Assembly: GCF_040126055.1 (NCBI RefSeq)
Contig: NZ_CP143541.1
Coordinates: forward strand, 1,860,001 to 1,924,000
DNA from: Pseudalkalibacillus sp. SCS-8
GTDB taxonomy: Bacteria; Bacillota; Bacilli; Bacillales; Fictibacillaceae
Direction of reading: 5' to 3'
DNA: 64,000 nt
Made by a program: the position numbers and the translations under genes. The notes beneath the pieces were generated by a model. The model was not told where the DNA came from. It saw only the letters and a list, made by a program, of their open reading frames with translations, and did no database searches. This document shows positions 1 through 64,000 of this stretch, in pieces (the stretch's first letter is position 1; every line of letters begins with the position of its first letter).

Positions 1-629
1 TAACAATTCGGAAGTTCATCATTGAATTTTTAGGTGATGCCATCGCATATCAGCCTACAAATGAGCACTTTGAAAATTATGAACGTGTTCATGCCATCTT
101 TCGAGATACGTTAGAACGTTTAAGTAAGAAAGCCGGTGAAAAAGCCCCCTTGGTTGTTTTGGGTCATAGCTTAGGGACCGTAATATCCAGCAACTACTTT
201 TATGATCTGCAGAAAGAAACAGATCCGTTACCTTACATCGAACAATGGAAAAAGGATGCAAGCCCACTAATGAAAGGAGAGACATTGGTTCAGTTCATCT
301 CCCTCGGCTCACCTCTAGCACTATGGAGTTTACGGTACGTAGATTTCAACAAACCGATCCAAGTTCCTTCAGAAGCCTTTAAAGCAATGTACGAAAAAGG
401 GAAAGGTGGCTGGTGGAACATTTATGATCGGGATGATGTACTGGGATACCCATTGAAGTCGTTAAATCAATCCTATGATAAGGCTGTCATGAAAGACATC
501 GAAATGAATGTCGGTAACTGGGTCTCCAGCTGGAATCCCGTTTCCCATTTTCATTATGTCAAAGACGAACAGGTTATCGCTTTCATTGCAAAGAAACTGT
601 TGGAATTACAGGCCTCATTATCCGATTGA
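1..629 (+). CDS. alpha/beta-hydrolase fold protein, 5' end missing
   Basis: The frame is open from the first bases of the window, so the gene begins upstream; the visible part is about 208 residues to the TGA at 627-629. A lipase-type nucleophile elbow GHSLG is followed by a TVISSNYF helix, and a later FISLGSPLALW strand is typical of lipase-like alpha/beta hydrolases. A candidate acid (YDRDDVLGYP) and a late histidine (NPVSHFHYV) follow in the expected order. No signal peptide can be judged because the N-terminus is absent. The substrate is unknown; esterase or lipase-like activity is inferred from the fold only. Confidence 0.75.
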   Translation, partial: TIRKFIIEFLGDAIAYQPTNEHFENYERVHAIFRDTLERLSKKAGEKAPLVVLGHSLGTVISSNYFYDLQKETDPLPYIEQWKKDASPLMKGETLVQFISLGSPLALWSLRYVDFNKPIQVPSEAFKAMYEKGKGGWWNIYDRDDVLGYPLKSLNQSYDKAVMKDIEMNVGNWVSSWNPVSHFHYVKDEQVIAFIAKKLLELQASLSD

Positions 630-706
630 CAATGAGCATATTTCTTAATCACCGATTTACTTTTCTATATAATGAGCTTAATTGAAGAAAAGGAGTGAAT
701 CTTGGA

Positions 707-1537
707 ATGATTACAAAAATTGAAGATACCGTACAATTACATAATGGTCTTGAAATGCCTCGGCTTGGTTTTGGCGTGTTTAAAGTCGAAGAGGGCTCTG
801 AGGTTGTAAGTGCTGTTAAGACTGCTCTGGATATCGGCTATCGTAGCATCGATACGGCCGCTATCTATAAAAACGAAGAAGGTGTCGGAAAAGCGATAAA
901 TGAATCCGACGTCCCACGAAACGAATTATTCATCACAACAAAGGTGTGGAACTCTGACCAGGGTTATGAAAGCACACTGAACGCATTTGATACCAGTCTT
1001 GAGAAGCTGGGTCTCGATTACGTGGATTTGTATTTGATCCATTGGCCTGTTGAAGGGAAATATAAAGACACATGGAAGGCAATGGAGAAGATCTATGAGG
1101 AAGGCCGCGCCAAAGCGATCGGTGTGTGTAATTTCCATGTCCATCATTTACAAGATCTGATGAAGGATGCCAATATCAAACCGATGGTCAATCAAATTGA
1201 ATTCCATCCAAAATTGATCCAGGAAGAGGTACGTGCGTTTTGTAAGCAAGAGAATATCCTCGTTGAAGCCTGGTCACCATTGATGCATGGTAAATTGCTC
1301 GATCATCCGACCTTAAAAGAGATCGGTGATAAATACAAAAAGTCTCCAGCGCAAGTCATTTTAAGGTGGGACTTACAGCACGACGTCATTACGATACCAA
1401 AATCGGTAACACCTGCTCGAATTAAGGAAAACGCTGATCTCTTCGATTTTTCTTTGACAGAAGAGGAAATGGATCAGATTGATGCTATAAATGAAAATGA
1501 ACGATTCGGACCAGACCCAGACAATTTTGATTTTTAA
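707..1537 (+). CDS. yvgN: aldo/keto reductase, YvgN-type (glyoxal/methylglyoxal reductase)
   Basis: NADPH-dependent reductase of the AKR5 group that reduces glyoxal, methylglyoxal and other aldehydes in the cytoplasm. The 276-residue protein closely resembles B. subtilis YvgN from memory of that sequence. The catalytic tetrad is visible as Asp49, Tyr54 (IDTAAIY), Lys79 (TTKVW) and His112 (LIHWP); the NADP-binding IPKS motif lies near the C-terminus. An in-frame GTG at 695 overlaps the AAGGAG ribosome site, so the ATG at 707 was chosen. A hairpin terminator follows directly, so the gene is probably transcribed alone. Confidence 0.93.
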   Translation: MITKIEDTVQLHNGLEMPRLGFGVFKVEEGSEVVSAVKTALDIGYRSIDTAAIYKNEEGVGKAINESDVPRNELFITTKVWNSDQGYESTLNAFDTSLEKLGLDYVDLYLIHWPVEGKYKDTWKAMEKIYEEGRAKAIGVCNFHVHHLQDLMKDANIKPMVNQIEFHPKLIQEEVRAFCKQENILVEAWSPLMHGKLLDHPTLKEIGDKYKKSPAQVILRWDLQHDVITIPKSVTPARIKENADLFDFSLTEEEMDQIDAINENERFGPDPDNFDF

Positions 1538-1552
1538 TTGAATGAATGTTTT

Positions 1553-1592
1553 AAGATGCTGACTTGATGGATAGAAGTCAGCATCTTTTTTT
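1553..1592 (+). terminator. rho-independent terminator after yvgN-like gene
   Basis: A 13-bp stem (AAGATGCTGACTT at 1553-1565 with AAGTCAGCATCTT at 1574-1586) is followed by a T run. Confidence 0.9.
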
Positions 1593-1624
1593 AGGCTCTA
1601 TTAAGTATCGTATTGATTTTGTTA

Positions 1625-1646
1625 GCTTCATGCGGACGCTTTCCGC
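1625..1646 (-). repeat. solo end of a Bacillaceae intergenic repeat
   Basis: These 22 bases match, in reverse complement and with one mismatch, the right end of the repeat element at about 58822-58990 (GCGGAAAGCGTCCGC core). Only the terminal fragment is present here, with no left end nearby. Confidence 0.6.
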
Positions 1647-1728
1647 TTCTATTTTTCTTTAACAATCAATAATAAAAGCTGACAGAGCCTTTTCTAAAAA
1701 TTAGAGCTGATGGTCAAATCTGGTATGA

Positions 1729-1756
1729 TATAATAAATATTGACCAGGTGGTCAAT
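1729..1756 (+). promoter_or_regulatory. promoter -10 and TetR-type operator of the ABC exporter operon
   Basis: A perfect TATAAT -10 lies at 1729-1734. Just downstream is a perfect inverted repeat, ATTGACC at 1739-1745 and GGTCAAT at 1750-1756, with a 4-nt centre. Another GGTCAA half-site is at 1712-1717. The position between the -10 and the first gene suits repression. The likely ligand is the TetR-family protein encoded two genes downstream at 3485-4129. Confidence 0.65.
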
Positions 1757-1777
1757 ACCGTGGAGTGGGGGATGATC

Positions 1778-2683
1778 ATGAAAGCGATCGAGGTGCATCA
1801 TCTTACGAAGTATTATGGCAAACATCGTGCAATCAATGATTTAAGCTTTACTGTTGAAGAAGGGCAGGTTTTTGGTTTTATCGGCCCAAACGGTGCTGGA
1901 AAAAGTACGACAATCCGGACATTGTTGAATTTTATTTTCCCTACGAAAGGTTCTGCAAAGCTTCTCGGAAAGGACATTGTTACGGAAACAAAAGCGATAA
2001 AACAAGAAGTCGGTTACCTTCCATCCGAAGTCCACTATTATGAGAATATGAAAGTCAAAGAATTACTTCAGTATTCAGCTAGATTCTATCGAACGCAAGC
2101 AAATAACCGTGTCCGTGAACTGACTGAAAGGTTGGAACTTGATGTCAATAAAAGGTTTGAAGATCTTTCTTTTGGCAATCGAAAGAAGGTAGGGATCGTG
2201 CAGGCTCTGCTACATGAGCCCCGTTTGTTAATTATGGACGAACCGACAGGTGGACTTGATCCACTGATGCAGCATACATTCTTTGATATCTTACTTGAAG
2301 AAAAGAAAAAAGGGGTAACGATTTTCTTTTCCTCCCATATTTTGAGTGAAGTCCAAAAAATGTGTGATCGAGTTGGTATCATCAAAGAAGGAACATTGAT
2401 TGCGGACGATTCAATTGAAAATTTGACAAAAAATCAATTCAAAAAGGTCCTGGTCCTTCTTGAAGAAAACCAGGAACTAAAGTTGTCCATCAACGGAATT
2501 ATCCAACAGGAGCAGATTGGACAAACATTAAGCATTCTCTTCAGAGGAGACGTCCATGAGTTGATTACGGCTCTGGATAAAGCATCCTTCATCGATGTTG
2601 TCATCGAAGAGCCCTCTTTGGATGAAATTTTCATGCACTACTATGAATCAGATGACCAAAGGAGGGAGCACGATGATCTTTAA
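1778..2683 (+). CDS. ABC transporter ATP-binding protein
   Basis: Nucleotide-binding subunit of an ABC-2-type exporter, 301 residues. Walker A GPNGAGKST is at residues 36-44; the signature is LSFGNRKKVGIVQAL, a variant of LSGGQ; Walker B LLIMDEPTGGLDP and the switch histidine (SSHILSEV) follow. The roughly 80-residue C-terminal extension is typical of YhaQ/BcrA-like exporters. A GTG at 1748 lies inside the operator palindrome, so the ATG at 1778 after GGAGTGGGGG is preferred (ATG 1772 is possible). The gene overlaps the permease gene by 11 nt and shares its operon with the TetR gene. The substrate is unknown; drug or peptide export is an inference. Confidence 0.9.
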   Translation: MKAIEVHHLTKYYGKHRAINDLSFTVEEGQVFGFIGPNGAGKSTTIRTLLNFIFPTKGSAKLLGKDIVTETKAIKQEVGYLPSEVHYYENMKVKELLQYSARFYRTQANNRVRELTERLELDVNKRFEDLSFGNRKKVGIVQALLHEPRLLIMDEPTGGLDPLMQHTFFDILLEEKKKGVTIFFSSHILSEVQKMCDRVGIIKEGTLIADDSIENLTKNQFKKVLVLLEENQELKLSINGIIQQEQIGQTLSILFRGDVHELITALDKASFIDVVIEEPSLDEIFMHYYESDDQRREHDDL

Positions 2684-3470
2684 GCAAGAATTCAAATGGA
2701 ACGTAAAAGCTTTAATGATTTGGTCGATTATTTTAGGTGGCCTCGTGTTCTTAATGATGCAGATCTATCCTGATTTTGCGAAACAACAAGGGAACTTGGA
2801 GGCTTTATTGGAAGCGTATCCAGAGGGGATCAAGAAGGCGTTTAATATGGATCGGTTAAGTATGGGAACGGTGCTAGGTTTTTATGCTATTGAAGGTTAT
2901 ATGTTGATTACGCTGATTGGTAGTATTTACGTTGTTCTCCTCGCTGGAAATATTCTGGCGAAAGAAGAAGGGGAAAAGACGATCGAATTCCTGTTATCGA
3001 AACCGATATCCAGAACGTCACTTCTGAGTCAGAAGTTAGCGGTCGTCATCCTGAATATCGTGTTATTCAACCTTTTTGTTTCCCTGATTAATGGAACAGG
3101 ATTTTTACTAGTCGATGACGGAACGTTTGAATGGTATCCATACGTATTGATGTCTGTCGCACCGATCTTGTTGCATCTGACCTTTGCTTCTTTCGCTTTC
3201 CTACTTTCCGCTATACTGAAAAAAGGCAGGCAAATTCTATCCGTTACCGTCGGGGTTGTTTTCATTACGTACTTTCTACAGGTCATTTCGAGTGTTTCTG
3301 AGAAGTTGGAGGGATTGAAATTCTTAAGTCCTTTCGTTTATGTCGATGCAGCGGACATCATCATCGATGAGCGTATAAAGGGTGTTTATTTGCTGATTAT
3401 GCTTACAATCATGATTTTGAACATAACCGCTACGTTCCTCATCTATCGAAAAAAGGATATAGCAGTGTAA
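2673..3470 (+). CDS. ABC-2-type transporter permease
   Basis: Membrane subunit partnered with the preceding ATPase, 265 residues. Six hydrophobic segments are visible, beginning with ALMIWSIILGGLVFLMM. A charged GEKTIEFLLSKPISR coupling loop is characteristic of ABC-2 permeases that handle drugs or lantibiotics. The longer in-frame start at 2595 lies deep within the ATPase gene; the ATG at 2673 follows AAAGGAGGGAGCACG and is the natural start. The gene is translationally coupled to its neighbour and precedes the TetR gene by 14 nt. Confidence 0.88.
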   Translation: MIFKQEFKWNVKALMIWSIILGGLVFLMMQIYPDFAKQQGNLEALLEAYPEGIKKAFNMDRLSMGTVLGFYAIEGYMLITLIGSIYVVLLAGNILAKEEGEKTIEFLLSKPISRTSLLSQKLAVVILNIVLFNLFVSLINGTGFLLVDDGTFEWYPYVLMSVAPILLHLTFASFAFLLSAILKKGRQILSVTVGVVFITYFLQVISSVSEKLEGLKFLSPFVYVDAADIIIDERIKGVYLLIMLTIMILNITATFLIYRKKDIAV

Positions 3471-3484
3471 TAGAGGAGGACTTT

Positions 3485-4129
3485 ATGAATCCAGCTTTTG
3501 AAAAATTGCCAGAAAGGAAGAAACAAAAGATCCTGACTGTTGCAATCGAAGAATTTGCAATGAATGGATATGAGAACGCATCCACGAATAAAATGACAGA
3601 ACGTGCTCAAATTTCCAAAGGGCTATTATTTCATTACTTTACGAACAAAAAAGGGTTGTACCTTTATCTGTTTGAGCATGTGATGGGATGGGTCTCCAAT
3701 GAAGTGATACGACGTCTCGAAACGTTAGAAGAAACGGATTTCTTCGAGAGAATCAAAAAAACAGCAATGCTGAAAATAGATGTCTTCTTGCATCATCCAG
3801 ATGAATACCACTTCATGATGAAAGGGATTCTTGAACCAACTGAGGAGGTAAAAGAAGAGATTCAGGCGATTCTTCTAAACGTAAACCGTCAATATTCCCG
3901 TTACAACGACGAATTATTGTTTGCCTACTTGAACGAGGATGATTTGCGGGTAGGATTGACGAAGGAATTCGTTGTTGAATACGTGATGAACGTGATGGAG
4001 CAATTCTCGAACTCGATCCTGAAGCAATATAAAGGAAAGGAAAGTGCCTTACTTCATCAGTCTGAATCGTTGCTAAAACGGTTGGATATGTATGTAGATG
4101 TTCTGAAATATGGTGTATACCGGCCATAA
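3485..4129 (+). CDS. TetR/AcrR family transcriptional regulator
   Basis: A 214-residue one-component repressor. The N-terminal helix-turn-helix is seen in ILTVAIEEFAMNGYENASTN then MTERAQISKGLLFHYFTNKKGLY (about residues 12-58), the classic TetR pattern. The C-terminal helical ligand domain ends in ALLHQSESLLKRLDMYVDVL, as in BscR/YfiR-type proteins. It is the third gene of the exporter operon. The palindrome ATTGACC-N4-GGTCAAT before the first gene is its likely operator, giving autoregulation and induction by an exported compound. The ligand cannot be read from sequence. Confidence 0.9.
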   Translation: MNPAFEKLPERKKQKILTVAIEEFAMNGYENASTNKMTERAQISKGLLFHYFTNKKGLYLYLFEHVMGWVSNEVIRRLETLEETDFFERIKKTAMLKIDVFLHHPDEYHFMMKGILEPTEEVKEEIQAILLNVNRQYSRYNDELLFAYLNEDDLRVGLTKEFVVEYVMNVMEQFSNSILKQYKGKESALLHQSESLLKRLDMYVDVLKYGVYRP

Positions 4130-4194
4130 TGTTATAATGAATGAGGTTAGGGAGTGACGATTCGTTGCTCCTATTTCTTATCGTGGAGGTCAAT

Positions 4195-4794
4195 ATGAAA
4201 GTTTTCGCTAAAAATTTCTTGAACGGGATCGTGACAGTCGTCCCAATCATTCTTGTCATCTATGTCGTCATAAAAGTGTTCGAGTTTTTAGATAACATCC
4301 TAGGTCAAACCTTCCGTGGTTTACTTAAGGAGGATTATGTCCCAGGTTTGGGTCTGCTAGCTTCAATTCTACTTATCACACTATTAGGCTGGTTGTCCAA
4401 ACAGTATATCAGCGGAAAAGTTGTCGAACTTTTAGACAGGTGGTTGGATCGAATTCCTCTTGTTAAGAGTTTGTATTCCATCATCAAGGATACGATAAAA
4501 TCCTTTGCAGGAGATAAAAAATCCTTCTCAAAAGTTGCGTTGGTCCATATTCCAGGTACCAACATGAAGGCAATCGGCTTTGTCACGTCCGAAGAAGTGG
4601 AAGCAATCGCTGATCCATTGCAGGATCACATTGCTGTGTATGTCCCTCAAACCTTCCAGGTTGCAGGGATGACATTTCTAGTACCGAGATCAGACGTAGA
4701 AATATTGGAAATGAAGGCCGAGGACGCAATGAAATTTGTCTTGTCAGGCGGAATGAGTATCAGAAGAAATGAAACAGTCAAAAAGGAGGGCTAA
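4195..4794 (+). CDS. DUF502 family membrane protein
   Basis: A 199-residue membrane protein. Two N-terminal transmembrane segments (GIVTVVPIILVIYVVIKVFEF; GLGLLASILLITLLGWLSK) are followed by a soluble domain with PLVKSLYSIIKDT and GVPT-like motifs (VYVPQTFQVAGMTFLVPRSD) that define DUF502. The biochemical function of the family is not known to me; plant members are called COV. The in-frame ATG at 4141 has no ribosome site, while the ATG at 4195 follows GGAGGT with ideal spacing. The gene ends 2 nt before the mug-like gene, so the two are probably cotranscribed. Confidence 0.85.
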   Translation: MKVFAKNFLNGIVTVVPIILVIYVVIKVFEFLDNILGQTFRGLLKEDYVPGLGLLASILLITLLGWLSKQYISGKVVELLDRWLDRIPLVKSLYSIIKDTIKSFAGDKKSFSKVALVHIPGTNMKAIGFVTSEEVEAIADPLQDHIAVYVPQTFQVAGMTFLVPRSDVEILEMKAEDAMKFVLSGGMSIRRNETVKKEG

Positions 4795-4796
4795 GC

Positions 4797-5312
4797 ATGC
4801 TTGAGCCTGTACCTGATTTGCTGAAGCACAATCTGAGAATCGTTTTTGTCGGTTTCAATCCTAGCCTGAAGTCTAGTGAGACAGGCCATAATTATGCGAA
4901 CCCGACGAACCGGTTCTGGAAGATCCTTTATCATTCCGGGCTCACAGACAGACAGTATAAACCTGAAGATGGTGCACGATTAATGCATGAATATGGGTAT
5001 GGTTTTACGAACATCGTCTCAAGGCCAACAAAGGAAGCAGCTGACATAACAAAAGAAGAGTACCAGAAAGGTAAAATAGAGTTAAAAGCTAAAATGCAGT
5101 ATTTTCAACCCAAAGTGGTGTGCTTTGTAGGAAAAGGTGTATATCAGCAATTCAGCGGAAGAAGACAAGTGGATTGGGGATTCCAAGCAGAAACGATCTT
5201 ACCAGATATACAGGAATTTGTGGCTCCTTCTTCTAGCGGATTGGTCCGCATGAAAGTAGAGGATGTCATAAGCATTTACCACCAGCTTGCCAAAAAAATA
5301 TCGTCATATTGA
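4797..5312 (+). CDS. mug: mismatch-specific DNA glycosylase (Mug/TDG family)
   Basis: Base-excision repair enzyme that removes uracil, thymine or alkylated bases from G:U and G:T mispairs. The 171-residue protein carries the Mug motif GFNPSLKSSETGHNYANPTN (motif A with the catalytic Asn of GFNPS) and NRFWKIL, followed by GYGFTNIVSRPT. Motif B is seen as APSSSGLVRM, where E. coli Mug has LPNPSGLSR. An AAAAAGGAGGG ribosome site precedes the ATG. It sits directly behind the DUF502 gene, with no obvious functional link. Confidence 0.9.
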   Translation: MLEPVPDLLKHNLRIVFVGFNPSLKSSETGHNYANPTNRFWKILYHSGLTDRQYKPEDGARLMHEYGYGFTNIVSRPTKEAADITKEEYQKGKIELKAKMQYFQPKVVCFVGKGVYQQFSGRRQVDWGFQAETILPDIQEFVAPSSSGLVRMKVEDVISIYHQLAKKISSY

Positions 5313-5332
5313 TGTTGTTATAGTGTGTCGAT

Positions 5333-5350
5333 TGGTTTACCAACCGGTTA
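5333..5350. promoter_or_regulatory. palindromic operator candidate before the Cys-rich protein gene
   Basis: TTGGT-TT-ACCAA is immediately followed by AACCGGTT, giving overlapping inverted repeats about 50 bp before the ATG at 5394. The AACCGGTT centre resembles some TetR-family operators, but no regulator gene is adjacent. Confidence 0.3.
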
Positions 5351-5393
5351 GAACGGATAAAGTATAGTAACATACTGTTGGAGGCTAAGAAGG

Positions 5394-5723
5394 ATGGTAA
5401 ACGATACAGATCGATCCATTATAGAAAAATGCAAAGAATGTCGAGATCAATGTTCAGATTGGCTGGAAAAAAATCAAATTGATCCGGATTCACATACCAT
5501 TGACGATTGTACCATGTTGATTTTAGAATGCTATGATATATGTTCCTACACAGTAACAGCATTGAGCCGCGAATCACAATTTGCCAAAGAACTGTGCCAG
5601 TTAGGGGAACTGATATGTGAAGCATGCGGAAATGAATGCAATAAGCAGGAGAGTCCATGTACTGTTGAATTAGCAGAGACTTGCTATGAAGTTGCAGAAC
5701 GATTCCGGAATCGTTTGTTCTAA
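5394..5723 (+). CDS. four-helix-bundle cysteine-rich protein (DUF326/Csp-like, copper binding)
   Basis: A 109-residue protein with 11 cysteines spread along predicted helices in CxxxC spacings (CKECRDQC, CTMLILECYDIC, CQLGELICEACGNEC). This is the pattern of DUF326 and of the copper-storage proteins (Csp), whose cysteines line the core of a four-helix bundle and bind Cu(I). No signal peptide is present, so it resembles the cytosolic Csp3 type. It stands alone, with a palindrome upstream and a very strong hairpin downstream. Copper storage is inferred from the family; a ferredoxin-like role is less likely because no Fe-S motif is seen. Confidence 0.8.
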   Translation: MVNDTDRSIIEKCKECRDQCSDWLEKNQIDPDSHTIDDCTMLILECYDICSYTVTALSRESQFAKELCQLGELICEACGNECNKQESPCTVELAETCYEVAERFRNRLF

Positions 5724-5772
5724 AGAATGATGACTTGTATATCGTTTTGACGAAATAATGTCAACTCAGTTT

Positions 5773-5818
5773 GGATAAACAAAGGGACAGACCATGTGGT
5801 CTGTCCCTTTGTTTATCC
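5773..5818. terminator. long bidirectional terminator hairpin
   Basis: A perfect 22-bp stem with a 2-nt centre lies between convergent genes (5773-5794 paired with 5797-5818). It is much longer than the other terminators in this window. Confidence 0.8.
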
Positions 5819-5820
5819 TG

Positions 5821-6015
5821 TTAACCTCTCAGATCGATGCGATGTCCTGAAGTCGGATGCTGTATCTGTTGTTGTGTTTCCTGTAAATCCTTCAGCATCA
5901 CTGTGCTTTGTGCAGCTTGTTTCGCTAGATTGCTATCCAATAGATTCATGTTTAACGTATGTCGCAATTGAGACAGGTTCTTAGCCATCATGGATGATAA
6001 CGCTAAATCAGACAC
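5821..6015 (-). CDS. YjfB family protein (putative motility protein)
   Basis: A 64-residue helical protein beginning MSDLALSSMMAKNLSQL and ending in GHRIDLRG, matching the small YjfB family (B. subtilis YjfB is listed as a putative motility protein, part of the SigD regulon). A GGAGGTG ribosome site lies upstream on this strand. There is no membrane segment. The role is unknown beyond the association of the family with motility. Confidence 0.75.
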   Translation of the reverse strand: MSDLALSSMMAKNLSQLRHTLNMNLLDSNLAKQAAQSTVMLKDLQETQQQIQHPTSGHRIDLRG

Positions 6016-6062
6016 CTTCCACCTCCTAACGCATCCTTATTTCTTTTATCGGATGAGAGAAT

Positions 6063-7448
6063 TCATTTTGAAGGGTCTGTTTGTGCAGCTAATGCAGTGG
6101 ATTGATCCTCATATTTTTTTTGAAGGAAACGCAATCTGAGATATAGCGTGACTGCTCCACTTGTTAAACCTGTACTTAATCCGATCCAATACCCAAAAGG
6201 ACCGAAGGATGTATCGTTCGCCAGGACATAACCTAGCGGCAAACCAATGACCCAATAGGAGATCAGTGCCATGATCAGCGTTACATTAACATCCTTATAG
6301 CCTCTTAAGGCTCCTTGAATCGGTGCAGCAACCGCATCGGATAATTGGAAGAAAATTGCGTAGATCAGAAAATGTGCCGTCAAGTCCAAAACAGCCTTGT
6401 CCTTCGTATAAAGCCCTGCAATCTCGTCGTTAAGGAACCACAGAAATACAGCAGACGTTAAAGCGAACACTACTGCAATTCCGATTCCTAATCGACCGTA
6501 TTGTTTAGCATCGCTTGTTCGTTTTCCTCCAATTTCAAATCCGACTGCGATCGTCAGTGCCATTGAAACACTTAATGGGGCCATATAAAGTAAGGAAGCA
6601 AAATTGATGGCCGCTTGATGTGCTGCAATCGTAATTGTGTCAAATCGACTCATCAAAATCGTGACAGCCGCAAATATGCTGACCTCAAAGAAAATGGAAA
6701 GTCCGATGGGAATCCCAATCTTCATAACTTCAATCCACTTACGGATCGAAATCCGATAAAAGCGATTGAATACCTGATAAATCGCAAAAGGCTGAACGCG
6801 ATGTACGACAAAAGCAGCCACAAAAAAGATGAACCAATAGGTAATCGCCGATGCATAACCCGCGCCGATCCCCCCTAGTTGTGGAAAACCGAATTTCCCA
6901 AATATGAGAAGATAGTTAAAGAGTATATTAACAGGCAGTGATAGAAGAGTGATGAACATCGTTATTCTTGTTTCTCCTAATGCATCGATAAAGCTTCGTA
7001 ATGCAGTATAAATAAATAATGGTAATATACCTACCGAAAGACCAACCAAATAATGCTTCGCAATATAGGAAACATCAGCCTCCAGATCCATTGCACCTAA
7101 AATTGGGGGAACAACGATAAAACCAATCAAAAAGATGAGGAACGAGAGAAAAATGGCGAGATAAACGGTTTGTAAGACAGAAAAAGATACTTCCTCACTT
7201 TTCTTGCCCCCGATCAACTGAGCAACGATGGGGGTTAAAGCCATCAAAATCCCACTTAATCCTGTGAAGACGGGTACCCATATGCTTGATCCAATCGCAA
7301 CTCCTGCCAAGTCTTCCGCTCCAGCACGTCCACTCATGACTGTATCGAAGAAATTCATAGCTAGCAGTCCGACTTGAGTAATCAATATCGGTAATAGAAT
7401 CGTCATGAATTGACGTAGCTTTTCACCTAACGTATACGTTTGATACAT
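6063..7448 (-). CDS. MATE family multidrug efflux transporter
   Basis: Na+ or H+ driven drug/cation antiporter in the cell membrane, 461 residues, about 12 transmembrane helices. Typical MATE features are the N-terminal LLPILITQVGLLAMNFFDTVMSG, the GAEDLAGVAIGSSIWVPV segment and the QLIGG motif; the second repeat begins near IGIPIGLSIFFEVSIF. The size is that of NorM/YeeO-type proteins (about 450 residues). It is transcribed alone, with the start at the ATG at 7448. Substrates cannot be assigned from sequence. Confidence 0.93.
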   Translation of the reverse strand: MYQTYTLGEKLRQFMTILLPILITQVGLLAMNFFDTVMSGRAGAEDLAGVAIGSSIWVPVFTGLSGILMALTPIVAQLIGGKKSEEVSFSVLQTVYLAIFLSFLIFLIGFIVVPPILGAMDLEADVSYIAKHYLVGLSVGILPLFIYTALRSFIDALGETRITMFITLLSLPVNILFNYLLIFGKFGFPQLGGIGAGYASAITYWFIFFVAAFVVHRVQPFAIYQVFNRFYRISIRKWIEVMKIGIPIGLSIFFEVSIFAAVTILMSRFDTITIAAHQAAINFASLLYMAPLSVSMALTIAVGFEIGGKRTSDAKQYGRLGIGIAVVFALTSAVFLWFLNDEIAGLYTKDKAVLDLTAHFLIYAIFFQLSDAVAAPIQGALRGYKDVNVTLIMALISYWVIGLPLGYVLANDTSFGPFGYWIGLSTGLTSGAVTLYLRLRFLQKKYEDQSTALAAQTDPSK

Positions 7449-7579
7449 CTGTCATACCCCGGTTTCTATCTAATGATTTGGTCATTATATCATAATTTGG
7501 AGATCTTCAAGCAATCTATTTCCTTTCTGACGGTTTGAAATTTATAATGGATAACATGTTGAAAGGTGGTATGAACAAA

Positions 7580-8590
7580 ATGAAAGCAAAACAAATTCGC
7601 TTAGCAACTCGACCAAACGGCATGCCTACATATGAGACATTCAAATGGACCGAAGAAACTGTAGCTGATCCTGCACAAGGAGAAGTTGTTTTGAAGTCTC
7701 TTTATGCTTCTGTCGATCCTTATATGAGAGGCCGAATGAACGATCGTAAATCGTATGTTGAACCATATGAAGTTGGGGAAGTCATTGCTGGAGGTGTTAT
7801 CGCTGAAGTGGTGATGACGAATAGCACCCAATTTGAAGTCGGTGATATCGTCATCGGTAATTTAGGTTGGGCCACTCATCAAATCGCCCATGAAGATTCA
7901 CTTCGAAAGATCGACCCGTCTAAGGGACCATTGACAAACCACCTAGGCATACTTGGAATGCCAGGGATTACAGCTTATTTTGGATTGCTCGACATCGGAA
8001 AGCCAGCCGCAGGGGAAACCGTAGTCGTTTCTGGTGCTGCAGGCGCAGTAGGGACAGTCGTCGGTCAAATCGCCAAAATCGTTGGAGCGAAAGTCGTCGG
8101 TATCGCTGGTACTGAAGAAAAAATTTCGTATTTGAAACATGAATTGCAATTTGATGAGGTCGTCAATTATAAATCTGAAAACTTCCAAGAGGAATTAAAA
8201 GCAGCTTGTGCAGATGGAGTAGACGTTTATTACGATAATGTAGGCGGTACCGTTTCGGATGCTGTATTACGACTTATAAACAAATACGCCCGCATCCCGG
8301 TTTGTGGACAAATCGCCTTATACAATTTGGAAAAACCGGATCTCGGTGTGAGGGTACAACCAAATCTCCTTGTTAATAGTGCATTGATGAAAGGATTCAT
8401 CGTATCCGATTATGGCGCGCATTTTGAAGAAGCCATAACAGACCTGGCCAAATGGTTGAAGGAAGGAAAGCTTCAATCGAAAGAAACGGTTCTTGAAGGA
8501 TTCGAGAAACTTCCTGAAGCCTTCCTAGGATTATTTAAAGGAGATAATATCGGAAAGTATCTTGTAAAGATTGCAGAGCCATCTGAATAA
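7580..8590 (+). CDS. NADP-dependent oxidoreductase, YfmJ/leukotriene B4 dehydrogenase type
   Basis: Zinc-independent medium-chain reductase acting on alpha,beta-unsaturated carbonyls, 336 residues. The N-terminal SVDPYMRGRM motif is diagnostic of this subgroup, and the Rossmann dinucleotide motif is seen in VVVSGAAGAVGTVVGQIAK. There are no zinc-ligand cysteines. Several starts are possible: ATG 7571 lies 1 nt after the AAAGGTGG ribosome site, while ATG 7580 has 10-nt spacing and is preferred. A terminator follows directly. Confidence 0.9.
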   Translation: MKAKQIRLATRPNGMPTYETFKWTEETVADPAQGEVVLKSLYASVDPYMRGRMNDRKSYVEPYEVGEVIAGGVIAEVVMTNSTQFEVGDIVIGNLGWATHQIAHEDSLRKIDPSKGPLTNHLGILGMPGITAYFGLLDIGKPAAGETVVVSGAAGAVGTVVGQIAKIVGAKVVGIAGTEEKISYLKHELQFDEVVNYKSENFQEELKAACADGVDVYYDNVGGTVSDAVLRLINKYARIPVCGQIALYNLEKPDLGVRVQPNLLVNSALMKGFIVSDYGAHFEEAITDLAKWLKEGKLQSKETVLEGFEKLPEAFLGLFKGDNIGKYLVKIAEPSE

Positions 8591-8597
8591 TCATATG

Positions 8598-8634
8598 AAA
8601 GATTGATCCCATGCCAAAAGGGATCAATCTTTTC
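8598..8634 (+). terminator. terminator after the oxidoreductase gene
   Basis: AAAGATTGATCCC pairs with GGGATCAATCTTTTC across a 9-nt loop, followed by a T-rich stretch. Confidence 0.85.
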
Positions 8635-8667
8635 TTGATAAGTTGATACATAAGGAGAGAGAAGATC

Positions 8668-9288
8668 ATGGATTGGAACACTATCAGTTATTTCATCCTA
8701 GCTTCCGTTTTACTTACCATTACACCCGGACCGGATTTCATGTTCGTATTTGCTCAAAGTGTCTCTCATGGTAAGCGTGCCGGTTTCGCTACTGGGCTCG
8801 GTTTATGCACAGGACTGATCGGACACACGCTTGCAGCAGCCATCGGCATTTCTGCAATTATTTATCAATCAAGCGTTGCTTTTACGGTTATAAAAGTGGT
8901 CGGTGCCGTCTATCTTTTATATCTTGCTGTCCAAGCATTCCGTGAAAATGCACAACCGGAACAGCAAACTGTCAAACGTTATACCCTTATGGCTTTATAC
9001 CGGAAAGGGATATTAATGAACATACTGAATCCGAAGGTTTCCATATTCTTTCTAGCTTTTCTTCCGCAATTCGTCCATGTAGGAAACGGTTCTGTTCCAG
9101 CTCAAATGATTCTGTTGGGTGTGTTATTCATCATACAAGCCTTGCTCATTTTTGCATTGTTGTCTTTCTCAGCTGGAACAATTGGTGAAAAGCTTTGGAA
9201 CAATCCCGTAATCTTAAAATGGATCAATCGTATGAAAGGACTTGTATTTGCCTTTTTCTCAATACGACTACTATTTGAACAAAAATAA
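8668..9288 (+). CDS. LysE/RhtB family amino-acid exporter
   Basis: Small-molecule exporter of 206 residues with about six transmembrane helices. The N-terminal family motif TPGPDFMFVFAQS is clear, followed by GFATGLGLCTGLIGHTLAAAIG. The loop LYRKGILMNILNPKVSIFFLAFLPQF carries the conserved NPK signature of RhtB proteins. An AAGGAGAGAGAAG ribosome site precedes the ATG. It ends 17 nt before the next gene and may form an operon with it. The exported amino acid is unknown. Confidence 0.92.
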   Translation: MDWNTISYFILASVLLTITPGPDFMFVFAQSVSHGKRAGFATGLGLCTGLIGHTLAAAIGISAIIYQSSVAFTVIKVVGAVYLLYLAVQAFRENAQPEQQTVKRYTLMALYRKGILMNILNPKVSIFFLAFLPQFVHVGNGSVPAQMILLGVLFIIQALLIFALLSFSAGTIGEKLWNNPVILKWINRMKGLVFAFFSIRLLFEQK

Positions 9289-9305
9289 GAAAGGGGATGG
9301 ACAAA

Positions 9306-10043
9306 TTGGCGAAACGATTAGGAATCGGATGGGATGTCGGAGGATGGATGGGAACGAAGCAAGGCATCGCAGCTGCTTATTTTGATTCGTCCACAGATAC
9401 TTTTTCATGGATCGGACAACCGAGAAACACGAACATCAAACATCATAAGGAATGGTCTCCGGAAGGAATCATAGATGCGCTTGATTCATCGGTTTCGTTG
9501 GATGATTTTGAAGACATCGTTGTTGCCATTGATGCTTCTCTCGGATTTCCGTTAAAGTTTCAGCAACTTGTCAATATGTCCAAGTCAGAGTTGGACATTC
9601 CACCTAAAGAAATTTATAATCCGTTCGCTTATCGTGAAACGGAACGACATATCTTTGAGAAATTCAATAAAAAACCATTATCGGCAACGTTCGATAAACT
9701 AGGCAACAACACAACGCTTGCATTATCGTATGCATTATCCTGGACTGCCAATCACGACTTTAAAATCATTCCTCAACAGGGATCCAACGATGAATCAAGA
9801 TCGATTATCGAGGTATATCCAGCTCTTATAAAGGAATCAGAACAAGGTTTCAAAAAGGAAGGCTTATTGGATCTCATTCCAGCGGATCTCCCAAAGAAAT
9901 CGGATGCGTATGATGCATCCATCTGTGCTTTGTTAGCGCTTCTATTTAAAGGAAATGGCGATCTTATCGAGAATGTAATGTTAACCCATCCACCTGATGA
10001 ATTCCCATATGTGAAAGAGGAAGGTTGGATCTACTATATCTGA
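9306..10043 (+). CDS. DUF429 domain protein (predicted RNase H-like fold)
   Basis: A 245-residue protein with an N-terminal GIGWDVGGWMGTKQGIAAAY segment and VVAIDASLGFP, the acidic strand motifs of the DUF429 family, which adopts an RNase H-like fold. A later KSDAYDASICALLAL motif supplies the final conserved acidic helix. The activity is unproven. ATG 9297 directly abuts the AAAGGGG ribosome site; the TTG at 9306 has a 9-nt spacing and gives a cleaner N-terminus, so it was chosen. The gene follows the LysE gene closely. Confidence 0.8.
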   Translation: MAKRLGIGWDVGGWMGTKQGIAAAYFDSSTDTFSWIGQPRNTNIKHHKEWSPEGIIDALDSSVSLDDFEDIVVAIDASLGFPLKFQQLVNMSKSELDIPPKEIYNPFAYRETERHIFEKFNKKPLSATFDKLGNNTTLALSYALSWTANHDFKIIPQQGSNDESRSIIEVYPALIKESEQGFKKEGLLDLIPADLPKKSDAYDASICALLALLFKGNGDLIENVMLTHPPDEFPYVKEEGWIYYI

Positions 10044-10144
10044 ATCGACAGATGTTGACTATAGTCCGCAACCCATTTGTCATTATTTCTGCACTTTTTC
10101 AGGCTATCTAATTGCAAAATTGCTGGAATTGGGGATGAGAGAAG

Positions 10145-10864
10145 TTGAAAAAAACACGGTTATATAAGAGAGATCAAGAGTCGATCGGATACATTTTTCA
10201 ATATGCTGAGTCAATAGACTATCATACGTATTATGAAAGACCTGCAACGCTCTCATTAATCCCTGATGTCGAACGGAAAGATGTTCTAGATGCAGGCTGC
10301 GGTACTGGATGGTATTCAGAATGGTTAGCGAAACATGACGCATACGTAACGGCTATCGATTCAGATGAAAATATGGTGAAAGAGACCAAAGCGCGCATCT
10401 TCAGCAGGGGGAACGTTCTTCAAGCTGATTTGAATCAACCGTTAGGAGCGTTAAAAGATCATTCATTTGATCTGATTATTTCTTCATTGACGATGCATTA
10501 CATAAAAGATTGGGAAAAACCAATGAAAGAATTCAATCGGATCCTCCGAAATAAAGGACGGCTGATATTCTCCGTCATCCACCCTTTTCTGGATTACACA
10601 CGATTCCCAAACGAGAATTATTTCTCACTTAAACAATTGACGGAAGTACAGGCATCGGCAAAATATAATAACGAGATAAATCTTTATCTTCGCCCTTTGA
10701 ATGAGATCATAAAACCTTTATATTTAAATGGATTTATCATTGAGAGAATTATAGAACCTCTACCTACTGAAGAATTTCGCAGGGTACATCCGAAGGAATA
10801 CGAAGATTTAATGAAACACCCTCATTTCCTTTTTATAAGAGCACAAAAAATGACAAGTTTGTAA
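10145..10864 (+). CDS. class I SAM-dependent methyltransferase
   Basis: A 239-residue methyltransferase of the UbiE/COQ5 (Methyltransf_11) type. SAM-binding motif I is VLDAGCGTGWYSEWLA; the acidic residue after the second strand is in VTAIDSDENM; DLIISSLTMHYIKDW corresponds to motif II/post-II. The substrate is unknown. The start is a TTG, about 10 nt after GGGG; an ATG at 10134 is out of frame. The gene converges on the DeoR gene and shares a hairpin with it. Confidence 0.88.
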   Translation: MKKTRLYKRDQESIGYIFQYAESIDYHTYYERPATLSLIPDVERKDVLDAGCGTGWYSEWLAKHDAYVTAIDSDENMVKETKARIFSRGNVLQADLNQPLGALKDHSFDLIISSLTMHYIKDWEKPMKEFNRILRNKGRLIFSVIHPFLDYTRFPNENYFSLKQLTEVQASAKYNNEINLYLRPLNEIIKPLYLNGFIIERIIEPLPTEEFRRVHPKEYEDLMKHPHFLFIRAQKMTSL

Positions 10865-10869
10865 ATTGG

Positions 10870-10904
10870 GCGACCCTGATCATTAAGAATGTCTAATGGG
10901 TCGC
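10870..10904. terminator. bidirectional hairpin between convergent genes
   Basis: GCGACCC and GGGTCGC arms lie between the methyltransferase and DeoR-type genes, with TTTTAT following on the plus strand. Confidence 0.6.
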
Positions 10905-10906
10905 TT

Positions 10907-11674
10907 TTATCTGTTTGCATTTGCGATGACGATTTGAATGTCATGTTCCTTCAAAAGCTCGTGATACCGTTTGCCAGGATCATTGTGGAATATGACGATA
11001 TCGATCACATCTAAATCAATACTCCTGCAGTATCCCTTATGACCAATGATGGAATCTTCGACAAGCACAATGACTTGATCACCACATTCAGTCATCCTTT
11101 TCAAAACGAATGCTTCCTCTTCACTCGAGTGATAAAGACCAGCAGAGGTGAATCCGGTGGCTCCTATAATGACATCGTCCACGTAAGACGTATTGAGTTC
11201 TTCGATCAATGAAGCACCAAACAAAAATTTCCCCCGTTTGTCCAACAATCCTCCTAGTAACCGGACATTTGCATGACTATTCTTCGAAAGTATATTCACC
11301 TGTTCGATTGAATTGGTTAAAACCAAAACATCATCAATCTCCAATAGATGAGACAAATATTGAACTGTTATAGATCGGTCTAACAGTAGGCGGTCGCCAG
11401 ACTTTATAAGTGATAATGCAGACTTTGCTAAAGCGCGTAATTCTAAGGATTGAAATTGTTCTTGGGAGTCGACAACAGTTGGTGGAAGAGGGGGGACAAC
11501 CAATTTCGCTCCACCCCGGGTACGTATGATTTCATCATCATCCTCAAGCCGCACGAGATCCCTTCTGGCCGTATCACGTGATATCCCGAATAAATCAATC
11601 ATTTGATTGATGGAAATACGTTTATGCTTCTTTAAATACGCTTTGATTTCAAGCAAGCGTTCGTCTTGATACAT
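10907..11674 (-). CDS. DeoR/GlpR family transcriptional regulator
   Basis: A 255-residue repressor of sugar or nucleoside metabolism type. The N-terminal winged helix is ISINQMIDLFGISRDTARRDL, matching the DeoR signature, then EIIRTRGGAKL. The C-terminal DeoRC sensor fold binds phosphorylated sugars (SGDRLLLDRS, VVIIGATGF-like segment). ATG at 11734 gives a 275-residue form, but ATG 11674 follows AGGGTGG at proper spacing and starts where the family normally starts. It is not next to obvious sugar genes. Repeated CTTAAAA boxes upstream may be its operator. Confidence 0.88.
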   Translation of the reverse strand: MYQDERLLEIKAYLKKHKRISINQMIDLFGISRDTARRDLVRLEDDDEIIRTRGGAKLVVPPLPPTVVDSQEQFQSLELRALAKSALSLIKSGDRLLLDRSITVQYLSHLLEIDDVLVLTNSIEQVNILSKNSHANVRLLGGLLDKRGKFLFGASLIEELNTSYVDDVIIGATGFTSAGLYHSSEEEAFVLKRMTECGDQVIVLVEDSIIGHKGYCRSIDLDVIDIVIFHNDPGKRYHELLKEHDIQIVIANANR

Positions 11675-11715
11675 ATAAGAATCCACCCTAGCTTCGTTTT
11701 CATTCATTATAAGTG

Positions 11716-11807
11716 TTTTAAGGCAAACGGGCAATGCATATAACGCTTAAAATGACTTAAAATAATTGAACTTCACTTTCCTTAAAACAGCTTATTTTTG
11801 CTTAAGG
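11716..11807. promoter_or_regulatory. phased CTTAAAA repeats, candidate regulator-binding region
   Basis: CTTAAAA occurs at 11746, 11756 and 11781, with variants CTTATTT at 11791 and CTTAAGG at 11801 and an inverted copy at 11716. The 10-bp spacing places copies on the same DNA face. The region separates the DeoR-type gene from the divergent membrane-protein gene at 11909. Confidence 0.45.
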
Positions 11808-11908
11808 ATAAATAAGTGGTAAAAGTGTCATATAGTAAGTGTAGAGTAGAGGATTTAAGGAATCTTCTAAAGAATGTATGATATACAGAGCTTTAGGGGG
11901 GAGTGCGA

Positions 11909-12421
11909 ATGAAACATCCGATTTATGAAGAAGAACAACGATTCAGTGTATGGTTTGTTGTTCTAATCCTCATTCTAGTTACAGGACTTATGTGGTTTGG
12001 AATCATCCAACAGATCATCTTTGGTATTCCGTTTGGTACAAATCCTGCTTCTGACGAAGGATTAGTTGTTTTATGGGTAATCTTCGGAATTGGTTTTCCC
12101 ATCTTTTTTGCATTCATCCGTCTGAAAACTGAGATATACGTAGATGGAATTTATGTTCAATATTTTCCCTTTCATTTTCGTAAGCGGAGGTTTGAATTTG
12201 ATGAGATCAAAACCTTGAGAGTAGAAACCTATCATCCACTTAAAGAATTTCTAGGCTATGGCCTCCGTTTTAGTTTTAAAGGTGTGACCGCATACAATGT
12301 AAAAGGGAAACAGGGAATACGAATTGAAATGATCGATGGAAAGAAATACTTGATAGGGACCCAAGAACCAGAAGCAATCAAAGAAGTCTTGCAATCCCTA
12401 AATATAGACGTCAATAATTAA
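11909..12421 (+). CDS. membrane protein resembling DUF6141
   Basis: A 170-residue protein with two transmembrane segments (WFVVLILILVTGLMWFG; EGLVVLWVIFGIGFPIFFAF) followed by a soluble PH-like beta domain (EIYVDGIYVQYFPF, then KGKQGIRIEMIDGKKYLIGT and a closing helix). This layout fits the DUF6141 group; no biochemical role is known to me. The GTG at 11903 overlaps the AGGGGGGAG ribosome site, so ATG 11909 was chosen. It is divergent from the DeoR gene across the phased repeats. Confidence 0.7.
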   Translation: MKHPIYEEEQRFSVWFVVLILILVTGLMWFGIIQQIIFGIPFGTNPASDEGLVVLWVIFGIGFPIFFAFIRLKTEIYVDGIYVQYFPFHFRKRRFEFDEIKTLRVETYHPLKEFLGYGLRFSFKGVTAYNVKGKQGIRIEMIDGKKYLIGTQEPEAIKEVLQSLNIDVNN

Positions 12422-12540
12422 GCTATACGTACTGCCTTTCAATTAGAATCGTCGTATTAGGTTAACAAAAAACAGATTAATTAACAACGGATCATATACT
12501 CGGTATACTAGTATTTGAAGTAATAAATAGGGGGATAAGC

Positions 12541-12855
12541 ATGAAGCAAATCAAAAGTGAAAATGATTTCTACAACCTCATTGGTCAAAATACTCACACG
12601 GTAATTAAATTCGAAACCGATTGGTGTCCGGATTGCAAACGATTGGATATGTTCATCGGTGAAATCATTGAAGAAAATCGTGATAAAGAATGGTACCAAA
12701 TCAATAAGGATGAGCATCCTGAAATCGCGGAGAAATATGAAGTGATGGGGATTCCTAGCCTGCTCGTATTCAAGGATGGGGAGAAAATCGGTCATCTACA
12801 CAGTGCTAACGCAAAAACCCCGGAATCTGTACGAGATTTTCTAAAATCGCAATAA
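12541..12855 (+). CDS. thioredoxin-like protein with CPDC active site
   Basis: A 104-residue cytoplasmic thioredoxin-fold protein. The active site is WCPDC (residues 24-28) in VIKFETDWCPDC, and the cis-proline loop is GIPSLLVF. CPDC differs from the CGPC of housekeeping thioredoxin, as in several Bacillus thioredoxin-like proteins. It probably acts in thiol-disulfide exchange with a specific partner, which the context does not reveal. A GGGGG ribosome site and a downstream hairpin at 12864-12907 make it a single-gene unit. Confidence 0.88.
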   Translation: MKQIKSENDFYNLIGQNTHTVIKFETDWCPDCKRLDMFIGEIIEENRDKEWYQINKDEHPEIAEKYEVMGIPSLLVFKDGEKIGHLHSANAKTPESVRDFLKSQ

Positions 12856-12863
12856 TAAACAAA

Positions 12864-12907
12864 ACGGTTGATCTGAATGTGATTGAAACATTTAGGTCAA
12901 CCTTTTT
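12864..12907 (+). terminator. terminator after the thioredoxin-like gene
   Basis: GGTTGATCTGAATG pairs with CATTTAGGTCAACC (some wobble), followed by TTTTTATTTT. Confidence 0.75.
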
Positions 12908-13015
12908 ATTTTGATTCATGGGCGAGTATCCGTATCGTATCTTCAATTTTCCAATACCTTATTAATAAATGGTGGATAGGTTAGGCTATTTCCGTAACAT
13001 GAGGAGGGGATTTTG

Positions 13016-13234
13016 GTGGAGAAAAAGAAGAGAAAAATCGAAAAACAGGATGAGAGTATCGTGAAGCCGCATTCTAAAGAAAAAGAGGAGCGAGAAATCA
13101 ATCCTTGGGATGCGATGTGGGGAATCGGAGTAGACCGGGATGATGAAATCGAAGTGGAGAATACTGATGAGAGCAACGAGACAGATGAAGATAAAGAGGA
13201 AGAAGATACACGGGATTTCTGGTTCAATTGGTAA
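13016..13234 (+). CDS. small acidic hypothetical protein
   Basis: A 72-residue protein with a Lys-rich first third, a central INPWDAMWGIGVDRDDE segment and a long Glu/Asp tract, closing with RDFWFNW. No family was recognised. The low complexity suggests an unstructured protein, with tryptophan-rich motifs at the centre and the C-terminus that could bind a partner. The start is GTG 13016, six nt after GAGGAGGGG (TTG 13013 is the alternative). A terminator follows, supporting a real transcription unit. Confidence 0.6.
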   Translation: MEKKKRKIEKQDESIVKPHSKEKEEREINPWDAMWGIGVDRDDEIEVENTDESNETDEDKEEEDTRDFWFNW

Positions 13235-13240
13235 CCCATC

Positions 13241-13279
13241 AAGCTGAAGAAGCTATCAAAGGCTGATTCAGCTTTTTTT
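13241..13279 (+). terminator. terminator after the acidic protein gene
   Basis: AAGCTGAA at 13241 pairs with TTCAGCTT at 13267-13274, followed by a T run. Confidence 0.8.
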
Positions 13280-13283
13280 GTGT

Positions 13284-13319
13284 ACAAAAAAAGCTTGTAG
13301 AGGGTTTCTCTACAAGCTT
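13284..13319 (-). terminator. terminator of the YjiH-like transporter gene
   Basis: A 12-bp stem AAGCTTGTAGAG / CTCTACAAGCTT with a 5-nt loop; on the minus strand it is followed by a T run. Confidence 0.85.
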
Positions 13320-13329
13320 AACCATTTAA

Positions 13330-14694
13330 TTAAAAGATAATATGTGCCATGAGGACAATTACCGGTAACGTAATCAATGTTCTTTCAAGGAAGATCAATA
13401 CAAGATCCTTGAAACTGACAGGGATTTTCGAGCCAAGTAACAATCCTCCGACCTCGGACATGTAAATCAACTGTGTGACAGATAGACACGCAATGATGAA
13501 ACGTGTCATTTCGCTTTCTACAAGCTCAAACCCGATCAATGCTGGTAAGAACATATCAGCAAATCCGACTACCATTGTTTGAGCTGCTGCCGCAGCTTCT
13601 GGTACTTGCATGAGTTGTAGTAATGGAACGAAAGGTGCTCCAAGCCATTCAAAGAAAGGTGTTTCTTCAGCTACAATCAAAGCGACTGTTCCGATCGCCA
13701 TTACAATCGGAATGACACCCATCCACATATCAAGGACGTTTTGTACACCACCCTTGAAGATTGCTTCAGAACTATTTGTTTTGTCCGCTTTACGGGCAGC
13801 GGATTGCAAGCCCCATTTCAAGGAAGACATCCCTTCAGGTATATCCTCACTCTTTTGTACATCAGACTCATCCACATACGTATCTTTCTTACGTGAAAGC
13901 GGTGGTATACGCGGCATAATCAGTGCTGCAGCAAGACCAGCGAGCACGATAGTCAAGTAATAGGGACCAAAGTAAGCATCCAGTTCCATTTGTTTGAGGA
14001 CGACAATCGTGAAGGTGATGGATACGACAGAGAATGTGGTTCCAATAACGGCTGCTTCACGCTTCGAATAATTTCCTTCCTCATATTGCTTACTCGTCAA
14101 CAGGACACCGATTGTCCCATCTCCTAACCAGGATGCAAGACAGTCAATCGAGGACCGGCCTGGCAATGTGAAAATCGGACGCATGATCTTGGTGAGTAGT
14201 GCTCCGAATAATTCAAGTAAACCAAAGTTCAAAAGAAGTGGAAGGAATAAACCAGCAAACAAAAATACAGAAAATAATACCGGTATGAGACCTTCGAGCA
14301 AAAGACCTCCTGTAGCATCAGACCATACCTGCTCTGGTCCGAGCTTGTATAAGGTCATTATTGCAAAAATCATGCCTAGAATTCTAGCAATAACCCAAAC
14401 TGGTTTTACATGAAGTAATGATTTCAAAAAAGGACGATCCATAATGTAGGAAGGTTTTGCAATCGTTGCTATCAATGTCAGGATGACTGTCAATGTAATG
14501 ATAACCGTCATCAAGGTTGGCAGTGTTCCTTCCAACACCCCTTGAATCCAATCAGCAAGAAGTGCAACAGGTATCGTGACTTCTCCTGCGTAACTGATCG
14601 GTATCATGAATAGGAAGATCCCAATCAGTGAGGGGATGATGAACTTGATATAACTTGCTGTACTAGGTTTAGAATACGTCTGTTCTTTGTCCAT
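13330..14694 (-). CDS. YjiH family / nucleoside-recognition (Gate) domain membrane transporter
   Basis: A 454-residue inner-membrane protein with 10-11 hydrophobic segments. Two Gate-type repeats are visible: GRSSIDCLASWLGDGTIGVL in the middle and AAAAQTMVVGFADMFLPALI near the C-terminus. These place it with YjiH and the nucleoside-recognition (SpmA/FeoB-like gate) transporters. The substrate is unknown. An AGGTGATC ribosome site precedes the ATG. The gene is alone and ends at a strong hairpin. Confidence 0.82.
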   Translation of the reverse strand: MDKEQTYSKPSTASYIKFIIPSLIGIFLFMIPISYAGEVTIPVALLADWIQGVLEGTLPTLMTVIITLTVILTLIATIAKPSYIMDRPFLKSLLHVKPVWVIARILGMIFAIMTLYKLGPEQVWSDATGGLLLEGLIPVLFSVFLFAGLFLPLLLNFGLLELFGALLTKIMRPIFTLPGRSSIDCLASWLGDGTIGVLLTSKQYEEGNYSKREAAVIGTTFSVVSITFTIVVLKQMELDAYFGPYYLTIVLAGLAAALIMPRIPPLSRKKDTYVDESDVQKSEDIPEGMSSLKWGLQSAARKADKTNSSEAIFKGGVQNVLDMWMGVIPIVMAIGTVALIVAEETPFFEWLGAPFVPLLQLMQVPEAAAAAQTMVVGFADMFLPALIGFELVESEMTRFIIACLSVTQLIYMSEVGGLLLGSKIPVSFKDLVLIFLERTLITLPVIVLMAHIIF

Positions 14695-15083
14695 TTGCTA
14701 AGATCACCTCTACAATGTTTTTTTCGTGTTGACGTTATGTTTGGATTAATTACTAGACTACCACAAAGATACCTACTTAGAGAACTGTATAAACATGTAA
14801 AACTGTGTATTTCTCATAGAAAGGCATATACCTGTGGTGTAAAAGTTTTACTATAAAATAGTAATGCATATGGATGCAAAACTAAAAACGAAACAGCATA
14901 ATTATAACATACTTAAATTTTCAAAAAAAGATGAAATTTCGAGCAAAACCTACGGAATTCAGCAAGAAGTTCAAAAAATTCACCACTTGTCCCTATCAAA
15001 ACTCGTCCAACTACATAGTATGTAATGAAAAGAATATTCTTATGGGTATTCTTTTAACGACCTGAAGGAAGGAGGATGTCTTC
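14695..15083. other. gene-free stretch before the YjcZ gene
   Basis: About 390 AT-rich bases. It contains the promoter side of the YjiH-like gene and a perfect inverted repeat TTACTAT-AAA-ATAGTAA at 14848-14864. I see no coding potential or RNA structure I can name. Confidence 0.5.
14848..14864. promoter_or_regulatory. perfect 7-3-7 palindrome, TACT-N7-AGTA type
   Basis: TTACTAT-AAA-ATAGTAA contains TACT-N7-AGTA, the spacing of YodB/CatR (HxlR/DUF24 family) boxes. It lies about 155 bp upstream of the YjiH-like gene. Confidence 0.4.
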
Positions 15084-15173
15084 ATGGGTTACGGATATGG
15101 AGCAGGATTTGCTTTGATCGTCGTTTTGTTTATTCTCCTTATTATTGTGGGAGTAGCGTTTGTAAGCTACTAG
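15084..15173 (+). CDS. YjcZ-family sporulation peptide
   Basis: A 29-residue peptide beginning MGYGYGAGFALIVVLFILLI and ending VAFVSY. A Gly/Tyr-rich head followed by one transmembrane segment is the signature of the YjcZ/SscA small sporulation proteins of Bacillus, which are made in the mother cell and associated with the spore. A GAAGGAGGATG ribosome site precedes the ATG and a strong terminator follows. It lies at the edge of the spore-gene region. Confidence 0.88.
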   Translation: MGYGYGAGFALIVVLFILLIIVGVAFVSY

Positions 15174-15182
15174 GAGAATCCT

Positions 15183-15219
15183 AGGCTTGCAAAGGAGTAT
15201 TGGACTCCTTTTGCAGCCT
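15183..15219 (+). terminator. terminator after the YjcZ-type gene
   Basis: A stem of about 15 bp (AGGCTTGCAAAGGAGT with ACTCCTTTTGCAGCCT) and a 5-nt loop. Confidence 0.75.
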
Positions 15220-15440
15220 GATCTTATATAAAAAATTTTATCCAACTTATCTTTAAGGGTTGGCCTATTTGGCAGTAAGGCGAATTCAGCGCAATCTTGA
15301 AAAGGTTGTTTAACCAAAGTAAGGAGCCTACCGATGGGTCTGACTCTTTTCTTTTTAACAGATCGTTATTGATTCTGGCTTGCAATCGCTTACTACCATA
15401 GGAGTGTCTTGATTTTCCATAATAAACGATGACAAAGGAG
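15220..15440 (-). repeat. possible decayed repeat or transposase remnant
   Basis: The minus strand has two overlapping short open frames here, one reading RHSYGSKRLQARINNDLLKR, reminiscent of the YGSRR region of IS3-type OrfB proteins. Neither has a ribosome site or a full domain. It may be a degenerate intergenic repeat; nothing more can be supported. Confidence 0.2.
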
Positions 15441-15447
15441 TGGAGAC

Positions 15448-15669
15448 ATGCCATCCATTATTTTAGCTCCAATAAAAATATCCTCTGTTAATGACGGAAA
15501 CGTTAACTTCGGAGATTTGTTTTACAACTCACCTGTATCGACCTCGAAGGCCGTTACTGGATCAGGTGGAGGGAATACCGGAGATTTTTCTCAAGTGAAT
15601 AATTTGTTCAGTGCAGTTATTGCCATTGACCCAGATGTGTCAGATAGCAATAATGTCGGAAATGTATAA
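15448..15669 (+). CDS. GerPF-like spore germination protein
   Basis: A 73-residue member of the GerPA/GerPF family. It has the typical MPSIILAPIKI start, a VNFGD turn, the Ser/Gly hinge SGSGGGNTGDF and a terminal DVSDSNNVGN. GerP proteins form part of the spore coat and let nutrient germinants reach their receptors. It is the same MPSIILAPIKI type as the gene at 18097 and differs from the GerPA-type gene at 17725. An AAAGGAGTGGAG ribosome site precedes the ATG. It converges on the Hsp20 gene at the end of the gerP operon. Confidence 0.88.
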   Translation: MPSIILAPIKISSVNDGNVNFGDLFYNSPVSTSKAVTGSGGGNTGDFSQVNNLFSAVIAIDPDVSDSNNVGNV

Positions 15670-15751
15670 AAGAAGAGGGCTTACCCAGAAAGTTAACGAC
15701 TTCACACACCAAGCGATGTGAGATGTCTTTCCAATCAGGCAAGCCCTTTTA

Positions 15752-16177
15752 TCATTCACCAGAATCTTTTATCTGTACTTTTTTCTTTGGTCGATCATCT
15801 GTTAATAGCCGGTACAACCGAATGTACAGAACGCCCTTCTGATAATAGGCATCAATCGGATCTTCACGGACAGAGTAAGGGAGGCTGATTTCCCGCTCGA
15901 ATCGTCCTTGAAAAATTTCATCCTGTTTAAGTGACATTCCATGAGTTTGTAAACTTGTATTTCCGATTAATTTTACTGAGCTCTTGTATACATAAACCTC
16001 GACATCATCAACATTATTCAAACCTGGTAAAGAAATAAGACAAAGCAATTCATTGTCAGATTCATAAATATTAACTTGGGGGCTCTGCTTTTTTGGTTGA
16101 GAATCAGGAAAAAAGCTCTGGTTCATGTATTTATCAGCAACTTGTTTCCATTCCATCATTTTAGACCAAGTATCCAT
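15752..16177 (-). CDS. Hsp20/alpha-crystallin-like protein (spore-associated)
   Basis: A 141-residue small heat-shock-fold protein. The alpha-crystallin domain spans about residues 30-135: NIYESDNELLCLISLPGL, VKLIGNT, then FEREISLPYSV and GVLYIRLYR. The GVL/I motif of active chaperones is retained as GVLYIRL. It is the last gene of the gerP operon, 30 nt after gerPB, so it is probably made late in the mother cell. B. subtilis coat proteins CotM and CotP are also Hsp20-like, which supports a coat role. Confidence 0.85.
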   Translation of the reverse strand: MDTWSKMMEWKQVADKYMNQSFFPDSQPKKQSPQVNIYESDNELLCLISLPGLNNVDDVEVYVYKSSVKLIGNTSLQTHGMSLKQDEIFQGRFEREISLPYSVREDPIDAYYQKGVLYIRLYRLLTDDRPKKKVQIKDSGE

Positions 16178-16207
16178 AAAATCGCCTCACATGATTTTTG
16201 CAATTGG

Positions 16208-16435
16208 TTACCGCGGTCCTGAGAGCGGCACAAGAGGACCTTCATACGGCTGTTCCACTACACTACCGAAAGGATTTTCAATAGCAGGTGCCGGACCAGT
16301 GAAACCTCCCGAGTTGGAGAGATAAGAAACGGGTTTAATTACTCCACTGGTTCCGATTTGTAGAACAGAAGAGTTGGACAGTCCATCAATACGGATTGTT
16401 TGAATTGATATGCTCTGGTTCACATAGACATTCAT
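16208..16435 (-). CDS. gerPB: spore germination protein GerPB
   Basis: A 75-residue protein starting MNVYVNQSISIQTIRIDGLS, followed by NSSVLQIGTSGVIKP and a Pro-rich tail ending LVPLSGPR. This matches B. subtilis GerPB from memory. It is needed for permeability of the spore coat to germinants. In B. subtilis gerPB is the second gene of the operon; here it follows gerPE and precedes an Hsp20 gene. A GGAGGGTC ribosome site lies upstream. Confidence 0.92.
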   Translation of the reverse strand: MNVYVNQSISIQTIRIDGLSNSSVLQIGTSGVIKPVSYLSNSGGFTGPAPAIENPFGSVVEQPYEGPLVPLSGPR

Positions 16436-16447
16436 TTCCAGACCCTC

Positions 16448-16819
16448 CTATTCATAGGGATCGATTGTAAACTGGCGAATATGTTTGACTCTCGCTTCAC
16501 TGCAAACATAATCCGTCTTTCCCACACGCACGACAGATGAGGCTGCAACCCCGATGATGTTAATTGACTTGACATGGATTGCCGGTATTTCTTGGATGGT
16601 ATTTACAGGAATGCATTCATATTGAAAGGGAGGGAAAGGAGCAGTGAACATCGGGTACATCTCAAATTCATGTTCACCTGGATCATATGTGGATTCCTGT
16701 CTTTGAACTGCAAGGGCCTTTGAAGAGGGCGTAAGTAATCTTGCATCCCCAATCTGGACAATTGATGCGGAAACCAAAGATACAATTTCCATCGTTTGTA
16801 CAATAGAAGTCCGGTCCAT
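16448..16819 (-). CDS. gerPE: spore germination protein GerPE
   Basis: A 123-residue GerPE homologue, the same length as in B. subtilis. Two SxSIVQIGD-like repeats are visible (ASIVQIGDARLLTP near residue 20 and AASSVVRVGKTDYVCSEARV near the C-terminus), flanking a Pro/Phe-rich middle (MFTAPFPPFQYECIPV). It is part of the coat-located GerP set. It lies 4 nt downstream of gerPD and 12 nt upstream of gerPB in one operon. Confidence 0.92.
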   Translation of the reverse strand: MDRTSIVQTMEIVSLVSASIVQIGDARLLTPSSKALAVQRQESTYDPGEHEFEMYPMFTAPFPPFQYECIPVNTIQEIPAIHVKSINIIGVAASSVVRVGKTDYVCSEARVKHIRQFTIDPYE

Positions 16820-16823
16820 AATC

Positions 16824-17003
16824 CTATTCCTTTGAGAGCGGGACGAGAGGTGTACCGATTATCAAAGACTCTGGGGGGGTATCAAACATGGACTGACAAT
16901 TGATGACCTCGCTATCTCCAACCAGAACCATCGCGGACGTACCAAGGCCAATGATTCGAATATCTCCTACGGAAATATCACGGTTGATTACATTAAGTTC
17001 CAT
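16824..17003 (-). CDS. gerPD: spore germination protein GerPD
   Basis: A 59-residue protein starting MELNVINRDISVGDIRIIGL and ending in DTPPESLIIGTPLVPLSKE, the diagnostic GerPD C-terminus. A GGAGGGCAACAGG ribosome site precedes the ATG. The gene overlaps the end of gerPC by 11 nt and ends 4 nt before gerPE, so translation is coupled. It takes part in letting germinants through the coat. Confidence 0.92.
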   Translation of the reverse strand: MELNVINRDISVGDIRIIGLGTSAMVLVGDSEVINCQSMFDTPPESLIIGTPLVPLSKE

Positions 17004-17637
17004 CCTGTTGCCCTCCTTGGAATTTCTTACGTTCGTTATTCATATATATTTCAATTCCGCTTAAAATATCTTTCTTTATCTGAGTCATGATACGTTCAGC
17101 CTCTTGTGCAGGGTTTCTCTGGGCGTTATCTTTTTTGGCAGCCATCATATAATGAGGGAGACGCACGCCCATCTGTTTTTTTATGTCTTCAATGATCAAT
17201 TTTTTCTGTGAATCATCTAAATGGAATTTGGCTTTCCGTTCTTCCTTATTGATGTCATTGAAAATATCATGATTTAGATAATGATCGACTCCTTGATTGA
17301 TCCAGTTATACATCTCATCGGTAAAAGGAGTATCGGGTGGTTTTTGTTGATTAACTTGAAAATTGCCTCCGTTCACACCGAGGTCTTCAATATTTTCAAA
17401 GCCATTTCCACCAGGTGTCAATCCGATGTTCAACGTTCCTTCAAGCGTCTCGATTTTCAGTTGATCAAACTTGTATTCAATAGAGGTATGAGGGGCATTT
17501 TTCAATTGTATCAATTCGTTCTGGAGGGAGGAAAGCAGGTTTTCGAATGAGTCAGATTTTGCTTGCAACTGCCTGACCAATTCTTCCAATTGCTGTATCC
17601 GTTGGTGTAAATAATCCAAATTGTTCAAGCCCTTCAC
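16993..17637 (-). CDS. gerPC: spore germination protein GerPC
   Basis: A 214-residue GerPC homologue. The N-terminal third is a coiled coil (LHQRIQQLEELVRQLQAKSD through LQNELIQLK). A beta segment IEYKFDQLKIETLEGTLNIG and NPGGNG-like turn follow, then a helical C-terminal half. GerPC is the largest GerP protein and is required for assembly of the others in the coat. It lies between gerPA and gerPD; a GGAGGTGA ribosome site precedes the ATG. Confidence 0.92.
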   Translation of the reverse strand: MKGLNNLDYLHQRIQQLEELVRQLQAKSDSFENLLSSLQNELIQLKNAPHTSIEYKFDQLKIETLEGTLNIGLTPGGNGFENIEDLGVNGGNFQVNQQKPPDTPFTDEMYNWINQGVDHYLNHDIFNDINKEERKAKFHLDDSQKKLIIEDIKKQMGVRLPHYMMAAKKDNAQRNPAQEAERIMTQIKKDILSGIEIYMNNERKKFQGGQQDGT

Positions 17638-17724
17638 CTCCTTATTTCTAACCTATGCGGAATAGAGGAGGATTTAACACAGACTACGCACAAATATATG
17701 AAACAAGTTATAGGGATGAACAAT

Positions 17725-17949
17725 CTAGCCTTGGTTACCGATGTTACTTGAATCGATGACATCCGAGTCGATTGTATGCGTAACACTGTAACCGTTATTG
17801 ACTTGTAAGTAATCCCCTGTATTGAAGGAGCCAGCCCCAGCAAATGTTTTCGTTTGACTTTGAGGTGCCATATGATACACATCTCCGACATTGAAAATAG
17901 CCGTACCTGATATTTCGTTGATTTTTATGGCTCCAACCATGGCAGGCAT
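17725..17949 (-). CDS. gerPA: spore germination protein GerPA
   Basis: A 74-residue GerPA/GerPF family protein starting MPAMVGAIKINEISGTAIFN, with GDVYHMAPQSQTKTFAGAGS, FNTGDYLQVNN and a C-terminal VIDSSNIGNQG. It is the first gene of the gerP operon and lies behind a good mother-cell sigma-K promoter. B. subtilis gerP is likewise a sigma-K operon. GerPA and GerPF are close paralogues; I call it GerPA because of its first position. Confidence 0.88.
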   Translation of the reverse strand: MPAMVGAIKINEISGTAIFNVGDVYHMAPQSQTKTFAGAGSFNTGDYLQVNNGYSVTHTIDSDVIDSSNIGNQG

Positions 17950-17985
17950 ACATAAAACATCCTTTTACTTTCGCGTGGTTTACTT

Positions 17986-18014
17986 CAACATATGCGTATA
18001 CCTAATGGAATGTT
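17986..18014 (-). promoter_or_regulatory. sigma-K-type promoter of the gerP operon
   Basis: On the minus strand AACA, 16 nt, then CATATGTTG fits the sigma-K pattern mACm-N16-CATAnnnTA with one mismatch in the last dinucleotide. It lies about 40 bp upstream of gerPA. Confidence 0.6.
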
Positions 18015-18020
18015 AAAAGG

Positions 18021-18049
18021 TACCTCTTCCAACCATCATGCATACACTA
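18021..18049 (+). promoter_or_regulatory. sigma-K-type promoter of the GerPF-like/Hsp20 pair
   Basis: TACC, 16 nt, then CATACACTA matches the sigma-K pattern with a full CATAnnnTA -10. It lies about 50 bp before the TTG start at 18097. Confidence 0.65.
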
Positions 18050-18096
18050 CAATAGCAAAACCGCCTATATGATCTTTACAGAAAGGAGAGGATCAT

Positions 18097-18321
18097 TTGC
18101 CTTCCATCATATTAGCTCCAATAAAAATCAGTACAGTTGAAAGTAATGGTACGGTAAACTTTGGTGACACCTTATACATTTCACCGAAATCCACCTCAAA
18201 ATCAGCAAGTGGTTCAGGTGGCGGAAACACGGGTGACTTCATGCTTGTCAACAACTTCTGGAATATGACCAATACATTGGATCCGGATATCAGTGATTCA
18301 AATAACCTGGCGAACTTCTGA
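18097..18321 (+). CDS. GerPF-like spore germination protein
   Basis: A 74-residue GerPA/GerPF family protein with the MPSIILAPIKI start, VNFGDTLYISPKSTSKSASG, SGGGNTGDF and a terminal DISDSNNLANF. It starts with TTG after AAAGGAGAGG. It is a close paralogue of the gene at 15448 and forms a two-gene unit with the Hsp20 gene 28 nt downstream. A sigma-K-like promoter lies upstream, so expression late in the mother cell is likely. Confidence 0.87.
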   Translation: MPSIILAPIKISTVESNGTVNFGDTLYISPKSTSKSASGSGGGNTGDFMLVNNFWNMTNTLDPDISDSNNLANF

Positions 18322-18349
18322 TGGTAAGTTAAGGGAGGAGATGTGAAAA

Positions 18350-18817
18350 GTGGATTTTTTGAAAAACCAGCTGAAAAACCTCTTTAATGATGAAAGATTT
18401 GATCAATTATTGAAATCGATCGATCAGCACTTGGAGCACTCTTTGAAGGAATTCGACCATCATTTAAGTCACTTCAATAACAATTATTTTTTTCATGTAG
18501 ACAGTGCGGAAACTGAAGATGAAGTGATTATCCAGGCTACCTTACCTGTGGGGAATGACGATAAGGTCCATCTGGATATGGTCAACCACCAGCTACGAAT
18601 CCTGATTCAACGATTTGAAACCGAACAAATCCAGAATAATGAAGGAGAAATATTGAAAAAGGAGAACTATTCCAAACGGATTGAAAGGTATTTGCCTTTA
18701 CCTCCGAACGTAGCACCTGAGAGCATCAAAGCCTCGATGTCTGGGAACCGTCTGACTGTCAGAGTTCCTAAGGTGAGCAACCAGCATTCGAATATCATAG
18801 AAATTGATGAGGAATGA
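18350..18817 (+). CDS. Hsp20/alpha-crystallin-like protein (second copy, spore-associated)
   Basis: A 155-residue small heat-shock-fold protein starting with GTG after GGGAGGAG. A helical, His-rich N-terminal region (LKSIDQHLEHSLKEFDHHLS) precedes the alpha-crystallin domain (VIIQATLPVGNDD, LRILIQRF, RYLPLPPNVAPE, then GNRLTVRVPK). It is only distantly related to the Hsp20 gene at 15752. Coupling to a GerPF-like gene suggests a spore-coat role. Confidence 0.85.
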   Translation: MDFLKNQLKNLFNDERFDQLLKSIDQHLEHSLKEFDHHLSHFNNNYFFHVDSAETEDEVIIQATLPVGNDDKVHLDMVNHQLRILIQRFETEQIQNNEGEILKKENYSKRIERYLPLPPNVAPESIKASMSGNRLTVRVPKVSNQHSNIIEIDEE

Positions 18818-18874
18818 TCGATTTTACGTTCATCTCAAAAGAAAAGACGATAATTGAATACCCATATATGAAAC

Positions 18875-18920
18875 AAGAGATCTAAGAGGAAGCACCACTT
18901 CCAAATAGATCTCTTTTATT
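18875..18920. terminator. bidirectional terminator
   Basis: AAGAGATCTA pairs with TAGATCTCTT, with an inner GGAAG/CTTCC stem, between convergent genes; T-rich on the plus side. Confidence 0.75.
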
Positions 18921-19478
18921 TTATGGATGATGAAGCGGAACCGGCATCTCCATATGGACGAGCGGTGCTGAATAGATCGTCAGTACAATGAAACACAAGG
19001 CCCCGAAGATAAGTACACCTTTTATCTTTAATGTCAAAATGCTTGATCCAAATCTTCTATGCAAGTAAAAAAGGTTCATTGTCAGTACAGTAAAATACAA
19101 AAGCAGTAGGAAACGAATCAGCTGGTGCCAATCGTGTACCGGTATCATTGCACCGAACATCACGCCCATCATACCTCCCATGATCCCCGTAAGCATACCT
19201 TCTAACGCAATAATGTAGTGGATAGGGGATCCACCAATAAGTCCAATAACAGCTCCAATCAACATGGAAAGTAAAGTTACATAAAAGAGGTTTTCATGAA
19301 AGAAGAACATAATGAAAAAACCTGCCGTCAAACTAGTTACCATGGTCGTGGACATAACTATACTCTTTGCTTCCATAATATTAATTGCCTTTCTGAATTT
19401 GATGGTGATTAAAAGTGTATACAACAACAGAATAAGCAAGATGTAAACAAGTAAAACTGTAGAAAAAGACAATTTCAT
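18921..19478 (-). CDS. multi-pass membrane protein of unknown function
   Basis: A 185-residue protein with about six transmembrane segments, including the Gly/Met-rich LEGMLTGIMGGMMGVMFGAMI followed by PVHDWHQ. The C-terminus is His/Pro-rich (HMEMPVPLHHP). The Met and His content may hint at metal binding, but I recognise no family. ATG 19505 lacks a ribosome site; ATG 19478 follows AGGGAG closely and starts just before the first membrane segment, so I chose it with limited confidence. It lies between the spore genes and the subtilisin. Confidence 0.65.
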   Translation of the reverse strand: MKLSFSTVLLVYILLILLLYTLLITIKFRKAINIMEAKSIVMSTTMVTSLTAGFFIMFFFHENLFYVTLLSMLIGAVIGLIGGSPIHYIIALEGMLTGIMGGMMGVMFGAMIPVHDWHQLIRFLLLLYFTVLTMNLFYLHRRFGSSILTLKIKGVLIFGALCFIVLTIYSAPLVHMEMPVPLHHP

Positions 19479-19547
19479 CGACTCCCTCAATATTTTCCTT
19501 CTCATACTTATGCTTCTAGCTGCTGGTACATGTATAACTCGTTTAAG

Positions 19548-19590
19548 AAAGAGAGACCCTCCTTTTGAATGGAGGATCTCCCTTTGTCTT
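19548..19590 (-). terminator. terminator of the subtilisin gene
   Basis: A GGGAGATCCTCC-type stem on the minus strand directly after the stop codon. Confidence 0.7.
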
Positions 19591-19592
19591 TT

Positions 19593-20987
19593 TTAACGTA
19601 TTGATTGAAACCACTCGCCGAATTTTCCTAAAGGTTGTTTTTTTCGATTTACTGCTTCAAGAGCTGCTTTCACATTGATGACTCCGTTTCCTGTATATTG
19701 ATCTCTTCCAGGTTGTCCTACATCATCGGTTGTATCCTCAATGATTTTGATAATTTCAGCATTACTCAGCTCTGGCTTATAGGACCTCAGCAATCCGGCA
19801 AGTGCCGCCACATGAGGGGTGGCCATCGACGTTCCAGATAGAGACGCATATTGTCCCTTAATATACGTACTGGCAATGTCTACTCCTGGAGCTGCAACAT
19901 CAATATAATCCCCATAATTTGAGAAATCCGCCCGATTCAGCCTCAAATCAACTGCGGCCACGCCGATTACATTATCAAACGCTGCGGGATAGCTGGTTTG
20001 ATCCGTATTTTCATTTCCAGAGGCTGCTACCATGATTACATTTTTATCATACGCAAAGTCAATCGCTTCTTTAAGCGCTTTTGATGCTTTATAGTTACCA
20101 AGACTCATATTTATGACATCTGCACCGTTTTCAACAGCCCATCGTATTCCTTGCGCAACATCAAACGAGGTACCGTATCCATCCGCATTCATGGCTTTGA
20201 TTGGCATGATACGGTTATACCACGTCATACCAGCTGTCCCAACACCATTATTGGTCTCTGAAGCGATGATACCGGCAACATGTGTCCCATGTCCGTTGTC
20301 ATCAATCGGCAAAGGAGAGTCATTCAACACATTATACCCATCAACCAACCGTTTGGAGAGATCAGGGTGCTTTAGGTCGATGCCAGTATCTATGATCGCA
20401 ATAAGTACATCTTCATTTCCTCTTGTAATTTCCCAACCTTCTTCCGTTCGAATTGCTGGCAAATTCCATTGGTATTGCTGATAGAGCTCATCATCGGTTT
20501 CATTCTGTAAATAGATATAATTCGGCTCTGCAAACAAAACATTATTTTTGCTACTGAAATATGTGACCATCTCTTGGGTGGATTGAGATTTGGATTGAAA
20601 AATATAAGTAGCATCCAACTCCTTGGATACATTTCCGTTTATTTCGGCTGAAAGCCTTGTCAGTTCTTCCTTGGTTGGTTTCACTTTAAAACGGACGGTC
20701 ACTTCACGATCGCGGAAATGACTGCTCACTTTTGTTCGATTATGCTTGATGACTCCGATGGATGGGCTTGTATCTAGTTTTTGTACAAGATCTTTCCCAT
20801 ATTGGATGGAGTCCTTTTTTACAAGGTGATTTGACTGCTTCGTACCTAATTTTTCAGGAAGAATCCTTTTGGCAGATTGATCTTCATTAACAAGCGGTGC
20901 TTCCACTTTATCTGCCGGCAGGAACAGGATGACCCCTGCAATCAACACTAATAATCCGATTGATAATGCCCAGTTATTATTTTTCAT
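19593..20987 (-). CDS. S8 subtilisin-like serine protease
   Basis: A 464-residue secreted or membrane-anchored protease. The N-terminus has a signal or anchor segment (ALSIGLLVLIAGVILFLPA), then an inhibitor-I9-like propeptide region (VTVRFKVKPTKEELTRLSAE to FAEPNYIY). The mature S8 domain shows the catalytic triad in IAIIDTGIDLKHPDL (Asp), NGHGTHVAGIIA (His) and LSGTSMATPHVAALAGLL (Ser), with the oxyanion Asn in VAASGNENTD. ATG 20987 follows GAGGAGGAAG; a longer start at 21014 has no ribosome site. It is related to thermitase/WprA-like proteases; the substrate is unknown. Confidence 0.93.
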   Translation of the reverse strand: MKNNNWALSIGLLVLIAGVILFLPADKVEAPLVNEDQSAKRILPEKLGTKQSNHLVKKDSIQYGKDLVQKLDTSPSIGVIKHNRTKVSSHFRDREVTVRFKVKPTKEELTRLSAEINGNVSKELDATYIFQSKSQSTQEMVTYFSSKNNVLFAEPNYIYLQNETDDELYQQYQWNLPAIRTEEGWEITRGNEDVLIAIIDTGIDLKHPDLSKRLVDGYNVLNDSPLPIDDNGHGTHVAGIIASETNNGVGTAGMTWYNRIMPIKAMNADGYGTSFDVAQGIRWAVENGADVINMSLGNYKASKALKEAIDFAYDKNVIMVAASGNENTDQTSYPAAFDNVIGVAAVDLRLNRADFSNYGDYIDVAAPGVDIASTYIKGQYASLSGTSMATPHVAALAGLLRSYKPELSNAEIIKIIEDTTDDVGQPGRDQYTGNGVINVKAALEAVNRKKQPLGKFGEWFQSIR

Positions 20988-21014
20988 ACATCTTCCTCCT
21001 CGAACGTCTATCAA

Positions 21015-21350
21015 TAGGATGCGTCGTTCAGAGGAAAATATGAATAAGCTTCAAATTACAGTTGGAGGTTCTTGAACTGTAATGTAATTGTTATCTTTGT
21101 ATTCTTATCATTTTGAAATTTACATTTGTACCTTCATATCAGTCATTCATGAATTCACAAAATACGAAAATTTTTAATAATTGATGCAAATATTGCCAAG
21201 TGGGATTGGTATTCATTCATCATTGGTTTTAAATCATTTTTCCATGGGGAATAGACCCACTGTATTAAGAGACCATTCAGCGTCCTTCTACTAACATTCA
21301 ATGAAAGGAGACGTGTACGTAAACAACCAGAGGAAGCATGAGGTGATAGC
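21015..21350. other. intergenic region between the subtilisin and gvp genes
   Basis: About 340 bases holding the divergent promoters of the protease and gas-vesicle operons. Apart from the sigma-B-like promoter at 21226-21252 and the gvpQ ribosome site I see no gene; in particular no gvpA. Confidence 0.6.
21226..21252 (+). promoter_or_regulatory. sigma-B-like promoter of the gas-vesicle cluster
   Basis: GTTTTA at 21226-21231, a 15-nt spacer and GGGAAT at 21247-21252 fit the general-stress sigma-B pattern GTTTAA-N12-15-GGGTAT. No good sigma-A promoter was seen in the same interval. Confidence 0.5.
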
Positions 21351-21797
21351 GTGGCGGACAAGCCTATCAAAAAGGTCATGAAAAAAGCTGCAAAGAAAGT
21401 GATTGACAAAGCGCCATCGCGTTTGAAAGAGGAAATGAAAGAGGAAGCGATGGATCATGCGGTGGAAAGGATAGAGGATCGTGTCCAGTCAAATGCAAAA
21501 ACCACTGCAACCCATATATCCAGAGTGAAGGAAGAAAACGCTGAAAAAGCTCATCATCGTGCTGAGAAAGTGAAAGAAAATCTCCAAGAAGTATTACTTT
21601 CTGCTAGGGAGAAGCTTAAAAAAGTGAAAGAAGCCGGAAACGAGTTTCAAGAAAAGATGGCTTCCGGCAATGAAACAAATAACAGAATAAAGAGTACAAG
21701 AGACATTAAAGGCGTGCGAGATATAAAAAGTTCTACTGAATTGAAAAGCTCAAGGGATATTCCATCAGCAACATCGATAAAAACACTCGGTTCTTAA
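21351..21797 (+). CDS. gvpQ: gas vesicle protein GvpQ-like
   Basis: A 148-residue basic, highly helical protein that starts with GTG after GAGGTG. Residues 1-105 are rich in Lys/Glu and Ala and should form long amphipathic helices (KKVMKKAAKKVIDKAPSRLK onward). The tail at 115-144 is a run of hexapeptides (STRDIK, GVRDIK, SSTELK, SSRDIP, SATSIK). Its position directly upstream of gvpB matches gvpQ of B. megaterium; GvpP is the alternative. Its role in vesicle assembly is undefined. Confidence 0.7.
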   Translation: MADKPIKKVMKKAAKKVIDKAPSRLKEEMKEEAMDHAVERIEDRVQSNAKTTATHISRVKEENAEKAHHRAEKVKENLQEVLLSAREKLKKVKEAGNEFQEKMASGNETNNRIKSTRDIKGVRDIKSSTELKSSRDIPSATSIKTLGS

Positions 21798-21820
21798 CCT
21801 GATCGAAAGGAGAATGTCAT

Positions 21821-22084
21821 ATGGCTGTTCAAAAAACAACTGATAGTTCAAGTTTGGCAGAGGTAATCGACAGGATATTGGATAAAGGAATTGTAATTGA
21901 TGCTTTCGCTAGAGTTTCTGTAGTAGGTATTGAAATATTGACAGTAGAAGCGCGTGTTGTTATTGCAAGTGTTGATACGTGGTTACGTTATGCAGAAGCC
22001 GTCGGACTGTTGCGTGATGAAGTGGAAGAGGAAGGGTTGCCTTCTCAATCAAATGAACGGAGAAATGCTCAATTCAGTGTTTAA
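21821..22084 (+). CDS. gvpB: gas vesicle structural protein GvpB (GvpA family)
   Basis: The main shell protein: 87 residues with the hallmark [20 protein letters not shown] and [20 protein letters not shown], which form the ribbed hydrophobic wall of the vesicle, then [11 protein letters not shown]. It is nearly identical to B. megaterium GvpB as I remember it. It is the only major structural GvpA-type gene here besides the minor forms GvpS and GvpJ. An AAAGGAGAATG ribosome site precedes the ATG, 23 nt after gvpQ. Confidence 0.96.
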
Positions 22085-22163
22085 GAGTTAAGGGTGGTCC
22101 ATTATGTCAAAGTTTTGGGTCACCCTCTCTATTCTGAAAAACGATAGCAGACTGGAGGAGATT

Positions 22164-22424
22164 ATGGAAATTAAGAAGATTATGGATCATGTCGCGGATT
22201 TCTTTCATGAGCATGTAGCCCCTCCACATAAATTTACTTCGGTAGAAGCAAATGGTGATGATGGATGGAAGGTCACGCTTGAAGTGATTGAAGAAAAAGA
22301 ATACATGAAGAAATATGCAAAGGACGAAATGATTGGAACCTATGAAGTCTTTATAAATAATGAGCAAGAGGTCACCTCATTTAAAAGACAAGACGTTCGG
22401 TTCCGAAGTGCTGTGAATGTATGA
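22164..22424 (+). CDS. gvpR: gas vesicle protein GvpR (GvpO family)
   Basis: An 86-residue protein of the GvpO/GvpR family: MEIKKIMDHVADFFHEHVAP, HKFTSVEANGDDGWKVTLEV, then EYMKKYAKDEMIGTYEVFIN. It is an accessory factor for vesicle formation. A longer form from ATG 22104 is possible (AGGGTGG upstream), but the shorter start follows GGAGGAG and gives the length I expect for the family. It lies between gvpB and gvpN as in B. megaterium. Confidence 0.82.
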   Translation: MEIKKIMDHVADFFHEHVAPPHKFTSVEANGDDGWKVTLEVIEEKEYMKKYAKDEMIGTYEVFINNEQEVTSFKRQDVRFRSAVNV

Positions 22425-22454
22425 AGAAGGAAGGGTGACCATTAGGAGGCTCCA

Positions 22455-23354
22455 ATGACTGCATTGAAGGAACGGATATACAAAGATTCACGAACATTCA
22501 TTCAAGACCGTAAAACAAATCAGTTGATTTCACGCTCCCTTCAATACTTACGGGCTGGTTTTCCAGTTCATTTCACAGGTCCTACTGGAACGGGTAAAAC
22601 GTCCCTAGCTCTTGAACTGGCGGAGAGACGAAGCAGACCAGTAAGACTCATACACGGTCACACCGAATTGAACAACAAGGATTTGATTGGTAATTATACT
22701 GGCTATACCACAAAGAAGGTCATCGATCAGTATGTCCGCTCGGTATATAAAAAGGATGAAACCGTGTCAGAATCATGGGTGGATGGACGCCTGCTTGAAG
22801 CAGTTAAGAATGGATACACATTGGTCTACGATGAATTCACGCGTTCACGACCCGTTACGAATAATCTCTTCCTCTCCATATTGGAGGAAGGTGTTCTCCC
22901 ATTGTACGGAGTGAAGCAGACCGAATCTTTTTGCAGGATTCACCCTGAGTTCAGGGTGATTTTCACAAGCAATCCTGAGGAATATTCCGGCGTTTATCAA
23001 AGTCCGGATGCTTTACTTGATCGGATGATTACCATGTACATTGATTACAAGGATATTGAGGCGGAGGCAACAATCCTTACAGAAAAATTCGGTATAAACA
23101 AACAAGAAGCCTACTTAATTTCGTCTTTAACCTCTAGACTGCGTAAGAATCAAAATGGCCCGAGTATCCGGGCATCCATGATGATTGCGCGAATTTCAAT
23201 TGAAGAAGATATTCCGATTGATGGTGGCAATGAAGAATTCCAACAGTTATGTATTGATTTATTATGCTTTCCGATAAGCAGGTCCATTGAATCTGAAGAT
23301 CCTTTTTCTGAAGCAGAAAAGACAATCTTAGAACTTCTAAACAATTTGAAATAA
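22455..23354 (+). CDS. gvpN: gas vesicle protein GvpN, MoxR-type AAA ATPase
   Basis: A 299-residue AAA+ ATPase of the GvpN family. Walker A is FTGPTGTGKTSLALEL, Walker B is YTLVYDEFTRSRP, and sensor 1 is VIFTSNPEEYSGVY. GvpN is thought to remodel or promote growth of the vesicle shell and is needed for full-size vesicles in other organisms. An AGGAGGCTCC ribosome site precedes the ATG. Confidence 0.95.
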   Translation: MTALKERIYKDSRTFIQDRKTNQLISRSLQYLRAGFPVHFTGPTGTGKTSLALELAERRSRPVRLIHGHTELNNKDLIGNYTGYTTKKVIDQYVRSVYKKDETVSESWVDGRLLEAVKNGYTLVYDEFTRSRPVTNNLFLSILEEGVLPLYGVKQTESFCRIHPEFRVIFTSNPEEYSGVYQSPDALLDRMITMYIDYKDIEAEATILTEKFGINKQEAYLISSLTSRLRKNQNGPSIRASMMIARISIEEDIPIDGGNEEFQQLCIDLLCFPISRSIESEDPFSEAEKTILELLNNLK

Positions 23355-23368
23355 GGGAGAGGAACGAT

Positions 23369-24136
23369 ATGGAACAGAAGGATGAACTCGGAATCTATTT
23401 GTTTTGCGGGATCCAAACAGATCAAGAGGATGAGTTTGGTACGGTGGAGATTGAAGGACAATCAAGGAATATTTTCACCATTCATTATAAAGATGCTGCG
23501 ATGGTAGTGGCTGAGGCTCCATTGAAAATTTACCATCCGAATAAGGAAAACCTTATGTTCCACCAGAATACCGTTTCTGAAGTAATGAACCGTAACGACA
23601 CAGTGATTCCAATCAGCTTCGGTAATATTTTCAAAACACGTGAAGATGTGAAAGTACTCTTGGAAAATCTTTATCCGCAATTCAAAAAATTGTTCCCGGA
23701 AATCAAAGGGAAAATGGAACTTGGATTAAAGGTGATAGGCAAGAAAGAATGGCTCGAATCAAAAGTGAATGAATATGAAGACATTGTGAATAAAGCAGCA
23801 TCAGTAAATAACAAATCTGAGGCTGCCAGTTATTACGAGCGAATCCAATTAGGAGACTTCGCCCAAAAAATGGTCTCACAAATTCAACAAGAAATAATTG
23901 CGGAAATCTATGAACCGCTGAAGGATACAGCTGAAGCTGCAAGGAACAATCCACCGCATGGTGAGAAAATGTTGATGAATGCTTCGTTTCTCATTGATCG
24001 GAAGCAAGAGGGTATGTTTGATGAGAAAATAAATGCTGCCCATGAAAAATGGAAGGATAAAGTTGATTTTAAATATACAGGACCTTGGCCAGTTTACAAT
24101 TTTGTCAACATCCGCTTAAGTGTGGAAGAAAGCTGA
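23369..24136 (+). CDS. gvpF: gas vesicle protein GvpF
   Basis: A 255-residue GvpF/GvpL family protein with the two-domain layout: an N-terminal alpha/beta domain (GIYLFCGIQTDQ, VIPISFGNIFKTREDV) and a C-terminal domain with NASFLIDRKQEGMFDEKI ending in KYTGPWPVYNFVNIRL. GvpF binds GvpA-type subunits and prevents premature aggregation. Its stop codon overlaps the gvpG start (TGATG). Confidence 0.95.
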   Translation: MEQKDELGIYLFCGIQTDQEDEFGTVEIEGQSRNIFTIHYKDAAMVVAEAPLKIYHPNKENLMFHQNTVSEVMNRNDTVIPISFGNIFKTREDVKVLLENLYPQFKKLFPEIKGKMELGLKVIGKKEWLESKVNEYEDIVNKAASVNNKSEAASYYERIQLGDFAQKMVSQIQQEIIAEIYEPLKDTAEAARNNPPHGEKMLMNASFLIDRKQEGMFDEKINAAHEKWKDKVDFKYTGPWPVYNFVNIRLSVEES

Positions 24137-24393
24137 TGCTCCACAAGCTGGTTACTGCACCTATGAATCTGGTGATCAAAGTAGGTGAAAAGGTCCAAGA
24201 GGAGCTCGACAAGGAACTTTATGATCTCCCCACCATCCAACAGAAGCTTATTCAATTGCAAATGATGTATGAATTAGGAGAAATCTCCGAAAGGGCATTC
24301 CAAAATAAAGAAGAGGAACTATTAGCCCGCTATGAAATTGCGAAGAAGATGGAGTTGGAAGAATGGGAAGAGCTGACTAAGAAGAAGGAATGA
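24136..24393 (+). CDS. gvpG: gas vesicle protein GvpG
   Basis: An 85-residue helical protein: LHKLVTAPMNLVIKVGEKVQ, then a Leu/Glu-rich segment and EEELLARYEIAKKMELEEWE. This matches the GvpG family in length and in the APMNLV motif. It is an assembly factor. The open frame extends back to 24085 inside gvpF, but the ATG at 24136 overlapping the gvpF stop is the family start. Confidence 0.93.
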   Translation: MLHKLVTAPMNLVIKVGEKVQEELDKELYDLPTIQQKLIQLQMMYELGEISERAFQNKEEELLARYEIAKKMELEEWEELTKKKE

Positions 24394-24403
24394 GGAGAAG
24401 AAG

Positions 24404-25213
24404 ATGGAACGCTTAATCTACTTATATGGATTTATACGATCTTCTGAATTAACACACAGTTCCTTACCTTCACTAGAAGGTTTCGATCGTAAATCCGAAC
24501 TTTACCCGATACAAGGGAATACAATCACAGCAATCGTTTGTGGTTTGGATTCGAATGTATATACAGAAGAAACACTACAACAAAAGGTTGATCAGGATGT
24601 AGAGTGGTTGAAAAGGAAGGCCCTCCACCATCACGAAACCTTGCTTTCAATAAATGAATTTTTTAATCCTGTAATTCCGTTATCGTTTTGTACCGTCTAT
24701 AAGTCAGAAAATAGTTTAATCAATAAGATGATTGAAAATGAACAAATGATTTCTGAGACCTTGAACACACTTGATGGAACAGAAGAATGGAATCTGAAAA
24801 TCTACTGCGATCAGGATAAAGTAAGGGACGTTCTGAAGCAAAGCAGTAAAGAACTAGAAGCAAAAAGAAAAGAGATTCAAGCATTGCCACCAGGCAGGCA
24901 ATATTTCGAGAAGAAAAAACTTGATAAATGGGTAGAATCACAGCTTGAAAGTAAAAACAATCAAATTTGTGAGCGTATTCATGAGAAGCTGAAAGCATTC
25001 TCTATTCAACAAGAAGTTAAGAGCACATGGAGTAAAGAGGTTACTGGATCTAAAGATAAGATGGCCTGGAACAGTGTGTTTCTTCTTCCGGAACATAGGA
25101 TTAAAGACTATTTGAAAGAGATCGAACGAGAAGAAAGGGCGCACGGAAATAACGGATGGCGATTTGAAGTATCAGGTCCGTGGCCAGCCTATCACTTTTC
25201 GAGTATATCTTAG
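24404..25213 (+). CDS. gvpL: gas vesicle protein GvpL (GvpF/L family)
   Basis: A 269-residue paralogue of GvpF. It starts RLIYLYGFIRSSEL, has FNPVIPLSFCTVYKSENSLI in the same place as GvpF, MAWNSVFLLPEHRIKDYLKE, and the same ending FEVSGPWPAYHFSS. GvpL interacts with many accessory proteins in haloarchaea and is thought to act as an assembly hub. It lies 10 nt after gvpG with a GAGGAGAAG ribosome site. Confidence 0.95.
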   Translation: MERLIYLYGFIRSSELTHSSLPSLEGFDRKSELYPIQGNTITAIVCGLDSNVYTEETLQQKVDQDVEWLKRKALHHHETLLSINEFFNPVIPLSFCTVYKSENSLINKMIENEQMISETLNTLDGTEEWNLKIYCDQDKVRDVLKQSSKELEAKRKEIQALPPGRQYFEKKKLDKWVESQLESKNNQICERIHEKLKAFSIQQEVKSTWSKEVTGSKDKMAWNSVFLLPEHRIKDYLKEIEREERAHGNNGWRFEVSGPWPAYHFSSIS

Positions 25214-25231
25214 AAATGAGGGATGGATCGT

Positions 25232-25498
25232 ATGTCCCCGAGGCAATCAATTGAAAATAAAGAAGTGGCACTTGTTGATATTCTAGATGTCGTTCTGGAT
25301 AAAGGGGTTGCAATCAGAGGAGATATACTGATTTCGATTGCTGGAATCGATCTTGTTTATTTGGATTTGAAGGTATTGATCTCTTCAGTTGAAACCCTCG
25401 TGAATAACAGTGAATCTGAAAATATGGAGTTTAAAGAAGGTGATATGTGCCATGCATCAAGGTCATCAAACCAACTCACAAATCAATATCGATCCTGA
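25232..25498 (+). CDS. gvpS: gas vesicle protein GvpS (minor GvpA-family subunit)
   Basis: An 88-residue GvpA-family protein with VALVDILDVVLDKGVAIRGD and GIDLVYLDLKVLISSVETLV. The order before gvpK and the MSxxQSxENK start match B. megaterium GvpS. Minor GvpA-like subunits are thought to nucleate or cap the vesicle. ATG 25232 has better spacing from GAGG than ATG 25223. The last 47 nt overlap gvpK in another frame. Confidence 0.92.
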   Translation: MSPRQSIENKEVALVDILDVVLDKGVAIRGDILISIAGIDLVYLDLKVLISSVETLVNNSESENMEFKEGDMCHASRSSNQLTNQYRS

Positions 25499-25736
25499 TA
25501 ACGCTCAACAGGGTCTTGCACAATTGGTCATGACTGTAATTGAACTGTTGAGACAAACCATTGAGCGTCAAGCGATGAGAAGAGTAGAAGGCGGGACACT
25601 TACAGATGAACAAGTAGAGCAACTAGGTGTCGCCCTCATGAATTTAGAAGAAAAAATGGAAGACCTGAAAGAAATATTTGATTTGAAGGAAGAAGACTTG
25701 AACATCGATTTAGGTCCGCTAGGGAATTTGCTTTAA
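25452..25736 (+). CDS. gvpK: gas vesicle protein GvpK
   Basis: A 94-residue GvpK homologue: INIDPDNAQQGLAQLVMTVI, ELLRQTIERQAMRRVEGGTL, then VALMNLEEKMEDLKEIF and the conserved ending DLNIDLGPLGNLL. The start is the ATG at 25452 after AAGGTG, overlapping gvpS by 47 nt. GvpK is a required accessory protein whose mechanism is unclear. Confidence 0.95.
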   Translation: MHQGHQTNSQINIDPDNAQQGLAQLVMTVIELLRQTIERQAMRRVEGGTLTDEQVEQLGVALMNLEEKMEDLKEIFDLKEEDLNIDLGPLGNLL

Positions 25737-25785
25737 TCCGAATTTAACAGACTCCTGCCAAAAGCGGCATAAGGAGGGAAATCGT

Positions 25786-26124
25786 ATGTCTATAGAACAT
25801 CCTGGACAATCTCATTCAATCGTCGATGTCTTGGAGAAAGTATTAGATAAAGGTGTTGTTGTTGCCGGTGATATACGAGTAGGTCTTGCTGATGTTGAAC
25901 TATTATCGATAAAAATCCGTTTGATCATCGCATCGGTCGATAAGGCGAAGGAAATCGGCATGGACTGGTGGGAAACGGATCCTTATTTAAGTTCTAAGGC
26001 AGCCGAAAAACAAACCCAAGCATTAGAAGAAGAGAACAATGAACTGAAAGAACGCCTGGAGAAGCTGGAGAACAGTCTTCTCCAAACAAACAGATGGAAT
26101 GCAAATGAGGAGGGGAAAGAATGA
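25786..26124 (+). CDS. gvpJ: gas vesicle protein GvpJ (GvpA family with coiled-coil tail)
   Basis: A 112-residue protein: a GvpA-type domain (IVDVLEKVLDKGVVVAGDIR, VELLSIKIRLIIASVDKAKE) and a C-terminal coiled coil (LEEENNELKERLEKLENSLL). GvpJ is a minor shell component thought to be involved in initiation or tip formation. An AAGGAGG ribosome site precedes the ATG, and the stop overlaps the next start (ATGA). Confidence 0.93.
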   Translation: MSIEHPGQSHSIVDVLEKVLDKGVVVAGDIRVGLADVELLSIKIRLIIASVDKAKEIGMDWWETDPYLSSKAAEKQTQALEEENNELKERLEKLENSLLQTNRWNANEEGKE

Positions 26125-26534
26125 CGACAATTGCTCAGACTGATAAAGATAGTATATTAGAGTATTTTGTTAGAGCTTCAAATACAGAGGACTTATCTCT
26201 AGACATTACATTGAATGTAAAGGGAGCATTGATTTCAGGAACGATGATATCGGCTAAAGAGTATTTCGAAATATTGAGCGGGAAACTGGAAAACGGAAGC
26301 AAATCCGCTCAAAAACTTAGTGAAGAGTTTGCCGCGGCAAGTGATGCGGCAGAAAAGCAAGATAATAGAGAAGTCGATTATATTCATATGAAGAATACAC
26401 GGGTATATTGTGGTGACCGTCATCCGACGCCATCCAAAGGGAAGATTCTCTGGAGAGGGAAGCTGGATCAAATTGACGGATTCTTTCCAGGTAAGATTTC
26501 AGAATCAAAAAATGATTCGAAAGAGGAATCCTGA
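26121..26534 (+). CDS. gvpU: gas vesicle protein GvpU
   Basis: A 137-residue protein matching GvpU: DSILEYFVRASNTEDLSLDI, TLNVKGALISGTMISAKEYF and a conserved VYCGDRHPTPSKGKILWRGK motif. It is coupled to gvpJ by a 4-nt overlap and is the last gene of the cluster. In B. megaterium gvpT lies between gvpJ and gvpU; no gvpT is present here. Its role is regulatory or accessory. Confidence 0.88.
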   Translation: MTTIAQTDKDSILEYFVRASNTEDLSLDITLNVKGALISGTMISAKEYFEILSGKLENGSKSAQKLSEEFAAASDAAEKQDNREVDYIHMKNTRVYCGDRHPTPSKGKILWRGKLDQIDGFFPGKISESKNDSKEES

Positions 26535-26554
26535 CCAATAATGCCAAAAGAAAT

Positions 26555-26577
26555 CCCCCTGAATTTCTCAGGGGGAA
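26555..26577. terminator. hairpin after gvpU
   Basis: A 9-bp perfect stem TCCCCCTGA / TCAGGGGGA with a 5-nt loop. A T-rich tract (TTTCTTTT) follows it on the minus strand rather than the plus strand. Confidence 0.65.
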
Positions 26578-26584
26578 ACAAGTA

Positions 26585-26692
26585 TTAACCAATAACATGA
26601 CTTGTCATGCCAAGAAAAGAACCTGCAAAAATGCTTACGATGACCAGGCGCTTCCGGAACAAGGTGAACCCTCCAAACATAATAAAATCCAT
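26585..26692 (-). CDS. possible 35-residue membrane peptide
   Basis: A short frame, MDFIMFGGFTLFRKRLVIVS then IFAGSFLGMTSHVIG, with one hydrophobic segment, followed immediately by the hairpin at 26555-26577 with its T tract in this orientation. There is no clear ribosome site, so it may be a remnant. No family recognised. Confidence 0.3.
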   Translation of the reverse strand: MDFIMFGGFTLFRKRLVIVSIFAGSFLGMTSHVIG

Positions 26693-26833
26693 TGGGCTAA
26701 TTACGACTGTACAGTATTAATTACCTTTTGCCGTAAATTTTAAACCTCTTCAAAAAGATGGTAAATATCAAGTTGCTTATATGTTCTATAAGAGACACAT
26801 AAGTTTATCTTATTGAACTGAAATGCGTTCAAT

Positions 26834-26868
26834 AAAAAAAGCTGACTCGAAATCAATCCAGTCAGCTT
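26834..26868 (-). terminator. terminator after the CDDC-tail gene
   Basis: AAGCTGACT / AGTCAGCTT stem, with a T run on the minus strand, 25 nt beyond the stop at 26893. Confidence 0.85.
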
Positions 26869-26892
26869 ATCTCTCATCCATGAGTCCTTACT

Positions 26893-27171
26893 TTATTCAA
26901 CTGCTACATTATCACAATCGTCACAATAGACATTCTCAATCAATATGTTTTTCGATTCAAAAAACTCTTTAACCTTATCATTGGATAACAATTGACTCAC
27001 AATAAAGCCGTGACGACTAGGGTCCCTAAGCAGTTCTTGGTCGTAGGTTTGCAGGTTCCAACGGCCTTGTTCGTGTGACCACTGCATTAACATCGTATAG
27101 AGACGGCCATTATATACAAAAGCGAACCGCACTTCGTCATTTTGATAAGAGCGTATAACAATCGATTCCAT
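26893..27171 (-). CDS. hypothetical protein with CDDC C-terminal motif
   Basis: A 92-residue soluble protein: MESIVIRSYQNDEVRFAFVY, GRLYTMLMQWSHEQGRWNLQ, and a C-terminal YCDDCDNVAVE. The CxxC near the end could bind metal or act in redox. No family recognised. ATG 27171 after AAGG is preferred over ATG 27192. It is a single-gene unit with its own terminator. Confidence 0.65.
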   Translation of the reverse strand: MESIVIRSYQNDEVRFAFVYNGRLYTMLMQWSHEQGRWNLQTYDQELLRDPSRHGFIVSQLLSNDKVKEFFESKNILIENVYCDDCDNVAVE

Positions 27172-27560
27172 GCTACAACCTTCTTTCTTCAAGAGAATAA
27201 CTTCTTAGCGTGAGTCTTGGTTCTCAGTGAGGAGACAAGCTGTCGAACAGAATTTATAGAGAACGATTCTTTCGAAAACGGAATAGTCGGGGGTTGATGA
27301 TAACGTAGAGTGATGGATGATAAATAAGAATGGATGATCGAAAGCAAGAAGACTCTAACGAAAATTTAACGTTCGTAAAAAACATCTACCCTCAGTATAT
27401 CGGAGATTCTCGTATAAATAAATGTTTCTTTCTTAAAATTAGTACAATTTTAAATAAACAGCCGAATATTACTATCCAATAAGACAAGTATTGAATAGAT
27501 ATTACAAAAACAAGGAATTTGATAGGATACCAATATACTCATTCCCACTGAATAGACATA
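27172..27560. other. gene-free stretch
   Basis: About 390 AT-rich bases upstream of the CDDC-tail gene and downstream of ykpA. Short frames exist but lack ribosome sites. No riboswitch or repeat is recognised. Confidence 0.5.
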
Positions 27561-27563
27561 GAA

Positions 27564-27590
27564 AACCACCCATCATTTTGAAGGGTGGTT
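27564..27590 (-). terminator. terminator of the ykpA gene
   Basis: AACCACCC / GGGTGGTT stem 10 nt beyond the stop codon. Confidence 0.75.
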
Positions 27591-27599
27591 GGAAAGTTT

Positions 27600-29222
<1,623 letters not shown>

Positions 29223-29401
29223 TTAACATTCCTCCAAAAATCAGCTACGTGGAGATTATATCACGTTCTTTTAATTAGAGCGAGGCAGGTGGCAATTCGT
29301 ACGTTAAGATCATTGCAAAAACGAATCAACATGATATAGTTGTTATAAATATATCAACTTATTTAGGGTTGTTAGATTTACAGCGACCAGGAGGTGACCG
29401 A

Positions 29402-30112
29402 ATGGTGATGCAATCGTGTGTATGTATTGCTTCTGATGTGAAAGACTCACGGAAAAAGAATAAGACAGAGCTGCTGGAATCGTTAATGTCTTGCATCAAG
29501 TCTCTGAATGATACTTATAAGGAAGATCTATTGGTTGATTTCGACATCCGTAATGGAGATGAATTGATTGGAGTAGTGAAGTCTTTTAAAAAAAGTTATG
29601 AGATCGCGGTTACGATGAAATCCATCCTTCAGAAATCCAACATCACGTTATATATCGGGTTGGGGCTTGGCGAGTTGGAAACATCCAATCCTACGATCCA
29701 CACGATGAATGGGTCAGCAATTTTGAATGCGTTCGATGCTAGAGATCGTTTTTTGAAAGAAAAACACCCGGATTCAAAACATTGGATTCTAGATGAAAAG
29801 GAGAGTTCCTTGTTCTTTTATGGGAAGGGGTACCCTTATCAAGCTTTGAATGCCCTCCATTTTGCCATTCAAGAGAAAAAAGAGAAACGAAGTGACAAAC
29901 AAAACGAAGTGATTTCTCTTGTGAAGAAAAAGCCAGATGCCACTTATGAACAAATCGGAAAAGAGCTCGGATATAAATCAGCTAAATCAACGGTATCCTA
30001 CTTGCTATCCAGGGCTCAATTCCACATCGTCAATGAGATGGAGAAGGGCTTGACTGATTTATTGAGAAACCTGCAAACAGAGAGGAGGAAGGGGGGACAA
30101 AACGATGCATGA
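29402..30112 (+). CDS. SatD family protein
   Basis: A 236-residue protein of the SatD family: CVCIASDVKDSRKKNKTELL, then VDFDIRNGDELIGVV and LYIGLGLGELE resemble a nucleotide-cyclase/GGDEF-like core. The C-terminus has a helix-turn-helix (DATYEQIGKELGYKSAKSTV). ATG 29402 follows an ideal AGGAGGTGA. The gene overlaps the DUF3307 gene by 8 nt, the usual pairing for this family. The function is unknown; the domain order suggests a DNA-binding sensor. Confidence 0.82.
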   Translation: MVMQSCVCIASDVKDSRKKNKTELLESLMSCIKSLNDTYKEDLLVDFDIRNGDELIGVVKSFKKSYEIAVTMKSILQKSNITLYIGLGLGELETSNPTIHTMNGSAILNAFDARDRFLKEKHPDSKHWILDEKESSLFFYGKGYPYQALNALHFAIQEKKEKRSDKQNEVISLVKKKPDATYEQIGKELGYKSAKSTVSYLLSRAQFHIVNEMEKGLTDLLRNLQTERRKGGQNDA

Positions 30113-30995
30113 ACTCCTATTTTTATTTCTTTTCACCCATTTTGCAGCTGATTTTCTATTTCAAACGAACCGTATGATTGAACTGAAAAAAAACAAAAAG
30201 CATAAAGGCTTGGGGCTACATATTCTTGTCCATTTCCTTCTGACTTCCGTCGGGGCTATCTTATTCATTTTCCTCACGCAGGGCGGTATGATCCTTATCA
30301 GTCAAATTTCCATAACGATCGTACTTGTTCTGATTAGTCATTATCTTATGGATTGGTTAAAGGAGTACCTCCTCTCGCAAGAACGCAGTGTGACATATTC
30401 AGCGACATTATTTCTTCTTGACCAAGTTCTTCACGTTTTCTTTATTATCTTGTTCTTCAACGTGACAGGACTGCTGTCCATTCCATGGTCTGAATATTTT
30501 GAGATCAGTATGACCTTCTTATTTGATGGAGTCGAAGTATCCAACCTTTCTAAGCTTCTATTAATCGGGATATTTCTTATCCTTGGAACAGAAGGAGCTG
30601 GATATTTATTAGGAATCCTTCTAAGGAATTTAGGGCCGAACCCAACACTGCATAAGGACATGTACAGCATTACAGATGAAAAGACAGAAATAAAATCCTC
30701 TTTCAACGAGAAAGGGGAAGAAGTGAATGAAGTAACGACGATCAGAACAGAACAATTCTATAAGGATTCTCCACAAAAAATCGGTCGATATATCGGTATG
30801 ATTGAACGAGTCCTCATAATTGTCTTCATTGTTCAAGGGATTCCTCATGGGATGACGTTCCTTATTGCCGTTAAATCATTGACGAGATTCAAGCAATTTG
30901 AAAGTAAGGATTTTGCCGAATATTATTTGATCGGTAGCTTACTGAGTGCCGGCATTGCAATTTTACTTGGATATGCTGTAGTAAGGGTGATTTGA
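30105..30995 (+). CDS. DUF3307 membrane protein
   Basis: A 296-residue membrane protein. It starts with HELLFLFLFTHFAADFLFQT, the DUF3307 motif with a membrane-embedded His and Asp, and has about seven membrane segments, with a charged cytoplasmic loop in the second half (TDEKTEIKSSFNEKGEEVNE). It is coupled to the SatD gene. No function is established; the pair is probably a small regulatory or transport module. Confidence 0.82.
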   Translation: MHELLFLFLFTHFAADFLFQTNRMIELKKNKKHKGLGLHILVHFLLTSVGAILFIFLTQGGMILISQISITIVLVLISHYLMDWLKEYLLSQERSVTYSATLFLLDQVLHVFFIILFFNVTGLLSIPWSEYFEISMTFLFDGVEVSNLSKLLLIGIFLILGTEGAGYLLGILLRNLGPNPTLHKDMYSITDEKTEIKSSFNEKGEEVNEVTTIRTEQFYKDSPQKIGRYIGMIERVLIIVFIVQGIPHGMTFLIAVKSLTRFKQFESKDFAEYYLIGSLLSAGIAILLGYAVVRVI

Positions 30996-31026
30996 TTCTT
31001 ACCAGCCGGATAACAAGTAAAGTTAA

Positions 31027-31060
31027 AAACAGACACCTAGAAAGGTGTCTGTTTCATTTT
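31027..31060. terminator. bidirectional terminator
   Basis: AAACAGACACC / GGTGTCTGTTT stem between convergent genes. Confidence 0.85.
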
Positions 31061-31071
31061 TCATAGCCTGA

Positions 31072-31575
31072 TTAATGATGAAGAGCAGGCTTTTTAGCTT
31101 GTGATTTTACTTCGTCCTGATTCGTATGACGGAATATCCAACGGTCCAATCCCAAAACGGCTGCGTTGGATCCAGCAACTATAATCAGGAAGCCTAGAAT
31201 AATCATGCTCGGATTTTGACCAGCTGAACCAGAAAAAATATATGAAAAGTTCATTATCAAACCCATTAATACGGAAAAGGTCGTGAACACCCCAAGGATG
31301 AGTGCAACGCCTACTAAAAACTCTCCCCACGGTACGAGGAAGTTAATGATGGACACATTCGGTAAGGCGACGTGTTCAATGAAATTCGCCCACCATGATT
31401 GGACAGCAGGGTGTTCACCTTCTGCTTTCGATAGTGCTCCTTTCAAATAACCTGTAGCATCAAATGAACCCGTGATCTTACCCCAACTGGCTTGTAACCA
31501 AACAAAACCTAGATAGATACGTATCAAAGTAAGAACGTATCTGGCTCCTTTATTCGTCCTTAAAAAGTTGATCAT
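31072..31575 (-). CDS. DoxX family membrane protein
   Basis: A 167-residue protein with four membrane helices: LIRIYLGFVWLQASWGKITG, then FLVPWGEFLVGVALILGVFT and MIILGFLIIVAGSNAAVLGL. The W/G pattern in helix 1 and GEFLVG in helix 2 are typical of DoxX, a family linked to quinone or thiosulfate redox and to stress resistance. A GGAGGT ribosome site precedes two adjacent ATGs; the second (31575) has the better spacing. Single-gene unit. Confidence 0.88.
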   Translation of the reverse strand: MINFLRTNKGARYVLTLIRIYLGFVWLQASWGKITGSFDATGYLKGALSKAEGEHPAVQSWWANFIEHVALPNVSIINFLVPWGEFLVGVALILGVFTTFSVLMGLIMNFSYIFSGSAGQNPSMIILGFLIIVAGSNAAVLGLDRWIFRHTNQDEVKSQAKKPALHH

Positions 31576-31787
31576 CATTTTACCTCCAGACTATTTGTTT
31601 ACCTAATGCAACATTTTGGATTATATGCACATTATAGGATTGACTTGATTAAAAGACAATACGGAATCCCATAATCATGACAAAACGCACACTAAAAAGG
31701 AAATTAACGGAAAGGAAGGGGATGTATAAATTTTATAATTGGTAAAAACCTAATTAATGAAGTGATTTAAACAAAGGAGGATCTGAT

Positions 31788-31979
31788 ATGAGTCATAAAC
31801 GGAATGACGGACAGCGTGCAGTGGAAAGAACTGCGAAGACAATTAAAGATGGCGCTGATACAGCATTTGATAGTGTACAAAACGCTGTTGAAGCAACTGA
31901 GAGTGCTGCTATGAATGCAGTAGATAAGACTGCTGATGCACTCAATAAACAAATCGAGAGAAACAAAGATCGTTTTTAA
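31788..31979 (+). CDS. small amphipathic helical protein
   Basis: A 63-residue protein with an ideal AAAGGAGGATCTGAT ribosome site. From residue 10 on it is a continuous Ala/Asp/Lys-rich helix (VERTAKTIKDGADTAFDSVQ, NAVEATESAAMNAVDKTADA) with an 11-residue-like repeat, as in apolipoprotein- or LEA-like stress proteins. No cysteine, no membrane segment. No named family recognised. A terminator shared with proC follows. Confidence 0.7.
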   Translation: MSHKRNDGQRAVERTAKTIKDGADTAFDSVQNAVEATESAAMNAVDKTADALNKQIERNKDRF

Positions 31980-32002
31980 GCAGGTTAAGGATGAAATATA
32001 AT

Positions 32003-32034
32003 GAGGCTGACCTTTTGGGTCAGCCTCTTTTTCT
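32003..32034. terminator. bidirectional terminator
   Basis: GAGGCTGACC / GGTCAGCCTC stem with a T run, between convergent genes. Confidence 0.88.
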
Positions 32035-32036
32035 TG

Positions 32037-32846
32037 TTATTCTTTCGTACTTTTACGGGCGTGTTCATTCGTCGCGATAATTGCATCTTTTATGATTTTC
32101 TTCAAGCTTTGTTCCTCAAGGACACTTACGCCAGCAGCGGTTGATCCTCCTGGTGTGGTGACCTGAGCTCTTAGTTCATCAGCATTGGTCCCGGTCTCAA
32201 GCATGGCGGCTGATCCACTGATCATTTTTGTTACAAGCCTTTTCGCTTGTTCGTTCGTTAATCCATATTCCTTTGCGGTCTCTTGGAGTGCTTCTGTAAC
32301 AAGATAAAGAAATGCAGGTGCACTTCCAGTAACGGCAGTTAAGTCGTGAACTTGCTGTTCAGTCAATTCTTCATACTCACCAATGGAAGAAAGGATATGT
32401 TCAATAATCTTCCGATGATGGTGTTCAATGCTTTTCCCACATGCGAAGGTGGTCATTGATTTTCCAATCAACGCAGCCGTATTGGGCATGAACCAACATA
32501 CTGGAGTATCTTCAGGTAAATGTACTTCCATTGTAGATGGATCAATTCCGGCTGCAACAGTTATGATAAGTTGTTTATCAAGATGGTTAGAAAGTTCTGA
32601 GAAGAGTGCTTCATGAGCTGATGGAGGTGCAGCGAGGATGATGACATCACTCTTATGTACGACTGATTTCCAATCGCTCGTAGTATGAACTTGATATTTT
32701 GTCTTTAGTTTTGATAGTCGTTCCTGATCTGATTTGTTAGACACCGTAATCGAGTTAAATGCAGTTTCTTCTTTATTCCTCAGACCGGATACGATCGCTT
32801 CTGCCATACGTCCAGCACCAATCATCAACAGATTATAGTTGGCCAT
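32037..32846 (-). CDS. proC: pyrroline-5-carboxylate reductase
   Basis: The last step of proline synthesis: NAD(P)H-dependent reduction of pyrroline-5-carboxylate to proline. The 269-residue protein has the N-terminal Rossmann motif LLMIGAGRMAEAIVSGL and the C-terminal ProC signature LRAQVTTPGGSTAAGVSVLE, with AVTGSAPAFLYLVTEAL before it. Bacilli often carry several ProC paralogues (ProG, ProH, ProI); I cannot decide which. Transcribed alone. Confidence 0.92.
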   Translation of the reverse strand: MANYNLLMIGAGRMAEAIVSGLRNKEETAFNSITVSNKSDQERLSKLKTKYQVHTTSDWKSVVHKSDVIILAAPPSAHEALFSELSNHLDKQLIITVAAGIDPSTMEVHLPEDTPVCWFMPNTAALIGKSMTTFACGKSIEHHHRKIIEHILSSIGEYEELTEQQVHDLTAVTGSAPAFLYLVTEALQETAKEYGLTNEQAKRLVTKMISGSAAMLETGTNADELRAQVTTPGGSTAAGVSVLEEQSLKKIIKDAIIATNEHARKSTKE

Positions 32847-32977
32847 TTCTCATCAATCCTTTCCCAATATAGCCATTCTTTAACGTTATCAAAACTCTTT
32901 TCTTTTTGAAAGCGATTCATTCCTATTGTGTAACGAAATGTTGGTCTTGAACGTCAAAAGGGGAAAGGGGGATTGTC

Positions 32978-35176
32978 ATGAAGAAAAAATGGTGGATGAT
33001 GATCGGAATGGGCATTCTGTTGGCACTGTTTACGGTGGGGCTACAACGGCCCGAATTCGAGGTAATGAATGAGTGGGATGAGGAACAAGTCGTGATGCAG
33101 AACAAGACATGGAATGTTATTTTTTCAGATAAAATAGATGTTTCAACGATTACATCTCATACGATTTATGTAGAAAATAGTGAAGGTGAGAAGCAGTCGA
33201 TTACTCTTTCCATTGATCGTGATGGGCATTCTGTGAACGTCCAGCCCCCTGAAGATGGGTATGGTATGGCTTCTGAACCCTATACGCTTCATATAAAAGA
33301 CAGAGTTCTTTCTCAAGATGGAGAGAAATTATCGAGTGGGAAAACACTTCCGTTCATCGTGAAGAAAACCTTGCCTGTAATTGGTTCCAAACAAAAATTG
33401 GAATCCTATTTTACACGTGTGATGCAAAAACAACAAAGGGACCATCCCCGTTTTCATGTTGATGAACAAGCGACTGCTGAATCCAGTGATGCAGCTGGTC
33501 AAAACAATGCAGGTCCGCAACAGTACTCAAAAACCAATAACCAAGTCAAGGGGATCGATGAACCCGATTTCATTAAGAATGACGGATCATTCATTTATCA
33601 GATTGCCGAAAACAATGTGATCATCACAAAAGCAGCTCCCGTCAATAAAATGAAAGTGATGACGACTCTTCAATATGAAGATGAACAATTCTCTCCACAC
33701 GAACTACTTTTGTATAAAAACCATTTGATTGTCATCGGTCATCAATATCAGGAATTTGCTGAGGATGGACGAGAGAACGAAAGCCTCTCAAAAATCATGC
33801 CTATGAACCACTCAGTAAAAGTGAAGGTTTACAATATAAAAGATCATGGAAATGTCACCCTTGAACGTGAGGTTGAAACAGAAGGGTATTTTGTATCGGC
33901 ACGTAGATCAAAAAATCATGTTTACCTCATTACACAGTACCACCCAAATTGGTTGTACTCGATGGAGAAGGAATCATCGGATAAGGATCTCCGGCCTCGT
34001 ATTCGAGATACTGCAGGATCTAAAAACGCACAATTCATCGATTATGATGATATCCACTACTTCCCTCAATCGAGCGAAACGAATTACACGATGGTCACCT
34101 CTTTAAATATGGATAAGTTGAACGAGCCGATGAAAGTGGAGACATTTTTAGGTGGGGGAATGAGCCTATACATGTCACACGAGAATCTCTACATTGCCCT
34201 ACCAATTTATCCTGAAATACAGGCTGATATGGCTGGACCGATTCATGTAAATACAAACATATACAAGTTGAAGATCGATGAAGGAGTTGTCACTTTTGAT
34301 ACGACCGTTGAGGTAGAGGGCAGAATATTGAATCAATTTTCCATGGACGAATACGAAGGGAATTTTCGAATAACAACAACAAGCGGATCAGTATGGAATG
34401 AGGAAGAACGATCAGCTAATCATCTTTTCATTTACGATGAAAACCTCCATCTATTAGGAAGCATCAAAGGGCTTGCAGAAGGAGAGAGGATCTATTCTGC
34501 ACGATTTATGAAGAATCGGATTTATATTGTGACCTTCAAACAAGTTGATCCTCTATTCGTCATTGATGCAAGTGATCCGAAGAACCCAGTCGTAAAAGGA
34601 GAGCTTAAAATACCTGGTTTCAGTAATTACCTGCATCCAATCGATGAGAATTACATCATTGGATTCGGTCAAAATACAAAGCTTGTCGAGAATTCTTCTG
34701 GTGGTGAGCCACTAGTGCAAACAGCTGGTGTGAAAATCTCGATGTTCGACGTGCGTGATATGCAACACCCGAAAGAGCGTTTCACTGAAATTATCGGGGG
34801 CAGAGGAACATACTCTCCTCTGAATCATGATCATAAAGCGATGCTCTATTTGAAAGATCATCAGATAATGGCATTTCCTGTATTCATTTATAATGATGCA
34901 CCACATTCTGAACCTTCTTATCATATTAACTTCCAGGGAGGACTTGTTTATCGGGTTTCACCTGGAGAAGGGTTTTCTTTGGCAGCAAAAATCAGTCATA
35001 CAGACAAGGTTTCCACTGAATATCTGTGGCTGAATGAAATCAGAAGAATGGTTTATATTGAAGGGCAGCTTTATAGCATTTCGAACAGCAAAATCACCAC
35101 ACATGATATTACCACTTTTGAAAAGACTGGTGAAGTCGACTTGACGAAATGGATTTTGACCGATTCAAAAGGATGA
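32978..35176 (+). CDS. secreted C-terminal beta-propeller domain protein
   Basis: A 732-residue exported protein. An N-terminal signal or anchor (MKKKWWMMIGMGILLALFTV) is followed by a Big_5-like domain (NVIFSDKIDVSTITSHTIYV, to about residue 125). The rest is a beta-propeller family domain containing the signature YSKTNNQVKGIDEPDFIKND and repeated blades such as VFVIDASDPKNPVVKGEL-like segments. Proteins of this family are widespread in bacilli and archaea; the function is unknown, possibly envelope-associated. A GGGAAAGGGGG ribosome site precedes the ATG. Confidence 0.87.
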   Translation: MKKKWWMMIGMGILLALFTVGLQRPEFEVMNEWDEEQVVMQNKTWNVIFSDKIDVSTITSHTIYVENSEGEKQSITLSIDRDGHSVNVQPPEDGYGMASEPYTLHIKDRVLSQDGEKLSSGKTLPFIVKKTLPVIGSKQKLESYFTRVMQKQQRDHPRFHVDEQATAESSDAAGQNNAGPQQYSKTNNQVKGIDEPDFIKNDGSFIYQIAENNVIITKAAPVNKMKVMTTLQYEDEQFSPHELLLYKNHLIVIGHQYQEFAEDGRENESLSKIMPMNHSVKVKVYNIKDHGNVTLEREVETEGYFVSARRSKNHVYLITQYHPNWLYSMEKESSDKDLRPRIRDTAGSKNAQFIDYDDIHYFPQSSETNYTMVTSLNMDKLNEPMKVETFLGGGMSLYMSHENLYIALPIYPEIQADMAGPIHVNTNIYKLKIDEGVVTFDTTVEVEGRILNQFSMDEYEGNFRITTTSGSVWNEEERSANHLFIYDENLHLLGSIKGLAEGERIYSARFMKNRIYIVTFKQVDPLFVIDASDPKNPVVKGELKIPGFSNYLHPIDENYIIGFGQNTKLVENSSGGEPLVQTAGVKISMFDVRDMQHPKERFTEIIGGRGTYSPLNHDHKAMLYLKDHQIMAFPVFIYNDAPHSEPSYHINFQGGLVYRVSPGEGFSLAAKISHTDKVSTEYLWLNEIRRMVYIEGQLYSISNSKITTHDITTFEKTGEVDLTKWILTDSKG

Positions 35177-35229
35177 ATATACTATTATTTTAACAAAGTA
35201 AATGCGCACACTTCACAAATGGATGGAAT

Positions 35230-35245
35230 ATGTTTATGATAATCA
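35230..35245. promoter_or_regulatory. palindrome TATGAT-A-ATCATA before the DUF4395 gene
   Basis: A 6-1-6 perfect inverted repeat, similar in layout to Fur/PerR/Zur-type boxes (7-1-7). It falls within the leader if translation starts at GTG 35275. Confidence 0.35.
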
Positions 35246-35274
35246 TATATTCTGATGCGAAAGGTCGGATTTGT

Positions 35275-35709
35275 GTGTCACATAAACAAGAAACAATTCC
35301 TCGTCCCCTTGTTCGAATAAACCAATGGTTCATCCTATTATCTGTTGTGATTACTTGGATTACAGGGATCAGCCTTATATTAATTCTTCCACTTCTATCC
35401 GGTGTTATGGCATTGTTGTTCAATGTAAATCCTGTCATGAAGATCGCTAAACTGTTTTTAAAAGACCCTCCAAACAAGTATGTGTTAGAAGATCGAAAAC
35501 AACAACAGTTCAATCAATGGATTGCAACGATATTATTAGGGTTAGCGCTCCTCAGTGCACATTTTAATTTCCTTGCTGTCTTCTGGATAACGACCATCAT
35601 GCTCGCAATGGCTACATTCATTGCTATTCTCGGCTTTTGTATCGGCTGTTACATCCGCTACAATTGGAGTCAATTCCAATATCGGAGATCTCAGAAAAAT
35701 TCATTATAG
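35275..35709 (+). CDS. DUF4395 membrane protein
   Basis: A 144-residue protein with the N-terminal PRPLVRINQWFILLSVVITW motif of DUF4395 and four membrane segments. A conserved DPPNKYVLEDRKQQQFNQWI loop lies between helices 2 and 3. Family members often sit beside thioredoxin-like or rhodanese genes; here the gene is isolated. ATG 35230 lacks a good ribosome site, while the GTG at 35275 follows AAAGGT and gives the usual family length. The start is uncertain. Confidence 0.75.
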   Translation: MSHKQETIPRPLVRINQWFILLSVVITWITGISLILILPLLSGVMALLFNVNPVMKIAKLFLKDPPNKYVLEDRKQQQFNQWIATILLGLALLSAHFNFLAVFWITTIMLAMATFIAILGFCIGCYIRYNWSQFQYRRSQKNSL

Positions 35710-35715
35710 TAGGAA

Positions 35716-35748
35716 AGAGGTTGACCAATGGTCAATCTCTTTTTTATT
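35716..35748 (+). terminator. terminator after the DUF4395 gene
   Basis: AGAGGTTGACC / GGTCAATCTCT stem followed by a T run. Confidence 0.85.
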
Positions 35749-35802
35749 TTCCGTTGTACGATTTCATGTAAAATTAAGAAAACGAGTAAGAGGAGGAGAA
35801 GG

Positions 35803-36339
35803 ATGCAGTTTGAATTCCATGAAGCTCTAGAAATCTTGAGACGCACACCTGCTGTTTTATCGTCGATGCTTGAAGGATTGCCTGATTCTTGGACCCGATG
35901 TAATGAAGGAGAAGGTACATGGGGCAGCTTTGATGTTGTCGGTCATCTAAATGATGGGGAGAGGAAGGATTGGCTTGAACGCGTTTCAATCATCCATGAA
36001 CAAGGGGAAAACCTAAACTTTCGGACATTTGATCGTTTTGAGCACCTTAAACGGAACAGCAACCGGACTTTGACTGAACTCCTCGAAGAGTTCAGAGCAT
36101 TACGTATGCATAACATTGAAAAACTCGAATCCCTCATTACACCTGAAACGGATCTGAAATTGAAAGGGATACACCCGGCTTTTGGAGAAGTGACCTTGCA
36201 CCAGCTTCTATCCACTTGGGTTGTTCATGACTTGGATCACATCAGTCAAATTTCACGAGTAATGGCAAAACGATATCAAGAGGATGTGGGACCCTGGAAG
36301 GCGTATTTACGAATTCTATCAGAAGCTAAAAGAGACTAG
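35803..36339 (+). CDS. DinB-like four-helix metal-binding protein
   Basis: A 178-residue DinB/YfiT superfamily protein. Three His ligands are visible at the usual spacing: VVGHLNDGE, then LHQLLSTWVVHDLDHISQIS (HDLDH). Family members include bacillithiol-dependent transferases, so a thiol-transferase role is possible, but the substrate is unknown. The start at ATG 35803 follows AGGAGGAGAAGG; the in-frame region upstream is terminator sequence. Confidence 0.85.
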   Translation: MQFEFHEALEILRRTPAVLSSMLEGLPDSWTRCNEGEGTWGSFDVVGHLNDGERKDWLERVSIIHEQGENLNFRTFDRFEHLKRNSNRTLTELLEEFRALRMHNIEKLESLITPETDLKLKGIHPAFGEVTLHQLLSTWVVHDLDHISQISRVMAKRYQEDVGPWKAYLRILSEAKRD

Positions 36340-36452
36340 TAATACATCCCGCTTTTTTCCATAAAACACCACATTTCTCACTGTTACAAAAAATTCTCTC
36401 CGAACGAATAAACATGTAAGAAAGTGTTGATTTATAAGGGTTTATCGCTGTT

Positions 36453-36469
36453 ATTTCGGCCTCCGAAAT
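36453..36469. promoter_or_regulatory. perfect palindrome ATTTCGG-CCT-CCGAAAT upstream of the symporter gene
   Basis: A 7-3-7 inverted repeat about 110 bp before the start of the alanine symporter gene; it may be an operator. No known regulator is matched. Confidence 0.4.
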
Positions 36470-36575
36470 GTAAGAATATGCAGAAAATTGTTGCAAACAA
36501 AAAATCATATACCTATAATTATATTTAAGTTAAAAATTCAGAAAAAACAAAAAAAGGGAAAAGGGGTTAGGTATC

Positions 36576-37991
36576 GTGTTAGAAGAAATTGTAGGTTTTC
36601 TTAATACGTATTTATGGGGTTATGTCCTTATCGCCGCATTACTTGGTTTGGGAGTGTACTTCACAGTAGCAACAAGATTCGTACAGTTCCGTTACCTTGG
36701 CGAAATGACAAGAGTACTATTTGAAAAATCAACGATTACAGATGGAAAGAGTATCTCTTCTTTCAAATCTTTCTGTATCGGAGCAGCTACACGTATCGGA
36801 ACAGGTAACCTTGCAGGGGTTGCTGTAGCAATTGGACTTGGTGGTCCAGGGGCTGTATTCTGGATGTGGATCGTAGCTTTAGTAGGTGGAGCAACAAGTT
36901 TTGTAGAGAGTACACTTGCTCAGGTTTACAAAATCAAGGATAAAAAAGCATTCCGTGGAGGTCCTGCTTACTACATCGAAAAAGGCCTCGGGAAAAGATG
37001 GCTTGGAATTATTTTTGCAGTACTCATTGCTTTGACTTTCGGACTTATTTTTAACTCGGTACAAAGTAACACAATTTCAGCTGCATATGAAAACGCATTT
37101 AACATGAATGGGACTGTAGTTGGTATCGTCGTTACAGTTCTTACAGGATTGGTCATTTTCGGTGGAGTACACCGTATCGCAAATGTATCTTCTGTAGTCG
37201 TTCCGATTATGGCAGTACTTTATATCATCCTTGCGATTGTTGTACTAGTCCTGAATATTGGACAAATTCCAGCAATGTTTATGTTGATTGTGAAGAGTGC
37301 ATTTGGTTTAGAACAGGCAATCGGTGGTGGAATCGGTGCCGCAATCATGAATGGTGTTAAACGTGGACTATTCTCAAACGAAGCTGGTATGGGTAGTGCA
37401 CCGAACGCAGCAGCGACTGCAAGTATTTCCCACCCAGCTAAGCAAGGTTTCATCCAGACGTTAGGTGTATACCTTGATACGTTGATTGTGTGTTCTGCAA
37501 CAGCCTTCATCATCTTGATGTCAGGTATTTACCAAACAGGTGATGTAGCAGGAATTCAATTACTTCAAGATTCATTAGGGGATCATGTAGGTAACGCAGC
37601 TACAATCTTCATTGCGGTAGCAATCTTCTTATTCGCTTTCAGTTCGATTATCGGAAGCTACTACTATGGTGAAACGAACATTGAATTCATCAAGGAAAGC
37701 AAACCAGCCATTTTCGTTTACCGATTAGCAACAATGGGAATGGTCATGGTCGGTGCAACGCTCCCACTTGCGTTTGTTTGGAGTCTAGCTGACTTGTTCA
37801 TGGCATTAATGACCTTGATTAACTTGATTGGGATTGCCTTGCTCGGTAAAGTCGCTTTCAAAGTTCTTAAGGACTATGAAATGCAGCGTAAGGAAGGAAA
37901 AGATCCAACATTTGATCCGCAGAAGCTTGGCATTCCTAATACAGAGTGTTGGGGTGCGGATGCAGGTAAGAAGAAGGATATTGCAGGATAA
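36576..37991 (+). CDS. alanine/glycine:cation symporter (AGCS family)
   Basis: A 471-residue Na+-coupled amino-acid importer. AGCS signatures are seen in VATRFVQFRYLGEMTRVLFE, AATRIGTGNLAGVAVAIGLG, GPGAVFWMWIVALVGGATSF and GVKRGLFSNEAGMGSAPNAA. It has about 11 membrane helices and a short cytoplasmic tail. It resembles B. subtilis AlsT and YrbD; AlsT is linked to glutamine. The start is GTG 36576 after AAAGGGGTTAGG. It is followed by a strong terminator. Confidence 0.94.
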   Translation: MLEEIVGFLNTYLWGYVLIAALLGLGVYFTVATRFVQFRYLGEMTRVLFEKSTITDGKSISSFKSFCIGAATRIGTGNLAGVAVAIGLGGPGAVFWMWIVALVGGATSFVESTLAQVYKIKDKKAFRGGPAYYIEKGLGKRWLGIIFAVLIALTFGLIFNSVQSNTISAAYENAFNMNGTVVGIVVTVLTGLVIFGGVHRIANVSSVVVPIMAVLYIILAIVVLVLNIGQIPAMFMLIVKSAFGLEQAIGGGIGAAIMNGVKRGLFSNEAGMGSAPNAAATASISHPAKQGFIQTLGVYLDTLIVCSATAFIILMSGIYQTGDVAGIQLLQDSLGDHVGNAATIFIAVAIFLFAFSSIIGSYYYGETNIEFIKESKPAIFVYRLATMGMVMVGATLPLAFVWSLADLFMALMTLINLIGIALLGKVAFKVLKDYEMQRKEGKDPTFDPQKLGIPNTECWGADAGKKKDIAG

Positions 37992-38001
37992 TCTGTATGA
38001 A

Positions 38002-38030
38002 GAGGCAGGCATTGAGCCTGCCTCTTTTTT
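38002..38030 (+). terminator. terminator after the symporter gene
   Basis: GAGGCAGGC / GCCTGCCTC stem with a TTTTTT tail. Confidence 0.9.
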
Positions 38031-38132
38031 GGATAAAAGACTTTTATATTAAAAACTTTAGTAAGGACCTATTAAATTTTCTTAATTTTCTGTATAATAG
38101 ACTTACCAATAAAGTTTGAGAGGAAGGTTCAT

Positions 38133-38783
38133 TTGAATACACAACCAAAGCTAACAGGAACAATCTTTCTGTCCAAACTTATAACGCAATATGCCCATCT
38201 TCATGGTCGTACAGTTGGGAAACATGCTGAAGAATATATTAAACAAATTGGAATCAAAACGGGAGAATGGATTGAATCCTTTTATAGTGGACAGGATGAA
38301 GTTTGGTCAGTGGACAGGTATGCTGAGGTCATTGTAGATTTAAAGAATTCAATCGGCGGGCACTTTCAGATCGATGAAGTACATGATGATCATGTAATTG
38401 TGAAGGCGAAAGATTGTCCATTCGGAGAAGTTGTAAAAGATGCCCCTCATCTTTGTATGATGACATCAAGTGTTTTCGGTGGAATTGCCGCACGTCGTTT
38501 TGGGTTTGGCAAAGTAAATTTGAGGAAACGAATCGCAACCGGGGACAGTGGCTGTGAGGTTGCCATTTACTTTAAGCCTACCGATGTCGAAGAAGGAATT
38601 GAGTATGCGGACATCCCTATCACTCCTACGCATGGCAATCCTTTTATATGGGAAGAGGAAACCATCATGTACCTTAATGAAGAATTGCAAAAGAGCGATG
38701 AAATGGTATTGACCTTGTTGGAGGAGCTTGAAAAAATGAAGGGTGAAGTGGACCGGCTTCGAAATCGCACGGTAAAACAATGA
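38133..38783 (+). CDS. methanogen-output-domain-like regulatory protein
   Basis: A 216-residue cytoplasmic protein. The core VIVDLKNSIGGHFQIDEVHD, KAKDCPFGEVVKDAPHLCMM and TSSVFGGIAARRFGFGKVNL resembles the methanogen output domain 1 / V4R-like fold. A final coiled coil (LQKSDEMVLTLLEELEKMKG) suggests a signalling partner. The two conserved Cys (DCPF, HLCMM) may bind a ligand. The start is TTG after GAGGAAGG. The function is inferred from the fold and is tentative. Confidence 0.6.
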   Translation: MNTQPKLTGTIFLSKLITQYAHLHGRTVGKHAEEYIKQIGIKTGEWIESFYSGQDEVWSVDRYAEVIVDLKNSIGGHFQIDEVHDDHVIVKAKDCPFGEVVKDAPHLCMMTSSVFGGIAARRFGFGKVNLRKRIATGDSGCEVAIYFKPTDVEEGIEYADIPITPTHGNPFIWEEETIMYLNEELQKSDEMVLTLLEELEKMKGEVDRLRNRTVKQ

Positions 38784-38991
38784 AGCATCAGGCTAGTCAA
38801 CACGACCAATACGTGTAACACCCATTTGAGAGGTGTTTTTGTCGAACGATAAGAACTTTCGACGAAGGGGTATCAATATCCGAGAAAAACCTTCATACTG
38901 AATGATAATACAAGTCATTCTAGTGGATGATTGCCTTAGTTTTTTGTCTGACTTTGGGATTGTCTGTATTCTAGGGATGGAGGGGAGTCGT

Positions 38992-39159
38992 TTGGTCATA
39001 ATGGTCACGGATCCTAAGAGTACTTCTATGAAGCAATGTATGAATCATATGGAGGTTCTCGGGGTTGAACCGAAGATTCGTCAGTTGGTCGCGATGTATC
39101 TGGAAATGGCCTATAAAGAAGGGGCGGACAAAGAACGACAACAGGCAATAAAAAAATGA
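38992..39159 (+). CDS. small helical hypothetical protein
   Basis: A 55-residue protein read from TTG 38992, which follows GGAGGGGAG; the reading frame extends upstream to 38902 without a ribosome site. It contains SMKQCMNHMEVLGVEPKIRQ then LVAMYLEMAYKEGADKERQQ, a mainly helical, Met-rich sequence. No family recognised. It is followed by a strong terminator, which supports expression. Confidence 0.55.
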   Translation: MVIMVTDPKSTSMKQCMNHMEVLGVEPKIRQLVAMYLEMAYKEGADKERQQAIKK

Positions 39160-39167
39160 AACCCTTT

Positions 39168-39203
39168 GAAATCTTTTGGATGAATTGATCCAAAGATTTT
39201 TTT
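39168..39203 (+). terminator. terminator
   Basis: AAATCTTTTGGAT / ATCCAAAGATTT stem with eight T residues. Confidence 0.88.
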
Positions 39204-39271
39204 TGTTCATAAAGAAATCTCCTTTGGTGAAAAATAGGATTAAAAACTAAAAACCATAGGAGTGACCATTT

Positions 39272-39475
39272 ATGAATCTTAAAGATGGTACCGTTTATGA
39301 AATTCTGGATCCTTCTTCTCTTAATTTCAATTCAGCCCGAACACTCAGAATCACTTCGCACTTCAGAAGTGTCGTTTCTTTTTCATTAGGCGAAGAACAG
39401 GGGTATGGGTCTATGCCCGTACAACATTTAAGGTATCTGTTAAAGCGAAATTTCTTGAAAGAAGCAGCGAATTAA
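39272..39475 (+). CDS. small hypothetical protein
   Basis: A 67-residue soluble protein with a good ATAGGAGTGACC ribosome site. It starts MNLKDGTVYEILDPSSLNFN and ends VQHLRYLLKRNFLKEAAN; it is probably a small beta barrel followed by a helix. No family recognised. Located between the helical protein gene and the acyl-CoA dehydrogenase gene. Confidence 0.6.
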   Translation: MNLKDGTVYEILDPSSLNFNSARTLRITSHFRSVVSFSLGEEQGYGSMPVQHLRYLLKRNFLKEAAN

Positions 39476-39577
39476 TCAGGGTTCCCCACTTTAAACTTCT
39501 AAAAAGCGTAAGGGTTGGATAAATTCTGACAGGTTTAGTAAGCTTTATGTATCCATAAACGTTGGAGTGGTCTGAAC

Positions 39578-40738
39578 ATGTGGAATTTATACAAACCATT
39601 TATAAAATCAAAAAGACAAAATGAATTGTTTGAAAAAGCGGATCAGTTGGCGACAAGGATCAAAACGAGAGCATCGGAAACGGATCGGATAGGTAAATTT
39701 TCAAACGAGAATTTAAAAGATTTGAAAGAGATGGATTATCACTCGCTTACATTGCCTAAATCTATGGGCGGAGAAGAACTTTCATTGTATGAATTTGTAC
39801 TTCTGCAACAAAAGCTTGCTGAAGGTGATCCTTCTGTGGCTCTTTCGATAGGTTGGCATCTCGGGATCATCATGGAGATTCGGGATGAACAATTATGGGA
39901 AGAGAAAACATTCGAATGGATGGGCCGAGAGATTAAGGAACATCAAAAACTTATCAATCGTGCAGCTACAGAGCCAGCAACAGGTAGTCCAACACGTGGG
40001 GGAATACCAGAAACAACAGCAACTAAAACGAAGTCTGGATATATTCTCAATGGAAGAAAATCATTTACGACCATGGCTGAAGTATTGGATTATTTCATCG
40101 TATCCGCTTTTATTCAAGAAGAAGATGATATCGGATGGTTCATCGTGGAGCGAGAACAAAATGGGGTTTCCATTAAACATACGTGGGACACCTTGGGAAT
40201 GAGAGGGACTGGCAGTGATGATCTCCTATTAAAAGATGTCATTATCCCGAGTTCACGACATGTTGAGAAAAAGCAAGAAAGAAAGACAGTGCCGAAGGGT
40301 TGGCTGCTACATATCCCAGCCTGTTATTTAGGTATCGCCATCGCCGCTCGAAATGAAGCGATTCAATTTGCAAAACACTATCAGCCTAATAGCTTGAATA
40401 AACCAATCTCAGAGGTCCATCATATCCAAGATAAAATCGGGAGAATGGACTTGGAGTTGTTAAATGCTCAGTATTTCATGTATGCTGTTGCTGATAAATG
40501 GGATCAAAACCCTGAGTATAGAACAGAGCTTGGACCAGATCTTGCAGCAGTGAAAACACAGGCGACGAACGCAGCGAATAAAGTGGTCGATCTGGCGATG
40601 AGAATTGCAGGTGGGCATGGGCTTTCCAAAACAGCTGATTTTGAACGATTTTATCGAGATGTCAGGGCAGGCTTACACAATCCCCCAATGGATGATGCGG
40701 TGCTCCAAACACTTTCAAAAAGAGCCCTTGATGATTAA
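39578..40738 (+). CDS. acyl-CoA dehydrogenase family flavoprotein
   Basis: A 386-residue flavoenzyme. It has the ACAD helical N-terminus (MDYHSLTLPKSMGGEELSLY), the middle beta domain (RAATEPATGSPTRGGIPETT; LNGRKSFTTMAEVLDYFIVS; TWDTLGMRGTGSDDLLLKDV) and the C-terminal helical domain (MRIAGGHGLSKTADFERFYR). The GGHG region replaces the usual FGG/YGG motif, and no clear catalytic Glu for acyl-CoA is seen, so it may act as a monooxygenase of the DszC/DnmZ-like class. The substrate is unknown. Confidence 0.85.
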   Translation: MWNLYKPFIKSKRQNELFEKADQLATRIKTRASETDRIGKFSNENLKDLKEMDYHSLTLPKSMGGEELSLYEFVLLQQKLAEGDPSVALSIGWHLGIIMEIRDEQLWEEKTFEWMGREIKEHQKLINRAATEPATGSPTRGGIPETTATKTKSGYILNGRKSFTTMAEVLDYFIVSAFIQEEDDIGWFIVEREQNGVSIKHTWDTLGMRGTGSDDLLLKDVIIPSSRHVEKKQERKTVPKGWLLHIPACYLGIAIAARNEAIQFAKHYQPNSLNKPISEVHHIQDKIGRMDLELLNAQYFMYAVADKWDQNPEYRTELGPDLAAVKTQATNAANKVVDLAMRIAGGHGLSKTADFERFYRDVRAGLHNPPMDDAVLQTLSKRALDD

Positions 40739-40744
40739 ATACAA

Positions 40745-40773
40745 GAACCGGTTCATTTCAGAACCGGTTTTTA
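40745..40773 (+). terminator. terminator after the acyl-CoA dehydrogenase-like gene
   Basis: Two AACCGGTT arms separated by 8 nt, followed by TTTTT. Confidence 0.85.
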
Positions 40774-40889
40774 TCATGATTTGAATTTTCACCTTTCGTA
40801 TTGTAGAATGGACAATTGTGTATGGGTAATTCGTATGAGTTTAGCACAATCGAAGGTACAAAACCTTTCTGCAAATAAGGGGGATTCGA

Positions 40890-41396
40890 ATGTCTACTGC
40901 ACTGCGACAATCCTATTTCCAGGAAGATACACGCGATTTGGAACAACTGGAATTCCAGGTATTCCGAATGCAGGAAGATATGAAACGTATTGCAAAGAAA
41001 TGGGATGTATTAGGAATTGACCAGACGAAGGAAGATAATTTAGTCATTGTCTATAAATCAGAGGAAAAGAATCGTTGTTCGATCATGTTGAATGATTGTG
41101 AGGATGCCTTTAAAGGGGTATGGGATTTCTCTCTCCAAACGTATCGCCCTGATCATGACCGAATTCATATAGGGGATATCAAGGGGCCAGAAGATAAAGG
41201 CTATGGATCGATTTGTATGAGCTACTTGAAGGATTTAGCGAGGGAAAGGAATATTCCATATATTACAGGTGATATTGCGGAGAGAGATTGGAACCATCTG
41301 GATCGCCTCATCCACTTTTATGAAAAACACAATTTCCAAGTGGAAGTCGACTACGATGCCAAGAGTGGAAAGATTATATGGAATCATAGTGACTGA
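40890..41396 (+). CDS. GNAT-fold acetyltransferase-like protein
   Basis: A 168-residue protein. The C-terminal half shows the GNAT pattern: IHIGDIKGPEDKGYGSICMS (beta 4 and the pyrophosphate-binding turn), YLKDLARERNIPYITGDIAE, then LIHFYEKHNFQVEVDYD. The acetyl-CoA loop (KGYGS) is slightly divergent from Q/RxxGxG/A. The substrate is unknown. An AAGGGGGATTCGA ribosome site precedes the ATG. Single gene with its own terminator. Confidence 0.75.
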   Translation: MSTALRQSYFQEDTRDLEQLEFQVFRMQEDMKRIAKKWDVLGIDQTKEDNLVIVYKSEEKNRCSIMLNDCEDAFKGVWDFSLQTYRPDHDRIHIGDIKGPEDKGYGSICMSYLKDLARERNIPYITGDIAERDWNHLDRLIHFYEKHNFQVEVDYDAKSGKIIWNHSD

Positions 41397-41400
41397 TTAT

Positions 41401-41460
41401 AAGGATTGATTGATAGCTTTTGACCATTACAGGTCAAATCGTTGTCATCAATCCTTTTTT
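41401..41460 (+). terminator. terminator after the GNAT-like gene
   Basis: AAGGATTGAT / ATCAATCCTT outer stem with an inner TTTGACC / GGTCAAA stem, then a T run. Confidence 0.8.
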
Positions 41461-41561
41461 AATTTCCAATTAATTGGGTATATAAAAATAAAGTGGTTTT
41501 TGAATTGTTTATACAAGTTAGTCGTCTAATTAAGTGGAAGGTAAAAAGGGTGGTTGTAAAT

Positions 41562-42107
41562 TTGGACAGCTTACTTAATCGATATAGGGAAAGACAATTG
41601 AATAAAGAAGAAGTCTTATCTGAACTCATGAATGAATATGGTACGCAAATCACTCGATTGGCTTATTCCTATGTTAAAGATTTAGCTAAGGCTGAGGACA
41701 TTACGCAAGAGGTTTTTCTAAAATGTTATATGAAGATCGACTCATTCAAAGGGAAGTCTTCGCTTAAAACATGGCTCAATCGGATTACGATAAACAAATG
41801 TAAGGATCACCTGAAAAGTGGCTGGAAGAAGTATATCCAATTTGAGCTACCCGTTTTTAAAGAACCGAAAACTCGAACCTCTCCAGAAGACCAGATAACG
41901 AAACGAGACGAGCACGATGAACTAACCTCTTATGTATTGCAGCTGCCTATCAAATATCGAGAAGTGATAATTCTTCATTATTTCCAAGAACTCTCAACCA
42001 AAGAAATCAGCCAATTATTGAACCTGAAGGAAACATCCATCCGAACAAGATTGAGGAGAGCTCGGAACATTCTAGAAGAGTACTGGGAAAAAAGGAATGA
42101 CGCATAA
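41562..42107 (+). CDS. ECF-type RNA polymerase sigma factor
   Basis: A 181-residue sigma-70 family factor with regions 2 and 4 only. Region 2 is seen in YGTQITRLAYSYVKDLAKAE, DITQEVFLKCYMKIDSFKGK and SSLKTWLNRITINKCKDHLK; region 4 in LPIKYREVIILHYFQELSTK, EISQLLNLKETSIRTRLRRA. The start is TTG 41562, eight nt after AAAGGGTGG. It is the first gene of a sigma/anti-sigma/carboxypeptidase operon and directly abuts the anti-sigma gene. It resembles B. subtilis SigV/YlaC-type factors; a cell-envelope signal is likely. Confidence 0.92.
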   Translation: MDSLLNRYRERQLNKEEVLSELMNEYGTQITRLAYSYVKDLAKAEDITQEVFLKCYMKIDSFKGKSSLKTWLNRITINKCKDHLKSGWKKYIQFELPVFKEPKTRTSPEDQITKRDEHDELTSYVLQLPIKYREVIILHYFQELSTKEISQLLNLKETSIRTRLRRARNILEEYWEKRNDA

Positions 42108-42794
42108 ATGAAAAAACACCTTCGTGAGTTGAAAAAACAATCATCCTTAAACAAAATACATTTCTCTGAACAAAAGAAGCGGGAAACCTTCCAAAAGATA
42201 AAAGGAATGACACCGCGTAAAGAAAAACCATCCTTTTTGTTCAATAAATCATTAAGCTTTGCCGCATTGTCCATCTTACTGGTGCTCGTAGGTACAATCG
42301 GTTATGAATCATTAACATCCGAATCCGGTGGCAAACATGAAAACCAGCCATCTAAAAACCATATTGAACAGGAAGACGTTCAGGATGAGAAAAGAGATAT
42401 TAAGTTGACTGACGATAAAGCAAAAATGATATTGAACACATTTTATGAAAAGTTTTTCCCGGAAGTTGATGAGAAACATTACGTCAAACAATACAACACG
42501 AAGGAAGAGATGATAAAGCAAATGCAAACGATAGCTTCTGAAGAGGTCACAAGCTATTGGATGGACCATTTTTATCATGAAGAAAATGGGAAACTACATC
42601 TGGAAACCTTACATGGCATGCCAAAAATCAACTTCAAACTTATGACATTAGAAAGAGTGGATGAAAAAGTCTATTCCATAGACCAGGAACAAGAAAACAA
42701 TTTGAATGGTCGTTATGCAATCCATGTTACATTCGAATACATCTCAGATAAATGGATGATTACGAAGTATGATGTTGACTATCTAGAAAATTAA
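42108..42794 (+). CDS. transmembrane anti-sigma factor
   Basis: A 228-residue protein. A basic cytoplasmic head (about residues 1-45, KKHLRELKKQSSLNKIHFSE) should bind the sigma factor; one transmembrane helix follows (SFAALSILLVLVGTIGYESL); the rest is outside. The outer domain (about 100-225) contains NTKEEMIKQMQ, HFYHEENGKLHL and YAIHVTFEYISDKWMITKYD and matches a domain in the next gene product. No zinc-binding HxxxCxxC motif is present. It starts at the ATG right after the sigma stop. Confidence 0.82.
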   Translation: MKKHLRELKKQSSLNKIHFSEQKKRETFQKIKGMTPRKEKPSFLFNKSLSFAALSILLVLVGTIGYESLTSESGGKHENQPSKNHIEQEDVQDEKRDIKLTDDKAKMILNTFYEKFFPEVDEKHYVKQYNTKEEMIKQMQTIASEEVTSYWMDHFYHEENGKLHLETLHGMPKINFKLMTLERVDEKVYSIDQEQENNLNGRYAIHVTFEYISDKWMITKYDVDYLEN

Positions 42795-42809
42795 AAGGAG
42801 GCATTAGAA

Positions 42810-44138
42810 ATGAAGGTTTTGTCGGTACTACTTTTTTCAATGCTGATTGTTCTAGGAGGGTGTAACCAAGAACAAGCTGGTACTGACGAGCAAAAGAACC
42901 AAGACGAAGTAAAAAATGAAGAGCGTAAAGAGAAAGAAGATCATCAATACCAAGAGTCAAAACCTGATGGATCACCTGATGTGGCCATGCTTGAGGCGGA
43001 CCTTAGAGATAAATTGATTCAGGAAACAAATGAAAATGATAATGTGGAAAGATTTGATACGAAAGATGCCCTTTCTGTCTATCTTGAAGACATTCTAGTG
43101 AAATCATTGGCAGACACTTATGTGGAACGGTTCTACAAAGAGAATGGACAAGGCTTATTTTTGCAGCAAAAAGAATCCCTTGTATGGTTGGATACGAATG
43201 AATCCTATCAAACAGAAAACCTCTCAGAACGAAAATACAAGATTGTCCAAAGCTCAGAGAATGAACTGCTCGGAGAATATGAATTAACGATTACCTATAT
43301 CTATGACAACGAAACGTGGAAAATCCAAGAGCGGAATCTGCAATCAGAAAAGGACGAGAAATCACAAGATAACAATGTTGCAAGGAAAGATGATTCTGAG
43401 GAATCAAATGATAAGAAAGAAACAGAGCAAAATGATAGAAATAAAGAAACGGAAAAGAAGAAACCAGTTGAAAAAAAGAATGATAACAAGGATTCAAACC
43501 AAAAGGAAGACCCACAACAAGAGAAGCAACAACAACCAACAGAACAATCTCCAAAAGTGGTAGATGACCCGGATGACCTCCTTGTTGTCGTTAACAAGAA
43601 ATATCATTTACCTGAAGGATACGTTCCTCATGATCTCATTGAAGCACCTGTGCCTTTTCCATTTAAAGAGGACCTACCAAAGAAACAAATGCGCGCAGAG
43701 GCTGCAGCTGCATTAGATAAAATGTTTCAGGATGCGAACAGCCAAGGATTGAATCTTTATGCTCAATCCGGTTACCGTTCCTATGAACGACAGGAAGCCA
43801 TTTTTGCGGCGAATGTTGAGCGGTACGGCAGTAAAGAAAAGGCAAACCGTGTGAGCGCAGAACCTGGAGAAAGTGAACATCAAACCGGCCTCGCCATGGA
43901 TGTCACGTCACCAGCAGTTGATTACCGGCTTGTACAATCGTTCAGTCAAACGAAAGAAGGACAATGGGTTGAGAAGCACGCTAGTGATTATGGCTTCATC
44001 ATCCGTTACCCTAGGGGAAAGTCGTCCATTACGGGTTATGATTTTGAACCGTGGCATTTAAGATACGTTGGTAAGGAAGCAGCCAAATACATTGATTCCC
44101 AGAACATTACACTTGAAGAGTATCTAGGTGTACAATAA
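42810..44138 (+). CDS. VanY-type D-alanyl-D-alanine carboxypeptidase lipoprotein (M15B)
   Basis: A 442-residue lipoprotein. A lipobox LGGC lies at residues 15-18. Residues about 50-180 are a domain homologous to the outer domain of the preceding anti-sigma factor. A very charged Lys/Glu/Asp/Gln linker (about 185-250) leads to the M15 peptidase: SGYRSYERQEAIFAANVERY, the zinc motif SEHQTGLAMDV and a second ligand in FEPWHLRYVG. It should trim D-Ala from peptidoglycan stem peptides at the cell surface. It is the last gene of the sigma operon. Confidence 0.88.
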   Translation: MKVLSVLLFSMLIVLGGCNQEQAGTDEQKNQDEVKNEERKEKEDHQYQESKPDGSPDVAMLEADLRDKLIQETNENDNVERFDTKDALSVYLEDILVKSLADTYVERFYKENGQGLFLQQKESLVWLDTNESYQTENLSERKYKIVQSSENELLGEYELTITYIYDNETWKIQERNLQSEKDEKSQDNNVARKDDSEESNDKKETEQNDRNKETEKKKPVEKKNDNKDSNQKEDPQQEKQQQPTEQSPKVVDDPDDLLVVVNKKYHLPEGYVPHDLIEAPVPFPFKEDLPKKQMRAEAAAALDKMFQDANSQGLNLYAQSGYRSYERQEAIFAANVERYGSKEKANRVSAEPGESEHQTGLAMDVTSPAVDYRLVQSFSQTKEGQWVEKHASDYGFIIRYPRGKSSITGYDFEPWHLRYVGKEAAKYIDSQNITLEEYLGVQ

Positions 44139-44147
44139 GATTGGAGT

Positions 44148-44184
44148 AAAGGGTGATTCATAAAAGTGAATCACCCTTTATTTA
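44148..44184 (+). terminator. terminator of the sigma operon
   Basis: AAAGGGTGATTCA / TGAATCACCCTTTA stem with a 6-nt loop and T-rich tail. Confidence 0.88.
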
Positions 44185-44217
44185 TCACATACACACGAAG
44201 GAAGAGAGGTGAAAAGG

Positions 44218-45048
44218 ATGAAGGTCATAATAAGCCGAAAAGGATTCGATTCTTCATCTAGTGGTTACCCAAGTCCAATTTTGGAGGATGGCACCTTATT
44301 GTCACTCCCGATACCAGATCCTGATTCCCTTGTGTCCTACCATCACCTTACATCAAGAGAAAAAAACTATTTTGACTACATGAAATCAATTAATAACACG
44401 ATCAAACTAAAGAATAATTGGAAAGAGCTCGATGAAACGATTACATGTCATCTTGACCCGGATCTTGATGCGAATACGCTTAAAAGAGAGAAGGGATGGA
44501 AAGGGGTGTTCGGACAAAGTGGAGCCGCTCAACGTCACCTTGAAAATCAAGGGGTAGAAGAGGGCGACCTATTCCTTTTCTTTGGATGGTTCCGTAATAC
44601 AATCGTTAAAGGAGATCGAATCCTTTTCGATCCCCAAGATAAAAAGGGCAGACATATCATCTATGGATACTTACAAATCGGTGAAATTCATAAAGTCGAT
44701 TCAGCATTTAACATACCAAAATGGATGAGTGATCACCCACATGTGACTCCCCAGAAACGTGAAAAAGAGAGAAATACCATCTATGTTGCTAGAGATTCCT
44801 TGAACTGGTGTGAAAATACACCCGGATATGGAACATTTAATTTTCATGAACGACGTGTTTTGACGAAGCAAGGAATGAACAAGTCTTGTTGGGACCTTCC
44901 TGACATCTTCAAGGACCGGTCGATCAGCTATCATAAACCCTCAAGCTGGAAGGAAGGCTATTTTCAATCAGTCGCCCGAGGACAAGAATTTGTCGTGGAA
45001 TCAGATGAAAGCGTTCTCCAATGGGCGAAAGAGCTTATTCATACTTGA
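44218..45048 (+). CDS. Nmad3-like protein (nucleotide-modification associated domain 3)
   Basis: A 276-residue protein. It begins MKVIISRKGFDSSSSGYPSP then LEDGTLLSLPIPD, the start I recall for the Nmad3 family, which was defined by association with DNA hypermodification systems in phages and bacteria. FGQSGAAQRHLENQGVEEGD and LFLFFGWFRNTI follow. No modification or restriction genes are nearby. ATG 44218 follows GAGAGGTG; the GTG at 44209 lies within it. Its end overlaps the convergent OsmC gene by 14 nt. The role here is unknown. Confidence 0.72.
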   Translation: MKVIISRKGFDSSSSGYPSPILEDGTLLSLPIPDPDSLVSYHHLTSREKNYFDYMKSINNTIKLKNNWKELDETITCHLDPDLDANTLKREKGWKGVFGQSGAAQRHLENQGVEEGDLFLFFGWFRNTIVKGDRILFDPQDKKGRHIIYGYLQIGEIHKVDSAFNIPKWMSDHPHVTPQKREKERNTIYVARDSLNWCENTPGYGTFNFHERRVLTKQGMNKSCWDLPDIFKDRSISYHKPSSWKEGYFQSVARGQEFVVESDESVLQWAKELIHT

Positions 45049-45481
45049 TGATCGGTTCAACAGTTACATTTACATTACCTTTAACTGCCCTTGATATCAT
45101 GCAAGATTGTTCCGCTTTTTCAATAAGCTTCAGTGCCTTCTTATACGCCTTATCCGAATCGGTTTCGTTCAATACCAGTCTCGGGCGATGAATGATTTCT
45201 TTATATGTAATTACCTGATTCGTTACATCGACAATTCCTTCCGATTCCATGGACAAAGACGTTTTTTCGATTTTACCTCGCTCTAGCATGGCTGCAAGCG
45301 TAATGATATAACAAGTCGCTGCCGCTCCAAGCAACATCTCGTCTGGATTCGTACCAACACCTGGTCCATCCATTTCGGTAGGGATTGAAACTTTCGTTTT
45401 CAAATTTGCTGTTTCAATTTCACCAATGTCATTTCTAAGTCCTGGCCATTCAGCCTTCAAAAGAAAGCGATGCTGTGCCAT
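45035..45481 (-). CDS. OsmC family peroxiredoxin-like protein
   Basis: A 148-residue OsmC/Ohr-fold protein, which reduces organic hydroperoxides with a cysteine pair. It has GVGTNPDEMLLGAAATCYII with the first Cys, and a later AEQSCMISRAVKGNVNVTVE with the second, as in the SACOL1771-type subgroup. It is divergent from the ring-cleaving dioxygenase gene, and the TACT-N7-AGTA box lies between them, so both may respond to electrophile stress. Confidence 0.9.
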   Translation of the reverse strand: MAQHRFLLKAEWPGLRNDIGEIETANLKTKVSIPTEMDGPGVGTNPDEMLLGAAATCYIITLAAMLERGKIEKTSLSMESEGIVDVTNQVITYKEIIHRPRLVLNETDSDKAYKKALKLIEKAEQSCMISRAVKGNVNVTVEPIIKYE

Positions 45482-45566
45482 TATTTAACCCCCCTATTCC
45501 TATTTCTAAAGACTATTTTATGTTTATTAACCCACAAGCACAAATGTTTCATATCGGTTTTTATAT

Positions 45567-45608
45567 GGTATACTATAAAGTAAAGTTTCACTTACTATTT
45601 GTTAGTAA
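45567..45608. promoter_or_regulatory. promoter and YodB/CatR-type operator
   Basis: TACTATTTGTTAGTA at 45593-45607 is an exact TACT-N7-AGTA box as bound by the HxlR-family quinone/diamide sensors YodB and CatR of B. subtilis. It lies just downstream of a TATACT -10 candidate (about 45569), a repressing position, and 22 bp before the dioxygenase start. Confidence 0.65.
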
Positions 45609-45629
45609 AACAAGATTGGAGTGTTGGAC

Positions 45630-46604
45630 ATGAGCGATAAGAGGTCATTGAAAGGGATCCATCATGTCTCTGCTATAACAGGAGATGCAAAAAGAAATTA
45701 TCAGTTTTATACAAAAATATTGGGAATGCGTCTCGTAAAGAAAACGATCAATCAAGACGATCCTTCCGTCTATCACCTTTTCTATGCTGATGAAAGAGGC
45801 AATCCCGGTACAGACCTCACCTTTTTTGAAATTCCGATGGCTGGCCAGACATATTACGGTACAAGCAGCATTTCAACTTCTTCCTTAAGAGTTCCATCTG
45901 ATGCAGCGATAAACTATTGGAAGAAACGGTTTATCGAATTTGAAGTAGATCATGATGAAATCAGTCATGTAAATGGAAGATTGGCTTTACCTTTCAGGGA
46001 CTTTGAAGGTCAACGCCTCATGTTTGTTTCAGATGAAACCAACACAGGTGTAAAAGGTGGGAAGCCCTGGGAAAAGAGTCCTGTTCCAGAAGAGTTTGGG
46101 ATCGTCGGGCTTGGCCCCGTATTCATTACCATACCAAAACTAGAAAAAACCGAACAAATACTATTGAATGTTCTTGGTTTCAATAAAAAGAACAGCTATG
46201 ATACACAAAATCGGAATGTTGACGTATATGAGACCGGAGAGGGCGGTACAGGAGCAGAGGTACATCTAATGGAAAGAACGGACCTCCCTCCAGAGAGACC
46301 GGGACGTGGGAGCGTCCACCATGTTGCCTTCCGTGTAGAGAATGAAGAGGAACTTCATAAGTGGGTCGATTATATTAAAGAATTAAGGATTCCTAATTCA
46401 GGCTTTGTTGAACGGTATTATTTCAAATCCTTGTACTTCAGGGAACCGAATGGCGTTCTATTTGAACTGGCAACCGATGGACCTGGTTTTGAAGGGGATG
46501 AACCTTTTGAAACATTAGGAGAGAGCCTGGCACTACCACCTTATTTTGAGAAAGACCGAAAAGAAATTGAGGAAAAGTTGAAACCACTCGATACGAAAGA
46601 ATAA
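45630..46604 (+). CDS. ring-cleaving dioxygenase, VOC family (MhqA/MhqO-like)
   Basis: A 324-residue protein with two glyoxalase/VOC modules: IHHVSAITGDAKRNYQFYTK, ILGMRLVKKTINQDDPSVYH in the first and GSVHHVAFRVENEEELHKWV, FKSLYFREPNGVLFELATDG in the second. Metal ligands are the His of HHV, the His of VHHVAF and the Glu of LFELA. Members are induced by catechol and hydroquinones and cleave aromatic rings. ATG 45630 follows TTGGAGTG. It is coupled to the hydrolase gene downstream. Confidence 0.9.
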   Translation: MSDKRSLKGIHHVSAITGDAKRNYQFYTKILGMRLVKKTINQDDPSVYHLFYADERGNPGTDLTFFEIPMAGQTYYGTSSISTSSLRVPSDAAINYWKKRFIEFEVDHDEISHVNGRLALPFRDFEGQRLMFVSDETNTGVKGGKPWEKSPVPEEFGIVGLGPVFITIPKLEKTEQILLNVLGFNKKNSYDTQNRNVDVYETGEGGTGAEVHLMERTDLPPERPGRGSVHHVAFRVENEEELHKWVDYIKELRIPNSGFVERYYFKSLYFREPNGVLFELATDGPGFEGDEPFETLGESLALPPYFEKDRKEIEEKLKPLDTKE

Positions 46605-46619
46605 CGAGGAGGAAATTAT

Positions 46620-47228
46620 TTGGAACACATCTATATTGCAGGTAAAGAGAAGCATGGCCCAACCTTACTGCTTTTACATGGTACTGGCGGTAATGAAAAG
46701 GATTTGTTACCTCTAGCCGATATAATTGCTCCCAAAGCTTCTGTACTCGGAGTGAGAGGGAATGTGAGTGAAAATGGCATGCCCCGGTTCTTCAAACGAA
46801 TTCGTGAAGGTGTTTTTGATGAAGAAGACCTGAAGTTCCGGACCGAGGAGCTATACAATTTTATCGGAGAAATGTCAGAACGATACGAGTTTGACCGTGA
46901 TCAGCTGATCGCGATCGGTTATTCGAACGGTGCAAATATTGCGGGGAGCCTTTTGTATCACTATGAAGATGCGTTGAAAGGCGCCATTCTCTTTCATGCA
47001 ATGGTACCATTAAAGGGTGTAACATTACCTCCATTAAAAGAAACCCCGGTTTTCATTGGTGCAGGTGAAAATGATCCACTTATTCCAATGAATGAAACAA
47101 AAGAACTGGCAGAAGTGTTAAAAGGAGCAGGAGGTAAAGTGGAAGAGTTTTGGACGAATAGTGGACACCAATTGACGAGAGAAGAGGTTGAGAAAGCAAG
47201 GGAATGGTACGAAAAGAATTTTCATTAG
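46620..47228 (+). CDS. alpha/beta hydrolase, MhqD-like carboxylesterase
   Basis: A 202-residue phospholipase/carboxylesterase-family hydrolase. It has LLLLHGTGGNEKDLLPLADI (oxyanion region), the nucleophile in AIGYSNGANIAGSLLYHYED (GYSNG), Asp in VFIGAGENDPLIP and His in TNSGHQLTREEV. B. subtilis MhqD is of this type and is cotranscribed with MhqO/MhqE. The start is TTG after GAGGAGG, 15 nt after the dioxygenase gene. It probably acts on ring-cleavage products or quinone-derived esters. Confidence 0.9.
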   Translation: MEHIYIAGKEKHGPTLLLLHGTGGNEKDLLPLADIIAPKASVLGVRGNVSENGMPRFFKRIREGVFDEEDLKFRTEELYNFIGEMSERYEFDRDQLIAIGYSNGANIAGSLLYHYEDALKGAILFHAMVPLKGVTLPPLKETPVFIGAGENDPLIPMNETKELAEVLKGAGGKVEEFWTNSGHQLTREEVEKAREWYEKNFH

Positions 47229-47254
47229 GAGGATGAGAAATCATCCTCCTTTTA
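47227..47254 (+). terminator. terminator of the dioxygenase/hydrolase operon
   Basis: AGGAGGATGA / TCATCCTCCT stem followed by TTTTATG. Confidence 0.85.
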
Positions 47255-47297
47255 TGTATTCTATCTTACAGTAATCTAACGTAATCGATGATTTACT
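47255..47297 (+). promoter_or_regulatory. Crp-type site and promoter of the membrane protein/AhpD operon
   Basis: TGTAT-N6-TTACA at 47255-47270 matches the TGTAA-N6-TTACA palindrome of this region in 9 of 10 positions. Exactly 21 nt later TTTACT (47292-47297) can serve as -10. The layout is the same as at 49136 and 57811. Confidence 0.5.
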
Positions 47298-47328
47298 AGA
47301 ACAAGATAGGATTAAAGGAGGTGGAGAA

Positions 47329-47871
47329 ATGAATACGATCCATCATGGCTTTTGGACCTATTTCTTTTTCCGTAAACAAAAACACCTCGTAAAATACTAT
47401 GTCTTCGGAAGTATATTACCGGATATCATCTACTACATCATGTTCCTGTATATGGCCATTCGCTACCCCTTAGAAGAAGATACCTTTGATTTACATAGCA
47501 TTGTCCATCAGATGTTCGATCACCCGATCGTCATCGTTTTGAGACAGCTCGGACATTCCATCATTGTTTGGATCGTATTGATGATCATTACCATCATGCT
47601 GTCGAAATGGAAGCTCTCTCCCTGGAAGGCTGTTCTGTATGGTTGGTTTGGGCATATCATCATCGATTTGTTCACACATGTTCGTGATGCTGTTCCAATC
47701 CTTTATCCATTAAATGAATACATCGTTCGAGGACCGATTTCATATTGGGATCCGGATTTCTATGGGAGGGAGTTCAGTATCATCCATTCCGTTTTCTTCG
47801 TAGCAGCTATCTTTTATTTGATTGTTGAACGGGTGAAGATCAAAAAATCGAAGAAAAGGAAGGAGATCTGA
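47329..47871 (+). CDS. membrane protein with HxxH/D metal-like pattern
   Basis: A 180-residue protein starting NTIHHGFWTYFFFRKQKHLV and having four to five membrane segments. Conserved-looking polar residues lie at membrane borders: GSILPDIIYY, GWFGHIIIDLFTHVRDAVPI, which resembles the H..D....H pattern of YdjM-like membrane hydrolases. The function is unknown. An AAAGGAGGTGGAG ribosome site precedes the ATG. It lies 28 nt before the AhpD-like gene and is probably cotranscribed with it. Confidence 0.72.
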   Translation: MNTIHHGFWTYFFFRKQKHLVKYYVFGSILPDIIYYIMFLYMAIRYPLEEDTFDLHSIVHQMFDHPIVIVLRQLGHSIIVWIVLMIITIMLSKWKLSPWKAVLYGWFGHIIIDLFTHVRDAVPILYPLNEYIVRGPISYWDPDFYGREFSIIHSVFFVAAIFYLIVERVKIKKSKKRKEI

Positions 47872-47899
47872 TAAACTATTGAAAAGGAGGTCATATCAT

Positions 47900-48427
47900 A
47901 TGTCTGCTAGGATTGAAGTAATTGACTATGAACAAGCTGAAGGTAAAATGAAAGAATTGTATGATCGTTTCAATGGTCGCATGGCAAACATCCTTCGGGT
48001 CCAGTCTTTGAATCCGAAATCTTTGGAAGCACACTTGGATTATTATCGCGTCATCATGTTTGGGAAATCACCATTACCTAGACGCCTGCGTGAAATGATT
48101 GCAACAGTCGTCTCTACAACCAATGAATGTTTCTATTGAATGGAACATCATGGGGCGGCGCTCCATCTGCTTGTGAAAGATGAACGATTTGTTCAGCAAA
48201 TGAAAGAGGATTATCGGGATGCCGATCTTTCTAAGAAAGAACGAGCAATCTTGGATTATGCAGTGAAATTAACTGAAAAACCATCCAGCGTTGTGGATGA
48301 AGATGTACATACATTGCGGCAGCTTGGTTGTACAGATCAAGAAATTCTTGATATTTGTCAGATTACTTCGTACTTTAACTTTGTAAACCGAATGGCTGAA
48401 GGACTTGGCGTTGAGTTGGAGAAGTAA
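47900..48427 (+). CDS. AhpD-like peroxidase-related protein with in-frame TGA (candidate selenoprotein)
   Basis: A 175-residue carboxymuconolactone decarboxylase/AhpD-like protein if TGA at 48137-48139 is read through. The family active site is E-C-x-x-C-x-x-x-H. Here it reads NECFY, TGA, MEHHGAAL, so codon 80 sits at the second, peroxidatic cysteine; Cys77 and His84 are in place. The C-terminal 95 codons are intact and end with the family motif ITSYFNFVNRMAEGLGVELE. A hairpin with a GGC loop begins 11 nt after the TGA and fits bacterial SECIS rules. The start ATG 47900 follows AAAGGAGGT. A nonsense mutation is the alternative, but no other decay is visible. Confidence 0.75.
48150..48166 (+). 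promoter_or_regulatory. candidate bacterial SECIS hairpin
   Basis: ATGGGGC at 48150-48156 and GCTCCAT at 48160-48166 form a 7-bp stem (one G-U pair) with loop GGC. The loop starts 17 nt after the TGA. Published bacterial SECIS models ask for a G in the first two loop bases and 16-37 nt between UGA and loop; both are met. Confidence 0.6.
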
Positions 48428-48439
48428 TATCAACTTGGA

Positions 48440-48467
48440 AAGGGTTGACGATAATACGTCAACCCTT
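48440..48467. terminator. bidirectional terminator
   Basis: AAGGGTTGACG / CGTCAACCCTT stem between convergent genes; it overlaps the end of the phosphatidyltransferase gene. Confidence 0.8.
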
Positions 48468-49043
48468 CAGTAGTTTACGGGCTTCGAATAACCTTTGAAA
48501 CGTCGTGAACAATTCAATGGCAAGGAAGATAAGGGTGAGCACGGTCAAGTATTTAGAGAATAGGATCATTACCGATAAAAGGATGAACCCCTCCGTTCGT
48601 TCGGCTAAGCCAGCTTGGTAATAAAAAGACTTGACCCCATTTTTCTCAGATAGTGCACCAACTGTCAGAAATACCGTCATGGCAAAGATAATCGACACAC
48701 TAAGCAATAGCAGTGCCCACATCGATTCCTGAAAACGGAAGGCCAAACCTAGGATTACACTGATTTCAACAAGGCGGTCAAACGTAATATCTAATAAGGT
48801 TCCCCAGGATGATGGTTTTGTCTTACGAGCCATTGTTCCGTCAACGGCATCCAAGAAACCGGATAGCCAAAGAATGACGACGGCGAGCACGGGATGCCCG
48901 AAATACACCAATAAACCTGTTGATACCCCAACGAAAAAGCCTAAATAGGTCACCTGATTTGCACTTAGACCTTTGTTTAAAAAAAGATCAGCTGTTTTTT
49001 CAATCAAGGGCTGCACATATTTCCTTGCATGAGTATCTAGCAT
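48459..49043 (-). CDS. CDP-alcohol phosphatidyltransferase family protein (YnjF-like)
   Basis: A 194-residue membrane enzyme of phospholipid synthesis. The family motif DG-x2-AR-x8-G-x3-D-x3-D is seen in FLDAVDGTMARKTKPSSWGT, LLDITFDRLVE. About six membrane helices. The housekeeping PgsA and PssA have different flanks, so the alcohol acceptor is unknown. In E. coli the corresponding gene ynjF lies in the ynjABCDEF cluster. It is divergent from the ynjB-like gene and has a Crp-type site with a candidate -10 in its promoter. Confidence 0.88.
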   Translation of the reverse strand: MLDTHARKYVQPLIEKTADLFLNKGLSANQVTYLGFFVGVSTGLLVYFGHPVLAVVILWLSGFLDAVDGTMARKTKPSSWGTLLDITFDRLVEISVILGLAFRFQESMWALLLLSVSIIFAMTVFLTVGALSEKNGVKSFYYQAGLAERTEGFILLSVMILFSKYLTVLTLIFLAIELFTTFQRLFEARKLLKG

Positions 49044-49085
49044 AATTCAACCACCTTTAATAATAGAACTTGACGTATCGTACTA

Positions 49086-49128
49086 AGTGTAACCATATTT
49101 GGGCAGAGTTACAGTAATGCACCTTACA
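49086..49128 (-). promoter_or_regulatory. Crp-type site and promoter of the phosphatidyltransferase gene
   Basis: Read on the minus strand, TGTAA-N6-TTACT (49128-49113) is followed after 21 nt by TACACT (49091-49086) as -10. The site has one mismatch to the palindrome TGTAA-N6-TTACA. Confidence 0.5.
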
Positions 49129-49135
49129 TCGACAT

Positions 49136-49178
49136 TGTAAGATTACTTACATAAATATCTGCAGATAACTATTATACT
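49136..49178 (+). promoter_or_regulatory. Crp-type site and promoter of the ynj operon
   Basis: A perfect TGTAA-N6-TTACA palindrome at 49136-49151 is followed after 21 nt by TATACT (49173-49178). This puts the site centre near -41.5, the position of class II Crp/Fnr activation. Confidence 0.65.
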
Positions 49179-49230
49179 TACATTAGACGAGTTTGAAAAA
49201 TCAAATAGGAGTTGGAGGTTCAGAAGACAA

Positions 49231-50469
49231 ATGAAGTTTAAACTTACAGCATTCATCATTCTTTTATCAATGGGTCTGGCTGCTTGTAATTCCAGCAGTA
49301 GTAATGGTGAAGGACAAACCTCGGAAGTACTCGATAAAGAGTGGAACCAAATAGAAAAAGAAGCCGAAGGTTCGACAGTCAACCTTTTCATGTGGGGCGG
49401 GGATAATGGCATCAACCGTTATATTGATGACTGGGTAGCCCCAAGGCTGAAAGAAGAATATGGTGTTACGTTGAAAAGACGTCCTATGGACACAAATGAA
49501 TTCATCCAAAAGCTTCAAACCGAAAAGAAGGCAGGTAAAGCTGAAGGTACGATTGACATCATATGGATCAATGGGGAGAATTTCAAAAACGCAAAAGAGA
49601 ATGGGTTATTGATTGGCTCATTCGCATCAAAGCTTCCGAATAACAAGAAATACATCGACCCGAATAAAAATTTCACAAAATCAGATATGGGTACGGAAAT
49701 CGAGGGCATGGAAGCACCTTGGGGAAATGTACAGTTCGTCATGTGGTATGATGCGGCAAAGGTTGAAAATCCACCGAAAAACACAGAAGAATTAAAAGCA
49801 TTCGCAGAAAAAAATCCTGGCAAATTCACTTATCCTAACCCAAAAGACTTCACTGGAAATGCATTCCTTAGACACGTTTTATACGAAAAAACCGGGAAGG
49901 ACAAGATGCTTAACGAAAAAGGAGATCCCTCTTGGCTTGATGCAAAGGATGACGCATTCTGGGACTATCTAAAGGAAATTTCACCGAATTTATGGAGAAA
50001 AGGAAAGACCTATCCGGAATCGTTGACTCAGTTAGACCAACTGTATAGTAAAGGAGAAGTGTGGTTCACGTTCGGTTTCAATGAAGCCCGAGGTGAAGGC
50101 TTGATTAAGGATGGGGTTTTCCCTGAGACGACGAAATCGTATGTATTGGATGTGGGGTCAATCGGCAACACCCATTACTTGAGTATACCATTCAACAGTC
50201 CAAATCCTGCTGGTGCTATGGTTGCCATCAATTTCATGGAATCACCTGATGCACAATTGGCTAAAATGGATCCTTCCATGTGGGGCGAAGGAATGGTCCT
50301 GGATACTGAAAGATTACCTGATGATCTTCAATCCGATTTACAAGCTCTTGACCGTGGAAAGGCGGTCCTTTCAACCAATGAGCTAGAAGAAGCTTATTTA
50401 CCTGAATTGAATTCTACGTATATTGATTGGATCAAGGAGCATTGGCTGAATGAAGTTGTTAAGAAATAA
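49231..50469 (+). CDS. ynjB: YnjB-type ABC transporter substrate-binding lipoprotein
   Basis: A 412-residue extracellular solute-binding protein of the YnjB (COG4134) group. The lipobox LAAC gives a mature Cys20. VNLFMWGGDNGINRYIDDWV, IDIIWINGENFKNAKENGLL and GMEAPWGNVQFVMWYDAAKV are typical of the family. It is the binding component of the importer encoded by the next three genes. The substrate of YnjBCD has not been established to my knowledge. The gene end overlaps the permease gene by 20 nt. Confidence 0.9.
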   Translation: MKFKLTAFIILLSMGLAACNSSSSNGEGQTSEVLDKEWNQIEKEAEGSTVNLFMWGGDNGINRYIDDWVAPRLKEEYGVTLKRRPMDTNEFIQKLQTEKKAGKAEGTIDIIWINGENFKNAKENGLLIGSFASKLPNNKKYIDPNKNFTKSDMGTEIEGMEAPWGNVQFVMWYDAAKVENPPKNTEELKAFAEKNPGKFTYPNPKDFTGNAFLRHVLYEKTGKDKMLNEKGDPSWLDAKDDAFWDYLKEISPNLWRKGKTYPESLTQLDQLYSKGEVWFTFGFNEARGEGLIKDGVFPETTKSYVLDVGSIGNTHYLSIPFNSPNPAGAMVAINFMESPDAQLAKMDPSMWGEGMVLDTERLPDDLQSDLQALDRGKAVLSTNELEEAYLPELNSTYIDWIKEHWLNEVVKK

Positions 50470-51316
50470 AAAGGTGCGTCCTTACTTGCACATTGCACCA
50501 GCATTTCTAATGATTGCTGGACTGCTTGGATATGGAGTAATCAATGGAATTTTGGAAAGCCTGCAAATGGACCTTTCATGGTCGAATGAAGCATATCGAT
50601 TCCTGTTCGTGGAAAGTACATTTTGGACGTCGCTTTGGTATACCTTTTATATTACGCTCATTTCAACTCTGATCGCTTTGATGATCGGTTTTGGTATCAC
50701 ACATTTTCTTTTCCCCTATCTTGTTAAGGACCGGTGGAAAGCAATCATTTGGGTACCGATGCTTTTCCCACACTTCGCAGCAGGTTATTTGATTGTCCTT
50801 TTATTTTCAGATAGCGGCTGGATATCAGGGCTGTCTTATAAGGCTGGTTTCATTTCAGGACTTGAGGAATTCCCAAACCTGGTAAACGACTCGATGGGAA
50901 TCGGCATCATCTTAACGTATGTATGGAAGGAGATCCCCTTCGTCGTCCTGATGCTGTTACCCGTCTATGTCCAGATGGATAGCAGATTGAAAGACGTCGT
51001 TCGTACGTTAGGGGGGAAGAAACGGAATGAATTTTTAACAGCACAGTGGCCATTTCTTTGGCCGACGATTATCGAAATTGCGATCATCTTGTTTGCGTTC
51101 ATCTTTGCGGCGTTCGAAGTCCCATATTTGTTAGGTGTAACGTTCCCTCAGATGACACCCGTGTTAGCTTTTGAATGGTTTTTCGAAGGGAACTGGGAAC
51201 AAAGACCACTCGCGTTTGCAGCAATGGTCGTTGTGACACTCATCATCATTTCGTTTACCATTCTCATCTATTCAACCACTCAAAAATACCGACACCGTTT
51301 GATGAGAGGAAGTTAA
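50450..51316 (+). CDS. ABC transporter permease, N-terminal half of YnjC
   Basis: A 288-residue permease with six membrane segments and an EAA-type loop near VRTLGGKKRNEFLTAQWPFL. It corresponds to the first half of E. coli YnjC, which is a single fused permease of two such domains. The second half is the next gene, 3 nt downstream. The start overlaps the end of ynjB, indicating coupling. Confidence 0.87.
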   Translation: MKLLRNKKVRPYLHIAPAFLMIAGLLGYGVINGILESLQMDLSWSNEAYRFLFVESTFWTSLWYTFYITLISTLIALMIGFGITHFLFPYLVKDRWKAIIWVPMLFPHFAAGYLIVLLFSDSGWISGLSYKAGFISGLEEFPNLVNDSMGIGIILTYVWKEIPFVVLMLLPVYVQMDSRLKDVVRTLGGKKRNEFLTAQWPFLWPTIIEIAIILFAFIFAAFEVPYLLGVTFPQMTPVLAFEWFFEGNWEQRPLAFAAMVVVTLIIISFTILIYSTTQKYRHRLMRGS

Positions 51317-51318
51317 CC

Positions 51319-52113
51319 ATGCTTAGGAATCTATTGAAAAAATCGTTGATGGTTTCCGCAGTTATCCTGACAGTAGGACCTGTTATACTCGTTATGCTGC
51401 AAAGTATATCATTCCGATGGAAATGGCCTGACATCATTCCTCAACAATTTGGGTTAAGAGCATGGCAAGGCGTATTTCGTGATCCGAATCTTTTACAAGC
51501 ATTAACCTATTCGATGATCATTACTGGTGCGGTCGTCATGTTGACGATGATCATCAGTATGCCAGCTGCTAGAGCACTCGCTTTTGAACAATTTAAAGGG
51601 AAAACCGTCATTGAGACGGTCCTTATGCTCCCATTATTAATCCCTTTGCTATTCATTGTGATGGGCATACATTTAACGATGATTCGACTCAATCTCGCAG
51701 ACACGATTATCGGTGTTGTCATTGTTCATTTATTACCTGCGGTTCCTTATGCAATTCGAATCTTGCGAACAGGTTATGAACGTATCGGAACACGTTGGTA
51801 CGAACAAGCGACCGTATTGGGCGCGAGCCGGTTCAAACAATTTTGGACGATCACTGTACCGATGTTGATGCCGAGTATACGAAGTGCGATTGTACTCACA
51901 GTCGTCATCACACTCAGCCAGTATGCTTTGACCGCAATAATTGGAGGAGGTATCATCACAACACTACCGATGATTTATTACCCTTATTTCAACAGCGCTG
52001 ACCAATCGATCATGGCTGCTTTCACCTTATTGTTTGCTGTGTTGCCAATCCTGTTTTGGTTTGGAATCGAATTGGTTTGCAAAAGCATAACAACGATGAT
52101 CAGACAACCTTGA
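51319..52113 (+). CDS. ABC transporter permease, C-terminal half of YnjC
   Basis: A 264-residue permease with six membrane segments and a clear EAA loop, WYEQATVLGASRFKQFWTIT followed by VPMLMPS. It forms the second half of the YnjC-type channel. The start is ATG 51319 directly after the stop of the first permease gene; the in-frame region upstream (from 51175) is a shadow of that gene. Confidence 0.87.
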   Translation: MLRNLLKKSLMVSAVILTVGPVILVMLQSISFRWKWPDIIPQQFGLRAWQGVFRDPNLLQALTYSMIITGAVVMLTMIISMPAARALAFEQFKGKTVIETVLMLPLLIPLLFIVMGIHLTMIRLNLADTIIGVVIVHLLPAVPYAIRILRTGYERIGTRWYEQATVLGASRFKQFWTITVPMLMPSIRSAIVLTVVITLSQYALTAIIGGGIITTLPMIYYPYFNSADQSIMAAFTLLFAVLPILFWFGIELVCKSITTMIRQP

Positions 52114-52132
52114 TGGAAAGGATATCGGATTT

Positions 52133-53140
52133 ATGAAGAATTTCATTGAATTGCAAAACATTACAAAAAGATATAGCGACCAAAAGATCGTCTTGAACGA
52201 TATCTCTCTATCGATAAAAAAGGGTGAAATCTTAAGTGTAGTAGGACCTTCCGGATGTGGAAAATCGACATTGCTCAGGTGTATTGCTGGTCTTGAGGAT
52301 CATGAGGGCACTATTAAAATGGAAAATACTGAACGGTCAGCACATGGTACGGAACAACGAACAATCGTCCTTATGTTTCAGGATTCACTCCTTTTTCCAC
52401 ACATGAATGTATTGGAAAACGTAACGTACGGATTAAAAATGAAAAAAATACCAAAAAAGGCACGTATTCGATGTGCTCTTGAAATGCTTGAAAAAGTGGA
52501 AATGGAAGATCATCTTAAGAAGTTCCCTTATGAACTATCCGGGGGCCAGCAGCAACGTGTCGCATTAGCCAGAGCTCTTGTCACAAAACCTGATTTACTT
52601 CTATTGGATGAACCATTCAGTAGTCTAGATCAGTCCCTTCGTCTTGAGTTAAGGCAGTACGTGAGAAACGTTCTCTTGGAAGAAGGGGTAACTGCTCTTT
52701 TCATCACTCATGATATTGAAGAGGCGTCATTCATGGGCAATCGTTTGGCAGTGATGGGAAAAGGCAGCATTCAACAAATCGGTGACCCTATCAATCTTTC
52801 TTTAAAACCTGTTAACTCGTTTGTTGCGCGATTCTTTTCAGATGGTCTATTAGTTGAAAATGGATTCATCCCAACACGTGCATTAAGCGTCAAGCCTTCA
52901 ATAACCGGCAAATCGGAGTTTCAACTAGAAGGGGTAGTTAAGAATTCAAGCCTGGAATATGGGCAAACAATCTATCATATCTACATCCCTAAGATAAATC
53001 AGATGATAAGCCTCCCTTCAACGAATTATCATTTCTCAAAGGGAGATCCAATTTTGTTGAATTATACGGAGGAAAGCATTCATTACTTTAATGAACTAAC
53101 AACGGAAGGGGGAGAGAAGGACAATGAAAACCTTGCTTAA
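52133..53140 (+). CDS. ynjD: YnjD-type ABC transporter ATP-binding protein
   Basis: A 335-residue ATPase of the importer. Walker A is VVGPSGCGKSTLLRC, Q-loop VLMFQDSLLFPHM, signature LSGGQQQRVALARALVT, Walker B DLLLLDEPFSSLDQ and switch His FITHDIEEASF. A C-terminal TOBE-like domain of about 90 residues (VVKNSSLEYGQTIYHIYIPK) is present, which E. coli YnjD (about 217 residues) lacks. The gene overlaps the TVP38 gene by 17 nt. Confidence 0.92.
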   Translation: MKNFIELQNITKRYSDQKIVLNDISLSIKKGEILSVVGPSGCGKSTLLRCIAGLEDHEGTIKMENTERSAHGTEQRTIVLMFQDSLLFPHMNVLENVTYGLKMKKIPKKARIRCALEMLEKVEMEDHLKKFPYELSGGQQQRVALARALVTKPDLLLLDEPFSSLDQSLRLELRQYVRNVLLEEGVTALFITHDIEEASFMGNRLAVMGKGSIQQIGDPINLSLKPVNSFVARFFSDGLLVENGFIPTRALSVKPSITGKSEFQLEGVVKNSSLEYGQTIYHIYIPKINQMISLPSTNYHFSKGDPILLNYTEESIHYFNELTTEGGEKDNENLA

Positions 53141-53807
53141 CAACAAATGGGTAAAATGGACATTGATTTCTGCTTTTATTCTTTTTGCCATCTGGTTCAG
53201 TACCACTCAATTGGATTTGAATGCTAATGAAATTCGAGATTGGATCATCGGTTTCGGCGTTTTTGCGCCGCTCATCTATATGATTTTATATACCGTCCGG
53301 CCATTGATTTTCTTTCCTGCTTCAGTCCTATCTATCACTGGTGGACTGGCATTCGGTCCGTTGTTCGGTACGATTTACACGGTACTCGGAGCCACAGCAG
53401 GGGCGATATTATCCTTCATCGTCGCTCGGAAACTCGGAAAAAATATTGCGAATAAAGAATGGAAAGGGAAAGGACGGGCGATCCAGTCTCAACTAGAGAA
53501 AAATGGATTTTTCTACGTTCTCTTGTTCAGGTTCATCCCTTTGTTCAACTTCGATTTGATTAGCTATACCGCCGGAGTTTCAAAGGTCCGTTTCAGAGAC
53601 TTCTTTCTGGGAACATTAATAGGGATTATTCCTGGTACGTTCGCTTACAACTTTCTCGGTAGTAGTTTGGTGTCAGGAGACCCGAAAATCATCCTCTTTG
53701 CCGTCATCGTGTTCGCAGCATTATCCTTGATTCCGATGTGGGTCAGGAACAAATGGGTGAAGAGACAAGAAGTCAAGGAAGGAGTGCTTGATGATGAGAC
53801 CATATGA
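53124..53807 (+). CDS. TVP38/TMEM64 family membrane protein (YdjX/YdjZ type)
   Basis: A 227-residue DedA-related membrane protein. The core signature GGLAFGPLFGTIYTVLGATA and FRFIPLFNFDLISYTAGVSK defines the SNARE-associated/VTT domain. It lies between the ABC ATPase and flavoprotein genes with overlaps on both sides (17 nt each), so the three are made together. In E. coli YdjX and YdjZ occupy the same conserved neighbourhood. VTT proteins are lipid scramblases or transport proteins; the substrate here is unknown. Confidence 0.9.
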   Translation: MKTLLNNKWVKWTLISAFILFAIWFSTTQLDLNANEIRDWIIGFGVFAPLIYMILYTVRPLIFFPASVLSITGGLAFGPLFGTIYTVLGATAGAILSFIVARKLGKNIANKEWKGKGRAIQSQLEKNGFFYVLLFRFIPLFNFDLISYTAGVSKVRFRDFFLGTLIGIIPGTFAYNFLGSSLVSGDPKIILFAVIVFAALSLIPMWVRNKWVKRQEVKEGVLDDETI

Positions 53808-55227
53808 TTTGATTGTTATTGGAGGAGGTGCTGGAGGACTGACCGTCGCAGCAGGTGCAGCGAGCCTCGGAGCTCAGGTTGCTCTGATTGAAAAGAATGA
53901 GCTGCTCGGTGGAGATTGCCTCCATTATGGCTGTGTACCTTCAAAAGCACTCATCAAAAGCGCAAAAGAAGTCTATACCGCTCAAAAGGCAGCGGAAGAA
54001 TTCGGTTTAAAAATAAATGGTCAACCAGATATAACAGTCGCAATGGAACGAGTCAAGGCAGCAATTTCAGGTCTTCAGCATCATGACAGCCATGAACGGT
54101 TCGAATCGTTAGGTGTGGATATCTTTTCGGAACGTACAGGCCGTTTCGTTAATCCCGAACAGCTTAAATTGGATAATGGGAAGATTTTAAAAGGAAAACG
54201 GTTCGTTATTGCTACTGGATCCAGACCTTTCATCCCACCGATCGAGGGGATTGAAGAAGTCGATTACCTCACGAACGAAACGATATTCAACTTGAAAGAA
54301 TTGCCAAAACGGCTCGTTGTCATCGGAGGTGGCGCCATAGGACTCGAAATGGCTCAATCCCTTGCACGATTCGGATCGGACGTTACGGTTGTCGAAACAT
54401 CCGAAACTTTATTCGGGCGTGAAGACGAAGAAATGATTCCAATCATCACGAACGAACTCCAAAAAGAGCTTCATTTCACCTTCAATTCGATGGCGAAAAG
54501 TGTACGTATGACGGAAAATGGGACAAAGCTCCTTACCATTGAAAAAGAAGGGAATACCTTCGATCTCGAAGCGGACGACATACTAATTGCAACTGGTCGA
54601 AAACCAAATACAGACAACCTTGGACTTGAAGAGATCGGAGTCAAACTTGATAAAGGCCACGTCGTCGTAAATGACCACTTGCAGACCACAGTTCCGAATA
54701 TTTTTGCAGTAGGGGATACCAATGGGAAATACCCCTTCACCCATGCGGCAGGAATGGAGGGTAAACTAGTTGTACGGAATGCCCTGATCGGATTTAAGGG
54801 GAAGATCAATTATGATAACCTTCCTTGGGTCACGTATACCGATCCAGAGGTTTATCATCTTGGAATGACGGAAAAAGAAGCCATGGACAAGTACGGGGAT
54901 TCAATAAAAGTTTTTAAAGTGGAAAATAAAGAGGTCGATCGCTTCGCTACTGACAGGGATGAAGTTGGTCTAGTGAAAGTCATTACGACTCAAAAAGGGG
55001 AAATACTTGGCGCCCATGCGGTAGGACGGAATGCCGGTGATTGGATGCAAGAGATTGTATTTGCAAAGACTCAAGGGCATAAAATCGGAGACCTTTCAAA
55101 TGTCATCCATCCGTATCCGACACACGGTGCAATACTAGAAAATACAGCAAACCAGTATTGGAGAGAGAAACTGTTTGAAGGTGTCCTACCAAAGGTAACA
55201 GAGAAGTATATACAGTATTTCAGATAA
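53791..55227 (+). CDS. FAD-dependent disulfide oxidoreductase (mercuric reductase/dihydrolipoyl dehydrogenase type)
   Basis: A 478-residue class I pyridine-nucleotide disulfide reductase. FAD motif GGGAGGLTVAAGAASLGAQV, redox pair GGDCLHYGCVPSKA, NAD(P) motif VVIGGGAIGLEMAQSLARFG, FAD motif 2 NIFAVGDTNGKYPFTHAA, and the C-terminal His-Glu-like motif HPYPTHGAILE. It lacks the N-terminal metal-binding domain and C-terminal Cys pair of true MerA. It is linked to TVP38 genes in many bacteria. ATG 53791 follows AAGGAAGGAG. The partner substrate is unknown. Confidence 0.92.
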   Translation: MMRPYDLIVIGGGAGGLTVAAGAASLGAQVALIEKNELLGGDCLHYGCVPSKALIKSAKEVYTAQKAAEEFGLKINGQPDITVAMERVKAAISGLQHHDSHERFESLGVDIFSERTGRFVNPEQLKLDNGKILKGKRFVIATGSRPFIPPIEGIEEVDYLTNETIFNLKELPKRLVVIGGGAIGLEMAQSLARFGSDVTVVETSETLFGREDEEMIPIITNELQKELHFTFNSMAKSVRMTENGTKLLTIEKEGNTFDLEADDILIATGRKPNTDNLGLEEIGVKLDKGHVVVNDHLQTTVPNIFAVGDTNGKYPFTHAAGMEGKLVVRNALIGFKGKINYDNLPWVTYTDPEVYHLGMTEKEAMDKYGDSIKVFKVENKEVDRFATDRDEVGLVKVITTQKGEILGAHAVGRNAGDWMQEIVFAKTQGHKIGDLSNVIHPYPTHGAILENTANQYWREKLFEGVLPKVTEKYIQYFR

Positions 55228-55229
55228 AA

Positions 55230-55258
55230 GAAGGTGACCTCTTTGGTCACCTTCTTTG
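55230..55258. terminator. bidirectional terminator
   Basis: GAAGGTGACC / GGTCACCTTC stem between the convergent flavoprotein and crp-like genes. Confidence 0.88.
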
Positions 55259-55259
55259 G

Positions 55260-55937
55260 TTAGTCGAGTTCCTGCATCGCTTTGTCCGCATTGATTTTCA
55301 TAGACACGATGGTCTTTTTGATGATTCCTTCTTTTTTTAATTGACTAATGATCGCACTTACCGTTTCACGGCTTGAGCCGACCATGGTTGCAATATCATG
55401 ATGGGTGATTTTCACATCAATGGTCTGCCATTCTTTACTCCGTTTTCCAAACTTTTCACTTAACTTCAATAACAATGAGAGGACGCGATAACGGACGTCT
55501 CTTAACGCAATTTGTTCACTTACCTCATAAATATCCTTAAGTCGAGAGGAAAGAATTTCAATCAGTTTAATGGCAAGCTTTGGATTTTGTTCAATCAGAT
55601 TTTCAAACTCAGATTTCCCGATTACACAAAGATAGACATCGGACATTGCTTCTGCATAATCTTGTTCTTCCGTTAATGAAAAAGTAGCTGTTTCACCAAA
55701 GATATTACCGTCTCCTAGAATATCTACAGTGAATTGCTTCCCATTCTCGCTCATACGATAGAGACGTACTTGTCCTTTTTTCAATAAATATAAAGCTTGG
55801 ATGTTCGTTTCAGGAGTGAAGATCGTTGTACCTTTCTTCAAAGGCTGCATATCTGATATTCGATCGATTTCTTCTAATTCGTTCATCGGCATTTCTTCAA
55901 ATAAGTTGATTTGTGATAGGTATTTAAGCTTGTCCAT
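55260..55937 (-). CDS. Crp/Fnr family transcriptional regulator
   Basis: A 225-residue regulator. The N-terminal cyclic-nucleotide-binding fold is seen in NIQALYLLKKGQVRLYRMSE and GDGNIFGETATF; the arginine for cAMP phosphate is absent, so cAMP is unlikely. There is one cysteine only, so no Fe-S cluster of the Fnr kind. The C-terminal helix-turn-helix is THHDIATMVGSSRETVSAII with the recognition core SSRETV. Its own promoter has a Crp-type site with a perfect TATAAT 21 nt later, implying autoregulation. I infer it controls the surrounding ynj/TVP38 genes. Confidence 0.9.
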   Translation of the reverse strand: MDKLKYLSQINLFEEMPMNELEEIDRISDMQPLKKGTTIFTPETNIQALYLLKKGQVRLYRMSENGKQFTVDILGDGNIFGETATFSLTEEQDYAEAMSDVYLCVIGKSEFENLIEQNPKLAIKLIEILSSRLKDIYEVSEQIALRDVRYRVLSLLLKLSEKFGKRSKEWQTIDVKITHHDIATMVGSSRETVSAIISQLKKEGIIKKTIVSMKINADKAMQELD

Positions 55938-55965
55938 ATCAGTTATCCCTCCTATAGCTACTTCT

Positions 55966-56036
55966 ATTATAAATTGCTTGCACGCTCATAAAAGTAATAT
56001 ACCTTACATACTTTTCACATTTGATTAAGATAGTAT
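55966..56036. promoter_or_regulatory. divergent promoters sharing one Crp-type site (crp-like and grx-like genes)
   Basis: The site AGTAA-N6-TTACA lies at 55993-56008. On the minus strand TATAAT (55971-55966) follows after exactly 21 nt and drives the regulator gene. On the plus strand TAGTAT (56031-56036) follows after 22 nt and can drive the glutaredoxin-like gene. Confidence 0.6.
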
Positions 56037-56060
56037 GAGGATGAAGAGGAGGTTTGTGTC

Positions 56061-56345
56061 ATGTATGATACACCTGTACTTTATACGATTAATAGTTGCT
56101 CTCGATGTCAAATCGTAAAAAACCATTTACTATCAATGGATATCGATTTCAGCGAAGTGAATTTGTCCCAAACACCCGATCGACATCGGGATTTAAAAGC
56201 CTATATCGGTGAAGTTTATGTACCGCTTTTCATATATGGTAATCGTATCATTAAAGGTGATTGTCTAGAAGAAATTAATAAAATACTCATCCAAAGTGGT
56301 GATAGAATTGTCAAAAGCAACATTAAACCCGATTCAACATGTTGA
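56061..56345 (+). CDS. glutaredoxin-like protein
   Basis: A 94-residue protein with a glutaredoxin-type fold: LYTINSCSRCQIVKNHLLSM (CxxC as CSRC), IDFSEVNLSQTPDRHRDLKA and the cis-Pro region VYVPLFIYGNRIIKG. The C-terminus carries an extra Cys (PDSTC). It is divergent from the crp-like gene. It probably exchanges disulfides with a partner of the region, such as the AhpD-like or flavin protein; this is inference. Confidence 0.8.
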   Translation: MYDTPVLYTINSCSRCQIVKNHLLSMDIDFSEVNLSQTPDRHRDLKAYIGEVYVPLFIYGNRIIKGDCLEEINKILIQSGDRIVKSNIKPDSTC

Positions 56346-56446
56346 GTAGGTAATAACGGAGTTTACGAACCAGCCAAGAACGACAAGTAAATCAATACAA
56401 ATGAAAAACCAGGGTTTCAGATGGGGTAGTCTGTCTCCCTGATTTT

Positions 56447-57103
56447 TTATTTATTGAGCCATTTTTTCCGGAATACAAAGCCTATGATGGTCAGAATTCC
56501 AAGTATACCAATGATGATGAGCATTCTTTCATTGAACGTTTCAATCTCTTTCATATCGTGACCTAATACCGTATAAGCAATCGTTGCCGGCAGCATGCCT
56601 ATGCCGGTTGAAAGAAGAAAAGTTCTCATTTTCATTCCTGCAAGACCCGCTGCAAAGCTGATCAAATCAAAGGATACGACAGGAATTAAACGAGCGAAGA
56701 GAACAATCCAAAAGGCATATTTTCCATTGAGATGATCTAATTTATGGATCAGATGGCTATTCGACACTTTCTTTTTAACATATTCATACCCCAGCTTCTT
56801 TGCAAGGTAATAAGCGACTAGAGCTCCCAACATCGCACCCGTCCATGAGATGATCGTTCCCCAAAGCAATCCAAATAACAATCCGTTTGTACTCGTTACA
56901 AGAAAAGCAGGGATAGGCGCCGCAACTGCCTGAAATATCATCAATCCAATGCTTATAAGAGGTGCAAGAATCCCCCAAGATTGGACATAAACCACAACAT
57001 GGTCCAAGGAATCGCTTGTTAATAATCCGATTAAATCCTGCCCGTTATTAATAAGAAAAACTGTAAGGATAATAAAGAGAGCAATGGTTAGCGTTTTTTT
57101 CAC
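56447..57103 (-). CDS. second TVP38/TMEM64 family membrane protein
   Basis: A 218-residue VTT-domain protein: PIPAFLVTSTNGLLFGLLWG, TIISWTGAMLGALVAYYLAK, then FARLIPVVSFDLISFAAGLA. It is a paralogue of the product at 53124. The GTG at 57103 follows AGGAG with 8-nt spacing and places the first membrane helix at the N-terminus; ATG 57136 gives 11 more residues without a ribosome site. It follows the unknown gene at 57178 on the same strand, so they form an operon. Confidence 0.88.
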   Translation of the reverse strand: MKKTLTIALFIILTVFLINNGQDLIGLLTSDSLDHVVVYVQSWGILAPLISIGLMIFQAVAAPIPAFLVTSTNGLLFGLLWGTIISWTGAMLGALVAYYLAKKLGYEYVKKKVSNSHLIHKLDHLNGKYAFWIVLFARLIPVVSFDLISFAAGLAGMKMRTFLLSTGIGMLPATIAYTVLGHDMKEIETFNERMLIIIGILGILTIIGFVFRKKWLNK

Positions 57104-57177
57104 TATGAAGACTCCTAAAAGATAATTGCTCTCCATTATACTGCTTCTCCTGGTAAAAGACGAATAAACTGGATCTT

Positions 57178-57699
57178 TTAGAAAATTGAAATATCCGCAT
57201 CAGCAGTATTCGTTTGTTTCGGAAATAGAAGTCTTTCTGTATAGGCTGAACTTTGATCCCCTTTATTGTAAGCATTGGCGATCTTACCATAAAATGCTCT
57301 TGCTTCTCGTACGGTTCGTTTTCCGGTCACGATATCATGCACAAGATTCAACGTCAGGATATTCATTGCTTCATTATGACACTTGACCGAAACTTCTCCT
57401 TTTGTCCGGTCTGGATACACACTCCCATCAAAGGTGGCAATTTCATCATAGAGATCAATTGGAATTTTGTAACTGATCGTTTGTTCTAAAAAGTCCTTGT
57501 GAGGAGTAGGGAAATCATGAGCAACGGACTCTCGGAACAACATGATATTATTCCATGGTCCTCGATGGAACCAAATGAGAGCACTCGTCGTATATTCATC
57601 TGGCATTCCGTATTTTTGTATCAGTTCATAACCGACGTGTCGTTGTGGTTCAGGCCAGTATCCTAACAGTCTCATGATGGTGTAGTAATATTGATGCAT
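57178..57699 (-). CDS. conserved hypothetical protein next to TVP38
   Basis: A 173-residue soluble protein: MRLLGYWPEPQRHVGYELIQ, ALIWFHRGPWNNIMLFRESV, AHDFPTPHKDFLEQTISYKI and VKCHNEAMNILTLNLVHDIV. Conserved-looking His, Trp and Cys residues could bind metal or cofactor, but I recognise no family. A GGAGGA ribosome site precedes two ATGs. Its upstream region holds a perfect Crp-type palindrome, and it is likely cotranscribed with the second TVP38 gene. Confidence 0.68.
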   Translation of the reverse strand: MHQYYYTIMRLLGYWPEPQRHVGYELIQKYGMPDEYTTSALIWFHRGPWNNIMLFRESVAHDFPTPHKDFLEQTISYKIPIDLYDEIATFDGSVYPDRTKGEVSVKCHNEAMNILTLNLVHDIVTGKRTVREARAFYGKIANAYNKGDQSSAYTERLLFPKQTNTADADISIF

Positions 57700-57783
57700 C
57701 ATGTTCCTCCTGTGGGTAGTTAGATGCTGTAAGTATATGAAATGAAGTCACAAATTGTGCGAATGCCTATTCTGACTTTCCTT

Positions 57784-57853
57784 AATATGGAACTCATTGA
57801 CCGAATATTTTGTAATTTACCTTACAGTAATGAAAGGGGATTCTTTTTATAAT
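57784..57853. promoter_or_regulatory. Crp-type site between divergent genes
   Basis: A perfect TGTAA-N6-TTACA palindrome at 57811-57826. On the plus strand a perfect TATAAT (57848-57853) follows after exactly 21 nt. On the minus strand CATATT (57789-57784) follows after 21 nt and could serve the gene ending at 57178. Confidence 0.65.
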
Positions 57854-57883
57854 GAAAGTAACTTTTGAAAGGAGTGAAAAATA

Positions 57884-58318
57884 ATGGCAGAAGTCAAAAG
57901 TGTGAATGAAACGAATCCATTGACTATGGGAACATCACTGAAAGCATCCGCAATTGGAGGAATTGTAGCTGGTATTGTATTTGGGCTCTTTATGCAGATG
58001 ATGGGCAAACTCCCGATGGTTGCAATGTTGGTCGGTTCAGAAAGTGTGGCAGTTGGCTGGTTCGTCCATATGGTCATCAGTGTAATTTTCGGATTAGGGT
58101 TTGGTGCGCTGGCATCAGGCAGAAGCAACATCTATGGTTTAGCCATCATCTATGGAATTGTCTTATGGATAATCGGACCACTATTAATCATGCCTGCAAT
58201 GCTTGGAATGGGTGTGATGATCGGAAAGGCGTTTACAGGCGCTCAACTAATGAATTTGATGACACATATCGGTTTCGCCTTAATCCTTGCCTTTGTATAC
58301 AATAAGACGAACAAATAA
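57884..58318 (+). CDS. four-helix membrane protein of unknown function
   Basis: A 144-residue protein with four hydrophobic segments rich in Gly and Met (GGIVAGIVFGLFMQMMGKLP, VHMVISVIFGLGFGALASG, IIGPLLIMPAMLGMGVMIG, THIGFALILAFVYN). A histidine sits at the start of helices 2 and 4. No named family is certain. An AAAGGAGTG ribosome site and an ideal class II Crp-type promoter precede it, so it is a probable member of the regulon. Confidence 0.7.
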   Translation: MAEVKSVNETNPLTMGTSLKASAIGGIVAGIVFGLFMQMMGKLPMVAMLVGSESVAVGWFVHMVISVIFGLGFGALASGRSNIYGLAIIYGIVLWIIGPLLIMPAMLGMGVMIGKAFTGAQLMNLMTHIGFALILAFVYNKTNK

Positions 58319-58352
58319 AACCCCTTGTGATACCCATTAGAGATATGTAACG

Positions 58353-58383
58353 AAAAAACCCCGCCAACTGTTGTTGGTGGGGT
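58353..58383 (-). terminator. terminator of the DUF3817 gene
   Basis: ACCCCGCCAAC / GTTGGTGGGGT stem with a T run on the minus strand. Confidence 0.85.
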
Positions 58384-58388
58384 CAAAT

Positions 58389-58670
58389 TTATGAGTTTTG
58401 TATCAATTTCGCGTCGAATACAAAAGGGCCGAATGGAAGGACGGAAGCGATGATTCCTAAGGCAGCTTTTCTCATCGACCAGTCCAGATTGAATTTCAGA
58501 TAAACCACCATCATGCAGTAGAGGACGAATAACCCTCCATGGATCGCGCCGACAATACTAACAGCGAGCGGATAATCGAATATGTATTTTAATGGCATTG
58601 CAATTCCTAACAATAATAAGAAAGACACTCCTTCAGAATATCCTACGTATCGGAACATTTTCAGCATCAT
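58389..58670 (-). CDS. DUF3817 family membrane protein
   Basis: A 93-residue protein with three membrane segments: MFRYVGYSEGVSFLLLLGIA, MPLKYIFDYPLAVSIVGAIH, GGLFVLYCMMVVYLKFN, and a final ASVLPFGPFVFDAKL. The EGxSFLxLL and GxxHGxLF motifs define DUF3817 (B. subtilis YdzA type). The function is unknown. It has its own terminator and no Crp-type site is seen. Confidence 0.85.
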   Translation of the reverse strand: MMLKMFRYVGYSEGVSFLLLLGIAMPLKYIFDYPLAVSIVGAIHGGLFVLYCMMVVYLKFNLDWSMRKAALGIIASVLPFGPFVFDAKLIQNS

Positions 58671-58821
58671 ATCACTCCTGTTTCTAGATCATTGTACGTG
58701 TTCCATTGTCATTATAACAACCTCATATGCATAACATACTTCTTTTTTGTAGACGATTTATGACAATTCCTTTTGAGGGGTTATGCTAAAAATCAGGCTT
58801 GATATTAGGAAGAATAGAAGT

Positions 58822-58990
58822 GTAAGGCGGCGACTCCAGCGGGAAAAGCAACAGCTGAAGACCCCACAGAGCGAGGAATTAAGGATCTTCGACTAACAAC
58901 CACCACGTCCTGTGGTGAACGTCGAAGCCACCACATCCTGTGGAAGTGAGGAGGCTGAAGCGTTGCCCGCGGAAAGCGTCCGCCTGAAGC
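58822..58990. repeat. Bacillaceae-type intergenic repeat with inner hairpins
   Basis: Starts GGCGGCGACTCCAGCGGG and ends GCCCGCGGAAAGCGTCCGCC, the ends of a GC-rich intergenic repeat common in Bacillaceae. Inside, CCACCACRTCCTGTGG occurs twice (58900-58915 and 58928-58943), and CTTCGAC at 58887 pairs with GTCGAAG at 58921, so a nested hairpin can form. A solo end of the same element is at 1625. Confidence 0.65.
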
Positions 58991-59040
58991 ATACTATATG
59001 CATCCTTTAACAAAGCGAAACATTGTATAACAATTAATCC

Positions 59041-59070
59041 TTGACAAGTTGTCAGTAAATTTACTAAGAT
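59041..59070 (+). promoter_or_regulatory. sigma-A promoter of the trp operon
   Basis: TTGACA at 59041-59046, an 18-nt spacer and TAAGAT at 59065-59070. Transcription would begin near 59077, just before the TRAP-binding triplets. Confidence 0.75.
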
Positions 59071-59083
59071 ATGTTTAAGTTTT

Positions 59084-59145
59084 TAGAATAAAGTTAGATT
59101 AGTTGAGATGAGAATGAGAGACGAGTTTGAGAGAGTTGAGGCGAG
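59084..59145 (+). promoter_or_regulatory. TRAP (MtrB) binding region of the trp leader
   Basis: Ten TAG/GAG triplets start at 59095, 59100, 59105, 59110, 59116, 59123, 59129, 59133, 59138 and 59143, mostly 2-3 nt apart, with a further TAG at 59084. This is the pattern bound by the 11-subunit TRAP protein when tryptophan is plentiful. Confidence 0.88.
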
Positions 59146-59147
59146 CT

Positions 59148-59209
59148 AAGGTACGTTTAAGCATGACGATTCCTTGGGTACCTTTATGTCCTTGGGATTT
59201 TTTTATTTT
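59148..59209 (+). terminator. trp leader attenuator (antiterminator/terminator pair)
   Basis: AAGGTAC (59148-59154) pairs with GTACCTT (59178-59184) as antiterminator. The overlapping terminator pairs CCTTGGG (59172-59178) with CCTTGGG (59190-59196) through C-G and G-U pairs around one U-U mismatch, followed by ATTTTTTTATTTT. TRAP binding over the triplets next to the first arm would favour the terminator. Confidence 0.75.
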
Positions 59210-59269
59210 ATACCTTCCAATATTTATACCTCAGCTCTATCAGTCTCCATAAATAGGAGCGTGATAGAG

Positions 59270-59314
59270 ATGTCTATTCATTATGTTAAACAATTCAAAT
59301 TTATCCCACCTTGA
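59270..59314 (+). pseudogene. 14-codon frame where trpE should start
   Basis: An ATG with TAGGAG 10 nt upstream opens a frame MSIHYVKQFKFIPP and then TGA. In B. subtilis trpE follows the leader here. The frame may be the remaining 5' end of a deleted trpE or a leader peptide; it is too short to tell. Confidence 0.3.
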
Positions 59315-59362
59315 ACTTCTCTTGGTCTATGAACGATAAAAAAGATCGAGAGGAGACTCTAA

Positions 59363-60385
59363 ATGATACAAACCCAATTAAAACACGCCATAGAAGGGGC
59401 GACATTTTCAGAAAAAGAAGCCCACTCTATCATGGATCATATTATGACAGGCAAGGTCAGCTCAAACCAGATTGCGAGTTTACTGACCATCTTACGTATG
59501 CGAGGAGAAACCGTCGATGAATTGACTGGTTTCGCAAAATCGATGCGAAAACATGCTGTTCAATTCCCCCAACCACTGGAAGATGCAGTTGATACATGTG
59601 GTACTGGCGGGGACGATTCTGGGACATTCAACATTTCAACAGCTTCTGCCATCGTGATGGCAGCGTTAGGTGTAAAGGTAGCGAAGCATGGAAATCGTTC
59701 TTTTTCATCAAAAAGCGGTAGTGCAGATGTCTTGGAACAATTGAACATACCCACCCAATCGGGAGTGGAGGAAGCGATCCAAGCACTCGATTCGCATTCC
59801 ATGACGTTCCTGTTTGCACCGTTATATCACCCTGCGATGAAGCATGCTGTTCATCCAAGAAAAGACATCGGATTCCGAACAGTCTTTAATATTCTAGGAC
59901 CACTCTGTAACCCTGCAGGCTGCAGCCGTCAGTTGATCGGAGTATATGATCACAACCTTGCCCGTAAAATGGCCCAGGTCGTACAAAGACTCGGTATACA
60001 AAAAGCACTGATTGTTTCAGGCAAGGATGGCTTGGATGAATGTACGATTACGACAACCACGAACGTACTCGTGGTGACGCCAGATAACATTGAGTCAATG
60101 GTCATTCACCCTGAAGATGTTGGACTAAAACAAGGCTCCTTAACAGAGATCCAGGTGAAATCACCACCTGAGAGTGCAGCCTTGATTCGGCGGATTTTCA
60201 ACGGTACATCCAATCCTTCCGCTAAGAATATCGTCATCCTGAATGCTGCTGCAGGCCTTGTCGCTTCAGGTAAAGCTGAAACGTTTACAAGTGCTGTTCC
60301 GATCGTGAAGGATGCACTTGAGTCAGGTCGTGTTCTCAATCATTATCACCACATGACAAACACAGAGGAGAGATCCTATGCTTAG
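59363..60385 (+). CDS. trpD: anthranilate phosphoribosyltransferase
   Basis: Transfers phosphoribose from PRPP to anthranilate, step 2 of tryptophan synthesis. The 340-residue protein has the PRPP motif DTCGTGGDDSGTFNISTASA, VAKHGNRSFSSKSGSADVLE and the C-terminal NAAAGLVASGKAETFTSAV. A GAGAGGAGACTCTAA ribosome site precedes the ATG. It is the first full gene behind the TRAP leader because trpE is absent, and it overlaps trpC by 8 nt. Confidence 0.96.
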   Translation: MIQTQLKHAIEGATFSEKEAHSIMDHIMTGKVSSNQIASLLTILRMRGETVDELTGFAKSMRKHAVQFPQPLEDAVDTCGTGGDDSGTFNISTASAIVMAALGVKVAKHGNRSFSSKSGSADVLEQLNIPTQSGVEEAIQALDSHSMTFLFAPLYHPAMKHAVHPRKDIGFRTVFNILGPLCNPAGCSRQLIGVYDHNLARKMAQVVQRLGIQKALIVSGKDGLDECTITTTTNVLVVTPDNIESMVIHPEDVGLKQGSLTEIQVKSPPESAALIRRIFNGTSNPSAKNIVILNAAAGLVASGKAETFTSAVPIVKDALESGRVLNHYHHMTNTEERSYA

Positions 60386-61139
60386 TCAGATTGTGGATAC
60401 CAAAAGACAGGAAGTTAAGGAAATTCCCGATACGTTTCCTGAAAAACCTTATCCAATCCGCTCATTGTCAGAAGCTATCCTTAATCCGAATCAAGCGCTC
60501 GGACTCATAGCGGAAGTAAAAAAAGCTTCCCCGTCTAAAGGACTCATCCGAAAGGATTTTGATCCGGTTATGATTGCGAAAACGTACGAGAAATCAGGCG
60601 CTCACGCCATTTCCGTGCTAACCGATCGCGATTATTTTCAAGGAGCAAAAGAGTATTTGACACAAATAAGGGAAATGAACAACCTCCCGCTTTTGAGGAA
60701 AGATTTCATCATTGATCCGATTCAAGTCAAAGAAAGCAGGGCAATCGGCGCCGATGCCATTCTTCTCATACAAGCGATACTCGAGCCCAATCAAGCCAAG
60801 GAACTTTACTTGAGTGCAAAAGAGATTGGATTGGAGGTCTTAATGGAAGTCCATTCCGTCAGAGAATTAGAAACCGTACTGGATACCTTTACACCAGATC
60901 TACTCGGAATCAATAATCGCGACTTACGGACGTTCGAGACGAACGTGGAACATACTCAGGTTATCGCGCAGCATGTACCGAAGCATATCCCATTCATCAG
61001 TGAGAGCGGGATTGCGAGCGCTAAGGATATCAGCTTAGTCAAACAAGCAGGAGCGAAGGGCATCCTGGTCGGAGAAACCTTGATGCGTGCCACGTCAATA
61101 ACGGATTGTATATCAAGTCTTTTTGGTGAGAACACATGA
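60378..61139 (+). CDS. trpC: indole-3-glycerol phosphate synthase
   Basis: Closes the indole ring from the carboxyphenylamino-deoxyribulose phosphate. The 253-residue TIM barrel has IAEVKKASPSKGLIRKDFDP (catalytic Lys), LLRKDFIIDPIQVKESRAIG, DLLGINNRDLRTFETNVEHT and ISESGIASAKDI. AGAGGAGAGATCCT lies upstream as ribosome site; the gene overlaps trpD and its stop overlaps the trpF start (ATGA). Confidence 0.96.
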   Translation: MLSQIVDTKRQEVKEIPDTFPEKPYPIRSLSEAILNPNQALGLIAEVKKASPSKGLIRKDFDPVMIAKTYEKSGAHAISVLTDRDYFQGAKEYLTQIREMNNLPLLRKDFIIDPIQVKESRAIGADAILLIQAILEPNQAKELYLSAKEIGLEVLMEVHSVRELETVLDTFTPDLLGINNRDLRTFETNVEHTQVIAQHVPKHIPFISESGIASAKDISLVKQAGAKGILVGETLMRATSITDCISSLFGENT

Positions 61140-61783
61140 CGAAATTAAAGATCTGCGGAGCACGTACACAAGAAGATTTTCACTTAATCAATACGAGCTC
61201 AGCCGACTATGTCGGATTCATCTTTGCAAAAAGTAAACGACAGGTTACACCCCAAACAGTGAAACAATGGATACCTGATGATCGGAAGAGCTTGCTTGTC
61301 GGGGTGTTTGTCGATCCAACAGTAATGGAAGTCCAGGAGGTATTAGAGGAAGTCGATTTGGATGTCCTTCAGCTTCATGGCACCGAAAGCATTACGTTTA
61401 TAAAGGATCTGAAGGTACGCACAGGAAAGGAAATCTGGAAAGCACTTTCCCATTCTGAACGTACGCTCGACGAAATGGAGATTTATGTGGACGTAGTGGA
61501 GGGCTTCGTCATTGATACGAAAGTGAATGGTCGAACTGGCGGGACTGGAGTCCGATTCGACTGGAAGGCGATTCCTTCCTACACGCATTTTGCCAAAAAA
61601 CATAACAAACTTTGCTTTATAGCAGGCGGTTTGACTGCCAAAAATGTCCAAGAATGCCTTGGCTATGGACCGATTGGCATCGACCTATCCAGCGGGGTAG
61701 AACGAGATGAAGCGAAAAGTGAAACGGAAATAACAAAACTGATAGAAAGGATGAATGCACATGCATACGGTATATCCAGATGA
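61136..61783 (+). CDS. trpF: phosphoribosylanthranilate isomerase
   Basis: Amadori rearrangement of phosphoribosylanthranilate. The 215-residue TIM barrel starts [20 protein letters not shown], where the family normally has KICG and the catalytic Cys, then [30 protein letters not shown] and a final [20 protein letters not shown]. The catalytic Asp is in the VEGFVIDTK region. It overlaps trpC by 4 nt and trpB by 29 nt. Confidence 0.95.
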
Positions 61784-62966
61784 AAAAGGACGGTTCGGCC
61801 AATTTGGCGGACGTTATGTACCAGAAACGTTGATGTTTGCACTTGAAGAATTGGAAGAAGCCTTTCAGAAAGCGATGGAGGACAATACGTTTCAAGAACA
61901 ACTCAATAAAGAATTGACCTTGTATTCGGGAAGACCCACACCGCTAACTTTTGCCGAGAATACGACGAAACGTTTCGGAGGAGCGAAGATCTACTTGAAA
62001 CGTGAAGATTTGAACCATACAGGCGCACATAAAATCAACAATGCAATTGGACAAGTGTTACTTGCCAAAAGGATGAACAAGACGAAAGTTGTGGCAGAGA
62101 CAGGAGCAGGACAACATGGGGTTGCCGTCGCCACTGCATGTGCCAGATATGGTCTTTCCTGTAAAGTGTTCATGGGTCAGGAAGATATTGCAAGACAATC
62201 GTTGAATGTATTTCGAATGAAGCTTCTGGGAGCTGAAGTCGTCTCAGTGACAAGTGGAAGCAAGACATTGAAGGATGCCACCAATGAAGCGATTCGTTAT
62301 TGGGCTGGAGCCGTACAGGATACGTTTTACTGTATCGGATCGGTTGTAGGACCACATCCTTATCCACGAATCGTACGAGATTTCCAACGGATTATCGGTT
62401 TAGAAACGAAGGAGCAGTTCAACGAATACGAAGGAGGAGCTCCTGAAACAGTCATTGCTTGCGTTGGAGGTGGGAGCAACGCGATGGGAATGTTCCATCC
62501 ATTCCTTGAGGATGAAGAAGTGGAACTCATCGGAGTGGAAGCAGGGGGATTAGGCCTCGAAACTGGAAAGCATGCTGCCTCCATTACAACGGGATCAATC
62601 GGTGTTCTACATGGATCGATGACTTTTTTGAACCAGGATGAGAGCGGTCAGATCCTAGAGCCTTATTCCATTTCAGCTGGGCTCGACTATCCAGGTGTCG
62701 GTCCTGAACATTCTCATCTCGCAGCAACAAAGCGAGTCACCTATAAAACGATTACGGATGCTGAGGCCCTTGAAGCCTTGAAAATCTTATCAGAGGAAGA
62801 AGGGATTCTTCCTGCAATTGAGAGTGCACATGCGCTAGCCCAGGCATTCGAGGAAGCCGTCAATCAACCTGAACATACATCCATCGTTGTATGCCTTTCA
62901 GGTCGTGGCGATAAGGATGTATCAACAATCATGAACCTTCTGGAGGAGGATGGAAGTTATGAATAA
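61755..62966 (+). CDS. trpB: tryptophan synthase beta subunit
   Basis: PLP enzyme that joins indole and serine to form tryptophan. The 403-residue protein has [13 protein letters not shown], the PLP lysine in [40 protein letters not shown] and the phosphate-binding [12 protein letters not shown], with GRGDKD near the end. The protein may start at ATG 61755 or ATG 61761, the second being better spaced from AGAAAGGA. It forms a complex with TrpA, encoded next with an 8-nt overlap. Confidence 0.96.
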
Positions 62967-63759
62967 CCGATTCCAAACATTGAAGAATGCACCGAAACCT
63001 ATGTTCATCCCCTTTATCATGGCTGGAGATCCATCACCCGAAGACACAATTGAAACAGCACTTCTTTTACAAGAAGAAGGAGCAGATGTATTGGAACTCG
63101 GAATTCCATATTCTGATCCCCTCGCTGATGGCCCTGTTATCCAGGAGGCAGCAAAACGTGCGAAGGGGATGACGATCGGGAAAGCAATGATCCTTGTCGG
63201 AGAAATGCGGAAACGGGGATTGGATATACCTGTGCTCATTTTCACCTACATCAATCCGTTTCTAAAACTTGGAGAGGATCGATTTTTCCAATTGGCAAAA
63301 GAAAACGATGTAGATGGACTCCTTATACCAGATCTGCCGTTTGAAGAAAGTCATAGCTTGAGGGGTAGATGTCGAGCAGAAGAAATCAGCTTCATATCCC
63401 TTGTCGCTCCAACCACGTCACGTGAAAGGCTGTTCCGAATTGCTGAAGAAGCTCAAGGATTCTTATATTGCGTTTCTTCACTTGGTGTGACCGGTGAACG
63501 TTCAGACTTCCATCCAGAAACGAAACGGTTGCTGCAGGAAGCGAAGTCCTACACAACGATACCTGTTGCTCTCGGCTTTGGAATTTCAACCCGACAACAG
63601 TTCGTCGATGTCGGGGAATTATGTGACGGAGTTATTATTGGAAGCTCTTTGATTAAAAAAGCACATGAAATTCGAATCGATCCTACATTGGAATTTGGAA
63701 GCAGCTTCAAAGCTTATGTTTCTTCACTCGTAAATGGTGAGCAACATGTCAACAGCTGA
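62959..63759 (+). CDS. trpA: tryptophan synthase alpha subunit
   Basis: Cleaves indole-3-glycerol phosphate to indole and glyceraldehyde-3-phosphate. The 266-residue TIM barrel has [40 protein letters not shown] (catalytic Glu and Asp), [13 protein letters not shown] and [16 protein letters not shown] 62959 has 9-nt spacing from GGAGGAGG, whereas ATG 62950 abuts it. It overlaps trpB by 8 nt and the next gene by 14 nt. Confidence 0.95.
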
Positions 63760-64000
63760 GAGCTTGAATATCATCGACTGTACAATTAGAGATGGAGGGC
63801 TTGTGAATCAATGGAACTTTGGTGTTGAGTTTGTAAGCCGTCTATATGAAACGCTCAACCAAGCAAGGGTTGAATACATGGAAATCGGCTATCGGAATTC
63901 GCCTGAACTAGTAGGCGAGGTAGGTATAGGACCTTGGCGTTTTTGTGAGGAAAAAGTAATCAGAAAAGCCGTTCCTGTAAAAAAAAGCACGAAGCTGTCT
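63746..64000 (+). CDS. HMG-CoA lyase/isopropylmalate synthase-like (DRE-TIM) aldolase, 3' end missing
   Basis: The first 85 codons of a DRE-TIM metallolyase: LNIIDCTIRDGGLVNQWNFG contains the metal/substrate motif (D-x-T-x-R-D-G-G), then EYMEIGYRNSPELVGEVGIG. The family includes HMG-CoA lyase, isopropylmalate and homocitrate synthases and 4-hydroxy-2-oxovalerate aldolase. The ATG lies within the end of trpA (14-nt overlap), so it is translated with the trp operon. Its substrate is unknown; the gene runs off the window. Confidence 0.85.
   Translation, partial: MSTAESLNIIDCTIRDGGLVNQWNFGVEFVSRLYETLNQARVEYMEIGYRNSPELVGEVGIGPWRFCEEKVIRKAVPVKKSTKLS

Follow-up and report, generated by a model that had tools for sequence, protein, structure and literature searches.

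The window, the whole 64,000-nucleotide stretch of DNA analysed here, carries at 47900-48427 (+ strand) a gene that raises the question of whether an in-frame TGA ends its product or is read as selenocysteine (Sec). The frame starts at ATG 47900, runs for 79 residues to the TGA at 48137-48139 (+ strand), continues for 95 codons and ends at TAA 48425-48427. A ribosome binding site, AGGAGG, can be read off the sequence at 47885-47890 (+ strand), 9 nt 5' of the ATG. The initial annotation had described a single long frame with a good ribosome site, broken only by this TGA and followed by 95 intact codons, and both parts of that description are borne out, while a plain ORF finder cuts the gene into two fragments at the TGA. 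If the TGA stands for Sec, the product has 175 residues. The read-through protein scores 151.2 bits against TIGR01926 ('peroxidase-related enzyme'; curated cut-off 81.8) and 50.5 bits against the Pfam CMD family PF02627 (cut-off 23), and the TGA occupies the second position of the CxxC pair, in the local sequence N-E-C-F-Y-U-M-E-H-H-G. The gene very probably encodes an AhpD-like (TIGR01926) selenoprotein, with a peroxidase role predicted by homology.

Relatives were found in a species-genome collection by this protein's peptide patterns, and the best 80 of 138 were used; distant ones are under-sampled. The coding sequences compared number 100: the window gene, these 80 loci and 19 loci from genome searches, one of which is the window gene again. 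L104 was left out as a member of another family, and L109 is without the motif; removal of four exact duplicates and six near-identical rows gave 90 non-redundant genes. The motif search for the aligned position allowed Cys, Sec or Ser. The aligned codon is TGA in 37 of these genes (the window gene included) and TGC or TGT in 53, in a sample drawn from the best 80 of 138 and the genome searches. In a tree of the 90 proteins, made with the varying residue masked, one branch parts the Sec from the Cys forms (support 93/93); of 200 bootstrap trees, 94% recover it. On the Sec side are Bacilli, Halanaerobiales-type Bacillota, Acidobacteriota, Gemmatimonadota and Myxococcota, together with a single uncultured bacterium, and four Sec rows lie on long branches. 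The check proposed in the initial annotation, whether the TGA column alternates with TGC/TGT, is borne out in part: Cys homologues do have Cys codons there, but alternation is not frequent, the two forms lying on opposite sides of one branch. Because that single branch separates them, one Sec/Cys change is enough for this sample; the root of the tree is not fixed, so the tree does not give the direction of the change.

The genome (3.62 Mb, one contig) contains selA, a tRNA-Sec (Rfam 59.5 bits, gathering threshold 47; tca anticodon in ARAGORN), and selB and selD, each over its own cut-off, so that the search for the four sel genes suggested in the initial annotation finds them all, within ~10 kb of each other (L010). 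The selD gene itself contains a single in-frame TGA, close to its start within a GGUGCK motif, where Sec-type SelD proteins have their Sec. In the order, a match to the window protein at E <= 1e-30 is found in 15 of 397 genomes, always with TGA, and the remark that such proteins are uncommon in bacilli is correct for this order. SelB is present in all 15, compared with 179 of the 397 overall; if genomes were independent, which they are not, such a co-occurrence would come about by chance with a probability near 5 in a million. Among the 34 genomes of the family, five have an intact TGA gene and 32 have SelB.

SelB-driven read-through of UGA is an established bacterial mechanism. In the window gene, a ribosome arriving at UGA 48137 would meet SelB with Sec-tRNA-Sec bound to a hairpin 17 nt downstream, and UGA would be read as selenocysteine instead of stop. 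The putative SECIS hairpin lies at 48150-48166 (+ strand), with a 7-bp stem (arms 48150-48156 and 48160-48166) and a GGC loop at 48157-48159. Published limits for bacterial SECIS elements are a loop of 3-9 nt, a stem of 4-16 bp, a G among the first two loop nucleotides, a spacing of 16-37 nt and an MFE of -7.5 or lower (PMC13188914). As the initial annotation had claimed, the hairpin falls inside them (loop 3, stem 7, spacing 17), with the energy only just low enough: on its own the 17-mer reaches -7.6 kcal/mol (as good a fold in 3 of 200 shuffles), and a 30-nt stretch with flanks -8.2 kcal/mol (34 of 200). The fold of the 54 nt after the TGA, which had been proposed as a check, gives no such signal, the stretch as a whole being of ordinary stability (z -0.05; 80 of 200 shuffles equal). 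A scan of the gene region against Rfam at a loose threshold returns one weak sRNA match and no SECIS family. Across the window, 49 of 3014 TGA trinucleotides (~1.6%; 27 of 1594 on the + strand, 22 of 1420 on the - strand) are followed by a hairpin that obeys the same rules, and for this reason the hairpin alone is modest evidence. At two TGAs in the window, more than 75 codons of open frame precede the TGA and more than 90 follow it; only the one at 48137 has the hairpin. The other, at 23464 (- strand), lies between frames of 87 and 103 codons and is without a SECIS-like hairpin; the frame read through it looks like a chance open frame.

What goes beyond chance, judging from the aligned genes, is the conservation of the hairpin's position, codons and pairing across relatives. 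Compared with random synonymous recodings, the hairpin is unusually stable (p<0.05) in 30 of the 37 TGA genes but in only 4 of the 53 Cys genes (counts and p-values disregard relatedness unless stated); seven TGA genes do not reach this level. Codon use points the same way. The 21 non-redundant Bacilli TGA genes share 54 invariant residues (Met, Trp and Sec aside), 50 of which are written with two or more codons; the remaining four, GGG GCG GCG CTC, keep a single codon, and all four are in the hairpin. When the most divergent gene (L038) is removed, six of 61 invariant residues in the other 20 genes have a single codon, all within or overlapping the hairpin. Over the 37 sequences, 94.2% of stem cells are able to pair, and the covariation score of the stem is 0.282 against 0.150 in shuffled alignments, a score that none of 500 shuffles reaches; with the partner slid, the score is never above 0.041. 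Of the five covariation measures, two are no higher than in shuffles (2 pairs changing on both sides, shuffles 1.9; 6 further pair types, shuffles 5.2), and changes on both sides occur in only two of the seven stem pairs. One TGA gene (L039) has no hairpin of at least 5 bp in this register, and in another (L080) the hairpin is shifted.

A pseudogene, in which a Cys codon has turned into a stop and the downstream part is decaying, would be in line with the genome of a sister species (G028), which has a 3' remnant only, and with the dN after the TGA, which exceeds that before it in 12 of 12 pairs. The remnant (L109, contig 67) consists of 63 C-terminal codons, the whole 5' part including the TGA being gone; it is not at a contig end, SelB is present in the genome, and it adjoins the same CDP-alcohol transferase gene as here (77% identity). 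Against decay, the same TGA recurs in 37 non-redundant genes of several phyla with no further in-frame stop, and stops other than the TGA are likewise absent from the window gene and the 80 relatives, from the five intact family genes and from the 15 order matches. Close relatives, where further lesions had been expected if the gene were decaying, keep the full frame with TGA in those five and 15 genes. Moreover, residues Y158 F159 N160 F161 V162 N163 R164 M165, 3' of the TGA, are the same in 40 of 40 aligned proteins, and the hairpin codons are conserved, leaving decay highly improbable. The ratio dN/dS after the TGA, computable in one of the 12 pairs (0.15, L112), is not used as support, because synonymous sites are saturated in most pairs and dN is higher after the TGA in all 12. 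A sequencing error was also considered and is rejected, the same TGA being found in 37 non-redundant genes.

It is scarcely more credible that the TGA is a real stop and that the gene gives separate products, one N-terminal with 79 residues and the other starting at ATG 48140. An ATG does follow the TGA here and in many relatives, but other TGA genes have ATT, ATA, GTG, GTA, ACT or ATC in its place, and no Shine-Dalgarno sequence is visible by eye ahead of ATG 48140, in agreement with the initial annotation. Two products would also split the active-site pair, and the Cys homologues are one chain. If global recoding or leaky suppression made the TGA a codon for Trp or some other standard residue, the frame would equally stay open, as under any sense reading. 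However, TGA closes 14 of the 47 window open frames of at least 200 codons (not all of them proven genes) as an ordinary stop, the 53 relatives without TGA all have Cys at this position, and the Sec machinery and hairpin are in place; a standard residue is accordingly a very remote prospect. Insertion of selenocysteine, the reading proposed at the outset, is supported computationally, with the sel genes, the Cys homologues, the hairpin and the intact TGA frames in agreement.

The selenoprotein is predicted to take the all-helical CMD/AhpD fold. An AlphaFold2 model built on an alignment of 40 of 81 sequences, chosen by the authors, is all-helical with a pLDDT of 96.3, and superimposes on the AhpD-like crystal structures 6k40, 3c1l, 2pfx, 2oyo and 2prr with TM scores of 0.88-0.92 (6k40, 0.92); these are the best solved matches, and sequence searches point to AhpD-like structures too. 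The Cys-type peroxidase-related proteins (6k40, 3c1l, 2oyo) share this fold over nearly the whole length but have Cys in alignments where the window protein has Sec. Five relay positions are kept in 40 of 40 aligned proteins: Glu65 (48092-48094), 12 residues ahead of the first Cys, Cys77 (48128-48130), the first residue of the CxxU pair, Tyr79 (48134-48136), residue 80 and, four residues after Sec80, His84 (48149-48151), all on the + strand. The relay is described as Glu118-Cys130-His132-Cys133-His137 in M. tuberculosis AhpD and as Glu36-Cys48-Tyr50-Cys51-His55 in PA0269 (PMC3141380), and the spacing of the five window residues is the same, Glu65-Cys77 corresponding to Glu118-Cys130 and Tyr79 to Tyr50 of PA0269. 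These two proteins nevertheless differ from the window protein in topology or length, and M. tuberculosis AhpD works with AhpC, whereas no AhpC partner is named among the seven neighbouring proteins scanned (one of the seven is without a family).

By analogy with M. tuberculosis AhpD, we infer that Sec80 is the attacking and Cys77 the resolving residue. The initial annotation had placed the TGA at the peroxidatic Cys of the pair; the second CxxC position is confirmed, but the peroxidatic role is carried over from M. tuberculosis AhpD. The protein is probably a selenol/thiol peroxidase using Glu65-Cys77-Tyr79-Sec80-His84. By homology, Sec80, activated by the Glu65/Tyr79/His84 relay, would most likely attack a hydroperoxide or similar substrate, and the selenenylsulfide then formed with Cys77 would be reduced by a thioredoxin-type donor. 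A true Sec gene might instead encode a thiol-disulfide enzyme or a Bmp8-like enzyme of reductive dehalogenation: the debrominase Bmp8 (6ohi, 6ohj) is among the profile matches and shares the fold with TM scores of 0.72-0.77. This is unlikely, though far less so than the readings without Sec, as the nearest structures, like the name of the family, are those of peroxidase-related proteins, even if several of the entries are titled 'uncharacterized'.

The AhpD-like selenoprotein family is already known, and the gene adds a bacillus member to it. Work on the Sargasso Sea in 2005 (PMC1088965) and the GOS survey of 2008 (PMC2398784) both reported AhpD-like selenoproteins with CxxU, and a table row of a 2026 review gives 'AhpD-like protein, TIGR01926, CxxU' among selenoprotein families, with MCB9421940.1 as an example (PMC13188914). 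The window gene is regarded as a further member because of this entry, with which it shares both the family model and the CxxU motif. The main text of that review does not contain the words Bacillus, Bacilli, Firmicutes or Bacillota, whereas the window gene belongs to a bacillus, and 15 of the 397 genomes in the order have a match. For Bacillales, a table in PMC1794560 gives three selenoproteins of three families, and no paper on this protein in Bacilli was found in the open-access literature. If correct, the reading places a family known from metagenome surveys and broad catalogues in bacilli that have been cultured, among them Alkalibacillus filiformis and Fictibacillus nanhaiensis, and the Sec and Cys forms that nature provides offer a means to test what selenium contributes to one enzyme.

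A related AhpD-type domain with CFYU defines NF041238 (AhpD_rel_CFYUT). The window protein is not a member, reaching 49.9 bits against a cut-off of 175 over about half the model length. The same genome has one elsewhere (L104, C1:3338077-3339045, - strand): a second AhpD-like TGA gene with a CFYUT motif, 346.9 bits, and a predicted hairpin of -9.1 kcal/mol after the TGA. NF041238 is over its cut-off in two of the 34 family genomes. The TGA genes found in a partial selenoprotein search of the genome are selD and the two AhpD-like CxxU proteins, that is, the window gene and the CFYUT type; three matches to formate dehydrogenase FdhA, sought there as a TGA gene, are all below cut-off and without an internal stop. 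Among the sampled TIGR01926 relatives, no return from Sec to Cys is seen. Tentatively, this bacillus may keep its Sec machinery for peroxide defence, with the TIGR01926 Sec form as one old lineage of Bacilli, Halanaerobiales, Acidobacteriota, Gemmatimonadota and Myxococcota. This reading is rated less probable because, among the family genomes, SelB (32/34) is much more widespread than the window gene (5/34), and because the selenoprotein search was partial.

Gene neighbourhoods vary, and no neighbour within 3 kb is common to more than four of 19 loci. Those that recur are a three-gene set in three Halobacteroidaceae-type loci and ABC-transporter genes, which occur at this distance in four loci, with the permease in three. 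In the window, ABC-transporter genes lie at 49231-51316 (binding protein NF008633, 469.9 bits), and a tie to the AhpD-like gene is possible but weak. Beside the gene, at 45035-47228, a peroxiredoxin of the SACOL1771 family scores above its cut-off with 212.8 bits. With it are a protein of weak resemblance to ring-cleaving dioxygenases (32.8 bits against a cut-off of 320) and an esterase similar to MhqD (212.7 bits against 325). A quinone/peroxide stress theme is possible for these genes; as a cluster they recur in fewer than three of the 19 loci.

The sel cluster contains further genes. A glycosyltransferase gene (L010:6585-7622; C1:1734585-1735619) starts beside the end of selB and has a match in 83 of 397 order genomes. 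Among the 67 genomes with SelB coordinates listed, it lies directly 3' of selB on the same strand in 38, that is, in 38 of the 40 with a match of at least 230 bits and in none of the 27 below. Its likeness to the selenosugar synthase SenB is weak (TIGR04348, 103.6 bits, cut-off 300; 8k5u, 29.4 bits), and other glycosyltransferases match better. It is a candidate new selenium-linked enzyme and may be more novel than the AhpD-like gene. Between it and selD, a PhnD/PhnE/PhnC-type ABC transporter (L010:7626-10042) could possibly take up selenium oxyanions: its binding protein scores 185.7 bits against TIGR04553, 'putative selenate ABC transporter substrate-binding protein' (cut-off 250), with phosphonate models higher (227.1 and 218.8). 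Finally, a recombinase-like gene (L010:4053-4616), with XisF as its best NCBIfam match (83.4 bits, below cut-off), lies between the tRNA-Sec gene and selB and may hint that the sel cluster has been mobile.
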